Positions 1 through 57,125 of a stretch of DNA of 57,125 bases are shown here, one piece after another. Below the pieces are notes generated by a model that worked only from the letters and a program-made list of their open reading frames with translations, was not told the origin of the DNA and did not search any database. The stretch comes from Lactiplantibacillus garii. Its GTDB lineage: Bacteria; Bacillota; Bacilli; Lactobacillales; Lactobacillaceae. Numbering within the stretch: position 1 is the first letter of the stretch; each line of letters opens with the position of its first letter. The DNA is taken from NCBI RefSeq assembly GCF_003885105.1, contig NZ_QWZQ01000019.1:1-57125 (forward strand). The letters are read 5' to 3'. A program made the position numbers and the translations under genes.

Positions 1-159
1 TTTATAAATAAATCACTTTATTTTAATACAGATTCACAACACGTATAGTTGTTATTTACGATTTACCTACCGTTTCCAATAGCTATTCACAGCACAAGTG
101 CCTTACCTTTGTACGCATCCCAAATCCATGCATACCAAGGAATTACGGTACTTTTAGCT

Positions 160-639
160 TCACTTATGATACGGCGACCCAATATTTATCATAAACGCTC
201 GGTACACCTGCTCCGACAGCACCAGCCGCATTAACTGGTGGGGTAGCGTGAACTTTCCAAACGAGATCTGGGTATCGGCCCGGTTTAACACTTCTGGCGC
301 TAATCCCAACGAACCGCCAATTACAAAATCAATGTCGCTGTGGCCGTAAGTCGTCAGCTTATCAATTTCAGCGGCGAATTCCTCACTCGTTCGCTCCTTA
401 CCCTTGATAGCGAGCGCGTAAACGTAATCGCGGTCCTTAATCTTTTCAAGGATTCGACCGCCTTCCTTTTCCATCACGTTAGCCATCTCTGCGTTACTTA
501 ACGACTCCGGAGCCTTTTCATCCGGGACTTCGACAATTTGGAATTTTGCAAATTTACTCATCCGTTTCGCATATTCCGCAATCCCCTGTTTAAAATACTT
601 TTCCTTTAATTTACCAACACAGATAATTTTGATGTTCAT
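160..639 (-). CDS. rlmH: 23S rRNA (pseudouridine-1915-N3) methyltransferase RlmH
   Basis: The 159-residue product has the full SPOUT methyltransferase RlmH pattern: N-terminal [16 protein letters not shown], the SAM-loop GGSLG at residues 108-112, [17 protein letters not shown] and the C-terminal PYHK. RlmH methylates a pseudouridine in helix 69 of 23S rRNA on assembled 70S ribosomes (family knowledge). Length is normal. A GGTGGG ribosome-binding site precedes the ATG. It is the distal gene of this arm, separated from htrA by 632 bp holding a DnaA-box cluster that overlaps its likely promoter. Confidence 0.97.
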
Positions 640-660
640 GATTTCCCACCTTTACACAAG

Positions 661-996
661 TTATCAACATAGTTATCCACAGGTGCATAACTCACTTCTC
701 AACATATTGTGTTGAACGAACGTTCGCCACAATATTTATTTACACCCCATTTGTCAAGTCCGACCCGACTTATCCACAGTTTTCCACCGCAACATTCGTT
801 CGCCGGGTTCGGTTACAAACCCCATTATATCAGGTATCTTGCAAACAAAAAATATTTTTTTGAATTTGAATCCACAGGCTTGGTTTCTGCTTGTGGATAA
901 CTTTTGAACAAGCTTAATTCCTACCGTTGCGCCTGTTAATAAACGGTCTAGATATTGATCCGTTTTTATCCCCGAAGTTATCCACACTTTTCCACA
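661..996. promoter_or_regulatory. DnaA-box cluster between rlmH and htrA
   Basis: Four perfect TTATCCACA boxes lie at 673-681 (+), 770-778 (+), 892-900 (-) and 978-986 (+). TTTTCCACA is at 988-996 (+). Near matches are TTATCAACA at 661-669 and TTTTCCACC at 780-788. No gene lies here. The box nearest rlmH is about 35 bp from its start codon and overlaps its promoter region. Density equals that at oriC, ~33 kb away. Confidence 0.85.
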
Positions 997-1212
997 ATCT
1001 TAAAACTTGCAAAAAATGGTCGGTTGTATTCTGATTAATTTCGTTCGGATTTTAAATTGGCCGTAGCGGTTTCATCGTTGATTTTAACGCTGAATGAAAA
1101 TTCGTTCTTCGGTTTTTCACGTTTTGACCCCTTTTAGGCCCAATTCCTCCGCCGGATAAGCTTACCAATTACTGATAATCCCGATTTAGCCACGCTCATT
1201 GCCCGTACCAGT
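997..1212. other. Intergenic stretch without recognisable feature
   Basis: Between the last DnaA box and the htrA terminator I see no convincing ORF, RNA fold or promoter. Confidence 0.5.
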
Positions 1213-1255
1213 ATAAAAAAAGTGCGTTTGAATGCTCATCACATTCAAACGCACT
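1213..1255 (-). terminator. Intrinsic terminator after htrA
   Basis: A perfect 14-bp stem (agtgcgtttgaatg / cattcaaacgcact) with a 7-nt loop is followed on the minus strand by a run of six T, just after the htrA stop. Confidence 0.9.
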
Positions 1256-1271
1256 TATGAAAACTTCATTT

Positions 1272-2537
1272 TTAGTTGCTCTGTTTATTTAACGTTTTGG
1301 TAGTTTCGGTCAACTTCATGTTGGTCGACTTCAGCTTCCCGTTATGGTAATACTTCACACTGACCGTATCGTTAACGGAGTGCTCGTACAAGGCCGTCCG
1401 CAAGGTTGCTAAGCTGGTAATCTTCTTACCACCCAATTCGGTAATGACGTCGTACTTGCTAATGCCCGCGGTCTTGGCTGGTGAACCGGAGTAGGTCTTC
1501 ATTACGACGACCCCTTTCGTCACGCTCGTTGGCAATTTCAAGACGGACTTGCGGTCACTCTGCGAGATGTTGGACAGGTTATAAGTGGCGACCCCTAAGG
1601 CTGGCCGTACCACTTCACCGTTCTTCACGAGTTCGTTGATGATCTTCACGACTTCGTTACTTGGAATGGCAAAGCCCATCCCTTCAACACTCGTCCCGGA
1701 ACTATCGGAAGACAACTTCATCGAGTTGATCCCGATTACTTGGCCGGCTAAGTTAAATAACGGCCCACCGGAGTTCCCGGGGTTGATGGCGGCGTCAGTT
1801 TGAATAACTGAAGCGTAACCGGTTTGCTGACCCGACGTATTGGTCGTGGCCACGGTCCGCTTCTTCGCGGAAATGATTCCTTCCGTTAAGGTCGTCGCGT
1901 AGTTGGAACCTAACGGGGACCCAATGGCTAGGGCCGTTTCCCCAACCTCGATGCTGCCAGAATCACCGAAACTAGCGGTCTTGGTAACCTTGGCCGAGTT
2001 GATCTTTAAAACGGCTAAGTCGGTAACGGAATCGGTCCCGACAAGCTTGGCCGTTAACTTGGTCCCGTCGCTCATGATGACCCGGACCGCGTTTGAACCG
2101 CTGACCACGTGGTTGTTAGTGACGATGTAAGCGGCGTTCCCGCTCTTCTTATAGATCAGACCGGAACCTTCACTATATTCCTGTAACTTACTGTTAGAAC
2201 TAGAGCTGGAACTGGAATCGCTGCTATCCGACGAACCGTCGTCACCGCCTAAAATCCCACTCCAACCGCTAGACGTACTCTGTTTTTGTAAATTAATTAC
2301 CGATACCACGGCAGCCTTATTATTTTTGTAAACCTTAGTGGCTTGGGAGCTAACGTTAACCTTAACGTTAGCCGTGGAAGTCGAACCCGACTTGTTGGAG
2401 CCGGTTGGTACACTGGTAGTTGACGTGGTGACGTTATTATTTTGGAAATAATTAATGCCACCATAGGCCGCACCCCCACCGATTAAACCGGCGACCAGCG
2501 CGGTAACTGCAACTTTGATCAATGATTTATTGGCCAT
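1272..2537 (-). CDS. htrA: Membrane-anchored serine protease HtrA/DegP
   Basis: 421 residues. A single N-terminal membrane segment (about 7-30) is followed by a Ser/Gly/Asp-rich linker (about 85-118), the trypsin-like domain and one C-terminal PDZ domain (about 305-400). The catalytic triad is visible: H143 in NNHVV, D173 in TDLAVLKI and S256 in GNSGGPL. The family degrades misfolded surface and exported proteins. It ends the walRK-yycHI-yycJ cluster, its usual place in lactobacilli and streptococci. The only strong Shine-Dalgarno (AGGGAGGGA, 2558-2566) lies about 20 nt from the ATG with a small CGCG hairpin between; no closer in-frame start is seen. Confidence 0.96.
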   Translation of the reverse strand: MANKSLIKVAVTALVAGLIGGGAAYGGINYFQNNNVTTSTTSVPTGSNKSGSTSTANVKVNVSSQATKVYKNNKAAVVSVINLQKQSTSSGWSGILGGDDGSSDSSDSSSSSSSNSKLQEYSEGSGLIYKKSGNAAYIVTNNHVVSGSNAVRVIMSDGTKLTAKLVGTDSVTDLAVLKINSAKVTKTASFGDSGSIEVGETALAIGSPLGSNYATTLTEGIISAKKRTVATTNTSGQQTGYASVIQTDAAINPGNSGGPLFNLAGQVIGINSMKLSSDSSGTSVEGMGFAIPSNEVVKIINELVKNGEVVRPALGVATYNLSNISQSDRKSVLKLPTSVTKGVVVMKTYSGSPAKTAGISKYDVITELGGKKITSLATLRTALYEHSVNDTVSVKYYHNGKLKSTNMKLTETTKTLNKQSN

Positions 2538-2649
2538 AATGACGCGTCGAAACGCGATCCCTCCCTACTAGTACTGATTTTTAAGTTCTATTTTAGCTAA
2601 CAATTATGATTTTTCTATGACTGAAAATTAGTGGAAATATTAAATCAGC

Positions 2650-3465
2650 TTAGAGGGTCACCAATTTTGTCGCTTGTTCGGGTTCCGTATCGTAAAGCTG
2701 AAAATCATGTTCGACCCCGAAGTCGTGTTCTTTCATCATCGACGCCACCGTTAAATGGGCCAGCGACTTCATATTATTGTCCTGACTCCGATGCCCCAGG
2801 TAGATCCGCTTAGTGTGCCGGCCGATCACGTCCATTAAGGCGTTGGCACCGTCCTCGTTGGACAAGTGCCCCTCGTCACCAATGATCCGTTGCTTCAGCG
2901 GCCACGGGTAGCGGCCCATCCGCAACATTTCCAAGTCGTGGTTACATTCAAACAAGTAACCGTCGGCGTCGCGAATCACGCCTTCCACGTGTTCAGAAAC
3001 GTAACCAGTGTCTGTAATGATCACGAATGACTTCCCGGCGTGGTGTAATTCGTAAAATTGAGGTTCGGCTGCGTCGTGGGAAACGCTAAAGGATTCCACG
3101 TCAAGGTCTCCCAACCCGAGCGTCGTGTTAGGATCAAAAACGTGACATAGTTCGGGCGGTACTTTCCCAATTTTATGGGCCATCGCGTCCCAAGTCCCCT
3201 GGTTAGCGTAAACGTCTAAGCCGTACTTACGTGCTAGGATTCCCGCTGAATGGCAGTGGTCGGTATGTTCGTGGGTGACGAATAGGCTGTCGACCTCGTT
3301 AATGTCACGGCCAATCGATGCCATCAAATTGGTAATTTTTTTACCGCTGAGACCAGCGTCGACCAGTACCTTATGTTCGGGCGTTTCAATGTAGGTTACG
3401 TTGCCGGTACTGCCGGACGCTAAAACGCTCACTTTCATTTCATCTGTTGCTAACTTTAATACCAT
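2650..3465 (-). CDS. yycJ: Metallo-beta-lactamase-fold hydrolase YycJ/WalJ
   Basis: About 271 residues. The metal-binding signature THEHTDH follows an N-terminal KVSVLASGSTGN strand, with later metal ligands around residues 165-200. Orthologues are 5'-3' exonuclease-like MBL proteins of the WalRK locus. I start at the ATG at 3465 (MVLKLATDE), preceded by GGGAAG. A GTG at 3516 and an ATG at about 3435 are alternatives. A terminator separates it from yycI upstream, so it is probably transcribed independently as well as by read-through. Confidence 0.93.
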   Translation of the reverse strand: MVLKLATDEMKVSVLASGSTGNVTYIETPEHKVLVDAGLSGKKITNLMASIGRDINEVDSLFVTHEHTDHCHSAGILARKYGLDVYANQGTWDAMAHKIGKVPPELCHVFDPNTTLGLGDLDVESFSVSHDAAEPQFYELHHAGKSFVIITDTGYVSEHVEGVIRDADGYLFECNHDLEMLRMGRYPWPLKQRIIGDEGHLSNEDGANALMDVIGRHTKRIYLGHRSQDNNMKSLAHLTVASMMKEHDFGVEHDFQLYDTEPEQATKLVTL

Positions 3466-3575
3466 TATTAGGTTCTTCCCATCTCTGAAATCCGCTACTA
3501 TCTTAATATGATACACGCTTTTAACAGGCTTGAAAAGTAAGCACTCCGCTTACCGGCGTTTTTCAAAATTGGTCT

Positions 3576-3609
3576 AAAAAAGGTTCGGTTGCTTTCACAA
3601 TCGAACCTT
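3576..3609 (-). terminator. Terminator between yycI and yycJ
   Basis: A 12-bp stem with one G-T pair (3580-3591 / 3598-3609) and a 6-nt loop is followed on the minus strand by six T. It divides the wal cluster into two units or makes yycJ expression partial. Confidence 0.8.
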
Positions 3610-3625
3610 ATTCAATCCATTAGCG

Positions 3626-4492
3626 TTATTCACCGTTCCAAACCATACCAGCCGCCGTATCCAGCGTAGCCGTTTCGTTTTCCGTAGAACTCGTCGTGCT
3701 CCCACTCTTCATCGACGCCCCGGTAAAGGCGTTGATGCGGTGCAGACTCACGTTGGAACTATTTTTACTCCGGACCGCGAAGATCCAGGTCGGCACGTAC
3801 ACGCTGCTGTCCTTTAATTTCAGCAGCCGCGAATATCCCAGCCGGCCCCACACGATCCGTGAGTTATTCGAAACTTGATTATACTGATACAACGCCACGA
3901 GGGCCTTTTTTTCACTGATCGTCACGGCCTTTTCCCGCAACGTTTTAACGTTATTGACGTAACTCTGCGTATAACCGGTCAACTGATTATTTTTATTGAC
4001 TAGCAGGTGGACCTGACCCGTCCCCGTCAAAATCTCGCCATCCGCGACTTTCTGAACAAACACGTAGTCGCCGCTGGACGACAAGGCCGCGTCGTACACG
4101 TACTCGTCACCGTGGATCACATTGGACGGTTGTTTCATAAACGTCGTTAACTCGGCTTTCAGGTTCGTCGTATCCATGTCGCGGGCCGTCCGTAACGTAC
4201 TCGTCAACTTACCGGTACTTTGGATTCGAGTCGTCTGTTCAGTTAACTGACTCAAATGTTGCTTTAACCCACTTTCGTTGTTACCGGCAATGTAATACCC
4301 GGTGCTTTCCTTCGTGTCGGGATTTTTAAAACTAATGTTATCCGCACGCATTTCACTAATAATGGTTGTCGCCGTATCGCTGGACGATTTGGTCGAAGTG
4401 GTCGAACTCGTTTGCACAAACATGAATGCTAAGAAAACGTCCAGCACCACAAATGCAATTAAGAAAATCCACTCAATTTTCCGAAAATTCAT
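3626..4492 (-). CDS. yycI: WalK accessory regulator YycI/WalI
   Basis: 288 residues. The N-terminal membrane anchor (about 8-27) and extracytoplasmic YycI fold fit the family, which together with YycH holds WalK in check at the membrane in Bacillus. It lies 12 nt after yycH, so the two are co-transcribed. A terminator follows. Sequence conservation is low, as usual in this family; assignment rests on the N-terminus, length and locus order. Confidence 0.92.
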   Translation of the reverse strand: MNFRKIEWIFLIAFVVLDVFLAFMFVQTSSTTSTKSSSDTATTIISEMRADNISFKNPDTKESTGYYIAGNNESGLKQHLSQLTEQTTRIQSTGKLTSTLRTARDMDTTNLKAELTTFMKQPSNVIHGDEYVYDAALSSSGDYVFVQKVADGEILTGTGQVHLLVNKNNQLTGYTQSYVNNVKTLREKAVTISEKKALVALYQYNQVSNNSRIVWGRLGYSRLLKLKDSSVYVPTWIFAVRSKNSSNVSLHRINAFTGASMKSGSTTSSTENETATLDTAAGMVWNGE

Positions 4493-4504
4493 GCGTCCGC
4501 CCCC

Positions 4505-5830
4505 TTAAGATCCGCTCAGCATCGACGTGTACGTTCGCCAATTACCATTGTAGTAAACGTAATACGTCGGCGTCAGGTCGATCACTAGTTTGGATGACTT
4601 GTTTTGTGACCACTGGTAGCCCAGTTCAATACTACCGATCTTACTATTCTTATAGCCCGCCGCGATCAGCTTCTTCAAAACGCTGGTGGAGCTTGGCAAC
4701 GTCACGGACTGCTTGTTACCCGTTGTCGGTACCGGAACTTGCAGGCTGTACAACGAGAAGTAGTAGCGGTCCAACCCGTTCGCCGTTAACTGAATGCGGA
4801 CGTCGCCGTTTTCCGTCTGGTTAAAGATCGGGAAACCTTCAACGTAACTGCGGTAAATCACACTGCTACTAGTTGAATCGTAACCGTAGTAGCGGATGTT
4901 ATCCATCGGCACACCTAACGAGACTAGGTACTTATAACTCTTCTGCAACTGGCTCGTAAACGACATCTTCCGGGTATCACCGGAATCACTATAATCTTCA
5001 AAATACACCGTTCCCAGTTTCGGGTTAACGGTCATCCGTTTAAAACTCCCGGTCGTATATTCCTGCTTGCCACTCCGATTATGCACGGAAACCGTTGAAT
5101 TACCGTCCGCGTCTAATAACCGGTTCGCAATTTCACTGGCGGCGGACTTGCTCATCAAATAGCTGTACTGCTGCATTTTAACCGGTTCAGCGTAATCTAA
5201 GTAGGTCGCGTTTGCTTCGTAGGTCATCTTAACGGTAATCGCCTTGACCTTATCAGCCGCCAACACTTGACTGAGTGACTTTAGTGATTTTTTCTGTAAA
5301 CGAACGCTGTAAATTTCATGGTGGTTATCATTTAACAAATACAAGTGGTCGGTATCGTGGATTGGAATCACGATGCGGCTAAATTCTGACGACCGAAAAT
5401 TCCGCAGGTTCTGATTAAAGACGGTGTTAAACATACTAACCGTCACACTGTCCGGAAAGTTCAAGACGTACGAATCCTCCCCGTTCAGCAGTGCCGTGTA
5501 GCTCTTGGCCGAGGTCACCCGAACCTTCGAAATACTGCGGGCGTCCCACTTACTGATCTGCTCTTTAAACTGGCTGACTAAACTGACATTCTTATTGATC
5601 AACAGGGCCTGTTTACCCTTAGAATCGGTTTGGATCAGCTGGGTCGGCAAATAAATATCGTCAACCGTCCGCGTCGCTAACGTTGAGTTCGACGACGTGG
5701 TACTGACCTTACTTTCCCGTTCGTAACGCGACGGGTTCATCCAGATATAGACCGACAAACCAACACTCAGGAGCACCAGGATGGTGAGTATGGTCGGTAA
5801 AAGTAAACGTCTAACCTTGTGCGTCGTCAT
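4505..5830 (-). CDS. yycH: WalK accessory regulator YycH/WalH
   Basis: 441 residues starting MTTHKVRRLLLP, with one N-terminal membrane helix (about 9-30) and a large extracytoplasmic domain. The start at 5830 is set by GAGGAGG nine nt upstream and overlaps the 3' end of walK by 20 nt, so translational coupling is likely. A longer frame to 5902 lies entirely inside walK and is not used. In Bacillus, YycH and YycI interact with WalK and tune its kinase activity. Confidence 0.93.
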   Translation of the reverse strand: MTTHKVRRLLLPTILTILVLLSVGLSVYIWMNPSRYERESKVSTTSSNSTLATRTVDDIYLPTQLIQTDSKGKQALLINKNVSLVSQFKEQISKWDARSISKVRVTSAKSYTALLNGEDSYVLNFPDSVTVSMFNTVFNQNLRNFRSSEFSRIVIPIHDTDHLYLLNDNHHEIYSVRLQKKSLKSLSQVLAADKVKAITVKMTYEANATYLDYAEPVKMQQYSYLMSKSAASEIANRLLDADGNSTVSVHNRSGKQEYTTGSFKRMTVNPKLGTVYFEDYSDSGDTRKMSFTSQLQKSYKYLVSLGVPMDNIRYYGYDSTSSSVIYRSYVEGFPIFNQTENGDVRIQLTANGLDRYYFSLYSLQVPVPTTGNKQSVTLPSSTSVLKKLIAAGYKNSKIGSIELGYQWSQNKSSKLVIDLTPTYYVYYNGNWRTYTSMLSGS

Positions 5831-7685
5831 CCCAAAGATCCTCCTCTTCATAAGGTTCGTAGGGCAGCGAAATGTAGAACGTCGAGCCCTTGCCTTCTTC
5901 ACTATCGACCCAGATTCGACCGCCTAGCATTTGAACAACTTCCTTAGAAATTGCCAAACCAAGACCAGTCCCGCCCTGAGCCCGCGAACGAGCCTTATCG
6001 ACCCGGAAGAAACGGTCAAAGACGTGGTTTAGATCGGCCCGCGGAATCCCTAAGCCCTGGTCACTAATACTAATAATGACCTGGTTATGAGTCTCTAATA
6101 GTCGACAGGTAACGACCCCGCCATCCGGTGAGTACTTAATGGCGTTATTCATAATATTATCCAACACTTGGGTAAACTTATCGGTATCGATTTCTACCCA
6201 GAGGTCCCGCTTAGTAAATTCACGTTTAATGGTGTAATACTTAGCCGGATTATCATCCTTTTTCAGGATCATATCAAAGCGGTTTAAGACGTAGTTAAAT
6301 AGCTCGTTAATGTTGACGAGTTCCATATCGACCCGGGTCGTTCCGGAATCCATTCGTGATAGGCTCAACAGCTCGTTGATCATCCGAATCATCCGGTCGG
6401 TTTCTTCTTGGGTCACCTTTAAAAAGCCCGGTGCCACTTCGGGATCCTTCCACGCACCATCACTTAAGGCTTCAATGTAACTCCGTAAACTCGTTAACGG
6501 CGTCCGTAACTCGTGCGACACGTTAGAAACGAACTGTTTACGGTCATTATCGATCTTTTGTTGTTCAGTAACGTCGTGCAGCACACAGACCAGACCACTA
6601 ATAAACCCGGACTCCCGTTGAATTAGCGAGAAGTAGGCGTTGAGGATCAAATCACGGTCGTTTGACGAAAAGTCCAGCATCAATTCATCCTGGTTCTCAA
6701 TCAAATCCCGCAACGAATAGTCGTCACGGATCTTCAGAACGTCTAAAATCGAGTTCCCGATGGCCTTTTCGGCACTGACGTCCACAAAATCAGAGGCCGT
6801 TTCGTTAATAATCGTAATGTTGCCCCGGCGATCGGTCGCAATCACTCCGTCACTCATATGGGACAAAACACTATCTAGACGGCGGCGTTCCGCTTCGGTT
6901 GATTCCTGGGACTCTTCGACCCGGATCGACAAGTTATTAATGGCCTTGGCCAACTGTCCCAACTCATCGTCACTGTAGACTCGCACCTGCCCAGCATAGT
7001 CGCCGCGCGCGATTCGTTGCGTTTGTTGTTTCATTTCTTCGATTGGACGGGTAATTGCCCGGGCAATAATAATGGCAATGCCTAGCCCGAGCACCATCGC
7101 CACTAGTGACGCGGCCACAAAGATCCCCATGATGGTGTTAATGGTGCTGTAAACCGACTTCATGTTCGCCCGAACGTACAGGACCCCCACTAACTGACTA
7201 TTGTTACCCGTCGAGCTGGACGTATACAACGGTACGATTGAAATGTAATAACGGCCGTTATTTTGGGTGTCATAAGTGTTTTTAGTGTAGGAACGATTAT
7301 TATAAATGGCGTTTTTAACGTTGCGGTCGGTTGTTTTTTGACCCACAACACTCTGGTCATTAACGTCGTTCGTTCCCCGAATGGTCCCCTTACTATCAAC
7401 GACTCGAATTTCATCAATATTCGTGTAGTTATAGTTCGAGAGGATCGTCTTGATTTGTGCATTCGCCTTCGTGGTGTTACTGGAGGATAACTGTTCCGCT
7501 AACGAATTATCAACGTACGTTGGAATCTGGACTGTTGATTTGAATTGACGGATATTGGTCGATTCCAACTGCCGGACAAAAATTGCCCCGACGATTTCCA
7601 ACGTGATCAGTAGCAGCAGCGCAAAGACTAACGCAATCTTAAAATTAATCGACTTAAAAAAGTTTTTCCGTTTAAATCTCAACAC
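5811..7685 (-). CDS. walK: Essential cell-wall sensor histidine kinase WalK (VicK)
   Basis: 624 residues. Membrane helix 1 (about 15-38), extracytoplasmic Cache-like region, helix 2 (about 183-210), HAMP (about 208-262), PAS (about 265-375), and HisKA with H391 in VSHELRTPL. The ATPase domain shows the N-box NAIKYSPDGG, DQGLGIP and GGTGLGLAISK. The partner WalR ends 13 nt upstream. Translation starts at GTG (7685) behind AGAGG. WalRK controls cell-wall hydrolases and is essential in most Firmicutes. Confidence 0.97.
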   Translation of the reverse strand: MLRFKRKNFFKSINFKIALVFALLLLITLEIVGAIFVRQLESTNIRQFKSTVQIPTYVDNSLAEQLSSSNTTKANAQIKTILSNYNYTNIDEIRVVDSKGTIRGTNDVNDQSVVGQKTTDRNVKNAIYNNRSYTKNTYDTQNNGRYYISIVPLYTSSSTGNNSQLVGVLYVRANMKSVYSTINTIMGIFVAASLVAMVLGLGIAIIIARAITRPIEEMKQQTQRIARGDYAGQVRVYSDDELGQLAKAINNLSIRVEESQESTEAERRRLDSVLSHMSDGVIATDRRGNITIINETASDFVDVSAEKAIGNSILDVLKIRDDYSLRDLIENQDELMLDFSSNDRDLILNAYFSLIQRESGFISGLVCVLHDVTEQQKIDNDRKQFVSNVSHELRTPLTSLRSYIEALSDGAWKDPEVAPGFLKVTQEETDRMIRMINELLSLSRMDSGTTRVDMELVNINELFNYVLNRFDMILKKDDNPAKYYTIKREFTKRDLWVEIDTDKFTQVLDNIMNNAIKYSPDGGVVTCRLLETHNQVIISISDQGLGIPRADLNHVFDRFFRVDKARSRAQGGTGLGLAISKEVVQMLGGRIWVDSEEGKGSTFYISLPYEPYEEEDLWDDDAQG

Positions 7686-7698
7686 GGCTTAACAACCT

Positions 7699-8406
7699 CT
7701 ACTCATTTTCAGGATTGCGCAGGTAGTAACCGACCCCCCGGCGCGTAACTAGCCATTTCGGGTGACTCGGGTTGTCTTCAACCTTTTCCCGCAACCGCCG
7801 GACCGTTACGTCAACCGTGCGCACGTCACCAAAGTAGTCGTAACCCCAAACCGTTTGTAGCAAGTGTTCCCGCGTCATGACTTGGCCAATGTGTTGTGCC
7901 AGGTAGTGTAATAATTCAAACTCCCGGTGCGTTAGTTCAATATTTTCACCGCGTTTTGAAACCATGTAGGCTTCCGGGTGGATGACCAAATCACCGATCT
8001 CAATGTCGGAATTTTCTTCCACTTCAGCCGGTTGGGCCGCCGGTGCCCCTTGCCGCCGCAAGTTGGCCTTGACCCGGGCAACTAATTCACGATTAGAAAA
8101 CGGCTTCGTAACGTAATCATCGGCACCAAGTTCCAGTCCGAGGACCTTATCCAGCTCTGAATCCTTAGCCGTAACCATGATAATGGGCATATCGTAGTTT
8201 TTACGTACTTGCCGAGCAACTTCCAGACCGTCCATCTTAGGTAACATTAAGTCCAACAAGATCAAGTCGGGGTGCACTTCGTCAACTTTTTGCAACGCTT
8301 CTTCACCGTCGGCTGCGACGTGAACTTCGTAACCTTCTTTGGTTAAGTTAAATTTCATAATGTCGGAAATTGGTTTTTCATCATCAACTACTAAGATTTT
8401 TTTCAT
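7699..8406 (-). CDS. walR: Response regulator WalR (VicR), OmpR family
   Basis: 235 residues. The receiver domain has acidic pocket D8-D9, phospho-acceptor D52 in LLDLMLP, and K in TAKD. A winged-helix C-terminal domain follows ([24 protein letters not shown]). Strong AAGGAGGAAG precedes the ATG. It is the first gene of walRK-yycHI-yycJ-htrA. Confidence 0.98.
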
Positions 8407-8536
8407 AACGATTCTTCCTCCTTAGGGGAAAACAGGTTCATTTTAAGTTTATTTGGGTGGTTCTTCGATAAATTACGGAAATTCATAAAATCTTTTCCGC
8501 GTCAGGTGGGCTGTTATAATTTTCAGCACTGTTTTT

Positions 8537-8545
8537 AGTATATCA
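8537..8545 (-). promoter_or_regulatory. Candidate extended -10 for walR
   Basis: Minus strand reads TGATATACT, an extended -10, about 131 bp before walR. No good -35 is visible. The rest of the 343-bp gap between walR and tRNA-Lys holds only the tRNA promoter. Confidence 0.4.
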
Positions 8546-8684
8546 CAAATAACGTGAGCTTTCTTTGAAGGTAATCCGCGTGGCCGTAGTATTTCCCGGG
8601 AAATTTTATGTTCGTTTAAGTAACCGCTGCCACCATCTTTTTGATAAAAAAGCGGCCTTTTTGAAAAAAAATTCAAAAATAGTA

Positions 8685-8713
8685 TTGTCAGAACTCAAAA
8701 TCCATGATATTAT
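8685..8713 (+). promoter_or_regulatory. Promoter of tRNA-Lys
   Basis: TTGTCA (8685-8690), 17-bp spacer, TATTAT (8708-8713), 37 nt before the tRNA. Confidence 0.75.
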
Positions 8714-8749
8714 ATTTTTCGTTGAGTTGTTACGAACTAACAACGACAT

Positions 8750-8822
8750 GGGCAGTTAGCTCAGCTGGCAGAGCAACGGACTCTTAATCCGTGGGTCCAG
8801 GGTTCGATCCCCTGACTGCCCA
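8750..8822 (+). tRNA. tRNA-Lys (anticodon CUU)
   Basis: 73 nt. Acceptor arms GGGCAGT/ACTGCCC plus discriminator A, D arm with AGCTCAGCTGGCAGAGC, and anticodon stem ACGGA/TCCGT around loop CTCTTAA (anticodon CTT). The T arm has GGTTCGATC. CCA is not encoded. It is a single-gene unit with its own promoter and terminator. Confidence 0.97.
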
Positions 8823-8835
8823 TAACAAACCATTA

Positions 8836-8881
8836 ATCAGTTTTCACGCCGTGATTATCCACCGTGAAAGCTGATTTTTTT
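8836..8881 (+). terminator. Terminator of tRNA-Lys
   Basis: A 13-bp stem with one mismatch (from 8836 ATCAG... to ...CTGAT 8875) is followed by seven T. Confidence 0.85.
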
Positions 8882-8996
8882 ATACACTTTTTTACATCTA
8901 TATACACATCGGGACCGAATCCTTTCCGTCTAAAAATCATAACGTATGACATTCACCCCCAATTCGCGCATACTACTGCTAAGGGGGTGTTCACCC

Positions 8997-9428
8997 ATGC
9001 AACACACGACGCGTCAGACCGCGCTACACTTAATCCAGACGGCCCCGGTCTTTACCCTCGCAACGGTCGACCCCAACGGTTTTCCAACCATGGTGGCATT
9101 AAGTCCGTTACCTACCCGTCGGCGTTTAGAAGAACTATTCTTCTATACCAGCCGTCAAACCACGACGGCCCAAAACCTTCAGACTAGTAAACGTGCCAGT
9201 CTGTTTTGTTACAACTTACACGATTATTCCTCGGTCATGTTGCGCGGACGACTCAGCTTAGCGGGGACCGACGCTTTTGACCAGGATTGGCACTTGGAAC
9301 TAAACGCGTTTCAGCGCCGACTCGCTTATAAGGACCCGGTCATCCTGCGCTTTCAAACGAATGCCGTTAAAGTGCGTCAAATGATGACGATGGACCACTT
9401 AGAATTATTAGACCAGCCACTAGATTAA
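8997..9428 (+). CDS. Pyridoxamine 5'-phosphate oxidase-like (split-barrel) protein
   Basis: 143 residues. APVFTLATVDPNGFPTMVALSPL followed by EELFFYTSRQT, AQNLQTSKRASLFCY and VMLRGRLSLAG is the pattern of the small general-stress PNPOx/FMN-binding split-barrel proteins. These bind flavin or related cofactors; substrates are mostly unknown. I start at ATG 8997 (AAGGGGGTG seven nt upstream), trimming 17 residues from the longest frame. It is monocistronic, with its own terminator. Confidence 0.8.
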   Translation: MQHTTRQTALHLIQTAPVFTLATVDPNGFPTMVALSPLPTRRRLEELFFYTSRQTTTAQNLQTSKRASLFCYNLHDYSSVMLRGRLSLAGTDAFDQDWHLELNAFQRRLAYKDPVILRFQTNAVKVRQMMTMDHLELLDQPLD

Positions 9429-9438
9429 CGTACTGATC

Positions 9439-9480
9439 AACTGGACCGCTGCGGCACCCGCCAAGCGGTCCAGTTTTGTT
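9439..9480 (+). terminator. Terminator after the PNPOx-like gene
   Basis: A perfect 12-bp stem aactggaccgct / agcggtccagtt (9439-9450 / 9464-9475) is followed by a T-rich tail. Confidence 0.8.
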
Positions 9481-9643
9481 CGTTCACTTTTAAAAACGTT
9501 CCCGGCTTTTGCCAGTCAGCGCGCGGGTTCACGCCGCATTGTTTGCAGGCTTTCTGAAAAGAGACTAGGCTAATATTAGGACGATTATTTTCTTTCCTAT
9601 GTATGTTGCTATTTTTTAGTAACCAATTAAGGAGTGTGAACTA

Positions 9644-12367
9644 ATGCAACTGATTAGATTACGAATTGAAAATGACGCGATGGATATTTCCTACCATCCC
9701 GCTCCCGACCAACCGGCAACGGCCCACTATTTAATTGCCTATAATCCGGAACAGAGCATCGGTGAAAACCTCGAAAACATCAAGGTCCGGCTAGCCGGAC
9801 TGAAATTTGACGCCGCGGTGCTTGATAACGGTCTGGATTACCCGTTTTCCGATACGATCGTTGGGGTTAACTACGACCGCATCGACGTTGGTTTAGCGTT
9901 AACAAACCTGTTAAACATTCCGGTCGTCAGTCAGACCACCGTACGTCGACTCGGGCTTGTCAAAGCCGTTCAAGAGAAGGCCCACTACCTTCGCTGGCAC
10001 CTGGACTACTACGGCCAGTACCACGGCGTTCGCAACAACGGCCAGGAAGCCATGTTGACCGTCGGTAACGGCTACTTTGGTTTACGCGGGGCCTTTTTGG
10101 AAAGTCACGCCGATAAAGATAATTACCCCGGAACCTACGTTGCGGGGGTTTTTGACCAGCAAACGACCAAGGTCCACGACCACGACGTCACCAACGAAGA
10201 CTTGGTCAACCTCCCCAACGCCCAATTTATGACTTTTGGGGTTGATCACCAGACGCCCTTTACCATCAACCATCACGACTTGCAAGACGTTTACCGCAGT
10301 CTGGACCTCAAGACCGGTATCCTAACGACGACCAAAATCATCCAACTCGCTTCCGGTCACCAGCTCCGCGTTAAATCCCAAAAGCTTGCCAACATGCACG
10401 ACTGGCACCGTTACAGCATTCGCTATCAGGTAACGCCCATCAACTTTTCGGGTTCGTTACAAATCTATTCCGAAATTGATGGAAGCGTTGTCAACAGTAA
10501 TGTAAGTCGGTATAATGTTTTTGACCAGCAACACCTCCACACGCTCGGCATTGAGTCCCACGCCGACACCGTGTTCCTGTCCGGACAAACACGGACTTCC
10601 CACGTTAACTACACGTTGGGCGCCAAGCTAAGTAGTCCGGACATTAAGTCTTTAGGGGCCTTTGACAGTCAGCAGCAGCCTCAAGGCGTCCGGCAGACCG
10701 TTTCGTTAGCCGTTCAAGCTGGTCAAACCTATACGTTTGATAAGAATGTCGTCATTGCCACCAGCAACGCTCAGGATGATCCCCAACTGAAAAAAGTGCG
10801 TGCTGAGTTAAACCAGTCCAGTTTTGACAACACGGTCAAAGCCAGCACGGCATACTGGGCGCAAACCTGGCAGGCTGCGGACATCCGTGTCCAGGGCGAC
10901 ATTACGAGTCAACGCATGTTGCGGGTCAACGTTTACCACAGTTTCGTATCCGCAGCCGCCGTTGAGAGCGGACAGTTAGACGCTTCCGTTGGGGCCCGGG
11001 GCTTACATGGCGAAGCCTACCGGGGCCACGTTTTCTGGGACGAAATGTTCATTTTACCGTTCTACACCTTGCACCGCCCAGAACTCGCTAAGCAACTACT
11101 GTTATACCGCTACCGCCGACTTCCCGCTGCCCGTCAAAACGCAACGGACGCGGGCTTTAACGGTGCGATGTACCCGTGGCAATCCGCGCATAAGGGGGAC
11201 GAACAGTCCCAATTTACGCACTTGAATCCCATCACTAAAACGTGGGATCCCGACAACAGCCGGTTACAGCGTCACGTTTCGTTAGACATCGCTTATAACG
11301 TCTGGTTTTACTACCACGCTACCCGTGATCAGGATTTTCTGAACCGTTACGGGATGGAAATGCTGCTTTCGATTGCTGCGTTTTGGATCAGTAAGGCCAA
11401 GTATGATCAGCAAACGGGGCGTTACAGTATCAGTGGTGTCATGGGACCCGATGAATTCCATGAAAACTACCCCAACAGTACCGACCCCGGCCTAACCAAC
11501 AACGCCTACACCAATATCATGGTCACGTGGCTCTTTAGCACCATTAAAGCGCTGCGGGCGACCCTCAGCGACCACGCTTATCAACAAGCGGCGCAGGCCG
11601 CTAACTTTAGCGCGGTGCAGGCTGACCAAATGGAGACCATTAGTCATAAATTAACGTTAGAGATCAACCACAGCGGCGTGATCGCCCAGTTTGCGGGTTA
11701 CTTTAACTTACCGACGCTGGACTTTCGCAAGTACCGGCAAAAGTATGGCAACATTGCCCGAATGGACCGAATCTTAAAAGCCGAGGGCAAAACCCCCGAC
11801 GCTTACCAAGTTGCCAAACAGGCCGACGCCCTAATGGCCTTTTATAACTTTGACGTGCCGACCGTTCAAAACCTGATCAAAACCATGGGGTACCAGCTCC
11901 CGAAAGAGTATCTGACCCATAATATTCAGTACTACTTGGCGCGGACGACCCACGGTTCAACGCTGTCACGCATCGTGTACGCCGTTTTAGATCAACTGGA
12001 TGAAAACTACGACGACGCTTGGCAACTCTTCTCAGAGGCGCTGGTTTCCGACTATTACGACATTCAGGGCGGCACGACCGCCGAAGGAATCCACCTCGGC
12101 GTCATGGGTGCCACACTGACCTTAGCGACCCGCAATTTTGGCGGTGTTAGTCCGTTAGGCAATCACCTAACCGTTAACCCGCAACTACCCGATCAGTGGT
12201 CAAACTTGCACTTCAAGCACCTATTTCAGGGCGTACACTACGACTTTGACGTGACCCAACAAGCGGTCCGCGTTGTTGCCGACCAGTCGCAGGAGATTCA
12301 AGTTGCTGGTAAAACTTATCAATTAAAACCGAATAAACCACTAACCGTGGCCTACGTGAATAACTAG
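9644..12367 (+). CDS. GH65 disaccharide phosphorylase (maltose phosphorylase-like)
   Basis: 907 residues. The GH65 core is clear: the N-terminal beta-sandwich (GNGYFGLRGAF near 145), the catalytic (alpha/alpha)6 barrel with HGEAYRGHVFWDEMF and MGPDEFHEN (general acid E604), and HGSTLS and TAEGIHLG motifs late. It splits an alpha-linked glucose disaccharide with phosphate, giving beta-glucose 1-phosphate, which fits the beta-phosphoglucomutase 11 nt downstream. The first ~115 residues are an extra domain not part of the core ~750-residue enzyme; I do not recognise it. Substrate (maltose, trehalose, kojibiose or nigerose type) cannot be told from sequence. AAGGAG precedes the ATG. Confidence 0.92.
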   Translation: MQLIRLRIENDAMDISYHPAPDQPATAHYLIAYNPEQSIGENLENIKVRLAGLKFDAAVLDNGLDYPFSDTIVGVNYDRIDVGLALTNLLNIPVVSQTTVRRLGLVKAVQEKAHYLRWHLDYYGQYHGVRNNGQEAMLTVGNGYFGLRGAFLESHADKDNYPGTYVAGVFDQQTTKVHDHDVTNEDLVNLPNAQFMTFGVDHQTPFTINHHDLQDVYRSLDLKTGILTTTKIIQLASGHQLRVKSQKLANMHDWHRYSIRYQVTPINFSGSLQIYSEIDGSVVNSNVSRYNVFDQQHLHTLGIESHADTVFLSGQTRTSHVNYTLGAKLSSPDIKSLGAFDSQQQPQGVRQTVSLAVQAGQTYTFDKNVVIATSNAQDDPQLKKVRAELNQSSFDNTVKASTAYWAQTWQAADIRVQGDITSQRMLRVNVYHSFVSAAAVESGQLDASVGARGLHGEAYRGHVFWDEMFILPFYTLHRPELAKQLLLYRYRRLPAARQNATDAGFNGAMYPWQSAHKGDEQSQFTHLNPITKTWDPDNSRLQRHVSLDIAYNVWFYYHATRDQDFLNRYGMEMLLSIAAFWISKAKYDQQTGRYSISGVMGPDEFHENYPNSTDPGLTNNAYTNIMVTWLFSTIKALRATLSDHAYQQAAQAANFSAVQADQMETISHKLTLEINHSGVIAQFAGYFNLPTLDFRKYRQKYGNIARMDRILKAEGKTPDAYQVAKQADALMAFYNFDVPTVQNLIKTMGYQLPKEYLTHNIQYYLARTTHGSTLSRIVYAVLDQLDENYDDAWQLFSEALVSDYYDIQGGTTAEGIHLGVMGATLTLATRNFGGVSPLGNHLTVNPQLPDQWSNLHFKHLFQGVHYDFDVTQQAVRVVADQSQEIQVAGKTYQLKPNKPLTVAYVNN

Positions 12368-12378
12368 GAGGAACCACC

Positions 12379-13050
12379 ATGACAAAATTTGCAGCGATTA
12401 AAGGATTTGTATTCGACTTAGACGGGGTCATTACCGATACCTCGGTCTTTCATAGTCAAGCTTGGCACCAAGTGGCCGACAAGGTCGGCGTTAAGTGGGA
12501 TGACACGCTGGCCGACGCTTTAAAGGGCATCAGTCGCATGGATTCCCTTAACCTGATCTTAGCTAAGGATCACAAGGAAAATGATTTTACCGAAGAAGAA
12601 AAGGTCGCCCTCGCTACCGAAAAAAACGATAACTACTTAAAACTCGTTAACCAGATGACGCCGGCAAATATTTTACCCGGCATTCAAGCCTTTCTGGAAG
12701 ACTTAAAAGCTCAGGGTTACTTGCTCTCGCTGGCTTCAGCGTCCAAAAATTCACCGTTAGTTTTGAAAAAATTAGGTTTGAGTGATTACTTCACGAAGTC
12801 GGTCGACCCAGCTAGTTTAAAGCACGGTAAACCGGATCCTGAAATCTTCCGCCGGGGCGCAGAAATCCTGAATCTGGATCCTGCCGCTTGCATTGGTGTA
12901 GAAGACGCCGCGGCCGGGGTCCAATCCATCAACGGTGCCGGTGAAACGTCCATTGGTATCGGTGACCCCCAAGTGTTAGCCGCCGCTGACATTAACTTTA
13001 CCGATACGGCTCAGCTGACCTTAGCCAACATTAAGGCCGCTTTAGACTAA
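12379..13050 (+). CDS. pgmB: Beta-phosphoglucomutase
   Basis: 223 residues, HAD superfamily with C1 cap. Nucleophile and acid are in FDLDGVITDT. Further motifs are SASKNSP (motif 2), KPDPEIF (motif 3 Lys) and GVEDAAAGVQS (motif 4). It converts beta-glucose 1-phosphate to glucose 6-phosphate, completing phosphorolytic disaccharide use with the GH65 enzyme. TAGGAGGAACC lies just upstream, overlapping the end of the GH65 gene, so they form an operon. Confidence 0.96.
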   Translation: MTKFAAIKGFVFDLDGVITDTSVFHSQAWHQVADKVGVKWDDTLADALKGISRMDSLNLILAKDHKENDFTEEEKVALATEKNDNYLKLVNQMTPANILPGIQAFLEDLKAQGYLLSLASASKNSPLVLKKLGLSDYFTKSVDPASLKHGKPDPEIFRRGAEILNLDPAACIGVEDAAAGVQSINGAGETSIGIGDPQVLAAADINFTDTAQLTLANIKAALD

Positions 13051-13080
13051 CCAGTTCGCTGATATCAGCACCAAAAACAG

Positions 13081-13199
13081 CGTGTGCCAAAAGTCGGTTA
13101 GCCGTTAAGCGGAACCAGCTGACTTTGGGCACACGTTTCGACAATAATTGTGCGGAGATAAAACAGAGGCTGTGACTTTTGTCACAGCCTCTGTTTTTT
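13081..13199. terminator. Two hairpins between convergent pgmB and Cof phosphatase
   Basis: The first hairpin (13081-13135) has a 15-bp stem with one mismatch plus an inner stem. The second (13162-13195) is a perfect 15-bp stem aacagaggctgtgac/gtcacagcctctgtt with loop tttt. It carries six T on the plus side and A-rich sequence on the other, so it can terminate both directions. Confidence 0.88.
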
Positions 13200-13206
13200 G
13201 AATCAG

Positions 13207-13974
13207 TTAAATCAAATCAAAGTGTTTTAACCCCTGAGTGATCCCACCGTGCATGTTGTCAGCCGTCACGTAGGCCGCCATCTTCTTCACAACGGGATTA
13301 CCGTTACCCATGGCAATCGGCGTTTGAACGGACGCAAACATTTCGACGTCGTTTAACTCGTCGCCAAAACCGTACGTGGGGACGTTGGTTAAATGGGCTT
13401 TCGTCAAGATATCGTGAATCCCGACCGCCTTTGAAACTCCCCAGGCCATCGTGTCGAAGGCCCGCGGATTATTCCGAACAAAACTGAGGTGACCACGGTA
13501 ACGGTTTAAATACTGCGTTCCCGCCATCGGTTCAAACGTGAGTAAGAAGTTAATGGCGTGCCGGCGGTAAAAATCCGGCTGGACTTGGGCGGTTTGTTTT
13601 AAAACACGGTAATTTTTAACCGTTAAAGCATCGCGGTGACTTAACGCAAAACCGGCGTTATTATAGTAAGCCAAAGCGGTCTGCTGGCGGTTAGCAAAGT
13701 GGGTCATGTCAGTCAAAATGGCCTTATCAATGGCGTGTACGGATAAGAAATGGCCCTGATAAGCCACGTAACTCCCATTTGCACTCACGATTGAATCGAT
13801 CCCGGTCGTTTGCATAATATCAGCCACTTCAAAGACGTTGCGCCCGGTCGCAATAACGGGTAAAACGTGGTTGGCTTTCAATTGCTGAATGGCGGCCACA
13901 CTACTAGGTGCAACCGTCTTATCATCCCGCATCAGCGTTCCGTCTAAATCAAAAAATACGACTGCTTGGTACAA
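13207..13974 (-). CDS. Cof-type HAD sugar-phosphate phosphatase
   Basis: 255 residues. DLDGTLMRDD (catalytic Asp pair), C2 cap, and C-terminal GFGDELNDVEMF plus AMGNGNP are diagnostic of Cof/YidA-type phosphatases. Substrate unknown; relatives act on sugar phosphates or flavin precursors. Translation begins at TTG (13974) seven nt after AGGAGG. Minus-strand TATAAT at 14027-14032 may be its -10. Confidence 0.9.
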   Translation of the reverse strand: MYQAVVFFDLDGTLMRDDKTVAPSSVAAIQQLKANHVLPVIATGRNVFEVADIMQTTGIDSIVSANGSYVAYQGHFLSVHAIDKAILTDMTHFANRQQTALAYYNNAGFALSHRDALTVKNYRVLKQTAQVQPDFYRRHAINFLLTFEPMAGTQYLNRYRGHLSFVRNNPRAFDTMAWGVSKAVGIHDILTKAHLTNVPTYGFGDELNDVEMFASVQTPIAMGNGNPVVKKMAAYVTADNMHGGITQGLKHFDLI

Positions 13975-14091
13975 ATAAAGACCTCCTAATTAGTATGATT
14001 CCAATCAAACGGTTGGTTACCCTTATATTATAACGCCGACTGACCCGTAACGGGGCGGACCCTCCCCGAAGGTCCCTGAAGCCACCAAAAA

Positions 14092-14127
14092 AAGCCATGA
14101 CCAATCAAGGAAAGTCATGACTTTTTC
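14092..14127. terminator. Bidirectional hairpin in the Cof-oppA gap
   Basis: AAGCCATGAC / GTCATGACTT stem (14092-14101 / 14114-14123) with A-run before and T-run after, so it could terminate either strand. It lies between the oppA terminator and the Cof gene with no gene of its own. The rest of this 409-bp gap has no ORF. Confidence 0.6.
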
Positions 14128-14327
14128 TACGTCTCTTAAGGATCGACGGGGATACTTCCTAATGACATAATCGCGGGGTGCTGATTAAGAAGTACACCTA
14201 TAATATACAAAGCTAGCCCTTTCATCACTATCAATTTCGTGTAAATTTTTCAACAAATTTGCAAGTTAACTAGTCAAACCGGTCTTTTTATGAAAAACGT
14301 TCGCTGGCCTTTCAATCCGATGAGGCG

Positions 14328-14363
14328 TCAAAAAAGAATCACCCGCACCGCGTGCACGTGATC
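14328..14363 (-). terminator. Terminator after oppA-type gene
   Basis: An interrupted stem (ATCAC..GCAC / GTGC..GTGAT) is followed on the minus strand by a T-rich run, 20 nt past the stop. Confidence 0.65.
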
Positions 14364-14383
14364 CTTGATTGCTTGACACCACT

Positions 14384-16009
14384 CTATTTCCAATAAGCGT
14401 ACCGGTACAGTGCGTCCCGGAGAATCGTGAAGTGTACCCCACCGACCTTATTACTGATCAAGTGCGCGGCAGCCGTTTGATACAACGGGGTGACCCCCTG
14501 TTTAGCCGCGACCATCTTAGCGGCTTGTTGCATCGTCTGGTAGCGGTCCACTTTGCTCTGATTCCCCGCCGTAATGGTTTTGATCAACTGTTCGTACTGC
14601 GAATCGTTAAACTTACCGAAGTCTACCGAATTAGTGATCGACGCCTTATTCAGAAAATCAACCGGGTCCTGGAAATCACTCGACCATGACAGGGTGGCAA
14701 AATCAAAGTCGCCCTTGCTCAAAGTTGAAATTTCATTCGTTAGCGGTACCGACTTTACGTTGACCGTCACACCCTTTAGATTCTTTTCAATGGCAGCCTG
14801 GATGTATTCCGCTACCGACTTATTAATATCATTGTCATTCGTTAATAGTTGCAACGTTAGTTTTTGTTTCCCTAAGCTGGCCTGGGCTTTTTTCCAATAC
14901 TGCTTGGCTTTCGTCGGATTGTACGGATACAAATTACCGGTGTCCGCGTTAAAGTCCTTACCAGTTGTCGGGTTCTTCGTATTCCCCGTTGGAACTAGCG
15001 ACGTCGCCGCTACCGAACCGTCCTTTAGCACGTTCTTAACGAGGGACTGCCGGTTCATGGCGTAACTGACCGCCTGTCGTAACGCGGTATTTTTTAAGGC
15101 CGTCCGTTTTTGATTCCACAGCATGAAGTACAGCTGGTTTAACTTTGTGATCTTCAACTGCTTCTTTAAGGCTCCCTGTTGCGCGTTAGCCACCTGGGTC
15201 CCGGTAATCTGGGTCACTTGAACCGCGTTACTTTCAAACAAGTTCTGCGCGGTCGTATTGGTCTTGACCGTTTGGACTTTCACGTTCTTAATGTGCACGG
15301 TCTTTTTATCATAGTAGTACGGATTTCGACTGTATTTCCAAGTATCGTTAGTTCCGTTCCAGCCCTTCAAAACGTACGGGCCGTTCGAAAGGGTCGTTTT
15401 AGCCGACGTTCCGTATTTATTACCGTACTTTTCCGTAAATTGCTGATTTAATGGGTAAATTTCGGTTGCCAACCGGTAGTTAAAATACGGCACTTTTTGC
15501 GCCAACGTAATTTGAAGCTTGTACTTACCGATTGCCTTAGCTCCCAACGTTGACACCGCCTTTTTACCGGCCGTGATCGCCGTGGCATTTTTAATCTCCG
15601 CGACGTGCCCCACTTCCTGCGACTTAGTCTTGGGGTTGACTTGGCGCTGCAACGAATAAACAAAATCCGCCGCCGTTACGGGCTTGCCATTGGCCCACTT
15701 CGCATTGTGCCGGAGGTTGAAAGTGTAAGTCTTCCCCCCGTTAGTCGGCTGCACGACCTTCGTAGCAATCGCCGGAACAATTTTACCCTGACCGTTAGTC
15801 GTGTACAGGCCCTCCATAAACTGTGCAATGGCCGCCTGACTAGCAATGTCGTCCGCCTTATTCGGGTCCGCCGTTGCAATCGATTGCGTGGCGGTCACCG
15901 TTAGCGTCTTGTTTGCGTTACTTTTAGAGCTTGATTTGGCGCCACAACTGGCTAATACCAGTGTCAGTGCCACAATCCCCGTTGAACTTAACCATTTATT
16001 GATTTTCAT
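14384..16009 (-). CDS. Oligopeptide ABC transporter substrate-binding lipoprotein (OppA family)
   Basis: 541 residues. A lipoprotein signal peptide ends in LVLASC with lipidated C22. The SBP_bac_5 fold follows, with NGPYVLKGW, NPYYYDKKTVHIKNV and DFATLSWSSDFQDP, typical of peptide-binding receptors. No permease or ATPase gene adjoins, so it would share an Opp translocator encoded elsewhere. Upstream are a strong promoter, a structured leader and a Cys-rich leader peptide whose codons sit in a terminator-like stem, suggesting control by cysteine availability. TAGGAG precedes the ATG. Confidence 0.93.
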   Translation of the reverse strand: MKINKWLSSTGIVALTLVLASCGAKSSSKSNANKTLTVTATQSIATADPNKADDIASQAAIAQFMEGLYTTNGQGKIVPAIATKVVQPTNGGKTYTFNLRHNAKWANGKPVTAADFVYSLQRQVNPKTKSQEVGHVAEIKNATAITAGKKAVSTLGAKAIGKYKLQITLAQKVPYFNYRLATEIYPLNQQFTEKYGNKYGTSAKTTLSNGPYVLKGWNGTNDTWKYSRNPYYYDKKTVHIKNVKVQTVKTNTTAQNLFESNAVQVTQITGTQVANAQQGALKKQLKITKLNQLYFMLWNQKRTALKNTALRQAVSYAMNRQSLVKNVLKDGSVAATSLVPTGNTKNPTTGKDFNADTGNLYPYNPTKAKQYWKKAQASLGKQKLTLQLLTNDNDINKSVAEYIQAAIEKNLKGVTVNVKSVPLTNEISTLSKGDFDFATLSWSSDFQDPVDFLNKASITNSVDFGKFNDSQYEQLIKTITAGNQSKVDRYQTMQQAAKMVAAKQGVTPLYQTAAAHLISNKVGGVHFTILRDALYRYAYWK

Positions 16010-16025
16010 TTTGCCACTCCTAGCT

Positions 16026-16068
16026 AAAAATTAATGTGTCGGTCGTCACTTTCAGCGACAACAACACA
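16026..16068 (-). terminator. Terminator-like attenuator ahead of oppA-type gene
   Basis: Minus strand: TGTGT (16068-16064), one T, GTTGTCGCT (16062-16054), loop GAA, AGTGACGAC (16050-16042), CG, ACACA (16039-16035), then TTAATTTTT. The 14 pairs include two G-U. The three TGT codons of the leader peptide form part of the left arm. Confidence 0.6.
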
Positions 16069-16138
16069 TTTTTGGAAGGCCCCCGTTATCCATGATTGAG
16101 CGCAAATACGCGGATTGTTGTTTTCGTTGCTTGTTCAT
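16052..16138 (-). CDS. Putative polycysteine leader peptide upstream of oppA-type gene
   Basis: 28 codons, ATG to TGA, too short for usual gene callers. It begins MNKQRKQQSAYL and ends LPKMCCCR. GGGAGGC (16147-16153) lies eight nt before the ATG, a good Shine-Dalgarno. Three consecutive TGT codons stand just before the end and overlap the left arm of a terminator-like hairpin. Seen: the ORF, RBS and hairpin. Known: polycysteine leader ORFs act as cysteine-sensing attenuators in mycobacteria, and similar logic serves Trp and His operons. Inferred: ribosomes stalling for Cys-tRNA would block the hairpin and let transcription reach the peptide-binding receptor gene. Confidence 0.6.
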   Translation of the reverse strand: MNKQRKQQSAYLRSIMDNGGLPKMCCCR

Positions 16139-16213
16139 AGCTCAACGCCTCCCTAATTTTTAACCAGGGCCACCACTCAAAAATTAGAAAATAATGGCTT
16201 TTTGGTTAATCTT

Positions 16214-16242
16214 AGGTTAGTCCAGTGGTTTACAGTTGTCAA
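16214..16242 (-). promoter_or_regulatory. Promoter of the leader-oppA unit
   Basis: Minus strand TTGACA (16237-16242), 17-bp spacer, TAACCT (16214-16219); start expected near 16207, ~70 nt before the leader peptide. Confidence 0.7.
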
Positions 16243-16243
16243 T

Positions 16244-16294
16244 CTTTATTTAGCTTTACGCCTAAAAAAATAAGCGTGGCCCAAGCTTTGTTTA
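16244..16294. repeat. Two direct repeats upstream of the oppA promoter
   Basis: Copies at 16244-16262 and 16276-16294 match at 15 of 19 positions (CTTTxTTTAGCTTTA core). They are 32 bp apart, about three helical turns, directly upstream of the -35; possible activator site. Confidence 0.5.
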
Positions 16295-16303
16295 GCTTTA
16301 GCG

Positions 16304-16350
16304 CAAAAAAGCCCATAAATCACCCAACTTATTTGGCGTAATTTATGAGC
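16304..16350 (-). terminator. Terminator after proA
   Basis: A 10-bp stem GCTCATAAAT / ATTTATGGGC (one G-U) is followed by six T on the minus strand. Confidence 0.85.
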
Positions 16351-16389
16351 TTTAAAGTTTTTTTCACGTGCGTTAAGACGCTTTAAACA

Positions 16390-17640
16390 TTACTGGCGGA
16401 CTTGCCCGTTACCGTCGATCACGTACTTGTACGACGTTAACTCGGCTAGTCCCATTGGTCCACGGGCGTGTAATTTCTGCGTTGAAATTCCAATTTCGGC
16501 ACCGAAACCAAACTCGAATCCGTCGGTAAAGCGGGTCGAAGCGTTGATATAAACGCAGGCGGCGTTGATCCGTTGTTGGAAAACTTTTCCCGCCTGGTAA
16601 TTATCAGTCACGATGGCTTCTGAATGCTGTGTATTGTAGTGGTTAATGTGGGCAATGGCCGCCGCTTCGGAGTCCACCACCTTAATGGCGATGATCAGGT
16701 CATTGTACTCGGTTCCCCAATCGGCTTCCGTTGCGGGAATAACGTCACTAACGATGGCCCGGGTAGCTGCATCCCCCCGCACTTCAACCCCGTTATCCCG
16801 TAACGCCTTCACGATGGTTGGTAAGTAAGCCGCCGCCACGTCTTTATGGATCAAAACTTTTTCGGTCGCGTTGCAGACGGATGGCCGCTGGACCTTACCG
16901 TTAATAATAATATCGGTGGCCATTTTTAACTGGGCATCCTTGTCCACGTAAACGTGGCAATTACCGGCGCCGGTTTCAATAACCGGGACGGTCGCCTTTG
17001 TTAAAACGGTTTGAATCAGGCGGGCACTTCCACGGGGAATCAACACGTCCACGTAGTCGGTCAGTTGCATAAACTTGCCGGCCGTTTCGTGGGACGTATC
17101 CTGAATCAGCTGAATAGCATTTTCGTCCACGTTTTCCGCTTTTAAAGCACTACGGAGCACTTTAACTAGGGCTTGGTTGGAATGCAACGCTTCCTTCCCA
17201 CCCCGCAAAATTACCGCGTTACCGGTCTTAAAACAGAGGGCGGAGGCGTCAACGGTCACGTTCGGGCGCGCTTCAAAGATCATGCCGATGACCCCCAGTG
17301 GGACCCGTTCCTTTGCAATCGTTAACCCGGCTTCGTTGCGCCAAGCGCGGTCGACGTTACCGATTGGATCCGGCAGTGCCGCCACCTGCTTTAACCCGGT
17401 CGCCATTGCGGTGATCCGGTCAGCAGTCAGTTTCAAGCGGTCAATAAACTTGGCCAACACTTGCGGGTTCTCTAGGTCCCGCGCGTTAGCAGCTAAAATT
17501 GCGTCCTGCTGGTCCGTTAACGCCCGGGCCATGGCAAGTAACACGTCGTTTTTTTTCGTCGTTGAAAGCAGTCCCAGCGTGTAACTTGCTTGCTGAGCCT
17601 GTTGACCAAGCTGATTTAAATCAGCGGTTGCCATTTCCAT
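16390..17640 (-). CDS. proA: Glutamate-5-semialdehyde dehydrogenase (gamma-glutamyl phosphate reductase)
   Basis: 416 residues, normal length. ALDH-superfamily motifs include IFEARPNVTVDASALCFKTGNAVILRGG, and the catalytic Cys is in QRPSVCNATEK. It performs the second step of proline synthesis with NADPH. The end carries SYKYVIDGNGQ. It starts 22 nt after proB with GGAGGAATC, so proBA is one operon, terminated at 16304-16350. Confidence 0.97.
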   Translation of the reverse strand: MEMATADLNQLGQQAQQASYTLGLLSTTKKNDVLLAMARALTDQQDAILAANARDLENPQVLAKFIDRLKLTADRITAMATGLKQVAALPDPIGNVDRAWRNEAGLTIAKERVPLGVIGMIFEARPNVTVDASALCFKTGNAVILRGGKEALHSNQALVKVLRSALKAENVDENAIQLIQDTSHETAGKFMQLTDYVDVLIPRGSARLIQTVLTKATVPVIETGAGNCHVYVDKDAQLKMATDIIINGKVQRPSVCNATEKVLIHKDVAAAYLPTIVKALRDNGVEVRGDAATRAIVSDVIPATEADWGTEYNDLIIAIKVVDSEAAAIAHINHYNTQHSEAIVTDNYQAGKVFQQRINAACVYINASTRFTDGFEFGFGAEIGISTQKLHARGPMGLAELTSYKYVIDGNGQVRQ

Positions 17641-17662
17641 GATTGATTCCTCCTAAATTAGT

Positions 17663-18472
17663 TTAACCAAACAGCGTCCCGACCGGTTCACCAGCTAAGA
17701 TTTGAAAAATAATAGCCGGGTCTTTCCCGTTCGCTAGGATCATTTGGCCGTCAGCTTTGAGCATCCGTTCCGCCGCTTTGAGTTTCGTGACCATGCCGCC
17801 CGTTCCAAAGCGGCTGCCGCTTCCTCCAGCCAATTCGTACGTCCGGTGATCGACCTGCTCAACGTGGGCCAGTAGCTGTGCCTTAGCGTCCGCGTTGGGA
17901 TTACCGTTATAAAAGCCGTCGATATCCGATAACATGATCAGTAGGTCGGCCCCAATATTGGTTGCCACGATGGCGGACAACTGGTCGTTATCACCAAATT
18001 TTGTTTCGTGGTCCAGTTCGTCGACCGCCACCGTATCATTTTCATTAACGATGGGAACCACGTTTTGGGCTAACAGCGCGTCAAAGGTGTTTAGCACGTT
18101 CCGGTGACTCTTCGGGTAAACGAAGATGTCGCGGGTTAACAACACCTGCCCGATTTTTTGTTCATAAATTGCAAACCGTTCCTTATAGATCGAGATCAAT
18201 TCGGTTTGTCCAATTGCCGCAATCGCCTGCTGTTCTGGAATCGCTTTGGGGCGCTGCTTGAGTCCCATGTAGTTTAACCCGACCCCGATGGCCCCGGAGG
18301 AAACCAGTACCACTTCACGGCCCCGGTGGCGCATCGCACTAATAACAAACGCTAATTGATCAATTGCGCGCAGGTTGATCGACCCATCCGGGTAAACCAG
18401 GGTACTCGTTCCAACCTTGATCACGACCCGCTTTGCGCGTAATTTTCGCATGACTTTCACTACTGCCACCAA
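17663..18472 (-). CDS. proB: Glutamate 5-kinase, short form without PUA domain
   Basis: About 262-269 residues. VVIKVGTSTLV, SSGAIGVG, NENDTV and FGDNDQLSAIVA are amino-acid-kinase motifs of ProB. It ends after the kinase domain; the C-terminal PUA domain of the ~365-residue enzymes is absent, as in several lactic acid bacteria. The start is uncertain: TTG at 18472, GTG at 18460 or ATG at 18451; none has a strong RBS. It follows the MFS gene by 8 nt and is probably co-transcribed with it. Confidence 0.94.
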   Translation of the reverse strand: MVAVVKVMRKLRAKRVVIKVGTSTLVYPDGSINLRAIDQLAFVISAMRHRGREVVLVSSGAIGVGLNYMGLKQRPKAIPEQQAIAAIGQTELISIYKERFAIYEQKIGQVLLTRDIFVYPKSHRNVLNTFDALLAQNVVPIVNENDTVAVDELDHETKFGDNDQLSAIVATNIGADLLIMLSDIDGFYNGNPNADAKAQLLAHVEQVDHRTYELAGGSGSRFGTGGMVTKLKAAERMLKADGQMILANGKDPAIIFQILAGEPVGTLFG

Positions 18473-18480
18473 CTTCTTAA

Positions 18481-19707
18481 TTATTTTGTTTCACGTGAAA
18501 CATTATCCGTTTTAAGATCTAATTTCATATAATTAGTGGCCGCGCGCCGATTTGCGTGCACGACCCCCATATTGATTGCTAACACTATTAATAAAACCAC
18601 AAATGCTAATAAAAACAAAGCCTTGTACGACCAATTGTCAATAATGACCCCGCCGAACAACGGTCCAAGTGAGCGGCCAAGCGCACTAAAGGCTTGAACT
18701 AACCCCTGGTAACGGCCCTTCGCCGCGATCGGAGACAACTGGCTGACCAGCGTCGGCATCGCTGGTGACCAGGTAGCTTCCCCAATTGTCAGTAAAACCA
18801 TTGCAAAAATAAAGTGGGCGTAGTCGTGCGCGCTAACTAGGGAAAGAAACGATAGCCCCACAAACAGCATGCCGAAGAAAAACTGGTAGTACAAATTTTT
18901 GATGCGGTCGCCCAGTAAGCTTAAAATACTTTGAATCAGCACTAACAAGCCGGCATTGATCGTCCATAAAAAGCTGTAGTTGCGTAACGGCATTCCCAAG
19001 TTAGTCATGTAAACCGACAAGTTGCTGACCCATTGTTCGTACAGTAGCCAAATGATGAACAGGCTAATAAAGAAAGTCCACACCATCCGAAAATTCGCCT
19101 TCGGTAGTTGAATATCACTAGCCTGCCGGGGGTCAACACCGGTAACGTTGGAAGAGTCCACGTTATATTCAAAGAGCGCAATCACCAGAAAAATAACGAA
19201 TAGTCCGGTCGTCATGGAGAACAACAACCGCATTCCCATGCTATAAACAATTCCCACAAACATGGTCCCGAAAACCACACCTAAATTAGCTGCTAAGTAC
19301 ATTAACGTAAACGTTCGCCGTACCTTATCACGCGGAACGCTGGCTGCTAAGGCGTTAAACATGGTATTGAGCCAGCCGGCGGCAAACCCGGTCACCACTA
19401 ATAAGATTGGGTACCAGGGCCAGCTATGTAGAAAAATCAGCATAAAATTGGCACTCCCGTTTAACACGATCCCCATTAACAACAGGTAGTACGGATTACT
19501 GCGGTCAAAAATGCGGCCCCCAAGCGTACTAGCCAAAACGTTTGCGACCGAGTTAAGCAGGAGGACGATCCCCGTTTCCGTCAACGACTTTCCCAAAACG
19601 TTGTGCATGTAAATGGTCGTCAACGGCCAAATAAAACTCATCCCGATGTTGTTCATAAACTGCCCGGCAATTAGCCAGGGTGTTGCGATTACTTGTTTAC
19701 GTGCCAT
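18481..19707 (-). CDS. Major facilitator superfamily transporter
   Basis: 408 residues with about 12 hydrophobic segments. The loop 2-3 motif GGRIFDRSNPYYLL and a central cytoplasmic loop near 190-210 fit the DHA1-type drug or metabolite exporters. Substrate unknown. It immediately precedes proBA on the same strand. Its last codons (VSRET) encode a perfect parS site, so that end of the gene is under a second constraint. Confidence 0.88.
   Translation of the reverse strand: MARKQVIATPWLIAGQFMNNIGMSFIWPLTTIYMHNVLGKSLTETGIVLLLNSVANVLASTLGGRIFDRSNPYYLLLMGIVLNGSANFMLIFLHSWPWYPILLVVTGFAAGWLNTMFNALAASVPRDKVRRTFTLMYLAANLGVVFGTMFVGIVYSMGMRLLFSMTTGLFVIFLVIALFEYNVDSSNVTGVDPRQASDIQLPKANFRMVWTFFISLFIIWLLYEQWVSNLSVYMTNLGMPLRNYSFLWTINAGLLVLIQSILSLLGDRIKNLYYQFFFGMLFVGLSFLSLVSAHDYAHFIFAMVLLTIGEATWSPAMPTLVSQLSPIAAKGRYQGLVQAFSALGRSLGPLFGGVIIDNWSYKALFLLAFVVLLIVLAINMGVVHANRRAATNYMKLDLKTDNVSRETK
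18487..18502. promoter_or_regulatory. parS: parS centromere site (inside MFS gene 3' end)
   Basis: TGTTTCACGTGAAACA, a perfect match to the Firmicutes ParB/Spo0J site, about 15 kb left of oriC. Confidence 0.93.
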
Positions 19708-19826
19708 GGCACCACCACCCCGTGATCATTTTAATCTACTTTTCATCATAGCAAAGTTTGTGAAAAATAACAGGCCACCGTTTCTTAGTTCCCTCCACAA
19801 CGTGACCACTAAATTTCCCTTGCTTA

Positions 19827-19864
19827 CGAAAAAACGACCGTCCAGAAAACCCTGAACGGTCGTT
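19827..19864 (-). terminator. Terminator after dnaB
   Basis: A 13-bp stem AACGACCGTTCAG / CTGGACGGTCGTT with one G-U is followed on the minus strand by TTTTT. Confidence 0.9.
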
Positions 19865-19883
19865 TTGATCACCCCGATACCTC

Positions 19884-21314
19884 TTAACCCGGCTGTTGCG
19901 GGTCCTGGGCGTAGGAAACCGACGAGAACTTATTGAACGGTTTAACGAACAGTAATTTAACGGTTCCCCGGGCCCCGGCACGGTTCTTTTCAATAATTAC
20001 TTCAACTTCACCAACGTCTTCGGAAGCGTCCTCGTCACGCGGGTCACCCCCGTTGAAGTCACCGCCACCGCCGCCGAAATTACCACCGTCATCGTCATCA
20101 TCTTCCGAACGGTAATAATCTTCCCGGTAAAGGAAGGCCACGATGTCGGCATCTTGTTCAATCGATCCGGATTCACGAATATCAGACAGCACCGGTCGCT
20201 TATCTTGGCGTTGTTCCACGCCCCGGGAAAGTTGGGACAATGCGATAACCGGAATGCCTAATTCCTTGGCTAGCTTTTTCATTTGCCGTGAAATTTCGGA
20301 AACTTCCTGTTGCCGACTCTCCGTGTTGCCGCCTTCGATCAGTTGCAAATAATCGACCACGATCAAACCCAGGTTGCCCTGTTCCTTCGCCAACCGCCGA
20401 CTCTTAGCTCGAATTTCGGACATTTTGATTCCGGGGGTGTCGTCGATGAAAATGCTGGCCTTGGATAAACTCCCCATGGCCACCACCAAGTGTTCCCACT
20501 CTTCTTCGTTCAACTGCCCGGTCCGTAAATGACCAGCGTCGATACTCCCTTCCGCACACAGCATCCGGTTAACTAACGACTCGGCCCCCATTTCCAAACT
20601 AAAAATGGCGACGGTTGTGTCCGTCTTCGTGGCCACATTTTGCGCAATGTTTAACGCAAAGGCGGTTTTCCCAACGGCCGGCCGCGCGGCTAAAATGATC
20701 AAGTTGTCCGGTTGCAGCCCGGCGGTCATTTTATCCAGTTCCGTAAAACCGGTCGGCAAACCGGTAATGTCATCGTCATTTTGGTATAACCGGTCGATTT
20801 CTTCAATTGAAGCGTTTAAAACGTCGTTGATCGACTTAAAACCACTCTGGTTACGCTGCTCCGAAACGTTCATGATGTCACGTTCGGCGTCGTCTAACAA
20901 CGTTGTCACGTCATCATTTTCGGTATACGCCTTTTGCGTAATTTCGGTCGCCGTTTTGATCAACCGCCGTACCGTCGCTTTTTGCGCCACGATTTTGGCG
21001 TAGTAGCCAGCGTTAGCCGCCGTCGGAACGGAACCGGCTAACTCCGCAATGTAACTCATTCCACCAACATCGTCCAACTGATTTTGGGCCGTTAACAAGT
21101 CGCTGACGGTCACCGCGTCAATCGCTTCGTCGCGGTCATTTAACGTGACCATGCTGGCAAAGATGATTTGATGTGCGCGCCGGTAAAAGTCCTGCGCTTC
21201 GACGAACTCCATGGCTTCAACGAGCGCGTCGCTGTTCAGGAAAATCGCCCCAAGGACCGCTTTTTCAGCTTCAATATTTTGTGGTGGGGTTTGATCCAGC
21301 ACATCGTTGTTCAT
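19884..21314 (-). CDS. dnaB: Replicative DNA helicase DnaB (DnaC in Bacillus nomenclature)
   Basis: 476 residues. The N-terminal DnaB domain begins TPPQNIEAEKAVLGAIF. The RecA-like core has Walker A AARPAVGKTAF, SLEMGAESLVNRM, Walker B VVDYLQLI and SQLSRGVEQRQDKRP. Near the end an acidic and Gly-rich insert (about 408-440, DDDDDGGNFGGGGGDF) interrupts the region between FLYREDYY and VEVIIEKNRAG; other lactobacilli have a shorter acidic stretch here. It lies 15 nt after rplI, the usual gdpP-rplI-dnaB order. Confidence 0.97.
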   Translation of the reverse strand: MNNDVLDQTPPQNIEAEKAVLGAIFLNSDALVEAMEFVEAQDFYRRAHQIIFASMVTLNDRDEAIDAVTVSDLLTAQNQLDDVGGMSYIAELAGSVPTAANAGYYAKIVAQKATVRRLIKTATEITQKAYTENDDVTTLLDDAERDIMNVSEQRNQSGFKSINDVLNASIEEIDRLYQNDDDITGLPTGFTELDKMTAGLQPDNLIILAARPAVGKTAFALNIAQNVATKTDTTVAIFSLEMGAESLVNRMLCAEGSIDAGHLRTGQLNEEEWEHLVVAMGSLSKASIFIDDTPGIKMSEIRAKSRRLAKEQGNLGLIVVDYLQLIEGGNTESRQQEVSEISRQMKKLAKELGIPVIALSQLSRGVEQRQDKRPVLSDIRESGSIEQDADIVAFLYREDYYRSEDDDDDGGNFGGGGGDFNGGDPRDEDASEDVGEVEVIIEKNRAGARGTVKLLFVKPFNKFSSVSYAQDPQQPG

Positions 21315-21329
21315 TTATGGTCCCCTTTT

Positions 21330-21782
21330 TTACTTTTCGATAACGTGAACGCGAATCTTAGCCGTTACTTCTGGGTGCAATTTAACCGGGACGTTCGTAA
21401 AACCAAGGACCCGAATTGGATCGGGTAATTCGATCTTACGTTTGTCCAATTTAACATTGTATTGGTCAGCTAACGCCGTGGCAATTTGCTTGCTAGGAAT
21501 TGAACCGAATAACCGGCCGTCCGTTCCGGCCTTGGCCTTTAATTCCACGACCGTTTCGTCGGCTTCGAGCGCCGTCTTAGTCGTTTTGGCTTCGGCTAAT
21601 TCTTCGGCCGCCTTAGCCGCTTCGTTCTTTTGTTCCGCCTTTAAAGTGGCAATGGCACTCTTGGTGGCTTCCTTAGCTAACCCCTTTTTGATCAAGAAGT
21701 TTTGCGCGTAACCATCGGGCACGTTTTTAATTTGGCCCCGTTTACCCTTACCACGAACATCGTTTAAGAAAATAACTTGCAT
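21330..21782 (-). CDS. rplI: 50S ribosomal protein bL9
   Basis: 150 residues. [30 protein letters not shown] is the L9 N-terminal domain; a long charged helix and C-terminal domain follow. AGGAG eight nt before the ATG at 21782, overlapping the gdpP stop codon, decides this start over the GTG three codons upstream. Confidence 0.98.
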
Positions 21783-21793
21783 CTTGCTCACTC

Positions 21794-23806
21794 CTAATTA
21801 GATTCTGGTGTTGTTTCATCCGTTGCCGTTAACAAATCCACTAGTGATTGTTTAACTTCATCAACCGATTGTCCTTCAATCTGGGTCGCGGCGTTGGACA
21901 AATGTCCGCCACCACCTAGTTTTTCCATGTAAACCTGCACGTTGATCTCACCCAGTGAACGGGCGGAGATCCCGACCCGACCGTCTTCACGGCGCGTGAT
22001 CACAAAGGACGCGTCCACGCCGGACATAGATAGCAGCGAATCGGCCGCCTGGGCCGCCGTGACCGGATCATAGACTTGGTCATCTTCACCAACACACAGT
22101 GCCATATCCTGGTTCACAAATTCAACCGATTCAATCAGGTGGTTGCGTTGTAAGTAACTATCAACGTTTTCCTTCATGAACTGTTGGACTAGTAACGCAT
22201 CGGCCCCGGCTGACCGGAGATAACTGGCCGCGTCAAACGTCCGTGAACCGGAACGCAGTGAGAACGACTTGGTATCGATCACGATCCCGGTCAGCATGGC
22301 CGTGGCTTCGATCTTATTGATTGGTTCCGCATCATGGGACTGGTACTCAAACATTTCGGTAATCAGTTCACAGGTTGAAGAAGCATACGGTTCAATATAA
22401 ACCAAAACGGGGTTTTCTGGAAATTCTTCGCCCCGGCGGTGATGGTCAATAATCATAACCCGGTTTTCAAGCCGTTCGTAGAGCGCCTGCGACATGGAAA
22501 TACTTGGTTTAGAATGGTCCGCCATAATCAGCAAACTTTGATCAGTGGCCTTTTCTAAGGCTTCTGCGGGTGAAATAATGGAAGATTCGATCTTTTCATC
22601 GGTTTTTAGCTGATCCAGTAACCGTTGAATATCGGAATGGACGTTTTGTTCGTCCAAAACGATCCAGCACTGCTTGCCGTTCATTTCGGCAATTCGCCGG
22701 AGTCCTAAACAAGCCCCGACCGCGTCCATGTCTGGTTGGTGATGACCTTGAACAAAAATCTGATCCGATTGGTTCATTAATTCTTGTAACGTCTGACTGA
22801 TCATCCGGGCCCGGACCCGGGTCCGTTTTTCCATCGGATTGGTCTTGCCACCGTAGAAACGGGCCGGTTCGTCTTCGGCCTTAACGACGACCTGATCCCC
22901 ACCCCGTCCGAGGGCGAGATCCATGTTGCTTTGCGCCAAGTCGGCCAAGTTATTCATGTTCCGTTCACCATAAGCAATCCCGATACTTAACGTTAACGGG
23001 AAGTTTTGCTTGGACGTCGACTCCCGGATGCGGTCTAAGATGCGGAACTTATTCTCCTCGACTCGCCGTAAGCTATTCGCGTAGCCCAGCAAGAAAAAGT
23101 GGTCGTCGTCTAACCGTTTTAAGTACATCCCAAACATTTGCGTCCACTTCGATAATTCGTTAGTGACGTAGTTGTTTAAGTTGGAAATGTCCGTATCGGT
23201 CATCGACTGGGTGATTTCATCGTAGTTATCCAAAAAGATTTGACCAATCACTAACTTTTCATCTTCGAATTGGTCCGATAACTCCGCGTACTTAGTGACG
23301 TCCATCATGTAAACCGTATTCGTACTTTGCTGGACCCGTAAGTCAAACTGGTAATCATTCCAGCGAATCGTCGCCGGCGCTTCCAGGTTTGCGTTGATGG
23401 TTGCGGCTAGCTCCGCGTCGACGTCTTCGAGTTTATAACCCAGGACGTCCTGTTCGCCAAAGTAACGTTGTAAGTACGGATTGACCCACTCAATAGTGTC
23501 GTCGGCGTTAAAAATCATGACCCCGATCGGCATTTGAATCAGGGCTTCCTGTTCGCCCCGTTTAATGCGGTACGATAAATCAGAAATGTACTCGTTAGCG
23601 CTCGAACTCAACTCGATCAACGTATTGTACGACATGAACCCCGCCATGATAATTAGAATCAGGATAATTGTCCCGAAAATCCAGTTCATTAAAAAACCGG
23701 TGACTAGGGTCACTAGCGATAAGCCCAGGATGACTAACGCTAACAGCCGTAACTGTTGATTTTGTAAGAAAAATGGAATTTTTTCGCGCGAAAAAAATTT
23801 TTTCAT
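21794..23806 (-). CDS. gdpP: Cyclic-di-AMP phosphodiesterase GdpP
   Basis: 670 residues. Two N-terminal membrane helices (about 20-60), a PAS-like domain (about 85-165), a degenerate GGDEF domain (about 175-310) and DHH/DHHA1 domains (about 345-655). Metal-site motifs [17 protein letters not shown] and IDHHRRG are intact, as is [11 protein letters not shown]. It hydrolyses c-di-AMP and so affects osmolyte transport, wall stress and beta-lactam tolerance. It is first gene of gdpP-rplI-dnaB, with a likely extended -10 just upstream. Confidence 0.97.
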
Positions 23807-24016
23807 TTTGAAAATCCCTCAATAATTCTTCAGTAATAACTATATTTTATCACAATCCCACCGGCGCTTCAGTCATTACTAGTCGAACTAAATTTACTAA
23901 GCTGGCGCCGTGTACCATCCCGCTCAGACTGTTAGTTAGACCCGCACGGTCGGCCTCGTCTGGTTGGGTCATCAAACCGTAAAGCTAACGGTCCGTTGCG
24001 TTAATTTTTATTTGGT

Positions 24017-24219
24017 AAAACGTGCTCAGGCCGAACTGCTTCTTCCGGTTAGCTACGCAGTCAGCATTATGCCAAACCCGCTTGTTTACTTTGCCGAAAC
24101 GTGCTCGGGACGACTGCCGGTTCCGGTTAGTTACGTCACGGATAATCTGCACAACCCGCACATCACCCGTGACTAGACTAATCCTCACCGCCAACCCGTC
24201 GTCCCTCACACTCTTCACC
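24017..24219. repeat. Degenerate intergenic repeat element, copy A (rpsR-gdpP gap)
   Basis: Two imperfect ~63-bp units (24017-24079 and 24096-24158, period 79) share ACGTGCTC, a CCGGTTAG-TACG core and CAAACCC/ACAACCC ends. They are followed by a tail (about 24171-24219) with CTAATCCTCA, AACCCG and CCTCACACTCT. The same layout occurs at 28521-28651. No ORF explains it; the rest of the 465-bp gap holds nothing else but the rpsR terminator. Confidence 0.65.
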
Positions 24220-24226
24220 ATTCCAC

Positions 24227-24259
24227 AAAAAAACCACAGCGCCTAAGGCTGTGGTTTTT
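24227..24259. terminator. Terminator after rpsR
   Basis: An AAAACCACAGC / GCTGTGGTTTT stem with 7-nt loop has T-runs on both strands, 12 nt past the rpsR stop. Confidence 0.88.
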
Positions 24260-24271
24260 TGAAAAACTGAA

Positions 24272-24508
24272 TTATTCTTCGGATACGAATGGTAATAAGC
24301 CCATGATCCGTGCACGCTTGATGGCGATAGTTAAAGAACGTTGGTTCTTAGCACTAGTCCCCGTTACACGACGTGGCAAAATCTTCCCACGTTCTGAAAT
24401 GAAACGACGTAATAAGTCAGTATCCTTATAATCGATGTATTCGATATGGTTTGCGGCGATGAAGTCGACTTTACGACGACGACGGCCACCTCTTCTTTGT
24501 TGTGCCAT
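24272..24508 (-). CDS. rpsR: 30S ribosomal protein bS18
   Basis: 78 residues. [35 protein letters not shown] followed by [27 protein letters not shown] is canonical S18. Last gene of rpsF-ssb-rpsR. Confidence 0.99.
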
Positions 24509-24543
24509 TGGTATTTCCCTCCTCGATATCTGTAGCTAGGCTA

Positions 24544-25161
24544 CTAGAATGGTAAATCATCATCCGAGATATCAATTTGATCCCCATTATTGGCAAACGG
24601 ATCGGCTTGGTTATTGTTATTAGCATTGCTTGAAGGCGCAGTGCTAGTCGCATTCCCAGTGTTGCCGTTACCAAAAGGATTATTGTTGTTATTATTGGAT
24701 GGTGATTGTTGAGGAGCAGCATTTTGGCCTTGATTACTGTACCCATTATTATTGGAATTGTTATTGTAACCACCATTACCGTTATTACCGTAATTGTTGT
24801 TACCATTTCCACCGTTGGCAGCCTGATGACGTTCAGATTCTGCGCGTGATTCTAATAATGAGAAGTTATCAACGACGACTTCTGTGACGTAAACCCGTTG
24901 TCCTTGTTGGTTTTCGTAGTTCCGGGTTTGAATCCGGCCATCGATCCCAACAAGTGAACCTTTATGGGTAAAGTTAGCGAAATTTTCAGCAGCTTTACGC
25001 CAAATGACGCAGCTAATGAAATCAGCTTCACGTTCTCCATTTTGGTTCGTGAAACTACGGTTTACGGCAAGGGTGAACGTCGCAACGGCGGCACCACCAT
25101 TCGTGTAACGTAATTCCGGATCTCTTGTTAGTCGGCCAACAAGAACTGTACGGTTAATCAT
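24544..25161 (-). CDS. ssb: Single-stranded DNA-binding protein
   Basis: 205 residues. An OB fold (about 1-105, [20 protein letters not shown] start) is followed by a long Asn/Gly/Gln-rich disordered linker (about 115-195) and the acidic tip DISDDDLPF, which recruits replication and repair partners. Lies between rpsF and rpsR, the normal arrangement. Confidence 0.99.
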
Positions 25162-25196
25162 GCAGAAGCGCTCCTCTCTAGTTTAGTTTCGTTATA

Positions 25197-25496
25197 TTAG
25201 TCTTCGCGACGAACGATCATGTGACGTAAAATGTCATCGTTGATCTTTGAAAGACGGTCGAATTCGTTTAAGGCAACGTCATCAGTCGTCGTTAAGTTAA
25301 CGATGTGATAAGTACCTTCATTGAAACCACCGATTTCGTATGCGAAACGGCGTTTTGACCAGTCTTTTGAATCAATTACTTGCGCACCGTTATCGGTTAA
25401 GATTTTGTCGAAACGATCAACTAAAGCTGTTTTAGCAGCATCGTCGATGTCGGGACGCACGATGTAAGTAATTTCATATTTCTTTGATTCACTCAT
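25197..25496 (-). CDS. rpsF: 30S ribosomal protein bS6
   Basis: 99 residues. [35 protein letters not shown], and GTYHIVNL are S6 motifs. AAGGAGGTG precedes the ATG. It heads rpsF-ssb-rpsR, with a good promoter and a ~80-nt structured leader, where S6:S18 autoregulatory RNA elements often occur. Confidence 0.99.
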
Positions 25497-25509
25497 GAAA
25501 TTTGCACCT

Positions 25510-25580
25510 CCTTATGGACTTCAGGCCCTTCTTTTTGAAGAGCAAGGAAAGTAACCTAAGTGATACTTAGATACTCACGA
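25510..25580 (-). promoter_or_regulatory. Structured 5' leader of rpsF (possible S6:S18 regulatory element)
   Basis: The leader contains a 7-bp stem GCTCTTC / GAAGGGC with AAAAA loop shortly before the RBS. The position fits the S6:S18-binding leader known in Firmicutes; the defining CCG bulge was not verified. Confidence 0.35.
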
Positions 25581-25586
25581 ATTACA

Positions 25587-25615
25587 AGTATAGCATCTAA
25601 GGTCAATTGTTGCAA
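25587..25615 (-). promoter_or_regulatory. Promoter of rpsF-ssb-rpsR
   Basis: Minus strand TTGCAA (25610-25615), 17 bp, TATACT (25587-25592). Confidence 0.8.
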
Positions 25616-25719
25616 GGGTGGCTCGGCCGACAGAACTGAAAGATTTTGGAATCCGTTACACTAATCAATTACGCAAATTAAAACCAGCTCCCATTTATTT
25701 CCTGGGAAATATTTAAACC

Positions 25720-25752
25720 GCCGTCACTACTTCAACGAAGACAAATGACGGC
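25720..25752. other. Unassigned inverted repeat in rpsF-gyrA gap
   Basis: GCCGTCA / TGACGGC arms (25720-25726 / 25746-25752) lie between the rpsF promoter and the gyrA terminator. A plus-strand T-run follows at about 25760. No gene is associated; the remainder of this 374-bp gap is accounted for by promoter and terminator. Confidence 0.4.
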
Positions 25753-25808
25753 TTAACCTTATTTTTTTAGGAAGCGTCCCCTGTTTCTGTCCTGACCAAC
25801 TTACTAAT

Positions 25809-25863
25809 CAAAAACAGTGCAACTCTGCTTGGATCAACGTCCAAGTGAGTTGCACTGTTTTTA
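25809..25863 (-). terminator. Terminator after gyrA
   Basis: AAAACAGTGCAACTC / GAGTTGCACTGTTTT, a perfect 15-bp stem with a further inner stem cttgga/tccaag; T-run on either side. Confidence 0.92.
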
Positions 25864-25870
25864 ATTAATG

Positions 25871-28432
25871 TTAATCATTTTGATCAGTCGTATCGTGATC
25901 GTCAGCAACGGTCGTCGTTGCATCGGTTGTCGGGGCGTCAGTCGTTACGTCGGTCTGATCATCATCAGCCGCCTGCTCGTCTTTCTCCTCAACTTCCGGA
26001 TCAACTTTGGCCATCGTCGCCACTTTACCACCGTCGTCTAAACGAATCAGCCGTACCCCTAAGGTGGCCCGACCCGTTTGTGAAACGGTCGTAATGTTGA
26101 AACGAATCATGACACCCTGGTCGGTCATGACCATGATATCCTCTTCACCGTTAACGGTGGTCAAGCCGGCTAAGTGGCCGTTCTTTTCGGTCACGTTGGC
26201 CGTCTTGATTCCCTTACCGCCACGGCCCTTGATTGGGTACTCTGCGGCGGGCGTCTGTTTACCATAACCCCTTTCGGTAATGATAAAGACGTTGCTGTCC
26301 GGTTTCAAGATATCAAAGCCAATCACGAAGTCATCGTCTCTTAAGCGAATCCCCCGGACCCCGGTTGCGGTCCGACCCATTGACCGAACGGCCGCTTCAT
26401 CGAAGCTAACGGCGTAACCGTCGTGGGTCCCAATGATCACGTTTTGGTGACCATCGGTAATGGTGACCCCAATTAGTTCGTCATCGTCCTTTAAGGTGAT
26501 CGCCTTTAGCCCGTTACTACGGATGTTCGCAAACTCCTGAACTGGTGTCCGCTTAACGACCCCTTTAACGGTCGTAAAGAACAAGAACTTATCGGAATCA
26601 TTAGCGTTGCCCTTAACGTTCACGACGGCTTGAATCTTTTCGCCGGAGTTAACGCCTAACAGGTTAATAACCGGAATTCCTTTGGCTGTTCGCCCGTATT
26701 CGGGAATTTCGTACGCCTTCATCCGGTAAACCTTCCCGGCGTTGGTGAAGAACAACAGCACGTCGTGGGTCGACGTTGTTAACAGGTGTTCGATGAAATC
26801 GTCATCGTGGACGTCCATCCCTTGAATTCCGCGACCACCCCGGTGCTGCGACTTAAATTCCGTCGTTGGTAACCGTTTGATGTAACCGTTGTGGGTTAAC
26901 GTTACCGCCACTTCTTCTTCTTCGATCAAGTCTTCGTCTTCCAGACTTAAGACTTCACCGACCATTAATTCGGTCCGGCGCGGATCACCAAATTTCCGTT
27001 GAATTTCAAGTAATTCTTCGTAAATGATCTGGTTGATGCGTTCCTTGCTGGCCAAAATGGCTTTATAGTCCGCAATGGCTTTCAATAAGTCCTGGTATTC
27101 ACTCTCGATCTTTTCACGTTCCAAACCAGTTAACCGGACTAGCCGCATATCCAAAATGGCTTGGGCCTGTTTATCAGATAACCCGTAGTTATCCATTAAC
27201 TGGTTCTTAGCAATTTCACTCGTTTGTGAATTACGAATAATTGCGATGATCTCGTCAATGTGATCCAGCGCAATTCGTAACCCTTCCAGGATGTGCGCGC
27301 GGGCCTGGGCCTTTTTCAGATCAAACTCGGTCCGGCGACGAATAACGTCTTCCTGGTGTTCCAAGTAGTAGATCAGAATCTGCTTTAAGCTCAGGACCTT
27401 GGGAGCCCCTTTAACGATGGCTAACATGTTAAAACCAAAGTTGGTTTGCATTAAGGTCATTTTGTAAAGGTTATTCAGAATAACGGACGCGCTGGCATCC
27501 CGGCGGACGTCGATCACGACCCGCATCCCTTCACGGTCACTTTCATCGTTGATGTCGGTGATTCCTTCAATTTCCTTATCACGGGCCAGTGAAGCAATTC
27601 GTTCGATCAGCTTAGCTTTGTTGACCATGTACGGTAACTCGTTCACAATGATCCGTTGCTTGCCGTTCTTTTCTTCCTTGATGTCCACCTTGGCGCGCAC
27701 GATAATGTTCCCACGACCGGTTTCGTAAGCTTTCCGAATCCCGGATTTACCCATGACGATCCCGCCAGTTGGGAAATCAGGTCCCGGCAAAACTTCCATC
27801 AAGTCAGCCGTCGTGGCATCCGGGTTATCCATCAGTAAGTGAATCGCCGAGATAACTTCGGACAAGTTATGCGGCGGGATGTTGGTCGTCATCCCGACCG
27901 CGATCCCCGTGGCCCCGTTAACTAGTAAGTTCGGGAAACGGGCCGGCAAAACTTCCGGTTCCCGTTCCGTATCATCGTAGTTCGGTTGCCAGTTGACGGT
28001 GTCCTTGTTGATATCGCGCAACATTTCGACCGCAATTTTACTCATCCGGGCTTCGGTATACCGCATGGCCGCGGCGCCGTCTCCGTCGACCGAGCCAAAG
28101 TTCCCGTGACCGTCCACTAACATGTAGCGGTAACTAAAGTCCTGTGCCATCCGGACCATCGATTCATAAATCGCGGAGTCCCCGTGGGGGTGATACTTCC
28201 CCATGACGTCCCCGACGATCCGGGCCGATTTTTTATACGGCTTTTCCGGCGTCACACCCAGCTCGCTCATCCCGTAAAGGATCCGGCGGTGCACTGGTTT
28301 TAACCCGTCCCGCACATCCGGTAACGCCCGCGCCACGATGACACTCATCGCGTAGCTTAAAAATGACGTCCGCATGGTTTTGGAAAGGTTGACGTCCGTT
28401 ATTCGATTGTTTGATAAATCTGAATCAGCCAA
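25871..28432 (-). CDS. gyrA: DNA gyrase subunit A
   Basis: 853 residues from a TTG start at 28432 ([17 protein letters not shown]), set by GGAGG seven nt upstream; a longer frame to 28483 adds an atypical N-terminus. Catalytic Tyr lies in [12 protein letters not shown]. The QRDR ([19 protein letters not shown]) has the usual Ser and Glu of quinolone-sensitive enzymes. The GyrA box QRGGRGI and six-blade C-terminal domain follow. It ends in an acidic Asp/Thr tail of about 40 residues. Confidence 0.98.
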
Positions 28433-28520
28433 AAGATTTCCTCCTTCTTGACTGCCGTTGTTGTTTCCGTAAGTTTCGAGCAACCCGGGCGTAAAAACGC
28501 CCTACTTTGTTGACCTGGTT

Positions 28521-28648
28521 GCCGAAACGTGTTCGAGTCGACTGAAGTCTGCGCTTGCTACGCCAGACGGCCATTGCACAACCATCAGTAGTCGAAACGT
28601 GCTCGGGCCAGGCTAATCCTCAGACCTAACCCGCCTGGACCTCACACT

Positions 28649-28651
<3 letters not shown>
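28521..28651. repeat. Degenerate intergenic repeat element, copy B (gyrB-gyrA gap)
   Basis: GCCGAAACGTGTTCG (28521-) and GTCGAAACGTGCTCG (28591-) head two units. The tail GCTAATCCTCA-AACCCG-CCTCACACTCT ends at the gyrB stop codon. The tail agrees with copy A at roughly three quarters of positions and element order is identical. Confidence 0.65.
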
Positions 28652-31716
<3,065 letters not shown>

Positions 31717-31950
31717 CTAATCAGTCGTTTCTTGATTTGAGCGAATAAAAAATGACCCGTTGTCCGCAACTTCAATCGTATCGCCCGGATAAAGTTTACG
31801 ACCCCGCCGATCATCTGGTTCACCGTTAACGAGAACGGTCGTTTCTTTTAAAAACCACTTCGCCTGACCACCCGATCCGATGATGGCCGTTTCTTTTAAG
31901 AGCTGTCCTAGTGTAATGTAGGGCGTTCTGATCTCTACTGGCTGTTTCAC
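31717..31950 (-). CDS. yaaA: S4-domain protein YaaA/RlbA
   Basis: 77 residues. IRTPYITLGQLLKETAIIGSGGQAKWFLKE and VNGEPDDRRGRKLYPGDTIEV form the S4-like RNA-binding domain found between dnaN and recF. Starts at GTG (31950) after AGGTGA. First gene of yaaA-recF-gyrB here because a terminator follows dnaN. Confidence 0.95.
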   Translation of the reverse strand: MKQPVEIRTPYITLGQLLKETAIIGSGGQAKWFLKETTVLVNGEPDDRRGRKLYPGDTIEVADNGSFFIRSNQETTD

Positions 31951-32385
31951 AATGTCACCTGCCTTACCTTCGTTTACAAGCTATAAAACGTCGTAGTGAA
32001 ATGCCCTCAGGACACTTCTCAACAGGTTATATTATACTTGTTTTTTAATGAAATTTCAATTTATAACCGTGTTCAGAGCCATTTTAAGCCGATTTAAGCT
32101 AATTTAATGTCGGGGTACTAACCCCGGGGTAAATTTGCTAAAATTCCCTAAATTTGCGATTTTCAATAAAATACCCCGTTTTTTTACCGTCAAATTTGAT
32201 AAAAAGGTTCTTTCGCGTTAACTAACACTGTGATACCTATCATAAAGCACGCTATCTGGAGGGCTCGCTGACATACTAACTTCGCAATGCATACTCCCGA
32301 GAGCTTTATGCATATAGTTAAACTTCAAAAGTTACAGCAACGTATAAACGTGATAACACCAACCGTTAACTGTCCTTCAACCCGC
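31951..32385. other. yaaA-dnaN gap: AT-rich repeats and inverted repeats without gene
   Basis: Besides the yaaA promoter, 32085-32205 has two TAAATTTGC copies and three CGGGGTA/TACCCCG blocks. An inverted repeat pairs CATAAAGC (about 32240) with GCTTTATG (about 32302). ATGCAT half-palindromes lie at 32287 and 32305. No ORF or known RNA is recognised. Confidence 0.4.
32031..32059 (-). promoter_or_regulatory. Promoter of yaaA-recF-gyrB
   Basis: Minus strand TTGAAA (32054-32059), 17 bp, TATAAT (32031-32036); leader ~75 nt. Confidence 0.88.
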
Positions 32386-32427
32386 AAAAAGAGGCGGCCA
32401 TTTCAATGCGAAATGACCGCCTCTTTT
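32386..32427 (-). terminator. Terminator after dnaN
   Basis: An 18-bp stem with one mismatch (32387-32404 / 32410-32427), 5-nt loop; A5 on the plus strand gives a short T-run. Confidence 0.85.
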
Positions 32428-32453
32428 GCTTAATTTGGATATTTATTCAGTAC

Positions 32454-33593
32454 CTAGAACGTCCGTACCGGCGTGATCAACTGAATGAAGTTTTCGCCTT
32501 CTTCAGTTGGAACCAAGGTAAATGGTCGTAACGCCATCGTAAAGGAAATCTTAATCATGGCTTGACCAAAGGAACGGAGCGCTTCCTTCATGTAATCAGG
32601 GTTAAAGGAAATTTCCAGTTCGTCGCCGGTCAGCTCGGCCGGTTGTAACTGTTCCGTAACTTCACCAACGTCCGGTGAATTCCCGAAAATCGTGATGGTT
32701 TTGTCACTCGGATTTACGGAGAAACGCACCACGTTGTTGCGGCTTTCGTGGGAAAGTAAGGATGCCCGTTCAATTGCAGCGGACAAAGCCGGCGCTTCAA
32801 TTTCAACCGTCGTGTTGGATTCCTTAGGAATTAGCCGCGACGTATCGGGATAGTTTCCTTCCAACAACCGCGAGTAAAACGACGTGTTGCCTAATACAAA
32901 TAACACTTGGTTTTCCGATAACCGCATTTGCACGTCGGGGTTGTCATCGCCGATCATCCGGGAAAGTTCGGTTAAGCTTTTACCGGGGATGATGACGTCG
33001 TAGTCGGCGTTATTGGCTTCCGGTAACTTGATCTTCCGTTGACTTAACCGGTGTGAATCGGTCGCAACCGCTAAGAATTCCCCGTTCGCTAGGATGAAGT
33101 GCACCCCGGTCAAAATCGGGCGACTTTCTTGATTAGAAACCGCAATAACCGTTTGGCCAATCAATTCTTTAAAGACGTCACCAGCCAACGTAATGGTATT
33201 CGTGGTATCAATTTCGGGTAAGTGCGGGTAGTTTTCAGGGTCTAAACCGTTAATGGTAAAGGAGGCTGCACCGGAAGTGATTTGGGTTTGAAAACCATCC
33301 TTAACCGCTACCGTCATGGTATCTTCGGGTAATTTCTTAACGATTTCGCTGAAGAACCGTGCGGGTAAAACGACTGAACCGGCTTCTTCTACGACTAACG
33401 TATTGTTGTCATCGTTAGCGGGAATCGTCGTTTCAATCGAAATATCAGCGTCACTCCCCGTTAAGGTAATGGCGTCAGTGGCAACGTCTAATTTTAACCC
33501 CGTTAAGATGGGAATCGTGGTCTTTGAAGAAATCGCCCGTTGGACGTTGTTTAATTCTTTGATGAATGCTGATCGATTGATCGTGAATTTCAT
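32454..33593 (-). CDS. dnaN: DNA polymerase III beta sliding clamp
   Basis: 379 residues, three clamp domains; MKFTINRSAFIKELNNVQRAISSKTTIPILTG start and the C-terminal LVTPVRTF-like end (LITPVRTF) are typical. Downstream of dnaA across the origin unwinding region. AAGAGAGGATC precedes the ATG. Confidence 0.99.
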   Translation of the reverse strand: MKFTINRSAFIKELNNVQRAISSKTTIPILTGLKLDVATDAITLTGSDADISIETTIPANDDNNTLVVEEAGSVVLPARFFSEIVKKLPEDTMTVAVKDGFQTQITSGAASFTINGLDPENYPHLPEIDTTNTITLAGDVFKELIGQTVIAVSNQESRPILTGVHFILANGEFLAVATDSHRLSQRKIKLPEANNADYDVIIPGKSLTELSRMIGDDNPDVQMRLSENQVLFVLGNTSFYSRLLEGNYPDTSRLIPKESNTTVEIEAPALSAAIERASLLSHESRNNVVRFSVNPSDKTITIFGNSPDVGEVTEQLQPAELTGDELEISFNPDYMKEALRSFGQAMIKISFTMALRPFTLVPTEEGENFIQLITPVRTF

Positions 33594-33650
33594 AAGTTGA
33601 TCCTCTCTTCTAGCTGCGCAAGCCTAGATATAGATTAGTAAATAAAAGTT

Positions 33651-33768
33651 CGTAGTAATAGTAGGGCGGTGGGTACTGTGGAAAAGTTTGAAAAAGCTAA
33701 GTATTCCGGAGTTTTCCACATGTGCATAAGTTGTGGAAAACTTTTAGAGTTATGCTTTTTTATCCACA
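33651..33768. promoter_or_regulatory. oriC: oriC unwinding region between dnaA and dnaN
   Basis: DnaA boxes TGTGGAAAA (33677-33685, -), TTTTCCACA (33712-33720, +), TGTGCATAA (33721-33729, -), TGTGGAAAA (33732-33740, -) and TTATCCACA (33760-33768, +). Beside the first, across a GC-rich spacer, gtagtaatagtag (33652-33664) has the trinucleotide periodicity of the DnaA-trio where DnaA opens the duplex in Bacillus; AT-rich DNA follows. Confidence 0.85.
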
Positions 33769-35130
33769 CTACGCTTTGAGCTGACCTTTAAGATCACCAA
33801 TGGCTTTTTGGAGTTCACTGTCGGTTTTAAGGGCCGCTTCAATTTTATCATACGCGTGAATGACGGTGGTGTGATCCTTACCGCCAAACTCGTTACCAAT
33901 GCGTGGCAACGAACTATCCGTGAGTTCGCGGGATAGGTACATTGCGATTTGCCGCGGTGTAACGATCTGCTTATTACGCTTTTTCCCCTTAAGGTCGGCC
34001 ATGGTAACGTGATAATACTTGGCGACCTTTTCCTGAATAACGGGTATCGAGACTTCTGATAGTTTATTGCTTAAGTGCAAACTCTTCAACGCATCCGCCA
34101 CTAAACTGGTGGTGATTGGCGAATTGTTGAGACGCGAATAAGCCTGAACCCGGGCCAGTGCGCCTTCGAGTTCCCGCACGTTGGAATCGATTTGGCCGGC
34201 GATGTAACTGAGCGTGTCGTCGGGAATCTCGATGCCTTCTAAATCAGCCTTGTTTCGTAAAATGGCGATCCGGGTTTCAAGGTCTGGCGGGGTAATATCA
34301 ACGGATAACCCCCACTTAAAACGCGAGACTAACCGGTCTTGAAGTTGCGGAATTTCGTTTGGCAAGCGGTCGGATGTCAGGACAATTTGTTTATCATCTT
34401 CATATAAAGCGTTGAACGTGTGGAAGAACTCTTCCTGGGTTGCTTCCTTATTGGCAAAGAACTGAATATCATCGACGAGTAGTAAGTCAACGTTTCGGTA
34501 CTCTTCACGAAACGCTTCTTGTTTCTTGGTTTGAATCGCATTGATCAGCTCATTAGTAAAGGACTCACTCGTGACGTACTTGACGTTGCGCGTGGGGTCC
34601 GTTTCTAATAATTTATTACCGATAGCGTGCATTAGGTGGGTTTTACCCAGACCAACGCCCCCGTAGAAAAACAACGGATTATACATGGTGCCGGGTTCTT
34701 CCGACACGACTAACGCGGCGGCGTGGGCCATTTGGTTCCCCTTACCGATCACGAAAGTATCAAATGTATATTTCGGGTTGAGTTTCGTTTCCCGCATAAA
34801 TGTGGGGGTAGTTGCGGTAGCTGGTTTGCCAGCCGCAACGTTACCGGTAGTAGCTTGCGCGTCTTTCGTAAGCTGCTGACGTTCTTCTTCCGTTATCATC
34901 ACCGGGCGGATCTGCTCGTTAGTTGCCTGCATTGCAAGGTCTGTAAATTTGGCAGCTAAGTTTTTCTCCCAATAATCGCGGTGCAACTGTGTCGGCACTT
35001 CGATCGTCATTTGGGAGTTATCGAGTTGGAGCGGTTTTGCCGGTTCGACAAACGTTTGAAACGTGATCTTTGAAAGATCTTGTTCCATAGAGAACTTAAT
35101 GAGATTCCATAAGTCATTACGTTCCAGCAC
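33769..35130 (-). CDS. dnaA: Chromosomal replication initiator DnaA
   Basis: 453 residues. Domain I (1-80), linker (about 85-115), AAA+ domain with Walker A GGVGLGKT (157-164) and Walker [11 protein letters not shown], and the C-terminal DNA-binding signature [15 protein letters not shown]. Starts at GTG (35130) after AAGGGG. Its promoter -35 is covered by a DnaA box, indicating autorepression. Confidence 0.99.
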
Positions 35131-35163
35131 GTGGATACCCCTTTTCTTAAAAAACGTAATTCT

Positions 35164-35194
35164 ATTCTAGCATGAACATTTCGAGTTTTCCACA
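35164..35194 (-). promoter_or_regulatory. dnaA promoter overlapped by a DnaA box
   Basis: Minus strand TGGAAA (35187-35192), 17 bp, extended TGC-TAGAAT (35164-35169). DnaA box TTTTCCACA occupies 35186-35194. Confidence 0.7.
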
Positions 35195-35372
35195 GGTGGA
35201 CAAGTGAAAGTTAGAAGAATTCACAGGGTGTTTTTAAATTAATCACAGGCTGTCGAAAAAATGGCGCAATTTAGCCGTTTTTATAGTTATCCACAAAAGT
35301 GAGTTCAAATCTAAGCCCAGTATAACAAGGCGTCCAAGAGTTATACACACCATAAAAGTGGCTTGTGGATAA
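35186..35372. promoter_or_regulatory. oriC: DnaA-box cluster upstream of dnaA (incA-like part of oriC)
   Basis: Boxes: TTTTCCACA 35186-35194 (+), TTATCCACA 35287-35295 (+), TTATACACA 35341-35349 (+), TGTGGATAA 35364-35372 (-). Weaker matches follow. The rest of the dnaA-rpmH gap is AT-rich, ending in the rpmH promoter. Confidence 0.88.
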
Positions 35373-35515
35373 CTTAATCACACCCCGTGATTCTGTGAAA
35401 AAGTCTGTTTATGAATTGGGGAGAACGGAAAGTTAGGTGATGCAATCCACAAGTTTAATCCCCAAAAAGGAATTAAAAATTGCCGGATTTTCGCCCTGAA
35501 AAATTCAATTTTCGG

Positions 35516-35544
35516 TTTTCAAATTAAATAATCTATGCTATAGT
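35516..35544 (+). promoter_or_regulatory. Promoter of rpmH
   Basis: Extended -10 TGC-TATAGT (35536-35544) with a weak TTTTCA -35 at 35516. Confidence 0.6.
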
Positions 35545-35635
35545 AGTCAGGAAATGCGTTTAGGATTAGACTGCGTTTTGAAAATAACGACTTAATCGAA
35601 TTGATTCATGTCATTATGGAGAAGGAGGTGTCATG

Positions 35636-35770
35636 ATGAAGAGAACTTACCAACCAAAGAAACGCCATCGTCAACGTGTACATGGTTTCCGCAAACGGAT
35701 GAGCACCAGCAATGGCCGTAAAGTGTTAGCCCGTCGACGCCAACGAGGCCGAAAAGTATTGTCTGCATAG
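35636..35770 (+). CDS. rpmH: 50S ribosomal protein bL34
   Basis: 44 residues: [18 protein letters not shown]..., with [24 protein letters not shown]-type end, canonical L34. GAAGGAGGTG precedes; an ATG one codon upstream is an equally possible start. Confidence 0.98.
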
Positions 35771-35796
35771 GCCACTGATAATCAGTGGCTTTTTCT
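35771..35796 (+). terminator. Terminator/attenuator between rpmH and rnpA
   Basis: GCCACTG-ataat-CAGTGGC followed by TTTTTCTTT, directly abutting the rpmH stop; probably sets the high rpmH to rnpA ratio. Confidence 0.85.
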
Positions 35797-35883
35797 TTAC
35801 AGTCCTAGACCGTTGCGTTTAGGGCTGTAAAGTTGTGTAGCAATTCGCTCAGGTTAGCTTGAGCGCACACATGGAGATGGATT

Positions 35884-36228
35884 ATGCGAAAATCATATCG
35901 GGTAAAAAAGGAAACTGAATTCCAACAAGTTTTTGAGACCCGCAACTCGTATGCCAATCGTCAATTTGTCATTTACGTTTTGGAAAAACCGGGGCAACCC
36001 CATTTTCGCGTCGGAATCTCAGTCGGTAAAAAGATTGGGAACGCCGTTGCGCGTAATTGGGTGAAACGCCGGATTCGGCAATCAATCACCGAGTTAAAGC
36101 CGCAGCTTAAACAAGATGCCGACTTCCTCGTCATTGCCCGACCAACCGTTGCCGGTAAGTCGCAAGCCGAAACCAAAGCTTATCTAAGCCATGCGCTAAA
36201 GCTAGCGCACCTGCTGGACAATGATTAA
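35884..36228 (+). CDS. rnpA: Ribonuclease P protein component
   Basis: 114 residues. FQQVFETRNSYANRQFVIYVL and the RNA-binding signature AVARNWVKRRIRQSI define RnpA. Binds the RNase P RNA for tRNA 5' maturation. GGAGATGG precedes the ATG; yidC follows after 15 nt. Confidence 0.98.
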   Translation: MRKSYRVKKETEFQQVFETRNSYANRQFVIYVLEKPGQPHFRVGISVGKKIGNAVARNWVKRRIRQSITELKPQLKQDADFLVIARPTVAGKSQAETKAYLSHALKLAHLLDND

Positions 36229-36243
36229 AGTGAGGACATTCGT

Positions 36244-37077
36244 TTGAAAAAGTACAGAAAAATACTGGCAATGCTGGCCGTACTAGCGCTCGTATTAGTT
36301 CTGAGTGGGTGTAGTAACGCCCCGATTACGGATAAGAGTACCGGGTTTTGGGATGGCTTGATCATCTTGAATTTCTCACGGGCGATTATTTGGTTATCGA
36401 ACTTATTTGGGCATAGTTACGGGATGGGGATCATCATCTTTACGTTGATCATCCGAATCATCATTCTTCCATTGATGATTTTCCAAACCCGCAACATGGT
36501 GGCAATGCAAGAGATCCAACCGCAGTTGAAGGCGATCCAAAAGAAATATTCTTCCCGCGATATGGAAACTCAGCAGAAACTGCAAGCCGAGATGAAGCAG
36601 CTGTACGCTAAGCACGGTGTTCATCCGATGGCAAGCATGTTGCCATTACTAGTTCAATTGCCAATCCTGATTGCGTTGTACCAAGCCATCTGGCGGACGC
36701 AAGTCTTGAAAACCGGGACGTTCTTATGGCTTCAATTAGGTAGCAAGGACCCGTACTACGTTTTGCCGATCCTAGCGGCGTTGTTTACGTTTGCTAGTTC
36801 GTGGTTAGCGATGAAGTCGCAGCCGGAGCAAAATGGGATGACGACTTCGATGACGTACCTGATGCCGGTGGTTATTTTGATCACCGCCATCAACGTTCCA
36901 TCCGCGTTGTCACTATACTGGGTGATTTCCAACGCGTTCCAAGTTGGACAAACCTTGTTATTACAAAACCCCTTCAAGATTAATCGTGAACGGGCGGAAA
37001 AGAAGCAAAAAGAACGCGACCGGACCAAAGCACTTGAAAAAGCACGGAAGCGTGCGATTCGCAATCACAAACGTTAA
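36244..37077 (+). CDS. yidC: Membrane protein insertase YidC/OxaA1
   Basis: 277 residues. Lipoprotein signal with LVLSGC (C23), then five membrane segments of the YidC/Oxa1 core (about 55-75 onward), with the conserved polar Arg near IIRIIILPLM. A Lys/Arg-rich C-terminal tail (ERAEKKQKERDRTK...) contacts ribosomes. Starts at TTG with GTGAGGA upstream. Belongs to rpmH-rnpA-yidC. Confidence 0.96.
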   Translation: MKKYRKILAMLAVLALVLVLSGCSNAPITDKSTGFWDGLIILNFSRAIIWLSNLFGHSYGMGIIIFTLIIRIIILPLMIFQTRNMVAMQEIQPQLKAIQKKYSSRDMETQQKLQAEMKQLYAKHGVHPMASMLPLLVQLPILIALYQAIWRTQVLKTGTFLWLQLGSKDPYYVLPILAALFTFASSWLAMKSQPEQNGMTTSMTYLMPVVILITAINVPSALSLYWVISNAFQVGQTLLLQNPFKINRERAEKKQKERDRTKALEKARKRAIRNHKR

Positions 37078-37086
37078 ATACAAATG

Positions 37087-37113
37087 GACCTGCCATGCGG
37101 TGGGTCTTTTTTT
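37087..37113 (+). terminator. Terminator after yidC
   Basis: GACCTGCC-atgc-GGTGGGTC, then seven T. Confidence 0.85.
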
Positions 37114-37323
37114 GTGCAGTGCGGGAAGTTCGGCTTAGTCCGAAACCGTTTCAGTGAGCGGGCCGGAAAGCGGGATGTCCTTGCATTAGTGGCATTAAAA
37201 ACGATTTATATTGTATCTTTACTGAATAGTCAAAAATGGAAATGGTGTGCTAAAAGCATGGACTAGCGCTTTGACAATTGTTTAATGCGGTTAACCTTCC
37301 TATCCCGCATTAGGCACGGGAAT

Positions 37324-37331
37324 GCTATAAT
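37324..37331 (+). promoter_or_regulatory. Extended -10 of jag
   Basis: TGC-TATAAT (37323-37331) 35 bp before the start; no clear -35. Confidence 0.55.
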
Positions 37332-37365
37332 GGACGCAGGTATTTTTTATGAGGAGGATTAACAA

Positions 37366-38265
37366 ATGACAGTATTTGAAGGCAATACCGTCGAAGCCGC
37401 CATCGCGGCTGGTTTAAAACAAATGCAGCGTACCCGCGACCAGGTCACAATTGAAGTGGTGGCGGAACCCAAGAAGGGCTTTTTAGGACTGGGCAAACAA
37501 CCCGCTCAGGTACGCTTAACGGCGGTGCCAACCTCCGCAGCGTCGACGACCATGCCGACAAGTGCACCAAGTCCGACCCCACAGTCCGCGTCGACCCCAG
37601 CGCCAAGTGCGGCGTCGCAAGCGCCAGCGTCAGCACAGCCGGTCCAGCCAGTGGTGACGCCCAAAGTGACCGTGACGGCGCCTAAAAAAGCACAACCGGC
37701 GAAGGTGACGCCCGCTACGGTTCAAACGCAGACCCCGGTAAAGTCCGAAAAGCCAGCACAACCGGCCACGCCCGTCCGTTCACCGGAAGAAATTGCGGCC
37801 CGGCAAGCGGCTAATGAACAAGCGGTTCGGGATCTGAGTGCCTACTTGCTCGAAGTGGTCAAAGAACTGGGCATTACCGCGGACTTGGACGTTGATTTTG
37901 GCAACCGCTACGCGACGTTAAACTTTGATACGGCGAAGCAGGGGTTGTTAATTGGGAAGCACGGGCGCACGATCAACGCGTTGCAGGACCTTGCCCAGGT
38001 TTACATGAATCACCACGGTGCCTCACACGTGAACGTCGTGCTGGATGTTGATGATTACCGGGATCGCCGGGAAGCGACGTTGAAGCGGTTAGCGGAAAGT
38101 ACGGCTCGTGAAGCCATTGCGACCGGTAAACAGGTCTTTTTAGACCCGATGCCATCGTTTGAACGGAAGCTGATTCACGCGGAACTAGCCAATAATCGGC
38201 ACGTCACCACTTTTTCCGAGGGGCGTGATCCGCACCGCGCCGTGGTGGTTGCGATCCGGAAATAG
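37366..38265 (+). CDS. jag: RNA-binding protein Jag/KhpB (EloR)
   Basis: 299 residues. Jag-N domain (about 1-55, KKGFLGLGKQPA), a long Pro/Ala/Ser/Thr linker (about 58-145) longer than in Bacillus, KH domain with GLLIGKHGRTINALQ, and an R3H domain at the end (SFERKLIHAELANNRHVTTFSEGRDPHRAVVV). Streptococcal KhpB/EloR governs cell elongation. AGGAGG precedes the ATG. Confidence 0.95.
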   Translation: MTVFEGNTVEAAIAAGLKQMQRTRDQVTIEVVAEPKKGFLGLGKQPAQVRLTAVPTSAASTTMPTSAPSPTPQSASTPAPSAASQAPASAQPVQPVVTPKVTVTAPKKAQPAKVTPATVQTQTPVKSEKPAQPATPVRSPEEIAARQAANEQAVRDLSAYLLEVVKELGITADLDVDFGNRYATLNFDTAKQGLLIGKHGRTINALQDLAQVYMNHHGASHVNVVLDVDDYRDRREATLKRLAESTAREAIATGKQVFLDPMPSFERKLIHAELANNRHVTTFSEGRDPHRAVVVAIRK

Positions 38266-38292
38266 TCCAATTGAACAAACGCAAACAGGCGT

Positions 38293-38321
38293 TTGACAAA
38301 CACCAATTGAGCTATTATAGT
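38293..38321 (+). promoter_or_regulatory. Strong promoter in the jag-mnmE gap
   Basis: TTGACA (38293-38298), 17 bp, TATAGT (38316-38321). It starts an RNA that meets a terminator ~75 nt later. Confidence 0.82.
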
Positions 38322-38346
38322 AAGTATTAATCATTCTTATCTTTTA

Positions 38347-38407
38347 GATAAAGTAGTCAAAGTGCTTTATCCACGCTTTAAGGTGGCGTGGACTAGGCGC
38401 TTTTTTT
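38347..38407 (+). terminator. Terminator with alternative hairpin in mnmE leader
   Basis: Terminator: left arm 38361-38376, right arm 38386-38401 (14 of 16 paired), then seven T. Alternative: GATAAAG (38347-38353) pairs CTTTATC (38365-38371), using the same left arm. Further leader hairpins AACGGG/CCCGTT (about 38478-38497) and CCGCGGG/CCCGCGG (about 38527-38545) precede mnmE. Confidence 0.65.
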
Positions 38408-38578
38408 CTGCATTTTAGGACATATTATTAACTAATTAGAAGTGATTTTTGGTATGGTATTAGGCGGTATAACGGGGTACCTATCCCGTTGCAACCGGAC
38501 CAAGTGAAGTTGTATTGACAGCCAAACCGCGGGGTGTGCCCGCGGGTAGCGAACGGTTAAGAAAGGACATGATGAGTG

Positions 38579-39970
38579 ATGCCAACGACCACGGAATTTG
38601 ATACGATCGCGGCGATTTCTACGCCACCTGGTGAGGGTGGAATTTCAATCATTCGGATTAGCGGGGACCAGACGTTTAACGTGGTTTCCCAGATATTTAA
38701 GGGGAAGGACCTCAGTAAGGTTAAATCCCATACGATCAACTACGGTCACGTGGTTGACCCTGAAACCCATCAGGAAGTTGACGAAGTGATGGCTTCCGTC
38801 ATGCGGGCACCCAAAACCTACACGCGTGAAGACGTCATTGAAATCAACTGTCACGGGGGCTTAGTGGCAACTAACGAGATCTTACAATTGATTTTGAGTC
38901 ACGGCGCCCGGATGGCCGAGCCCGGTGAATTTACGAAGCGGGCGTTCTTAAACGGTCGTCTAGACTTATCGCAGGCGGAAGCCGTCATGGATCTGATCCG
39001 GGCCAAAACCGATAAATCGATGAAAGTCGCCTTAAACCAGTTGGACGGGGACCTGTCGAAACTGATCCGGCACCTCCGTCAAGATATTTTGGACGTGCTG
39101 GCGCAGGTCGAAGTGAACATTGACTACCCCGAATACGACGCGGTCGAAGCCATGACCACTAAAATGTTGCAGGAAAAAGCCGTGGAAGTCGGTCAAAGTA
39201 TTGACCAACTGTTAGCCACTGCCAAGCAGGGGAAGGTTTTACGAGAAGGCCTGGCCACCGCCATTATTGGCCGGCCGAACGTGGGTAAATCCAGCCTGTT
39301 GAACCACTTGCTGCACGAAGACAAAGCCATCGTGACCGACGTGGCCGGGACGACCCGGGACGTCATCGAAGAGTACGTTAACGTTCGCGGTGTGCCGCTA
39401 AAATTAGTTGATACGGCCGGAATTCGTGATACCGAGGATAAGGTTGAAAAAATCGGGGTCGAACGCAGTCGTAAGGCGATCGGCGCGGCCGACCTAGTCC
39501 TGTTAGTGCTGGATAACAGCCAGCCCCTGACAACGGAGGATCGCGAGTTGTTAAACGAAACGGCGGATTCAAAACGGATCGTTATTTTAAACAAGACCGA
39601 CCTCCCCGCACAACTGGACCGCGACGAACTGGCAAAAGTCGTAGACTTAGACGACGTGTTAAGCATGTCCGTTCTCCAGCAAGCCGGCGTTGAGCAGTTG
39701 GAACAGCGGATTGCTAAGATGTTCTTTAACGAGGGGATCGAAAGCAGTCAAAATAACGTGATGGTCACAAACGCCCGCCACATCGGGTTATTGAATCAGG
39801 CCAAACAGGCGTTACAAGACGTTCAGACCGGTATTGCGGCCGGGATGCCAGTGGACCTTGTGCAGATCGATATGACCCGTTGTTGGGAATTCCTGGGCCA
39901 AATTACCGGGGATAGTTACGAAGATGAATTATTAGACCAGCTATTTAGCCAGTTCTGTTTGGGTAAATAG
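38579..39970 (+). CDS. mnmE: tRNA modification GTPase MnmE
   Basis: 463 residues. Formyl-THF-binding N-terminus ([23 protein letters not shown]), helical domain, G domain ([21 protein letters not shown]) and C-terminal FCLGK with the conserved Cys. With MnmG it makes 5-carboxymethylaminomethyl-uridine at tRNA wobble position. A GTG codon at 38576 is an alternative start. mnmG follows by 20 nt. Confidence 0.98.
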
Positions 39971-39990
39971 TGTAGGAGGAAATTGTTAAC

Positions 39991-41904
39991 ATGACAGAAG
40001 TAAAGCAGTACCAAGGCCGTGACTACGACGTGATCGTCGTGGGTGCCGGCCACGCTGGTTCGGAAGCGGCTTTGGCCGCGGCCCGGATGGGGAACCGCAC
40101 CTTGCTGATGACGATCAACCTGGACATGGTTGCGTTTATGCCTTGTAACCCGTCGGTCGGTGGTCCCGCCAAGGGGATCGTGGTTCGTGAAATTGACGCG
40201 CTGGGTGGCGAAATGGGCCGTAACATTGATAAGACCTACGTTCAGATGCGGATGCTCAATACTGGTAAGGGCCCGGCCGTTCGGGCTTTACGGGCGCAAG
40301 CGGATAAGCACGCTTACCACGCGGAAATGAAGCACACGATTGAACGCGAACCGAATTTGACGCTACGGCAGGGGATCGTGGACGGCTTGATCGTCGAAGA
40401 CGGTGTCTGCAAAGGGGTCATTACTAACACCGGCGCGCGTTACAGTGCTAAGAGCGTGGTTTTGACGACCGGGACGGCCGCCCGGGGAAAAATTATCATT
40501 GGTGAATTGATGTACTCCTCCGGCCCGAACAATTCCCAACCCGCGATGAAGTTATCCGGTGATTTGGAACGCTTAGGGTTTGATTTGGAACGGTTTAAGA
40601 CCGGGACGCCACCCCGTGTGGACGGTAACACGATCGATTATAGTGTGACCGAAGAACAGCCTGGCGATCCGGAACCGCACCACTTTAGTTTTGAAACTAA
40701 GGATGAGGATTACCTAGACTTAAAGCACCAGTTATCTTGCTGGTTAACGTATACGAACGAAACGACTCACAAAATCATCCGTGAAAACCTCGACCGCGCG
40801 CCGATGTTTACCGGCGTGATTGAAGGGGTCGGTCCGCGGTACTGCCCGTCAATTGAAGACAAGATCGTCCGCTTTGCGGACAAGAAGCGCCACCAACTCT
40901 TCTTAGAACCGGAAGGTCGGAACACCGACGAATGGTACGTTCAGGGGTTATCGACCTCAATGCCGGAAGAAGTTCAGCAACGAATCCTGCATTCCATCAA
41001 GGGGTTGGAAGACGCTGAAATGATGCGGCCGGGCTACGCCATCGAATACGACGTGGTCGCACCGTACCAGTTAAAGGCAACTTTGGAGACAAAACTGGTC
41101 AAAAACTTGTATACCGCTGGTCAAACGAACGGCACGTCCGGTTATGAAGAAGCGGCTGGTCAAGGATTGATGGCCGGAATCAACGCCGGGTTACGCGCGC
41201 TGGACCGGGGTCAGTTCACTTTAAAGCGGAGTGATGCTTACATTGGGGTCATGATCGACGACCTGGTGACGAAGGGAACTAAGGAACCGTACCGGTTATT
41301 AACGAGTCGGGCCGAATACCGTTTGATTTTACGACACGATAACGCCGATTTACGGTTAACGGATAAGGGGCACGAGCTTGGACTCATTGACGACGATCGT
41401 TACGCGGCTTTTGAAGCCAAACGGCAGGCAATCAAGAACGAACTTGACCGATTGGGCAAAATCCGAATCAAACCTAACGATGACGTTAACGCCTTCTTGC
41501 GAGCTCACAACTCGGGAGAACTCAAGGACGGTGTTTTGGCAGCCGATTTCTTGAAGCGGCCGGAAGTACGTTACGCCGATTTAATGAAGTTTATCCCGGC
41601 GGCACCCGAACCGTTGGAACGTCACGTTATTGAACAGGTTGAAATTCAAATTAAGTACGCCGGTTACATCACTAAGGCGGAAGAGCGGGTCGAACACCTC
41701 AAAAAGATGGAAGCTAAGAAGATTCCCGACCGGATCGACTACGACGCCATCGACGGTTTAGCAACCGAAGCACACCAAAAGCTAAAGAAGATTCAGCCAA
41801 CCACGATTGCGCAAGCTTCCCGGATCAGCGGAGTCAATCCCGCCGATATCGCGATTCTGAGTGTTTACATTCAGCAGGGGCGCATCGCCAAGGTACAGGA
41901 TTAG
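39991..41904 (+). CDS. mnmG: tRNA uridine-5-carboxymethylaminomethyl modification enzyme MnmG (GidA)
   Basis: 637 residues. FAD-binding [33 protein letters not shown], and [12 protein letters not shown] motifs. Full length. The usual followers rsmG-noc-parA-parB are missing; lepB comes next after a terminator. Confidence 0.98.
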
Positions 41905-41914
41905 AGAACAACCT

Positions 41915-41952
41915 TAAGGGGGACTCGGGAAGATTTCCGGGTGCCCTTTTTT
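41915..41952 (+). terminator. Terminator after mnmG
   Basis: An AAGGGGG.. / ..GTGCCCTT stem with inner CGGGA/TCCGG, then T-run. Confidence 0.8.
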
Positions 41953-41998
41953 ATTGTAAAGATTATAATTATTTTTTGTAAAAACGGTTAATCATTCA

Positions 41999-42027
41999 CA
42001 GACAAGCGTCATTATTTGGACTATAAT
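41999..42027 (+). promoter_or_regulatory. Promoter of lepB
   Basis: CAGACA, 17 bp, TATAAT (42022-42027). Confidence 0.65.
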
Positions 42028-42062
42028 AATTGGAAGTTAAGTGGGGTAAGGGAGCAACATTG

Positions 42063-42650
42063 ATGAAAACTTTCAAAAGTATGATGAGTTGGGTGCTGCC
42101 CATCGTGGTCGGGTTACTGGTGGCCATGGTCATTCGGCACTTTGTCTTCACGATGGTCCGGGTTGACGGACCGTCGATGGAGCCCAACCTTGAGAATAAT
42201 GAACGGGTCGCCGTGGTGAAAACGGCACAGGTCCACCACCTGAGTGTTATCGTGTTTAATGCTTATAAGGTTGATCCGGACGCCTCGTCAAAGAATGTTA
42301 AGTACGTCAAACGGGTCATCGGGATGCCCGGCGACACGGTTCGGGCCCAGGACGGGAAAATTTACGTCAACGGTAAGGCCATTTCGCAAAAGTTCATTAG
42401 TCAGTTTGAGCGTACCCAGGGAACGGGAAACTGGGACGTGCTTTCCCTTTCTAACCGTAATAACTGGGTCTTAAAAACGACCAAGGTCCCTAAAAATAGT
42501 TACTTTGTACTGGGGGACCACCGTTCCGTTTCAAATGACAGCCGGTACTGGGGCTTCGTTCCCGCTAAACGGGTGATTGGGGTCGTTAAGGTTCCAATTT
42601 GGGATACGAACAAAACCAAACGTCATAACGTCAATTCAATTGGATATTAA
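42063..42650 (+). CDS. lepB: Type I signal peptidase
   Basis: 195 residues. One N-terminal membrane helix (about 8-28), catalytic S38 in DGPSMEPNL, catalytic K83 in KYVKRVIGMPGD, and GDHRSVSNDSR box E. Cleaves secretory signal peptides on the outer face of the membrane. Start chosen at ATG 42063 behind AAGGGAG. Perfect terminator at 42658-42689. Confidence 0.96.
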   Translation: MKTFKSMMSWVLPIVVGLLVAMVIRHFVFTMVRVDGPSMEPNLENNERVAVVKTAQVHHLSVIVFNAYKVDPDASSKNVKYVKRVIGMPGDTVRAQDGKIYVNGKAISQKFISQFERTQGTGNWDVLSLSNRNNWVLKTTKVPKNSYFVLGDHRSVSNDSRYWGFVPAKRVIGVVKVPIWDTNKTKRHNVNSIGY

Positions 42651-42657
42651 TAAACAA

Positions 42658-42689
42658 ACGTCGGTAAACGCATACCGACGTCTTTTTTT
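42658..42689 (+). terminator. Terminator after lepB
   Basis: ACGTCGGTA / TACCGACGT, 6-nt loop, then CTTTTTTT. Confidence 0.92.
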
Positions 42690-42812
42690 ACTAATTTTGT
42701 TCAGAAAAGCAAACAAAATTAGCTTTCTGATTGTATTCGGGAAATAACAAGCCTAAAATGGTGACAAACTAAGGTTATTTTAAATTGAATTATGAGCAAT
42801 GGAGGAATGGCA

Positions 42813-44129
42813 ATGGCAAACAAACTAACTAAAACCGCGTTAGCCGCTTTACGGGCCAAGCACGCGGAAGACCAAGTAGCCCCCGTTTTAACGCGGGCCA
42901 TTACGAAGAACGGCATCAAGGCTGCCAGTTTTGATAATCAGGCGGCTAGTCGTTTAGACCGGACGTTTTCAGTTGAGGTGCCAACCGGAAAAGTCAGCAA
43001 CCAAAAACACAGTGGTCGTTGCTGGGAATTTGCCCTGTTAAACACGTTGCGGCACAAGTTTGCGACGAAGTACCACGTCAAGGACTTTGAACTATCCCAA
43101 AACTACCTCTTTTTCTGGGACAAAATTGAACGGGCGAACATCTTCTACCGCAACGTTGAACAAACGGCCCGGCAACCCATTAGTGACCGGCTGGTTCAGT
43201 TCTTATTCGATAACCCCGGTGAAGACGGAGGGCAATGGGCTATGGCGGCTAGTTTAGTTCAGAAATACGGGGTCGTTCCGGCCAGTGCCATGCCTGAAAC
43301 TTATAACACGAATAATACGGCCGAATTTCAAGAGGTCCTGTCACGGAAATTACGTAAAGACGGGCTCAAGCTCCGGCAACTTGTCATGAACGGTGCTAGT
43401 GAAGCCGAATTGCAGTCGCTGGAAAAGAGTATGCTCCAGGAAGTGTACCGGATGGCGGCCTACTCGTTTGGCGAACCACCGTTGACTTTTGACCTGGAAT
43501 ACCGCGACGACAATCACAAGTACCACCGCACCGCGGATATCACGCCCCAACAGTTTTACCAGGATTACTTTGATACCGATTTAGACGATTACGTCGTGGT
43601 GACCAACTCACCCGATAAGCCGCTTAACCAACTTTACAGCTTACCTGACGAAGATAACGTCATTGGTGGAAAACCAATTGAGTTTTTGAACGTCGACATG
43701 GGCGTCCTGACCGACGTCGCCGTGCAACAACTGAAGTCCGGTGAAACAATCTGGTTTGGGAACGACGTGTTACGCCAAATGGACCGTAAGTTGGGGTACC
43801 TCGACGCGCACCTCTTTGAATCCGCCAAAATGTTTGGTATCAACGGCCACCTGACGAAAGCGCAACGCTTGTTGACAGGTGAGGGTGAAGTTAGTCACGC
43901 CATGACGTTGACCGGGGTCGACCTAGTCGATGACACACCAACTAAGTGGAAAGTTGAAAATAGTTGGGGAACGGAAAACGGTGATCAAGGGTACTTCGTC
44001 ATGACGCAGGACTGGTTTAACGAGTACGTTTACGAGGTGGTCGTTCACAAGCACTTCTTAGCACCGGAATTTCAAGCACTACTCAACGAACCAGCGCGGC
44101 GTTTGCCAGCCTGGGATCCGTTGCACTAA
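42813..44129 (+). CDS. pepC: Aminopeptidase C (bleomycin hydrolase family, C1B)
   Basis: 438 residues. Papain-like triad visible: QKHSGRCW (C70), HAMTLTGVD and VENSWGTENGDQGYF. Cytosolic hexameric cysteine aminopeptidase that completes peptide breakdown in lactobacilli. Start at 42813 is set by GGAGG seven nt upstream; upstream ATGs at 42792 and 42807 lack spacing. Confidence 0.97.
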   Translation: MANKLTKTALAALRAKHAEDQVAPVLTRAITKNGIKAASFDNQAASRLDRTFSVEVPTGKVSNQKHSGRCWEFALLNTLRHKFATKYHVKDFELSQNYLFFWDKIERANIFYRNVEQTARQPISDRLVQFLFDNPGEDGGQWAMAASLVQKYGVVPASAMPETYNTNNTAEFQEVLSRKLRKDGLKLRQLVMNGASEAELQSLEKSMLQEVYRMAAYSFGEPPLTFDLEYRDDNHKYHRTADITPQQFYQDYFDTDLDDYVVVTNSPDKPLNQLYSLPDEDNVIGGKPIEFLNVDMGVLTDVAVQQLKSGETIWFGNDVLRQMDRKLGYLDAHLFESAKMFGINGHLTKAQRLLTGEGEVSHAMTLTGVDLVDDTPTKWKVENSWGTENGDQGYFVMTQDWFNEYVYEVVVHKHFLAPEFQALLNEPARRLPAWDPLH

Positions 44130-44142
44130 GGGGGGAGCAGCG

Positions 44143-44556
44143 ATGGGAGTATTTGCCGACCGGTTAAAAATTGCCATGCAACAAGCGGGAATGAGTTCAG
44201 CGCAGTTATCCAAAACAACTGGCATCGGGCGGTCGTCCATTAGCCAGTGGCTGAGCAGTAAGTACGTGGCAAAGCACGATAAGGTTGCCACGTTAGCCGC
44301 CGCCTTAGAAGTTGACGGGGAATGGTTACTGGGAACGACCGACGTGCAGAACGTGACTGAGAGTTTACCCGCTGAACCAGTGATTGAAGCAACCCCACCG
44401 GTGGCCCCCGAACTCGTTTCGATTTGGGAACAGTTAGACGAACCCCGCCGTGCGAAGTTGCTTAAAAAGGCCAATAAGTTGCTAGAAAAAGCCGTTGAAC
44501 CGACGCCTAAGCATAAATCTAAGAAGAAGAAAAAGGGTAAAAAGCGTAAGGCTTAG
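44143..44556 (+). CDS. XRE-family regulator with lysine-rich tail
   Basis: 137 residues. HTH_3 domain (about 5-65, LSKTTGIGRSSISQWLSSKYVAKHDKV), a short linker and a C-terminus of almost only Lys/Arg/Gly (KHKSKKKKKGKKRKA). It starts 13 nt after pepC with GGGGGGAGCAG, so is in the same transcript. Target unknown; local control of pepC is a guess. Bidirectional terminator follows. Confidence 0.85.
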   Translation: MGVFADRLKIAMQQAGMSSAQLSKTTGIGRSSISQWLSSKYVAKHDKVATLAAALEVDGEWLLGTTDVQNVTESLPAEPVIEATPPVAPELVSIWEQLDEPRRAKLLKKANKLLEKAVEPTPKHKSKKKKKGKKRKA

Positions 44557-44558
44557 AA

Positions 44559-44600
44559 AAAAGGTGAACATCCGCAAAAACTGCGGCGTGTTCACCTTTT
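44559..44600. terminator. Bidirectional terminator between XRE gene and degV
   Basis: AAAAGGTGAACA / TGTTCACCTTTT with inner GC stem. Confidence 0.88.
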
Positions 44601-44625
44601 AATTTTATGAATGGCGTTTGACTAA

Positions 44626-45504
44626 TTAATTTTTAGGTTTAACGGGCCATTTTTCCCAGTCCTTTGCCCAGATGAGCCCCATGACGCCTTCACCGACGTG
44701 CACTCCAACGACTGGTCCAATTTCACCCTCATCGATCGTGATGTCGGGGAAACTAGCGGTCAAGTCGGCCGTCCATTCGGCCTGCAGCTTCGGATTATTG
44801 CCGTTTTCGATGGTTACGCGCAGGGGATAGTCGGCGGCTTCGATGGCGGCGGCCAGCTTAGCTTTAATGGCGGCGTATGCCCGCCGCATCGTGCGTTCCT
44901 TTTCAATGGCGACGATTTTACCGTCTTCAAAGGTTAAGACCGGCTTGATTCGTAAGAGGTTACCAACCAAACCGGAAGCGTTGGATAGCCGACCAGTCCG
45001 GACCAGGTGGCTGAGGTTATCGACCACGAAGTAAACTTGGGTAGTATCCCGCAAGTGGACTAATTGGTCAAGAACCTGTTCGGGAGAGTACCCCGCCGCC
45101 ACTAACTTAGCTGCTAGGAGGACCATGTAAGCTTCACCGGCTGCGGTAATTTTTGAGTCAAACGGGTAAACCTTAATGTTCGTGACGTTTGGTAGGTAGC
45201 TTTCTAGGTTGGTAATAAAGCTCGTGATACCCGAGGACAGGTGAATACTAATGACCGCGTCGTAACCTTCCTTTGCTAACTGATCGTACATTGTTTGCAT
45301 TTGCCCCAAGGTAATCTGGGTAGTGGTCGGTAATTCCGGTGCGGTTCGCATCCGTTCGTAAAATTCTTTGGATGTGATCTCGACGTTTTCTAAGTAAGTT
45401 TGTTTGCCGAAAATAACCGTGATCGGAACAACGTGAATGTTGTACTTTTGGATGTCAGCCGCGGCTAAGTAGCTGGCACTATCCGTGACAATTGCGGTTT
45501 TCAT
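44626..45504 (-). CDS. DegV family fatty-acid-binding protein (FakB type)
   Basis: 292 residues. AIVTDSASYL at the N-terminus, TTTQITLGQM, SIHLSSGITSF and RTGRLSNASG are DegV motifs. Members bind a fatty acid for phosphorylation by FakA. Own unit, opposite to its neighbours. Confidence 0.93.
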   Translation of the reverse strand: MKTAIVTDSASYLAAADIQKYNIHVVPITVIFGKQTYLENVEITSKEFYERMRTAPELPTTTQITLGQMQTMYDQLAKEGYDAVISIHLSSGITSFITNLESYLPNVTNIKVYPFDSKITAAGEAYMVLLAAKLVAAGYSPEQVLDQLVHLRDTTQVYFVVDNLSHLVRTGRLSNASGLVGNLLRIKPVLTFEDGKIVAIEKERTMRRAYAAIKAKLAAAIEAADYPLRVTIENGNNPKLQAEWTADLTASFPDITIDEGEIGPVVGVHVGEGVMGLIWAKDWEKWPVKPKN

Positions 45505-45601
45505 GGTTGCCTCGCTTTCGTTGTGAAAGAATTAAGTAGTATTATACCGCTAGTTAACGGGTGAATCTAGCGTCATTGTGCGACGCATCAATTGAGCAGG
45601 T

Positions 45602-45630
45602 TTGTAATTAAAAACTAGAAACGGCATAAT
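45602..45630 (+). promoter_or_regulatory. Promoter of the GNAT gene
   Basis: TTGTAA, 17 bp, CATAAT. Confidence 0.6.
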
Positions 45631-45661
45631 AGGAACAACGAAAAATGGGGAGGGATGCCAA

Positions 45662-46123
45662 GTGAGTAAAATTGAAATTAAACCCGCCACGGCGGCCGAC
45701 CGCACGGCGTTAGCACAAATTTATTTAGTGGATCGTCAGCGGGAATTTCCGTGGGTCGTGGACCCGCAACTTAAGGACTTTGACCACGACAGTCGTGGTG
45801 AATTTGTCCTAGTTGCTTGGATCGACGGTCAGCAGGCCGGTTTTTGCTCGTTGTACCGGTTAGCCAACTTCATTCACCTATTGTTTGTCGCGCCTGATTT
45901 TCGGCACCTTAAAGTGGGCGCGAGTCTGCTGATGGAAATGCGCCAGTACGCTACCGAACCGTTGACTTTAAAGTGCGTGATGGCCAACGAAGCCGCCCTT
46001 AAGTTCTACGCGCGGGTGGGGTTTCAAATCGTTAAGGCGGACCGCAACGCCCTGCCGCCCAACTACACGTTAAAAGACACCCGTACCGAACAGTACATTG
46101 CCCTCGTCCATTTAAATCCGTAA
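45662..46123 (+). CDS. GNAT family N-acetyltransferase
   Basis: 153 residues. IEIKPATAADRTALAQIYL start, IHLLFVAPDFRHLKVGASLLMEM (acetyl-CoA loop, atypical HLKVGA for Q/RxxGxG/A) and LKCVMANEAALKFYARVGFQIV. Acceptor unknown. GTG start behind GGGGAGGG. Confidence 0.88.
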   Translation: MSKIEIKPATAADRTALAQIYLVDRQREFPWVVDPQLKDFDHDSRGEFVLVAWIDGQQAGFCSLYRLANFIHLLFVAPDFRHLKVGASLLMEMRQYATEPLTLKCVMANEAALKFYARVGFQIVKADRNALPPNYTLKDTRTEQYIALVHLNP

Positions 46124-46163
46124 AAAAGCATTAGTAGTAGGTTTGAATTTAATCTCATTATTT

Positions 46164-46221
46164 TTTAATTTAATGGTTGACATCCCGCAAAGCAGGGGCT
46201 AAACTCTAACCATTAATTAAA
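46164..46221. promoter_or_regulatory. Promoter of the T-box leader within an inverted repeat
   Basis: TTGACA (46177-46182), 17 bp, TAAACT (46200-46205). Flanking arms TTTAATTTAATGGTT (46164-46178) and AACCATTAATTAAA (46208-46221) are complementary but for one base. Confidence 0.7.
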
Positions 46222-46512
46222 TTCAGATTAAAAACCGTGATGAGGAACGGTGCTAGGTTTGTTAGTCAGCGAGCTGCGGGTTGGTGTAAGGCAGTCAAAA
46301 CAACTTGGTACGGATCACCTTGGAGTTGCGCCCCGAAGATTATTTTGGAGAAGGCGTTGGATGGTACCCATTAGTGTACCGGCGTATCACATCCCAGTGG
46401 GGTGCCGTACGTGCTAAGGTGTCTGCTGTGAAGTAGATACGAATAAAGGTGGTAACCCGTTAAAAACGTCCTTTAATTAACTCGCTTGAGTTAGTTAAAG
46501 GACGTTTTTTTA
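46212..46512 (+). ncRNA. T-box leader RNA, probably isoleucine-responsive
   Basis: Conserved AAAGGTGGTAACCCG T-box (46445-46459). Stem I shows GTGATGAGGA and CACCTTGGAG. An antiterminator can form (AAAGG 46445-46449 with CCTTT 46470-46474), and a perfect 12-bp terminator stem (46465-46476 / 46495-46506) is followed by T7. The triplet before ACCTTGG is ATC (Ile). The UGGU bulge predicts a tRNA with discriminator A, which fits Ile and argues against Asp. What it controls is reduced to a 35-codon ORF. Confidence 0.88.
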
Positions 46513-46535
46513 GGCTTAATTTAAAGGTGGTGAGG

Positions 46536-46643
46536 ATGATGAAATCGGACATTCAGGTGGCTAGTTACCAACAAGTGTGGGCAACGGTAACTAGTCGCGT
46601 CAACGCTTTGCTGGGGACCGTCGTCCTCGTAAAGTTATCGTAA
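46536..46643 (+). pseudogene. 35-codon ORF remnant after the T-box
   Basis: Preceded by GGTGGTGAGG; reads MMKSDIQVASYQQVWATVTS... then stops at TAA inside a perfect hairpin (46636-46645 / 46650-46659). A T-box normally controls an amino-acid gene, so this is probably the stump of one. I do not recognise the parent. A real short protein is possible. Confidence 0.5.
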
Positions 46644-46658
46644 GCTGTGGCTTACGAT

Positions 46659-46781
46659 ACACATAGGAAGTTTTACGATGATTTGATCGACACATAGTTT
46701 AGGTTCAACACATAAGTAGTACAACCGCGATCAACGGCACACATAGCAACAACACATATTTTTAGTTATTTAAAACACATA
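46659..46781. repeat. Six ACACATA heptamers upstream of the hydratase gene
   Basis: At 46659, 46690, 46708, 46739, 46752 and 46775 (7 bp each, all plus orientation), spaced 31, 18, 31, 13 and 23 bp. They fill the region where the hydratase promoter should be; no clear -35/-10 found. Confidence 0.7.
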
Positions 46782-46798
46782 TACGGAGGTCTTGGCTT

Positions 46799-47602
46799 AT
46801 GACAACTACCACTACTACTGAAACGGAAACGCAATTTGCACAACAACTTTTTGATGCTTACCAAACCCAACACGCCTTAACAATGGCTGATTTTGCCGCC
46901 GTTGTTAGTGACGAGGACGCCGCGTACCGGGTGCAGGCCCAGTTAACGGCGTTAAAAAATCAACCGGTCGGCGGTTACAAGGTCTCACTAACTAGCGCGG
47001 AAACCCAAAAGATGTTTGCCGCCCACGCCCCGCTCTACGGTGCCCAAGTGGCGGACCACTTTTTAGCCGCACCCACCACGGTTTGCCGGGGGCAGTTAAT
47101 GGACCCGCTGGTTGAAGTTGAACTGGTTTTTAAGGCCAAGGAGAACTTAGCTGCCAGCGACAGCTTAACCGATTTATGGCACAAAACGACGGTGGCTCCG
47201 GGGTTGGAATTACCCGATTCCCGTTTTGCCGACTGGTTCCCCGACCTGCCTAAAAACTTAGTCGTGGCGGACGCCGCGGTTGGCGGTTTAGTGGTTTACG
47301 GGACCGAACACGATACGGATCAACAGTTTGCTTCGGTCGAAGATGTTGCCACGCCACACTGCAAACTCAGCCATGATGGGGAGGAACTTAAAACGGGCGT
47401 TGCTAGTGAAGTTTTAGGGAACCCGTTAAAATCGCTCCACTGGTTAGTCGGCAAGTTGGCTGAACAGGGTAAGACGTTAACGGCGGGCCAGCGGGTCTCT
47501 TCCGGCACGTTCGTGTTACCACCGCACTTAACGGCGGGCCACTGGCAGGCGGACTTTGACCACGACTTGGGCAGCGTTCAACTAGCCGTTACTAATGATT
47601 AA
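46799..47602 (+). CDS. 2-keto-4-pentenoate hydratase / fumarylacetoacetase-fold family protein
   Basis: 267 residues. VGGYKVSLTS, PLVEVELVF (metal-ligand Glu pair), GLELPDSRF, VVADAAVGGLVVYG and EVLGNPLKSLHWLVGKLAEQGKTLTAGQRVSSGTF follow the MhpD/DmpE hydratase pattern. No other gene of aromatic meta-cleavage is nearby, so its substrate in a lactobacillus is unclear. ACGGAGG lies 10 nt before the ATG. A parS site and a terminator follow. Confidence 0.85.
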   Translation: MTTTTTTETETQFAQQLFDAYQTQHALTMADFAAVVSDEDAAYRVQAQLTALKNQPVGGYKVSLTSAETQKMFAAHAPLYGAQVADHFLAAPTTVCRGQLMDPLVEVELVFKAKENLAASDSLTDLWHKTTVAPGLELPDSRFADWFPDLPKNLVVADAAVGGLVVYGTEHDTDQQFASVEDVATPHCKLSHDGEELKTGVASEVLGNPLKSLHWLVGKLAEQGKTLTAGQRVSSGTFVLPPHLTAGHWQADFDHDLGSVQLAVTND

Positions 47603-47614
47603 AATAATTGCCAT

Positions 47615-47630
47615 TGTTTCACGTGAAACA
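47615..47630. promoter_or_regulatory. parS: parS centromere site (after hydratase gene)
   Basis: TGTTTCACGTGAAACA, perfect, about 14 kb right of oriC. Confidence 0.94.
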
Positions 47631-47636
47631 ATTGGT

Positions 47637-47672
47637 AAAACGGACTCAGAATTACGCTGAGTCCGTTTTTTA
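47637..47672. terminator. Terminator between hydratase gene and MFS remnant
   Basis: AAAACGGACTCAG / CTGAGTCCGTTTT perfect 13-bp stem, T on both sides. Confidence 0.9.
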
Positions 47673-47674
47673 GG

Positions 47675-47935
47675 TTAATGGTGCATTTTATTAGTGAGTA
47701 ACAGGGTCGGTAAGATAATGGCCAGAGCTGCCAAGGCAATTAATAGGAAGCCAGTTTGAAAAGCTTCCGTGCGAATGTTGATTAATTGGTTAGTCGTAAA
47801 CGTTTGTAGGTCGGCCGGCGCGACGTGGAAGTGACCGGCCTTAAGCTGAGTTTCAAAGGTCGCCACGTGAGCCGCAGAATATGACGTCACAACCGTCGTT
47901 ACGAGGGCCGACCCGAAGGCGTTACCGGATGTTTG
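47675..47935 (-). pseudogene. C-terminal remnant of a DHA2-type MFS transporter
   Basis: The frame reads QTSGNAFGSALVTTVV then TSYSAAHVATF..., ending with a membrane helix LLIALAALAIILPTLLL. This is the last extracytoplasmic loop and last helix of 14-TM drug exporters. A TAG stands in frame at 47936-47938 and upstream DNA does not continue the protein, so all earlier helices are lost. A 71-residue ORF from GTG 47890 is probably not functional. Confidence 0.75.
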
Positions 47936-48260
47936 CTAATCAGCCGGTGGGGGCACCCCAGATCAACTTGTTAGTCGACGCAACTTTAGTGCCGGCGTAC
48001 TTACGGGCGGTAGGAAAATAATTAAAGTACGGGAAGTATAACCGTTATTCAACGCAATTAATTTAAAATAATTTTAACTAGGTCTTGCAAATGACATTAT
48101 ATGTCGCGGGGGTGTGGCAAAATGGAAATGGTGAGTTCCGGGTACGATGGTGACCGTAATGAATACGGGGAGAGTATGGTCAGGTACATAATGGAATGAA
48201 CCGGGAGAAGTGCCAAAAGGATTAGGGCTATCACTAGTTAGTAGGAATGCTGGTGAAAAT
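47936..48260. other. Decayed or unassigned DNA
   Basis: Short frames with many stops; no homologous gene recognised. It lies between the MFS remnant and the terminator of the chimeric ABC gene. Confidence 0.5.
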
Positions 48261-48302
48261 AAAACGACCAGTTCGCAATCATCGTTGCGAACTGGTCGTT
48301 TT
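48261..48302. terminator. Terminator after the chimeric ABC gene
   Basis: A perfect 18-bp stem AAAACGACCAGTTCGCAA with 6-nt loop; bidirectional. Confidence 0.92.
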
Positions 48303-48335
48303 ATACTATTCGTGAAGCGTAATTATACTGTTGAT

Positions 48336-48830
48336 TTAGTCGAGATTCTGAACTAAATCGCCTAACGTATGGGAAAAGTTGGTAATCTTTTGCCCTTTTT
48401 GAATGTTATTAGTTGTAAAAGTTAGGCTTTGAATGGTGTTGGCCTGACTGTCTAGTAATTGGCGGTTTTTACCGCTAAAACGTCCTTTGAAAACATTGTA
48501 TAAGTTGAGAATCCCAACTTTATCTTTGTTTAACGGAAAGGCCACGTTATCTAAAACGGTCAGGTGTGGGTAGAGGGCGAAGTCTTGAAAAACCATGCCA
48601 ACGTGGCGTTGCCGGGCATCCTGGTGCGTGACGGTGTGCCCGTTAAAAACGACTTGGCCCGCCGTTGGGGTCAGCAGGCCGGCTAACAAGTTGAGCAGGC
48701 TCGTTTTACCACTGCCACTCGGTCCAACTAGGGCAACGAGTTCACCGGTGGCTAACGTGCAGGACAACCCGTTAAAAAGCGCGGGTTGTCCCGGGTAATT
48801 TAATTGGATCGACTGAAGTGCAATTGACAC
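48336..48830 (-). pseudogene. Truncated ABC transporter ATPase fused to a foreign tail
   Basis: 164 residues. Residues 1-100 are a normal sugar/spermidine-type ABC ATPase: Walker A GPSGSGKT (36-43) and Q-loop VFQDFALYPHLTVLDNVAFPL (Q82). From about 101 the sequence changes to a polar, helical 60-residue tail (FKGRFSGKNRQLLDSQANTIQSL...). LSGGQ, Walker B and the switch His are missing, so ATP hydrolysis is impossible in the normal way. GTG start with AGGGGG upstream; translation signals remain. Likely a deletion fusion; the tail's parent is unknown. Confidence 0.8.
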
Positions 48831-48930
48831 GTAACCCCCTCCCAGTGGTTACCGGTAAATAATTAATTTTATTATCCCGCACTTAACGGTCGTTAGCCAT
48901 GCCTAAAAAGCAAAAAATACGACCAGCAGA

Positions 48931-48993
48931 AAATAGCCCAGTGCACGGCTGACCCCATGTTTATTGAGGCGTTACTCGTGTACTGGGCTATTT
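48931..48993. terminator. Hairpin after padA
   Basis: AAATAGCCCAGT / ACTGGGCTATTT with long loop, T-rich on the minus side, ~95 nt past the padA stop. Confidence 0.7.
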
Positions 48994-49070
48994 ATCGTAA
49001 GGACTAAAACGGGCGCTAAAGGGCGAGTGGTTCACCAATTGGCCGCTTATGGGCGCACGTTTAAGTTGGA

Positions 49071-49086
49071 TGTTTCACGTGAAACG
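49071..49086. promoter_or_regulatory. parS: parS-like site abutting padA stop codon
   Basis: TGTTTCACGTGAAACG, 15 of 16 to consensus, about 15 kb right of oriC. Confidence 0.8.
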
Positions 49087-49623
49087 TTACTTATTGATGC
49101 GGTGGTAGTTTTGATCAAAGTACTGGCCGTTACGAATGTCGTCGGGAAGGCCCTTGTACGGTGCTTCGGCGATGACGTCCTCGTTATTTTGACCGGCGTC
49201 ACCCGTGTAAGTAATGTGGGCAAATTCAGGGACGACTAGCTTGGGATAAGTGGCGTATTTTTCGCGGGAAGCTTCCATTAAATCAATGTGGTCATTTTGG
49301 AACGTCACGGTGATTTCGGGATGGTCTTGAACCCATTTCGGAAAGAAAATCGTACCGTTGACCTTATTTTCGTTTGGTAAAAAGTCTAAAGCAACGTCCG
49401 TACCGGTTGGTTCCGTCCAGGCAACCTTATAGATACCTTCCGTTAACATCACGATGTTAGCTTCCTGATCCTTGACCCAGCGACCGGCGACCATTCCGCC
49501 GTGGATGCGGTAATCGACGGTGTGGTCATTTTTGGCGTACCACTCGTATTCCCAACCGTTGTCGTAGGTATAAATAAAATGGGTTCCTAAGAAATCGTCT
49601 AAAGTTTTAAATGTTTTGGTCAT
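49087..49623 (-). CDS. padA: Phenolic acid decarboxylase
   Basis: 178 residues, the exact family length. [50 protein letters not shown] and FFPKWV are PAD motifs; the active-site Tyr/Arg/Glu region is intact. It decarboxylates p-coumaric, caffeic and ferulic acids to vinyl phenols, detoxifying plant phenolics. A PadR operator and promoter lie upstream; padR is 1.3 kb away. GAAGG and spacing support the start at 49623 rather than 49659. Confidence 0.98.
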
Positions 49624-49660
49624 GTTAATAGCCTTCTTTATTAAAATGGTTTTATTCAAT

Positions 49661-49678
49661 CATGTAATTTATTACATG
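49661..49678. promoter_or_regulatory. PadR operator at padA
   Basis: CATGTAATTTATTACATG: 8-bp arms, containing ATGT-8N-ACAT, the spacing known for PadR sites. It lies just downstream of the expected transcription start. Confidence 0.85.
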
Positions 49679-49695
49679 TTTTAATGAACGTGATT

Positions 49696-49724
49696 AGTGT
49701 AACTGGTTTGAAACGTGCCGTCAA
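49696..49724 (-). promoter_or_regulatory. Promoter of padA
   Basis: Minus strand TTGACG (49719-49724), 17 bp, TACACT (49696-49701). Confidence 0.7.
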
Positions 49725-49862
49725 GTTTAAATGCCCATTTTTTAACTAAACCCGGACGGGAGTTGCACGCGCGGCTTTTAACTTGTTCTGATTTTTAGTA
49801 TGATGTAACCAAATAATTCATAGTAGAATTAATTAACGATGTCATGGCTGGGGGTGAGCGGG

Positions 49863-50807
49863 ATGCAAAGTAATCAACGAATTGCGAATATGCTAATTCA
49901 GGTGATGCGGGGCGGCAGTATTAATTTAACAGCAGTTCAAAAAAAGTCCGGGATCAGTCGGCGAACTTGTCAACGGGACCTTGCCAGCGTGCGGACCGTC
50001 CTAACGGAAAACGGCATTGGGACACTGACGGAACGGGATGGAACTTATTACTTAGTGCGGAAGAATGCCAACGACGCGTTTAACATGGCACTCATAACCA
50101 GTCACATTTTATTGGGAAGTCGGGCCCTGACCTTGCCGGAACTAAACGCGACCTTGGATTTTTTAGGTAGCGGGTTGGCGCCGGAAGCGCGTGCCGCGCT
50201 TCATCAACAGCTCACCATGGCACGGGGCAGTTACGTCCCGTTATCGCGGCCGCAACCGTTATTAGATCGGCTACACGTTGTCGCGGCCTGCATTGCGAAA
50301 AACCAAAAAATACGGTTTAGTTACCGGAGTAGTCAGGCGAACGAACCTAACCCGCAGATTCACCACGCGCAGCCGGTTGCCATCTTTTTTGAGAACCACT
50401 ATTTTTACGCCGCGATGTTAAGTGAGGAACGACACGGTTACTGGCTATACCGGATCGACCGGATCGTTACGATCCTGGAACGGCTCAAGGGGCAAAAGCT
50501 CGACTATGACCGGCGTTTTTCACTACAAGATCACCGGCAGCAGGCCTATTTACTAGATTCGGGGTCGCTAACTCGGATTCGGTTTATTTACCGCTACTAC
50601 GTTCAGACGGTTTTAGACTACTTTCCCAACGCCAAGGTCTTAAAACGCAACCCGGACGGGAGTCACGTGATCGAAGCCTACGTTAAGGTGGACGGAGCGA
50701 TGTTGTGGCTGCTTAGCCAGGGGGCCGCGGTCCAAGTTCTTGCGCCCGTCTCCCTCGTGGAACGGATGAAGGCGGCGTTAAGTGCCGCCCGTGACCAGTA
50801 TGATTGA
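49863..50807 (+). CDS. HTH-WYL domain transcriptional regulator
   Basis: 314 residues. N-terminal winged helix (about 5-65, LTAVQKKSGISRRTCQRDLASVRTVL) and a WYL domain (about 140-230, KIRFSYRS, YFYAAMLSEERHGYWLYRIDRI), plus a C-terminal WCX-like region. WYL proteins sense small ligands or ssDNA. It sits between padA and padR, divergent from padA; its target is unknown. Start at 49863 set by GGGGGTGA. Confidence 0.88.
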   Translation: MQSNQRIANMLIQVMRGGSINLTAVQKKSGISRRTCQRDLASVRTVLTENGIGTLTERDGTYYLVRKNANDAFNMALITSHILLGSRALTLPELNATLDFLGSGLAPEARAALHQQLTMARGSYVPLSRPQPLLDRLHVVAACIAKNQKIRFSYRSSQANEPNPQIHHAQPVAIFFENHYFYAAMLSEERHGYWLYRIDRIVTILERLKGQKLDYDRRFSLQDHRQQAYLLDSGSLTRIRFIYRYYVQTVLDYFPNAKVLKRNPDGSHVIEAYVKVDGAMLWLLSQGAAVQVLAPVSLVERMKAALSAARDQYD

Positions 50808-50810
50808 CTT

Positions 50811-50847
50811 TACCAGTGCGCTTAGGAGCGTTAACTGGTATTTTTTA
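50811..50847 (+). terminator. Terminator after WYL gene
   Basis: TACCAGT..CGC / GCG..ACTGGTA, then six T. Confidence 0.85.
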
Positions 50848-50925
50848 TTGAAAAAATTCAGTAATTCTAAACATGTCCCTTATGAGTGATTTTGAGCGTA
50901 TACTAGGTGCCAAGGAGGGGATTTC

Positions 50926-51468
50926 ATGGCGCAAAAAAACAAACTCCAGTTCATTATTTTGGGTTTGCTCAACCAGCAGCCCTTGACCGGTTACGACCTA
51001 ACGAAGGCCTTTGACACCGAGATTGGTGAGTTTTGGCAGGCTCAGCACAGCCAAATTTACCCGCAGTTAAAACGGTTGGAAGAACAGGGGTACGTAACCC
51101 ACGAAGTAACGGTGAGTGGAGCCAAGCTAGAAAAGAAGTTGTACCACGTGACCCCCGCGGGTGGGGACTTATTGCGACAGTGGATCACCGTCGGCACCCC
51201 CGATTTGACCGCGACTAAGGATGAATTTATTTTAAAGTTGTACTTTATTCAAACGAACCGGGATCCGCGACTACCAGGCATGTTACAAGAACAGTTGCAA
51301 CTGCACACGGATAAATTAGCGCATTTGCAACGGCGGCTAGCCACCGTTTTTCCGGACGAAGCGCTGATCAAGGACCACTTCGGCCACTACTTGATCTTGC
51401 AGCACGCCTTAGGACGGGAGCACTACTACGTAGATTGGCTGCAGCGGACCTTAGCCGCGCTGCCCTAG
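50926..51468 (+). CDS. padR: PadR-family regulator, likely the phenolic-acid repressor
   Basis: 180 residues. Winged helix (LQFIILGLLNQQPLTGYDLTKAFDTEIGEFWQAQHSQIYPQLKRLEEQGYV) and the C-terminal dimerisation helix domain typical of true PadR. Length and context (padA with an ATGT-8N-ACAT operator nearby) support the phenolate-responsive repressor. TATACT at 50899-50904 is its -10; AAGGAGGGG precedes the ATG. Confidence 0.9.
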   Translation: MAQKNKLQFIILGLLNQQPLTGYDLTKAFDTEIGEFWQAQHSQIYPQLKRLEEQGYVTHEVTVSGAKLEKKLYHVTPAGGDLLRQWITVGTPDLTATKDEFILKLYFIQTNRDPRLPGMLQEQLQLHTDKLAHLQRRLATVFPDEALIKDHFGHYLILQHALGREHYYVDWLQRTLAALP

Positions 51469-51556
51469 CCCGTTAGCGGAGTCCCGTCGAAGAAACTAAA
51501 GCGGTATAATGACGTTGTTAGTACCAATTCAATTCAATGAGGAGGTTCCACTTGAT

Positions 51557-52018
51557 ATGGATAATAAGAAAATGAACAACCCGCTGATTTACCGGCGGAT
51601 CTTACTGACCGTTGATGAAGACGACAATACGTCGTCGGAACGGGCGTTTCGTTATGCCACCACGTTGGCCCGCGACTACGCGGTGCCGTTGGGCATTTGT
51701 TCCGTGATGGAAAGTGAAGACATTAATATTTTTGATTCGCTGACCCCGTCAAAGATTCAAGCTAAGCGCCACCACGTGGAAGACGTCGTGGCCGAGTACG
51801 TTAAAATGGCGATCGAGGACGGCGTTGAAAACGTTGAACCGTTAGTTTACGAAGGTGGCGACGTGGATGACGTCATTTTGGAACGGGTCATTCCGGATTT
51901 CAAACCCGACTTGCTCGTGACCGGGGCCGATACCCAGTTTCCCCATTCGAAAATTGCCGGTGCCATCGGACCACGTTTGGCCAAAAAGGCCCCCATATCC
52001 GTTATCGTTGTACGTTAA
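51557..52018 (+). CDS. Universal stress protein (UspA family)
   Basis: 153 residues. YRRILLTVDEDDNTSSERAFRYATTLAR and LLVTGADTQFP...KKAPISVIVVR; the ATP-loop G-2x-G-9x-G(S/T) is not well conserved. Start chosen at ATG 51557 behind GAGGAGG (11-nt gap). 48 nt before mntH, likely same transcript. Confidence 0.9.
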   Translation: MDNKKMNNPLIYRRILLTVDEDDNTSSERAFRYATTLARDYAVPLGICSVMESEDINIFDSLTPSKIQAKRHHVEDVVAEYVKMAIEDGVENVEPLVYEGGDVDDVILERVIPDFKPDLLVTGADTQFPHSKIAGAIGPRLAKKAPISVIVVR

Positions 52019-52066
52019 GTTTAACTAATTTAAGGAGTAAACTAAGTAGAAAGCGGGCGGACCGTT

Positions 52067-53440
52067 TTGAAAAAGAAAACGGACGAAAAAAAGCATAAAG
52101 AAAAGTTATTTGCGGAGACTGGCAGCCAGCGCAAGAGTCTGGATGAAATTAACGGCTCGATCGAGGTCCCCGAAAATAAGGGGTATTTTAAAACGTTGTT
52201 AGCGTACACCGGACCCGGTGCGTTAATTGCGGTCGGTTACATGGATCCCGGTAACTGGATCACGTCAATTGGTGGGGGTGCCCAGTTCAAGTACACCCTG
52301 CTTAGCGTTGTCCTGATCTCTAGTTTGATTGCGATGCTGCTGCAGGCCATGTCGGCCCGGCTCGGAATTGTGACCGGACGGGATCTGGCCCAACTGACCC
52401 GGGAACGAACGTCGAAGTGGATGGGAATTTTTCTATGGGTCATCACCGAATTGGCAATCATGGCAACCGATATTGCGGAAATTATCGGGTCCGGGATCGC
52501 GCTCGAGTTATTATTCGGGTTCCCGCTGATCGTGGGGATTACCATTACGGCGTTTGATGTCTTAATTTTGTTATTTTTAATGAAACTGGGTTTTCACAAG
52601 ATCGAAGCCATCGTGGCGACGTTGGTTGCGGTGATCTTACTGGTGTTTGCGTACGAAGTTTTCCTATCAAAGCCCGATGCACTGGGAGTCTTAGGAGGCT
52701 ACGTGCCGCGAGCCGAAGTGTTGACTAACCAGCCAATGCTGTACTTGGCGTTAGGGATCGTGGGGGCGACCGTGATGCCCCACGACCTTTACTTGGGGTC
52801 GTCCATTTCACAAACCCGCAAGTACGATATTCATGACGAGGCGTCGGTTAAAAAGACGATTCGTTTCACGATTGCGGATTCCAACATCCAACTGACGTTA
52901 GCCTTCGTCGTTAACAGCTTGTTACTGATTTTAGGGGCGGCGCTCTTTTACGGGACCCACAGTAGTCTCGGACGCTTTGCTGATTTGTTTAACGCGCTGA
53001 GCAACCCGCAAATCGTCGGGGCGATCGCGTCACCGATGCTGAGTATGTTATTTGCGATTGCGCTGCTGGCGTCCGGTCAGAGTTCGACGATCACCGGGAC
53101 GTTAGCCGGTCAAATCATCATGGAAGGGTTCATTCACCTGCGGATGCCGCTGTGGGCCCAACGGTTACTGACCCGGTTAATGTCGATCACGCCGGTCCTG
53201 ATTTTTGCCATTTATTATCACGGTAACGAAGCGAAGATTGAAAAACTCCTGACGTTTTCACAAGTGTTTTTATCGATTGCGTTACCGTTTGCCATGATTC
53301 CGCTGATCCTGTTTACGAGTAATAAAAAGTTGATGGGACCGTTTGCGAACCGGCCGTGGGTCAAATACACGGCTTGGATCGTGGCCATTATTTTAATTAT
53401 TTTGAACATTCAATTAATTTGGCAGACCATTACGGCCTAA
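52067..53440 (+). CDS. mntH: NRAMP-type divalent metal (Mn2+) transporter
   Basis: 457 residues, about 11 helices. Metal-site motifs GYMDPGNW (helix 1) and [11 protein letters not shown] (helix 6) are intact. An acidic/basic ~40-residue cytoplasmic N-terminus precedes helix 1. Lactiplantibacilli accumulate millimolar Mn2+, so such transporters are central. The first in-frame start is TTG with a weak RBS. Terminator at 53451-53487. Confidence 0.94.
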
Positions 53441-53450
53441 GGTACCAGCC

Positions 53451-53487
53451 AAACTCCCGGGATCAAGTTGTCCCGGGAGTTTTTTTA
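53451..53487 (+). terminator. Terminator after mntH
   Basis: A 12-bp stem AAACTCCCGGGA / TCCCGGGAGTTT, 8-nt loop, T7. Confidence 0.92.
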
Positions 53488-53541
53488 TGGGGGTTGTTGT
53501 TCACTGATGAACTTGTTCTTTAGTTAATTTAAAAATCTAAA

Positions 53542-53559
53542 GTGTTGATTTATCAACAC
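53542..53559. promoter_or_regulatory. Palindromic operator candidate upstream of adhE
   Basis: GTGTTGATTTATCAACAC: perfect 8-bp arms with 2-bp centre, ~70 bp upstream of the adhE -10. Regulator not identified. Confidence 0.55.
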
Positions 53560-53607
53560 CAACAAGCCGGCAACTGGAAGAATAATTGATAAATTTTAAA
53601 TTTCTTG

Positions 53608-53635
53608 TTGCATTTTGAGCAAGGCTGGTTATAAT
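53608..53635 (+). promoter_or_regulatory. Promoter of adhE
   Basis: TTGCAT, 16 bp, TATAAT (53630-53635). Confidence 0.7.
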
Positions 53636-53640
53636 AAAGA

Positions 53641-53658
53641 TTGTAAAATAATTCACAA
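53641..53658. promoter_or_regulatory. Rex-type operator at adhE
   Basis: TTGTAAAATAATTCACAA differs from the palindrome TTGTGAA-N4-TTCACAA at one base and covers the transcription start. Rex represses adhE when NADH/NAD is low in many Firmicutes. Confidence 0.75.
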
Positions 53659-53683
53659 GGTATTGAAATGGAGGAACAGTTTT

Positions 53684-56290
53684 ATGATGAAAGCCACAGA
53701 AACAACCAAAACCGATAAAAATACTAATGAAGTCAACGACCTCATTAAGCGTTCTAACAAGGCGTTAGCCGAATTAAAATCGTACTCCCAAGAACAAATT
53801 GATGAATTATGTGAAAAAGTGGCCGTGGCTGCTTTGGATAACCACATGAAATTAGCCAAGATGGCCGTCGAAGAGACCAAGCGTGGTGTCGTTGAAGATA
53901 AAGCCATTAAAAACATTTATGCAAGCGAATACATTTGGAATAGCATCCGCCACGACAAGACCGTGGGGATCTTAGAAGAAGATGATGAAAAGCAACTGAT
54001 GACGATTGCGGAACCAGTGGGGATCGTTGCCGGGGTTACCCCCGTGACCAACCCAACTTCAACCGTTGTGTTCAAAACGTTGATTTCCTTAAAGGGACGG
54101 AACACGATCGTCTTTGGTTTCCACCCACAAGCCCAAAAGAGTTGTGCCGAAACGGCCCGGGTCATCCAGACCGCAATTGCCGCAGCCGGTGGTCCCGCCG
54201 ATGCCGTTTTGTTCATTGAACACCCTAGCATTGAAGCCACCAATGATTTGATGCACCACCCCGACGTGGCGACGATCTTAGCTACCGGTGGGCCAAGCAT
54301 GGTGACCGCGGCGTACTCGTCAGGTAAACCAGCCTTAGGCGTGGGCCCTGGTAACGGCCCGACCTACATCGAAAAGACGGCCAACATCAAGCAGGCCGTT
54401 AATGACATTGTGCTTTCCAAGACGTTTGATAACGGGATGGTTTGTGCCTCTGAAAACAGTGCGATCATCGATAAAGAAATTTACGCTGACGTCATGGCAG
54501 AATTTAAACGTTTAGGGTGCTACTTAGTTAAACCAAAGGACGTTCAGGCTTTAAGCGACGCCGTTATCGATCCAAACCGCCACACCGTTCGGGGTCCGGT
54601 AGCCGGGAAGTCGGCTTATGAAATTGCTCAAATGGCCGGTTTGAAAGACGTTGATAAGAACGCCCGCGTCCTCCTAGCTGAAATTGACGGTGTCGGGGTC
54701 AAATACCCGTTGTCTGGTGAAAAGTTATCGCCGGTTCTGACCGTTTACAAAGCAACTTCCCATGAAGCAGCCTTCAAGCGGGCCAACGAATTACTCCACT
54801 ATGGTGGTTTGGGCCATACTGCTGGGATCCACACGAAGGATGACGACCTGGTTAAACAATTTGGTTTGGAAATGCCAGCTTGCCGGATCTTAGTCAACAC
54901 GCCATCTGCCGTTGGTGGGATTGGGAACATCTACAACAACATGCGTCCTTCATTGACGCTGGGCACGGGTTCATACGGTGGCAACTCGATTTCTCACAAC
55001 GTTACCGATACCGACCTGATCAACATCAAAACGGTGGCGAAACGCCGGAACAACATGCAATGGGTAAAGATGCCTCCCAAGGTCTACTTTGAACGGAACT
55101 CCCTCCGTTACCTTGAAACGATGGCTGGCCTCAAAAAGGTTTTTCTAGTTTGTGACCCCGGGATGGTACAGTTCGGTTATGCTGACCGGGTTACCGCGGT
55201 TTTAAATAAGCGGAAGGATCCGGTAGATATCGACATCTTCTCCGAAGTAGAACCTAACCCGTCTTCCGACACGGTTTACAAAGGGGTTGCCCGGATGAAG
55301 GCCTTCGAACCGGATACGATCATCGCACTTGGTGGGGGCTCCGCAATGGACGCTGCCAAGGGGATGTGGCTCTTCTACGAACACCCAGAAGCTTCCTTCT
55401 TAGGGGCTAAGCAGAAGTTCTTGGACATCCGGAAACGGGCTTACAAGGTTCCCGTACCAAACAAGGTAACCTACATCGGGATCCCAACGACTTCTGGGAC
55501 CGGGTCCGAAGTAACGCCGTACGCGGTTATTACCGACTCACAGACCCACGTTAAGTACCCAATCACCGACTACGCAATGCAACCAGACATTGCGATCGTT
55601 GATCCACAGTTCGTTGATACGGTACCGGCCCGGACAACGGCTTGGACGGGGCTGGACGTGATCACCCACGCCACTGAAGCCTACGTTTCGGTCATGGCTT
55701 CGGACTACAGTCGGGCATGGTCCATTCAAGCCTTGAAGCTGGCCTTCAAGTACTTGAAAGCTTCCTACGACGGTGACAAACTGGCCCGCGAGAAGATGCA
55801 CAACGCGTCGACTTTAGCCGGGATGGCCTTTGCCAACGCTTACTTGGGGATCAACCATTCAATCGCGCACAAACTGGGTGGGGCGTTTAACTTACCACAC
55901 GGATTAGCGATTGCGATCACTTACCCACAAGTTGTTCGGTATAACGCGCAGATTCCAACTAAGTTAGCAATGTGGCCGAAGTACAACTACAACACGGCCC
56001 TAGAAGATTACGCCGACATTGCACGTGCCATTGGTGTTAAGGGTAAAACCGATGAAGAACTTAAGGAAGGGTTGGTCAAAGCCTTTATCGACTTAGCCCA
56101 CTCCATGGACGTGACCTTATCACTGAAGGCGAACCGGGTCGAAAAGAAGCAGTTTGATGCCGAAGTCGACAACATTGCTGAATTGGCCTACGAAGACCAA
56201 TGCACAACGGCTAACCCACGGGAACCACTCATTAGCGAACTCAAAGCAATTTTGGAACGCGAATGGGATGGCCAGGGTACTGAAAAGTAA
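53684..56290 (+). CDS. adhE: Bifunctional acetaldehyde-CoA/alcohol dehydrogenase AdhE
   Basis: 868 residues. N-terminal ALDH-type domain (about 20-435) with catalytic C254 in NGMVCASENS; linker; iron-dependent ADH domain (about 455-860) with GGGSAMDAAK, DVITHATEAYVS and GINHSIAHKLGGAFNLPHG metal ligands. Reduces acetyl-CoA to ethanol, regenerating NAD. GGAGG nine nt before ATG fixes the start; the longer upstream frame crosses the promoter. Own promoter with Rex site; terminator at 56324-56374. Confidence 0.98.
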   Translation: MMKATETTKTDKNTNEVNDLIKRSNKALAELKSYSQEQIDELCEKVAVAALDNHMKLAKMAVEETKRGVVEDKAIKNIYASEYIWNSIRHDKTVGILEEDDEKQLMTIAEPVGIVAGVTPVTNPTSTVVFKTLISLKGRNTIVFGFHPQAQKSCAETARVIQTAIAAAGGPADAVLFIEHPSIEATNDLMHHPDVATILATGGPSMVTAAYSSGKPALGVGPGNGPTYIEKTANIKQAVNDIVLSKTFDNGMVCASENSAIIDKEIYADVMAEFKRLGCYLVKPKDVQALSDAVIDPNRHTVRGPVAGKSAYEIAQMAGLKDVDKNARVLLAEIDGVGVKYPLSGEKLSPVLTVYKATSHEAAFKRANELLHYGGLGHTAGIHTKDDDLVKQFGLEMPACRILVNTPSAVGGIGNIYNNMRPSLTLGTGSYGGNSISHNVTDTDLINIKTVAKRRNNMQWVKMPPKVYFERNSLRYLETMAGLKKVFLVCDPGMVQFGYADRVTAVLNKRKDPVDIDIFSEVEPNPSSDTVYKGVARMKAFEPDTIIALGGGSAMDAAKGMWLFYEHPEASFLGAKQKFLDIRKRAYKVPVPNKVTYIGIPTTSGTGSEVTPYAVITDSQTHVKYPITDYAMQPDIAIVDPQFVDTVPARTTAWTGLDVITHATEAYVSVMASDYSRAWSIQALKLAFKYLKASYDGDKLAREKMHNASTLAGMAFANAYLGINHSIAHKLGGAFNLPHGLAIAITYPQVVRYNAQIPTKLAMWPKYNYNTALEDYADIARAIGVKGKTDEELKEGLVKAFIDLAHSMDVTLSLKANRVEKKQFDAEVDNIAELAYEDQCTTANPREPLISELKAILEREWDGQGTEK

Positions 56291-56323
56291 CGTGCCACTA
56301 ATTTAAGTCTTCCATTTTAATCT

Positions 56324-56374
56324 AAGACCCTCAGGGGAATGGTATTTACGACCGTTTCGCTGGGGGTCTTTTTT
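56324..56374 (+). terminator. Terminator after adhE
   Basis: AAGACCC.. / ..GGGTCTT with inner pairing, then T-run. Confidence 0.85.
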
Positions 56375-56707
56375 ATGCGGTCGTTCACGTGAAAGCCGGT
56401 ATGCTTGGCGGCGATTGTCAGTTTGACGGCGAAGTTATTCTTCTATATATAGAAGTTAAATTTGCACTACCTAACATCCGCGTTAACGAACACAATTAAA
56501 AAGAAAGGCCGTGGCAGGTAAGCGGGACATAGTTGGATAACGTAGTTTAAAGCCTCATAAGAAAGAAGTTTACCAGTTTTGAACTTTATTTAAATTAGGG
56601 GTTGCCAATGGCGGGAAAGACTGGTAAATTAGTAAATGCTGTTGCTGTGATTACCAGCAAAACTGGAAACTAGATTTAGGACAATCCAAATTAATTTTAA
56701 TTAGTTG
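56375..56707. other. Gene-free stretch before rRNA promoters
   Basis: Contains a perfect 16-bp palindrome CTTCTATATATAGAAG (56440-56455) and a weak parS-like TTCACGTGAA. No ORF or RNA recognised. Confidence 0.5.
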
Positions 56708-56736
56708 TTGACAGATTGTTTTGGAATTGGTAAAAT
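56708..56736 (+). promoter_or_regulatory. rRNA promoter P1
   Basis: TTGACA, 17 bp, TAAAAT. Confidence 0.85.
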
Positions 56737-56799
56737 AGTTTTTGTTGTCGCAACGACAACAATCATCAGTTTAATCAGTTACTTCTTTGAAAAAAGATG

Positions 56800-56828
56800 T
56801 TGACACAAATGATTAAAACTGTTATGAT
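56800..56828 (+). promoter_or_regulatory. rRNA promoter P2
   Basis: TTGACA, 17 bp, TATGAT, ~180 bp before 16S. The leader has an antiterminator-like CTTTGAAAACTGAAC and a CTCTTGAA/TTCAAGAG hairpin. Confidence 0.9.
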
Positions 56829-57008
56829 AATTAAGTTGCGTTAAGGAATTAACGTAACGAATTAGACCTTTGAAAACTGAACAAAGTTTCGACGAATCAA
56901 ATGTGTAGGGTCTCTTGAACTTGATTCAAGAGCAAAACATTTGCGAAGTCAATTCGCTAGCAAATAAATTTTAGTACAACATTAAATGAGCTTTTTAGAA
57001 CTCATCAT

Positions 57009-57125
57009 TAATTTGAGAGTTTGATCCTGGCTCAGGACGAACGCTGGCGGCGTGCCTAATACATGCAAGTCGAACGAACTCTGGTATTGATTGGTGCTTG
57101 CATCATGAAATACATTTGAGTGAGT
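57009..57125 (+). rRNA. rrs: 16S ribosomal RNA (5' part, cut by window end)
   Basis: AGAGTTTGATCCTGGCTCAG at 57016 corresponds to E. coli position 8. GACGAACGCTGGCGGCGTGCC follows. The V1 loop GAACGAACTCTGGTATTGATTGG resembles the L. plantarum group, with a small difference (ATGAAATAC) by memory. Transcribed away from oriC. Confidence 0.98.

Follow-up and report, generated by a model that had tools for sequence, protein, structure and literature searches.

The oppA locus and its leader region

The window, a stretch of 57,125 nucleotides from Lactiplantibacillus garii, carries on its minus strand a proA-like ORF (17640-16390) and oppA, with the leader elements between them (Table 1). The neighbours of oppA were read by eye as proB, proA and a HAD-type hydrolase, and no permease or ATPase gene was present among the neighbours seen. 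NCBIfam OppA-type models match the window oppA, but below their cutoffs.

Table 1. Features of the oppA leader region in the window.
Feature	Position	Strand	Basis
Promoter: -35 TTGACA (16242-16237), 17-nt spacer, -10 TAACCT (16219-16214)	16214..16242	-	Sequence
Segment b (GCCCUGGUUAAAAAUUAG), directly 5' of the leader SD and sharing its first base; partner of segment c	16153..16170	-	Duplex computation
Leader Shine-Dalgarno (SD) GGGAGG	16148..16153	-	Sequence
Leader ORF, 28 codons, MNKQRKQQSAYLRSIMDNGGLPKMCCCR and stop	16052..16138	-	ORF list; counterparts in 7 further species; similar to C26 residues ~32-45
Conserved peptide core DNGGLPKMCC	16061..16090	-	Codon comparison of 8 leaders
Three tandem Cys codons (TGT TGT TGT), hairpin left arm	16058..16066	-	Sequence, folding
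Terminator-like hairpin of 17 pairs with a GAA loop and a single bulge	16033..16070	-	Folding
U-rich tract AAUUUUU (DNA AATTTTT) 3' of hairpin	16026..16032	-	Sequence
Segment c (UUAAUUUUUAGCUAGGAGU), covering the U-tract and the oppA SD; pairs with segment b	16016..16034	-	Folding, duplex computation
oppA, lone family-5 oligopeptide-binding lipoprotein, 541 aa	14384..16009	-	PF00496, 8.6e-75

The promoter proposed in a first-pass annotation of the window is present, and counterparts were found at the equivalent place in 19/19 orthologous loci, with oppA either alone or behind the C26 gene described below (own pattern, no null). A consensus scan of the window listed neither the leader promoter nor the leader terminator, and the terminator call thus rests on folding. 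The promoter also contains GACAnnTGTA, which we take to resemble a cop box; a copper-box reading was dropped, as this motif is absent from two of the other leader species (G011, G020) and from most C26 species.

The 28-codon ORF with a ribosome-binding site that the same annotation had placed ahead of oppA was confirmed. It ends in …DNGGLPKMCCCR before the stop codon, and its SD lies 9 nt 5' of the ATG. The predicted -10 element is 75 nt from the start codon and, as an SD is present, the leader is not leaderless. As in attenuators of the trp/his type, the gene follows a short leader ORF that is SD-led and carries its regulatory codons in tandem. The three TGT codons lie in the left arm of the hairpin as claimed, but end 48 nt before the oppA ATG rather than the approximately 40 nt given. 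The combination is rare in the window: CCC occurs in 2 of the 843 ORFs of 15-50 aa; eight such ORFs have an SD-like motif and lie no more than 150 nt ahead of an ORF of at least 150 aa, and of these the leader alone contains CC. At the nucleotide level, TGYTGYTGY proved common and uninformative as a search motif, with 211 occurrences in the window genome (G000) compared to 319 for the reversed control.

A further pairing was noted within the leader. The stretch GGGGGCCUUCC (16084-16074), taken from the Gly-Gly-Leu-Pro codons, can pair with the leader SD region GGGAGGC (16153-16147), and the same pairing is visible by eye in G000, G011 and G020. Self-control of leader translation by this pairing is possible.

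Conservation of the leader peptide

OppA orthologues of 78-100% identity were identified in 19 of the 21 genomes of the genus; the remaining two (G006 and G014) gave OppA matches of 43% or less only. A leader ORF is present at eight of the 19 orthologous loci (the window genome, G007, G010, G011, G012, G015, G016 and G020), always between proA and oppA. The peptides share the core [DH]NGGLPxM[CG]C, while their starts and tails vary freely among species. Aligning the orthologous regions for conserved Cys codons, as the first-pass annotation had suggested, bore the codons out, with the leader kept in eight species and tandem Cys codons after the core Met in seven. The exception is G020, in which Gly-Cys stands in place of Cys-Cys, giving a single core Cys. 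Two Cys follow the Met in G011, and G010 has two after the Met plus two more near the end.

Over the nine fixed core codons (position x excluded), the 28 pairs of leaders showed 93 synonymous versus 14 nonsynonymous differences, all 14 of which trace to two leaders, G007 with His for Asp and G020 with Gly for Cys. Over the ten codons that precede the core, nonsynonymous exceeded synonymous differences in 7/9 within-group pairs. These counts are descriptive, as the pairs are not independent. At the level of sequence comparison, the core NGGLPxM is conserved beyond the needs of codon counting. Such a peptide-level constraint, unneeded for attenuation by codon counting, would fit an arrest peptide, in which stalling would be caused by the nascent NGGLPxMCC chain as well as by the Cys codons, upon a signal such as Cys-tRNA, a thiol or a metal. 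However, the core appears to be inherited from a C26 gene (see below), so its conservation may partly be history, and we regard an arrest peptide as unlikely. The peptide could also be the product itself, acting as a signal or binding metal and being recognised by the adjoining OppA, since a peptide gene here adjoins a peptide receptor and carries a Met-Cys-Cys motif. With no secretion signal apparent by eye and with ends that vary freely among species, this is very improbable.

The distribution of the core was narrow. DNGGLPxM occurs in 8/397 genomes of the family, all of this genus, seven occurrences being the leader and the eighth falling within the G005 C26 gene; with the backward control pattern there were none. 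Poly-Cys leaders were found by motif before 0/19 OppA-like genes of other genera, including a 67% orthologue (L174). A search of genome contigs with the relaxed pattern NGG-[FLIMV]-PxMCC returned 14 stretches, three of them the leader; the other 11 were judged by eye to be unlike the leader outside the motif. Near-identical short frames ending in MISNGGLPCMCCCCR, likewise unlike the leader outside the motif, were observed in a Chloroflexi MAG (L066) and a Desulfuromonadaceae MAG (L070).

Hairpin, U-tract and long-range pairing

In the window, the hairpin stretch folds at -19.6 kcal/mol (z -6.18), with 0/200 shuffles as stable, and the whole 263-nt leader gives a z of -3.92, with 1/200 shuffles as stable. 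The U-run begins two bases 3' of the stem. The hairpin and U-rich tract described in the first-pass annotation were therefore recovered, with 17 pairs and one bulge in place of the 14 pairs stated.

The hairpin is convincing in only 2/8 orthologues, G000 and G007. In the other six leaders its z ranges from -0.7 to -2.9 (G011 -1.5, G020 -1.95, G012 -2.1, G016 -2.9, G015 -0.7, G010 -1.6). A U-tract with a weaker stem is present in G011 and G020, a stem without a U-tract in G012 and G016, and the fold is poor in G015 and G010; the U-tract is absent in four of the eight (G010, G012, G015 and G016). Because hairpin and U-tract vary between the leader species, the constant part of the element, on sequence evidence, is the peptide core with its Cys codons and not the terminator. 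The pattern named beforehand as speaking against the attenuator, a hairpin kept where the ORF or its Cys codons are lost, was not seen; ORF and Cys codons persist, and it is the hairpin and U-tract that vary.

A long-range helix between segments b and c (helix b:c), joining the region before the leader SD to the U-tract and oppA SD, is present in the minimum-energy fold of the window leader. The duplex has an energy of -18.7 kcal/mol in G000 and of -14.8 to -20.6 kcal/mol across all four orthologues with a U-tract, with 7 (G000), 1 (G007), 16 (G011) and 2 (G020) of 500 shuffles as stable. One of its pairs reads U-A in G000 and G007, U-G in G011 and C-G in G020 (by eye), in a comparison of four sequences, too few for a covariation test. 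The helix was not found in the four leader orthologues without a U-tract. An earlier proposal of a second layer of pairing is thereby upheld for the contact with the U-tract region, while the accompanying pairing does not form in that fold, although 16187-16178 and 16163-16153 look complementary by eye. No classical antiterminator competing for the left arm of the hairpin appeared in the folds made; the alternative helix that was found pairs the U-tract and not the left arm.

Helix b:c bears on whether the leader might act on translation instead, with its own translation opening or closing the oppA ribosome-binding site (by helix b:c in one species group) and stalling at Cys codons altering oppA translation. 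Its presence in 4/4 U-tract orthologues, with the U-A, U-G and C-G series at one pair, would agree with this, as would the four species that lack a U-tract though the leader core is kept. Yet a strong hairpin plus U-tract stands in G000 and G007, and the helix was not found in the four orthologues whose need for it would be greatest. We consider control of translation in place of transcription somewhat unlikely.

Apparent origin from a Peptidase_C26-type gene

In the other 11 orthologous species, the next gene upstream of oppA is a whole Peptidase_C26/class-I amidotransferase gene. The copy in G005 matches PF07722 (9e-67), and its best NCBIfam name, gamma-glutamyl-gamma-aminobutyrate hydrolase, falls below cutoff. 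All eight leaders align best to C26 residues ~32-45 (YLRSITDNGGLPLM in G005), the score being reached by 0/2000 shuffles in six leaders, 1/2000 in G016 and 42/2000 in G007. The C26 proteins read are without Cys at the positions where all eight leaders have it. By these alignments, the leader core is apparently a remnant of a Peptidase_C26-type gene.

Such an origin raises the question of whether the ORF is functionless, decaying C26 scrap ahead of an ordinary 5'-UTR stem. Derivation from C26 would agree with decay, as would the strong differences among species in the N-terminal half, the C-terminal tail and the hairpin. Decay does not account for core codon changes that are mostly synonymous beside neighbouring codons with mostly nonsynonymous ones, nor for Cys codons, missing from the C26 proteins read, that are present in 8/8 leaders and tandem in seven. 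We therefore judge functionless scrap to be quite unlikely.

Loss of C26 from the leader genomes was ruled out, as 8/8 keep one full-length match elsewhere; the leader is therefore a second, truncated copy. The six elsewhere loci that were read lie beside thi-like genes, with oppA not adjacent, and gave no Rfam T-box match at E<=0.01. On these findings, it is most likely that oppA, with its promoter and the front part of a C26 copy, moved to the proA locus and that the C26 copy was truncated there. In the OppA tree, a single branch (84/99) divides the leader group from the C26 group, and G007 stands next to it with zero length; the topology is rooted at the midpoint and has 8/18 inner forks open. 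TPP riboswitches were observed before thiamine-type genes near six of the C26-oppA operons (L047, L049, L051, L054, L055 and L058).

A T-box at the sister loci

T-boxes respond to uncharged tRNA. The Rfam T-box (RF00230) was matched in six of the ten C26-oppA loci scanned at E<=0.01 (L044, L046, L047, L049, L051 and L053), with E values of 1.3e-10 to 2.4e-16, all below the Rfam gathering score. L054, L055, L057 and L058 gave no match at E<=0.01, with traces visible by eye in some, and the eleventh locus, L056, gave none at the gathering score, the only threshold used for it. The specifier region of the five aligned T-boxes reads GAA-G-AUG. At the equivalent position, the window genome's T-boxes ahead of genes read as trpS, glyQ and metA carry UGG, GGC and AUG, respectively, and on this calibration the C26-oppA specifier is read as AUG, the methionine type. 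Met T-boxes of L. plantarum are described in the accessible part of PMC2494555.

L. modestisalitolerans (G007, L045) has both devices, with the T-box (61.8 bits, E 4.5e-11) first and the Cys leader between it and oppA. The other seven leader loci, the window locus (L061) included, gave no T-box match at E<=0.1, nor did the window leader at the gathering score; a T-box reading of the window leader was accordingly rejected. The window element shares promoter and operon with the sister-species T-box but differs in its sensor, a translated ORF. From the C26 remnant and the two devices of G007, we infer that T-box and C26 came first and the Cys leader later.

Poly-Cys leaders on the cysteine operon

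In G005, G010, G012 and G015, a cysteine-synthase/cystathionine-synthase-like gene forms an operon with a PF01053 gene and a cysE-like gene; it is named cbs-cblB-cysE here after PMC7645587 and is also known as cysK2-ctl1-cysE2. Each of these four loci (L076-L079) has a poly-Cys leader of its own by eye, for example MTQLTSNALNNCCCRTARLLRCSAC followed by a stop, ahead of a GC-rich inverted repeat with a T-run (by eye), and Rfam gave no match at gathering score at these leaders.

A search with the first gene of the operon (E<=1e-90) found it in 38/161 genomes of the family, in 12/40 genera, and in neither the six own-genus genomes of that draw nor the window genome. Within 600 nt upstream, 38/38 loci (30/30 plus 8/8; L136-L173) have a short ORF that contains CC and three or more Cys, compared with 6/38 (6/30 plus 0/8) in the reverse-strand control; together with the four read by eye, poly-Cys leaders precede cbs at 42/42 loci. 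The second operon gene follows cbs in 35/38 loci, and a cysE-like gene lies within the fetched flank in 24/38. A stem before a T-run was found between leader and cbs in 38/38 (best-window search, no null), and the leader ends 85-138 nt before cbs in 35/38. These peptides are unrelated in sequence to the oppA leader. The two types are alike in being poly-Cys, in being mostly SD-led for cbs, in the downstream stem and T-run and in their family, Lactobacillaceae; they differ in the peptide, and the cbs type is spread over 12 genera besides this one.

The accessible text of PMC6004538 describes the cbs-cblB-cysE operon (there cysK2-ctl1-cysE2) as rising without cysteine in L. paracasei, with a predicted terminator and high read coverage in its 5'-UTR, and calls the mechanism 'yet to be discovered'. 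The poly-Cys leaders would, if the reading is true, be a candidate answer to that open mechanism of cysteine control. In L. plantarum at pH 5, 25 genes were raised according to the portion of PMC7645587 available. Its Table 1 gives log2 values of +1.75 for lp_0018 ('oligopeptide ABC transporter'), +3.18 for cysE, +3.69 for cblB and +3.45 for cbs, and also holds lp_0783, a further oligopeptide gene, beside genes of the pyrimidine, copper and cell-wall groups. By gene order, lp_0018 is probably this oppA, which in G010 comes after proA as number 17 of the listed ORFs, counted from the origin side. Its induction under acid stress may have causes other than cysteine. The lp_0018 protein also rises with a quorum-sensing molecule, and cysteine is not mentioned in the accessible part of that report (PMC6459948).

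Proposed mechanism and related systems

Taken together, the window element is probably a cysteine-responsive leader-peptide attenuator of oppA, with an ORF built from a truncated Peptidase_C26-type copy. The cysteine response put forward in the first-pass annotation gains from the retention of the leader in eight species with a Cys tandem in seven, from the poly-Cys leaders on the cysteine operon and from the co-induction of lp_0018 with cysE-cblB-cbs; it loses from a hairpin that is convincing in only two of the eight and a U-tract absent in four. For the window species itself, the attenuator reading is likely.

With sufficient Cys-tRNA, the ribosome would translate the three Cys codons and release at the UGA in the hairpin top, after which the hairpin would form and RNA polymerase would stop at the U-tract, short of oppA. 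A shortage of Cys-tRNA would leave the ribosome stalled on the UGU codons and covering the left arm of the hairpin, so that transcription would run into oppA and peptide uptake would rise. Occlusion by the ribosome is assumed here instead of a classical antiterminator. The geometry in G000 and G007 fits direct occlusion, as a ribosome held at the first of the UGU codons would sit over the left arm; since the stop codon is at the hairpin top, a ribosome at the stop could also block the hairpin. A translational layer may be added by helix b:c, which links the RBS region of the leader to the U-tract and the RBS region of oppA.

More tentatively, it is possible that the NGGLPxM fragment gained Cys codons to become a combined Cys-codon and nascent-chain switch, took oppA over from the methionine T-box and forms part of a wider Lactobacillaceae regulon of cysteine leader peptides. 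If true, the genus would hold a living-intermediate example of a Met T-box replaced by a Cys leader peptide and a new sensor made from a gene fragment, and the lone OppA would be suggested to supply sulfur amino acids.

Going by the title of a 2020 report from Canestrari et al., leaderless polycysteine ORFs of mycobacteria reportedly act as cysteine-responsive operon attenuators. By that title they are like the window leader in being short polycysteine ORFs with this role, and unlike it in being leaderless; the window leader is SD-led, belongs to Lactobacillaceae, has an intrinsic hairpin, stands before a transporter gene and is derived from an enzyme gene.

The accessible text of PMC1262725 describes Cys leader ORFs ahead of the cys operons of Mycobacterium and P. 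acnes and of cbs of B. longum. Like the window leader, they are short ORFs with consecutive Cys codons close to the stop, and they stand upstream of sulfur genes; they differ in phylum (Actinobacteria), and that text reports no conserved terminator hairpin for them. The uORFC-8-2 motif before cysS in Rhodobacterales has, in the part of PMC8632094 available, a stem that holds a tandem pair of Cys codons, together with a U-run fitting an intrinsic terminator, like the window, at another gene and in another phylum. A literature search, with most subscription papers outside its scope, found no description of Cys leaders in lactobacilli, whether of the cbs leaders there or of a wider cysteine leader-peptide regulon. 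Among related hisS genes, control switches from T-box to His leader peptide or back (PMC2965389), much as it would at oppA here, with neither an intermediate nor a gene-remnant origin described in the accessible passages, unlike the case of oppA.

Elsewhere in the window, a further T-box (74 bits, below the gathering score) was observed at 46228-46476 on the plus strand, with the specifier region GAA-G-AUU, followed by an ORF that reads like a hydratase by eye.
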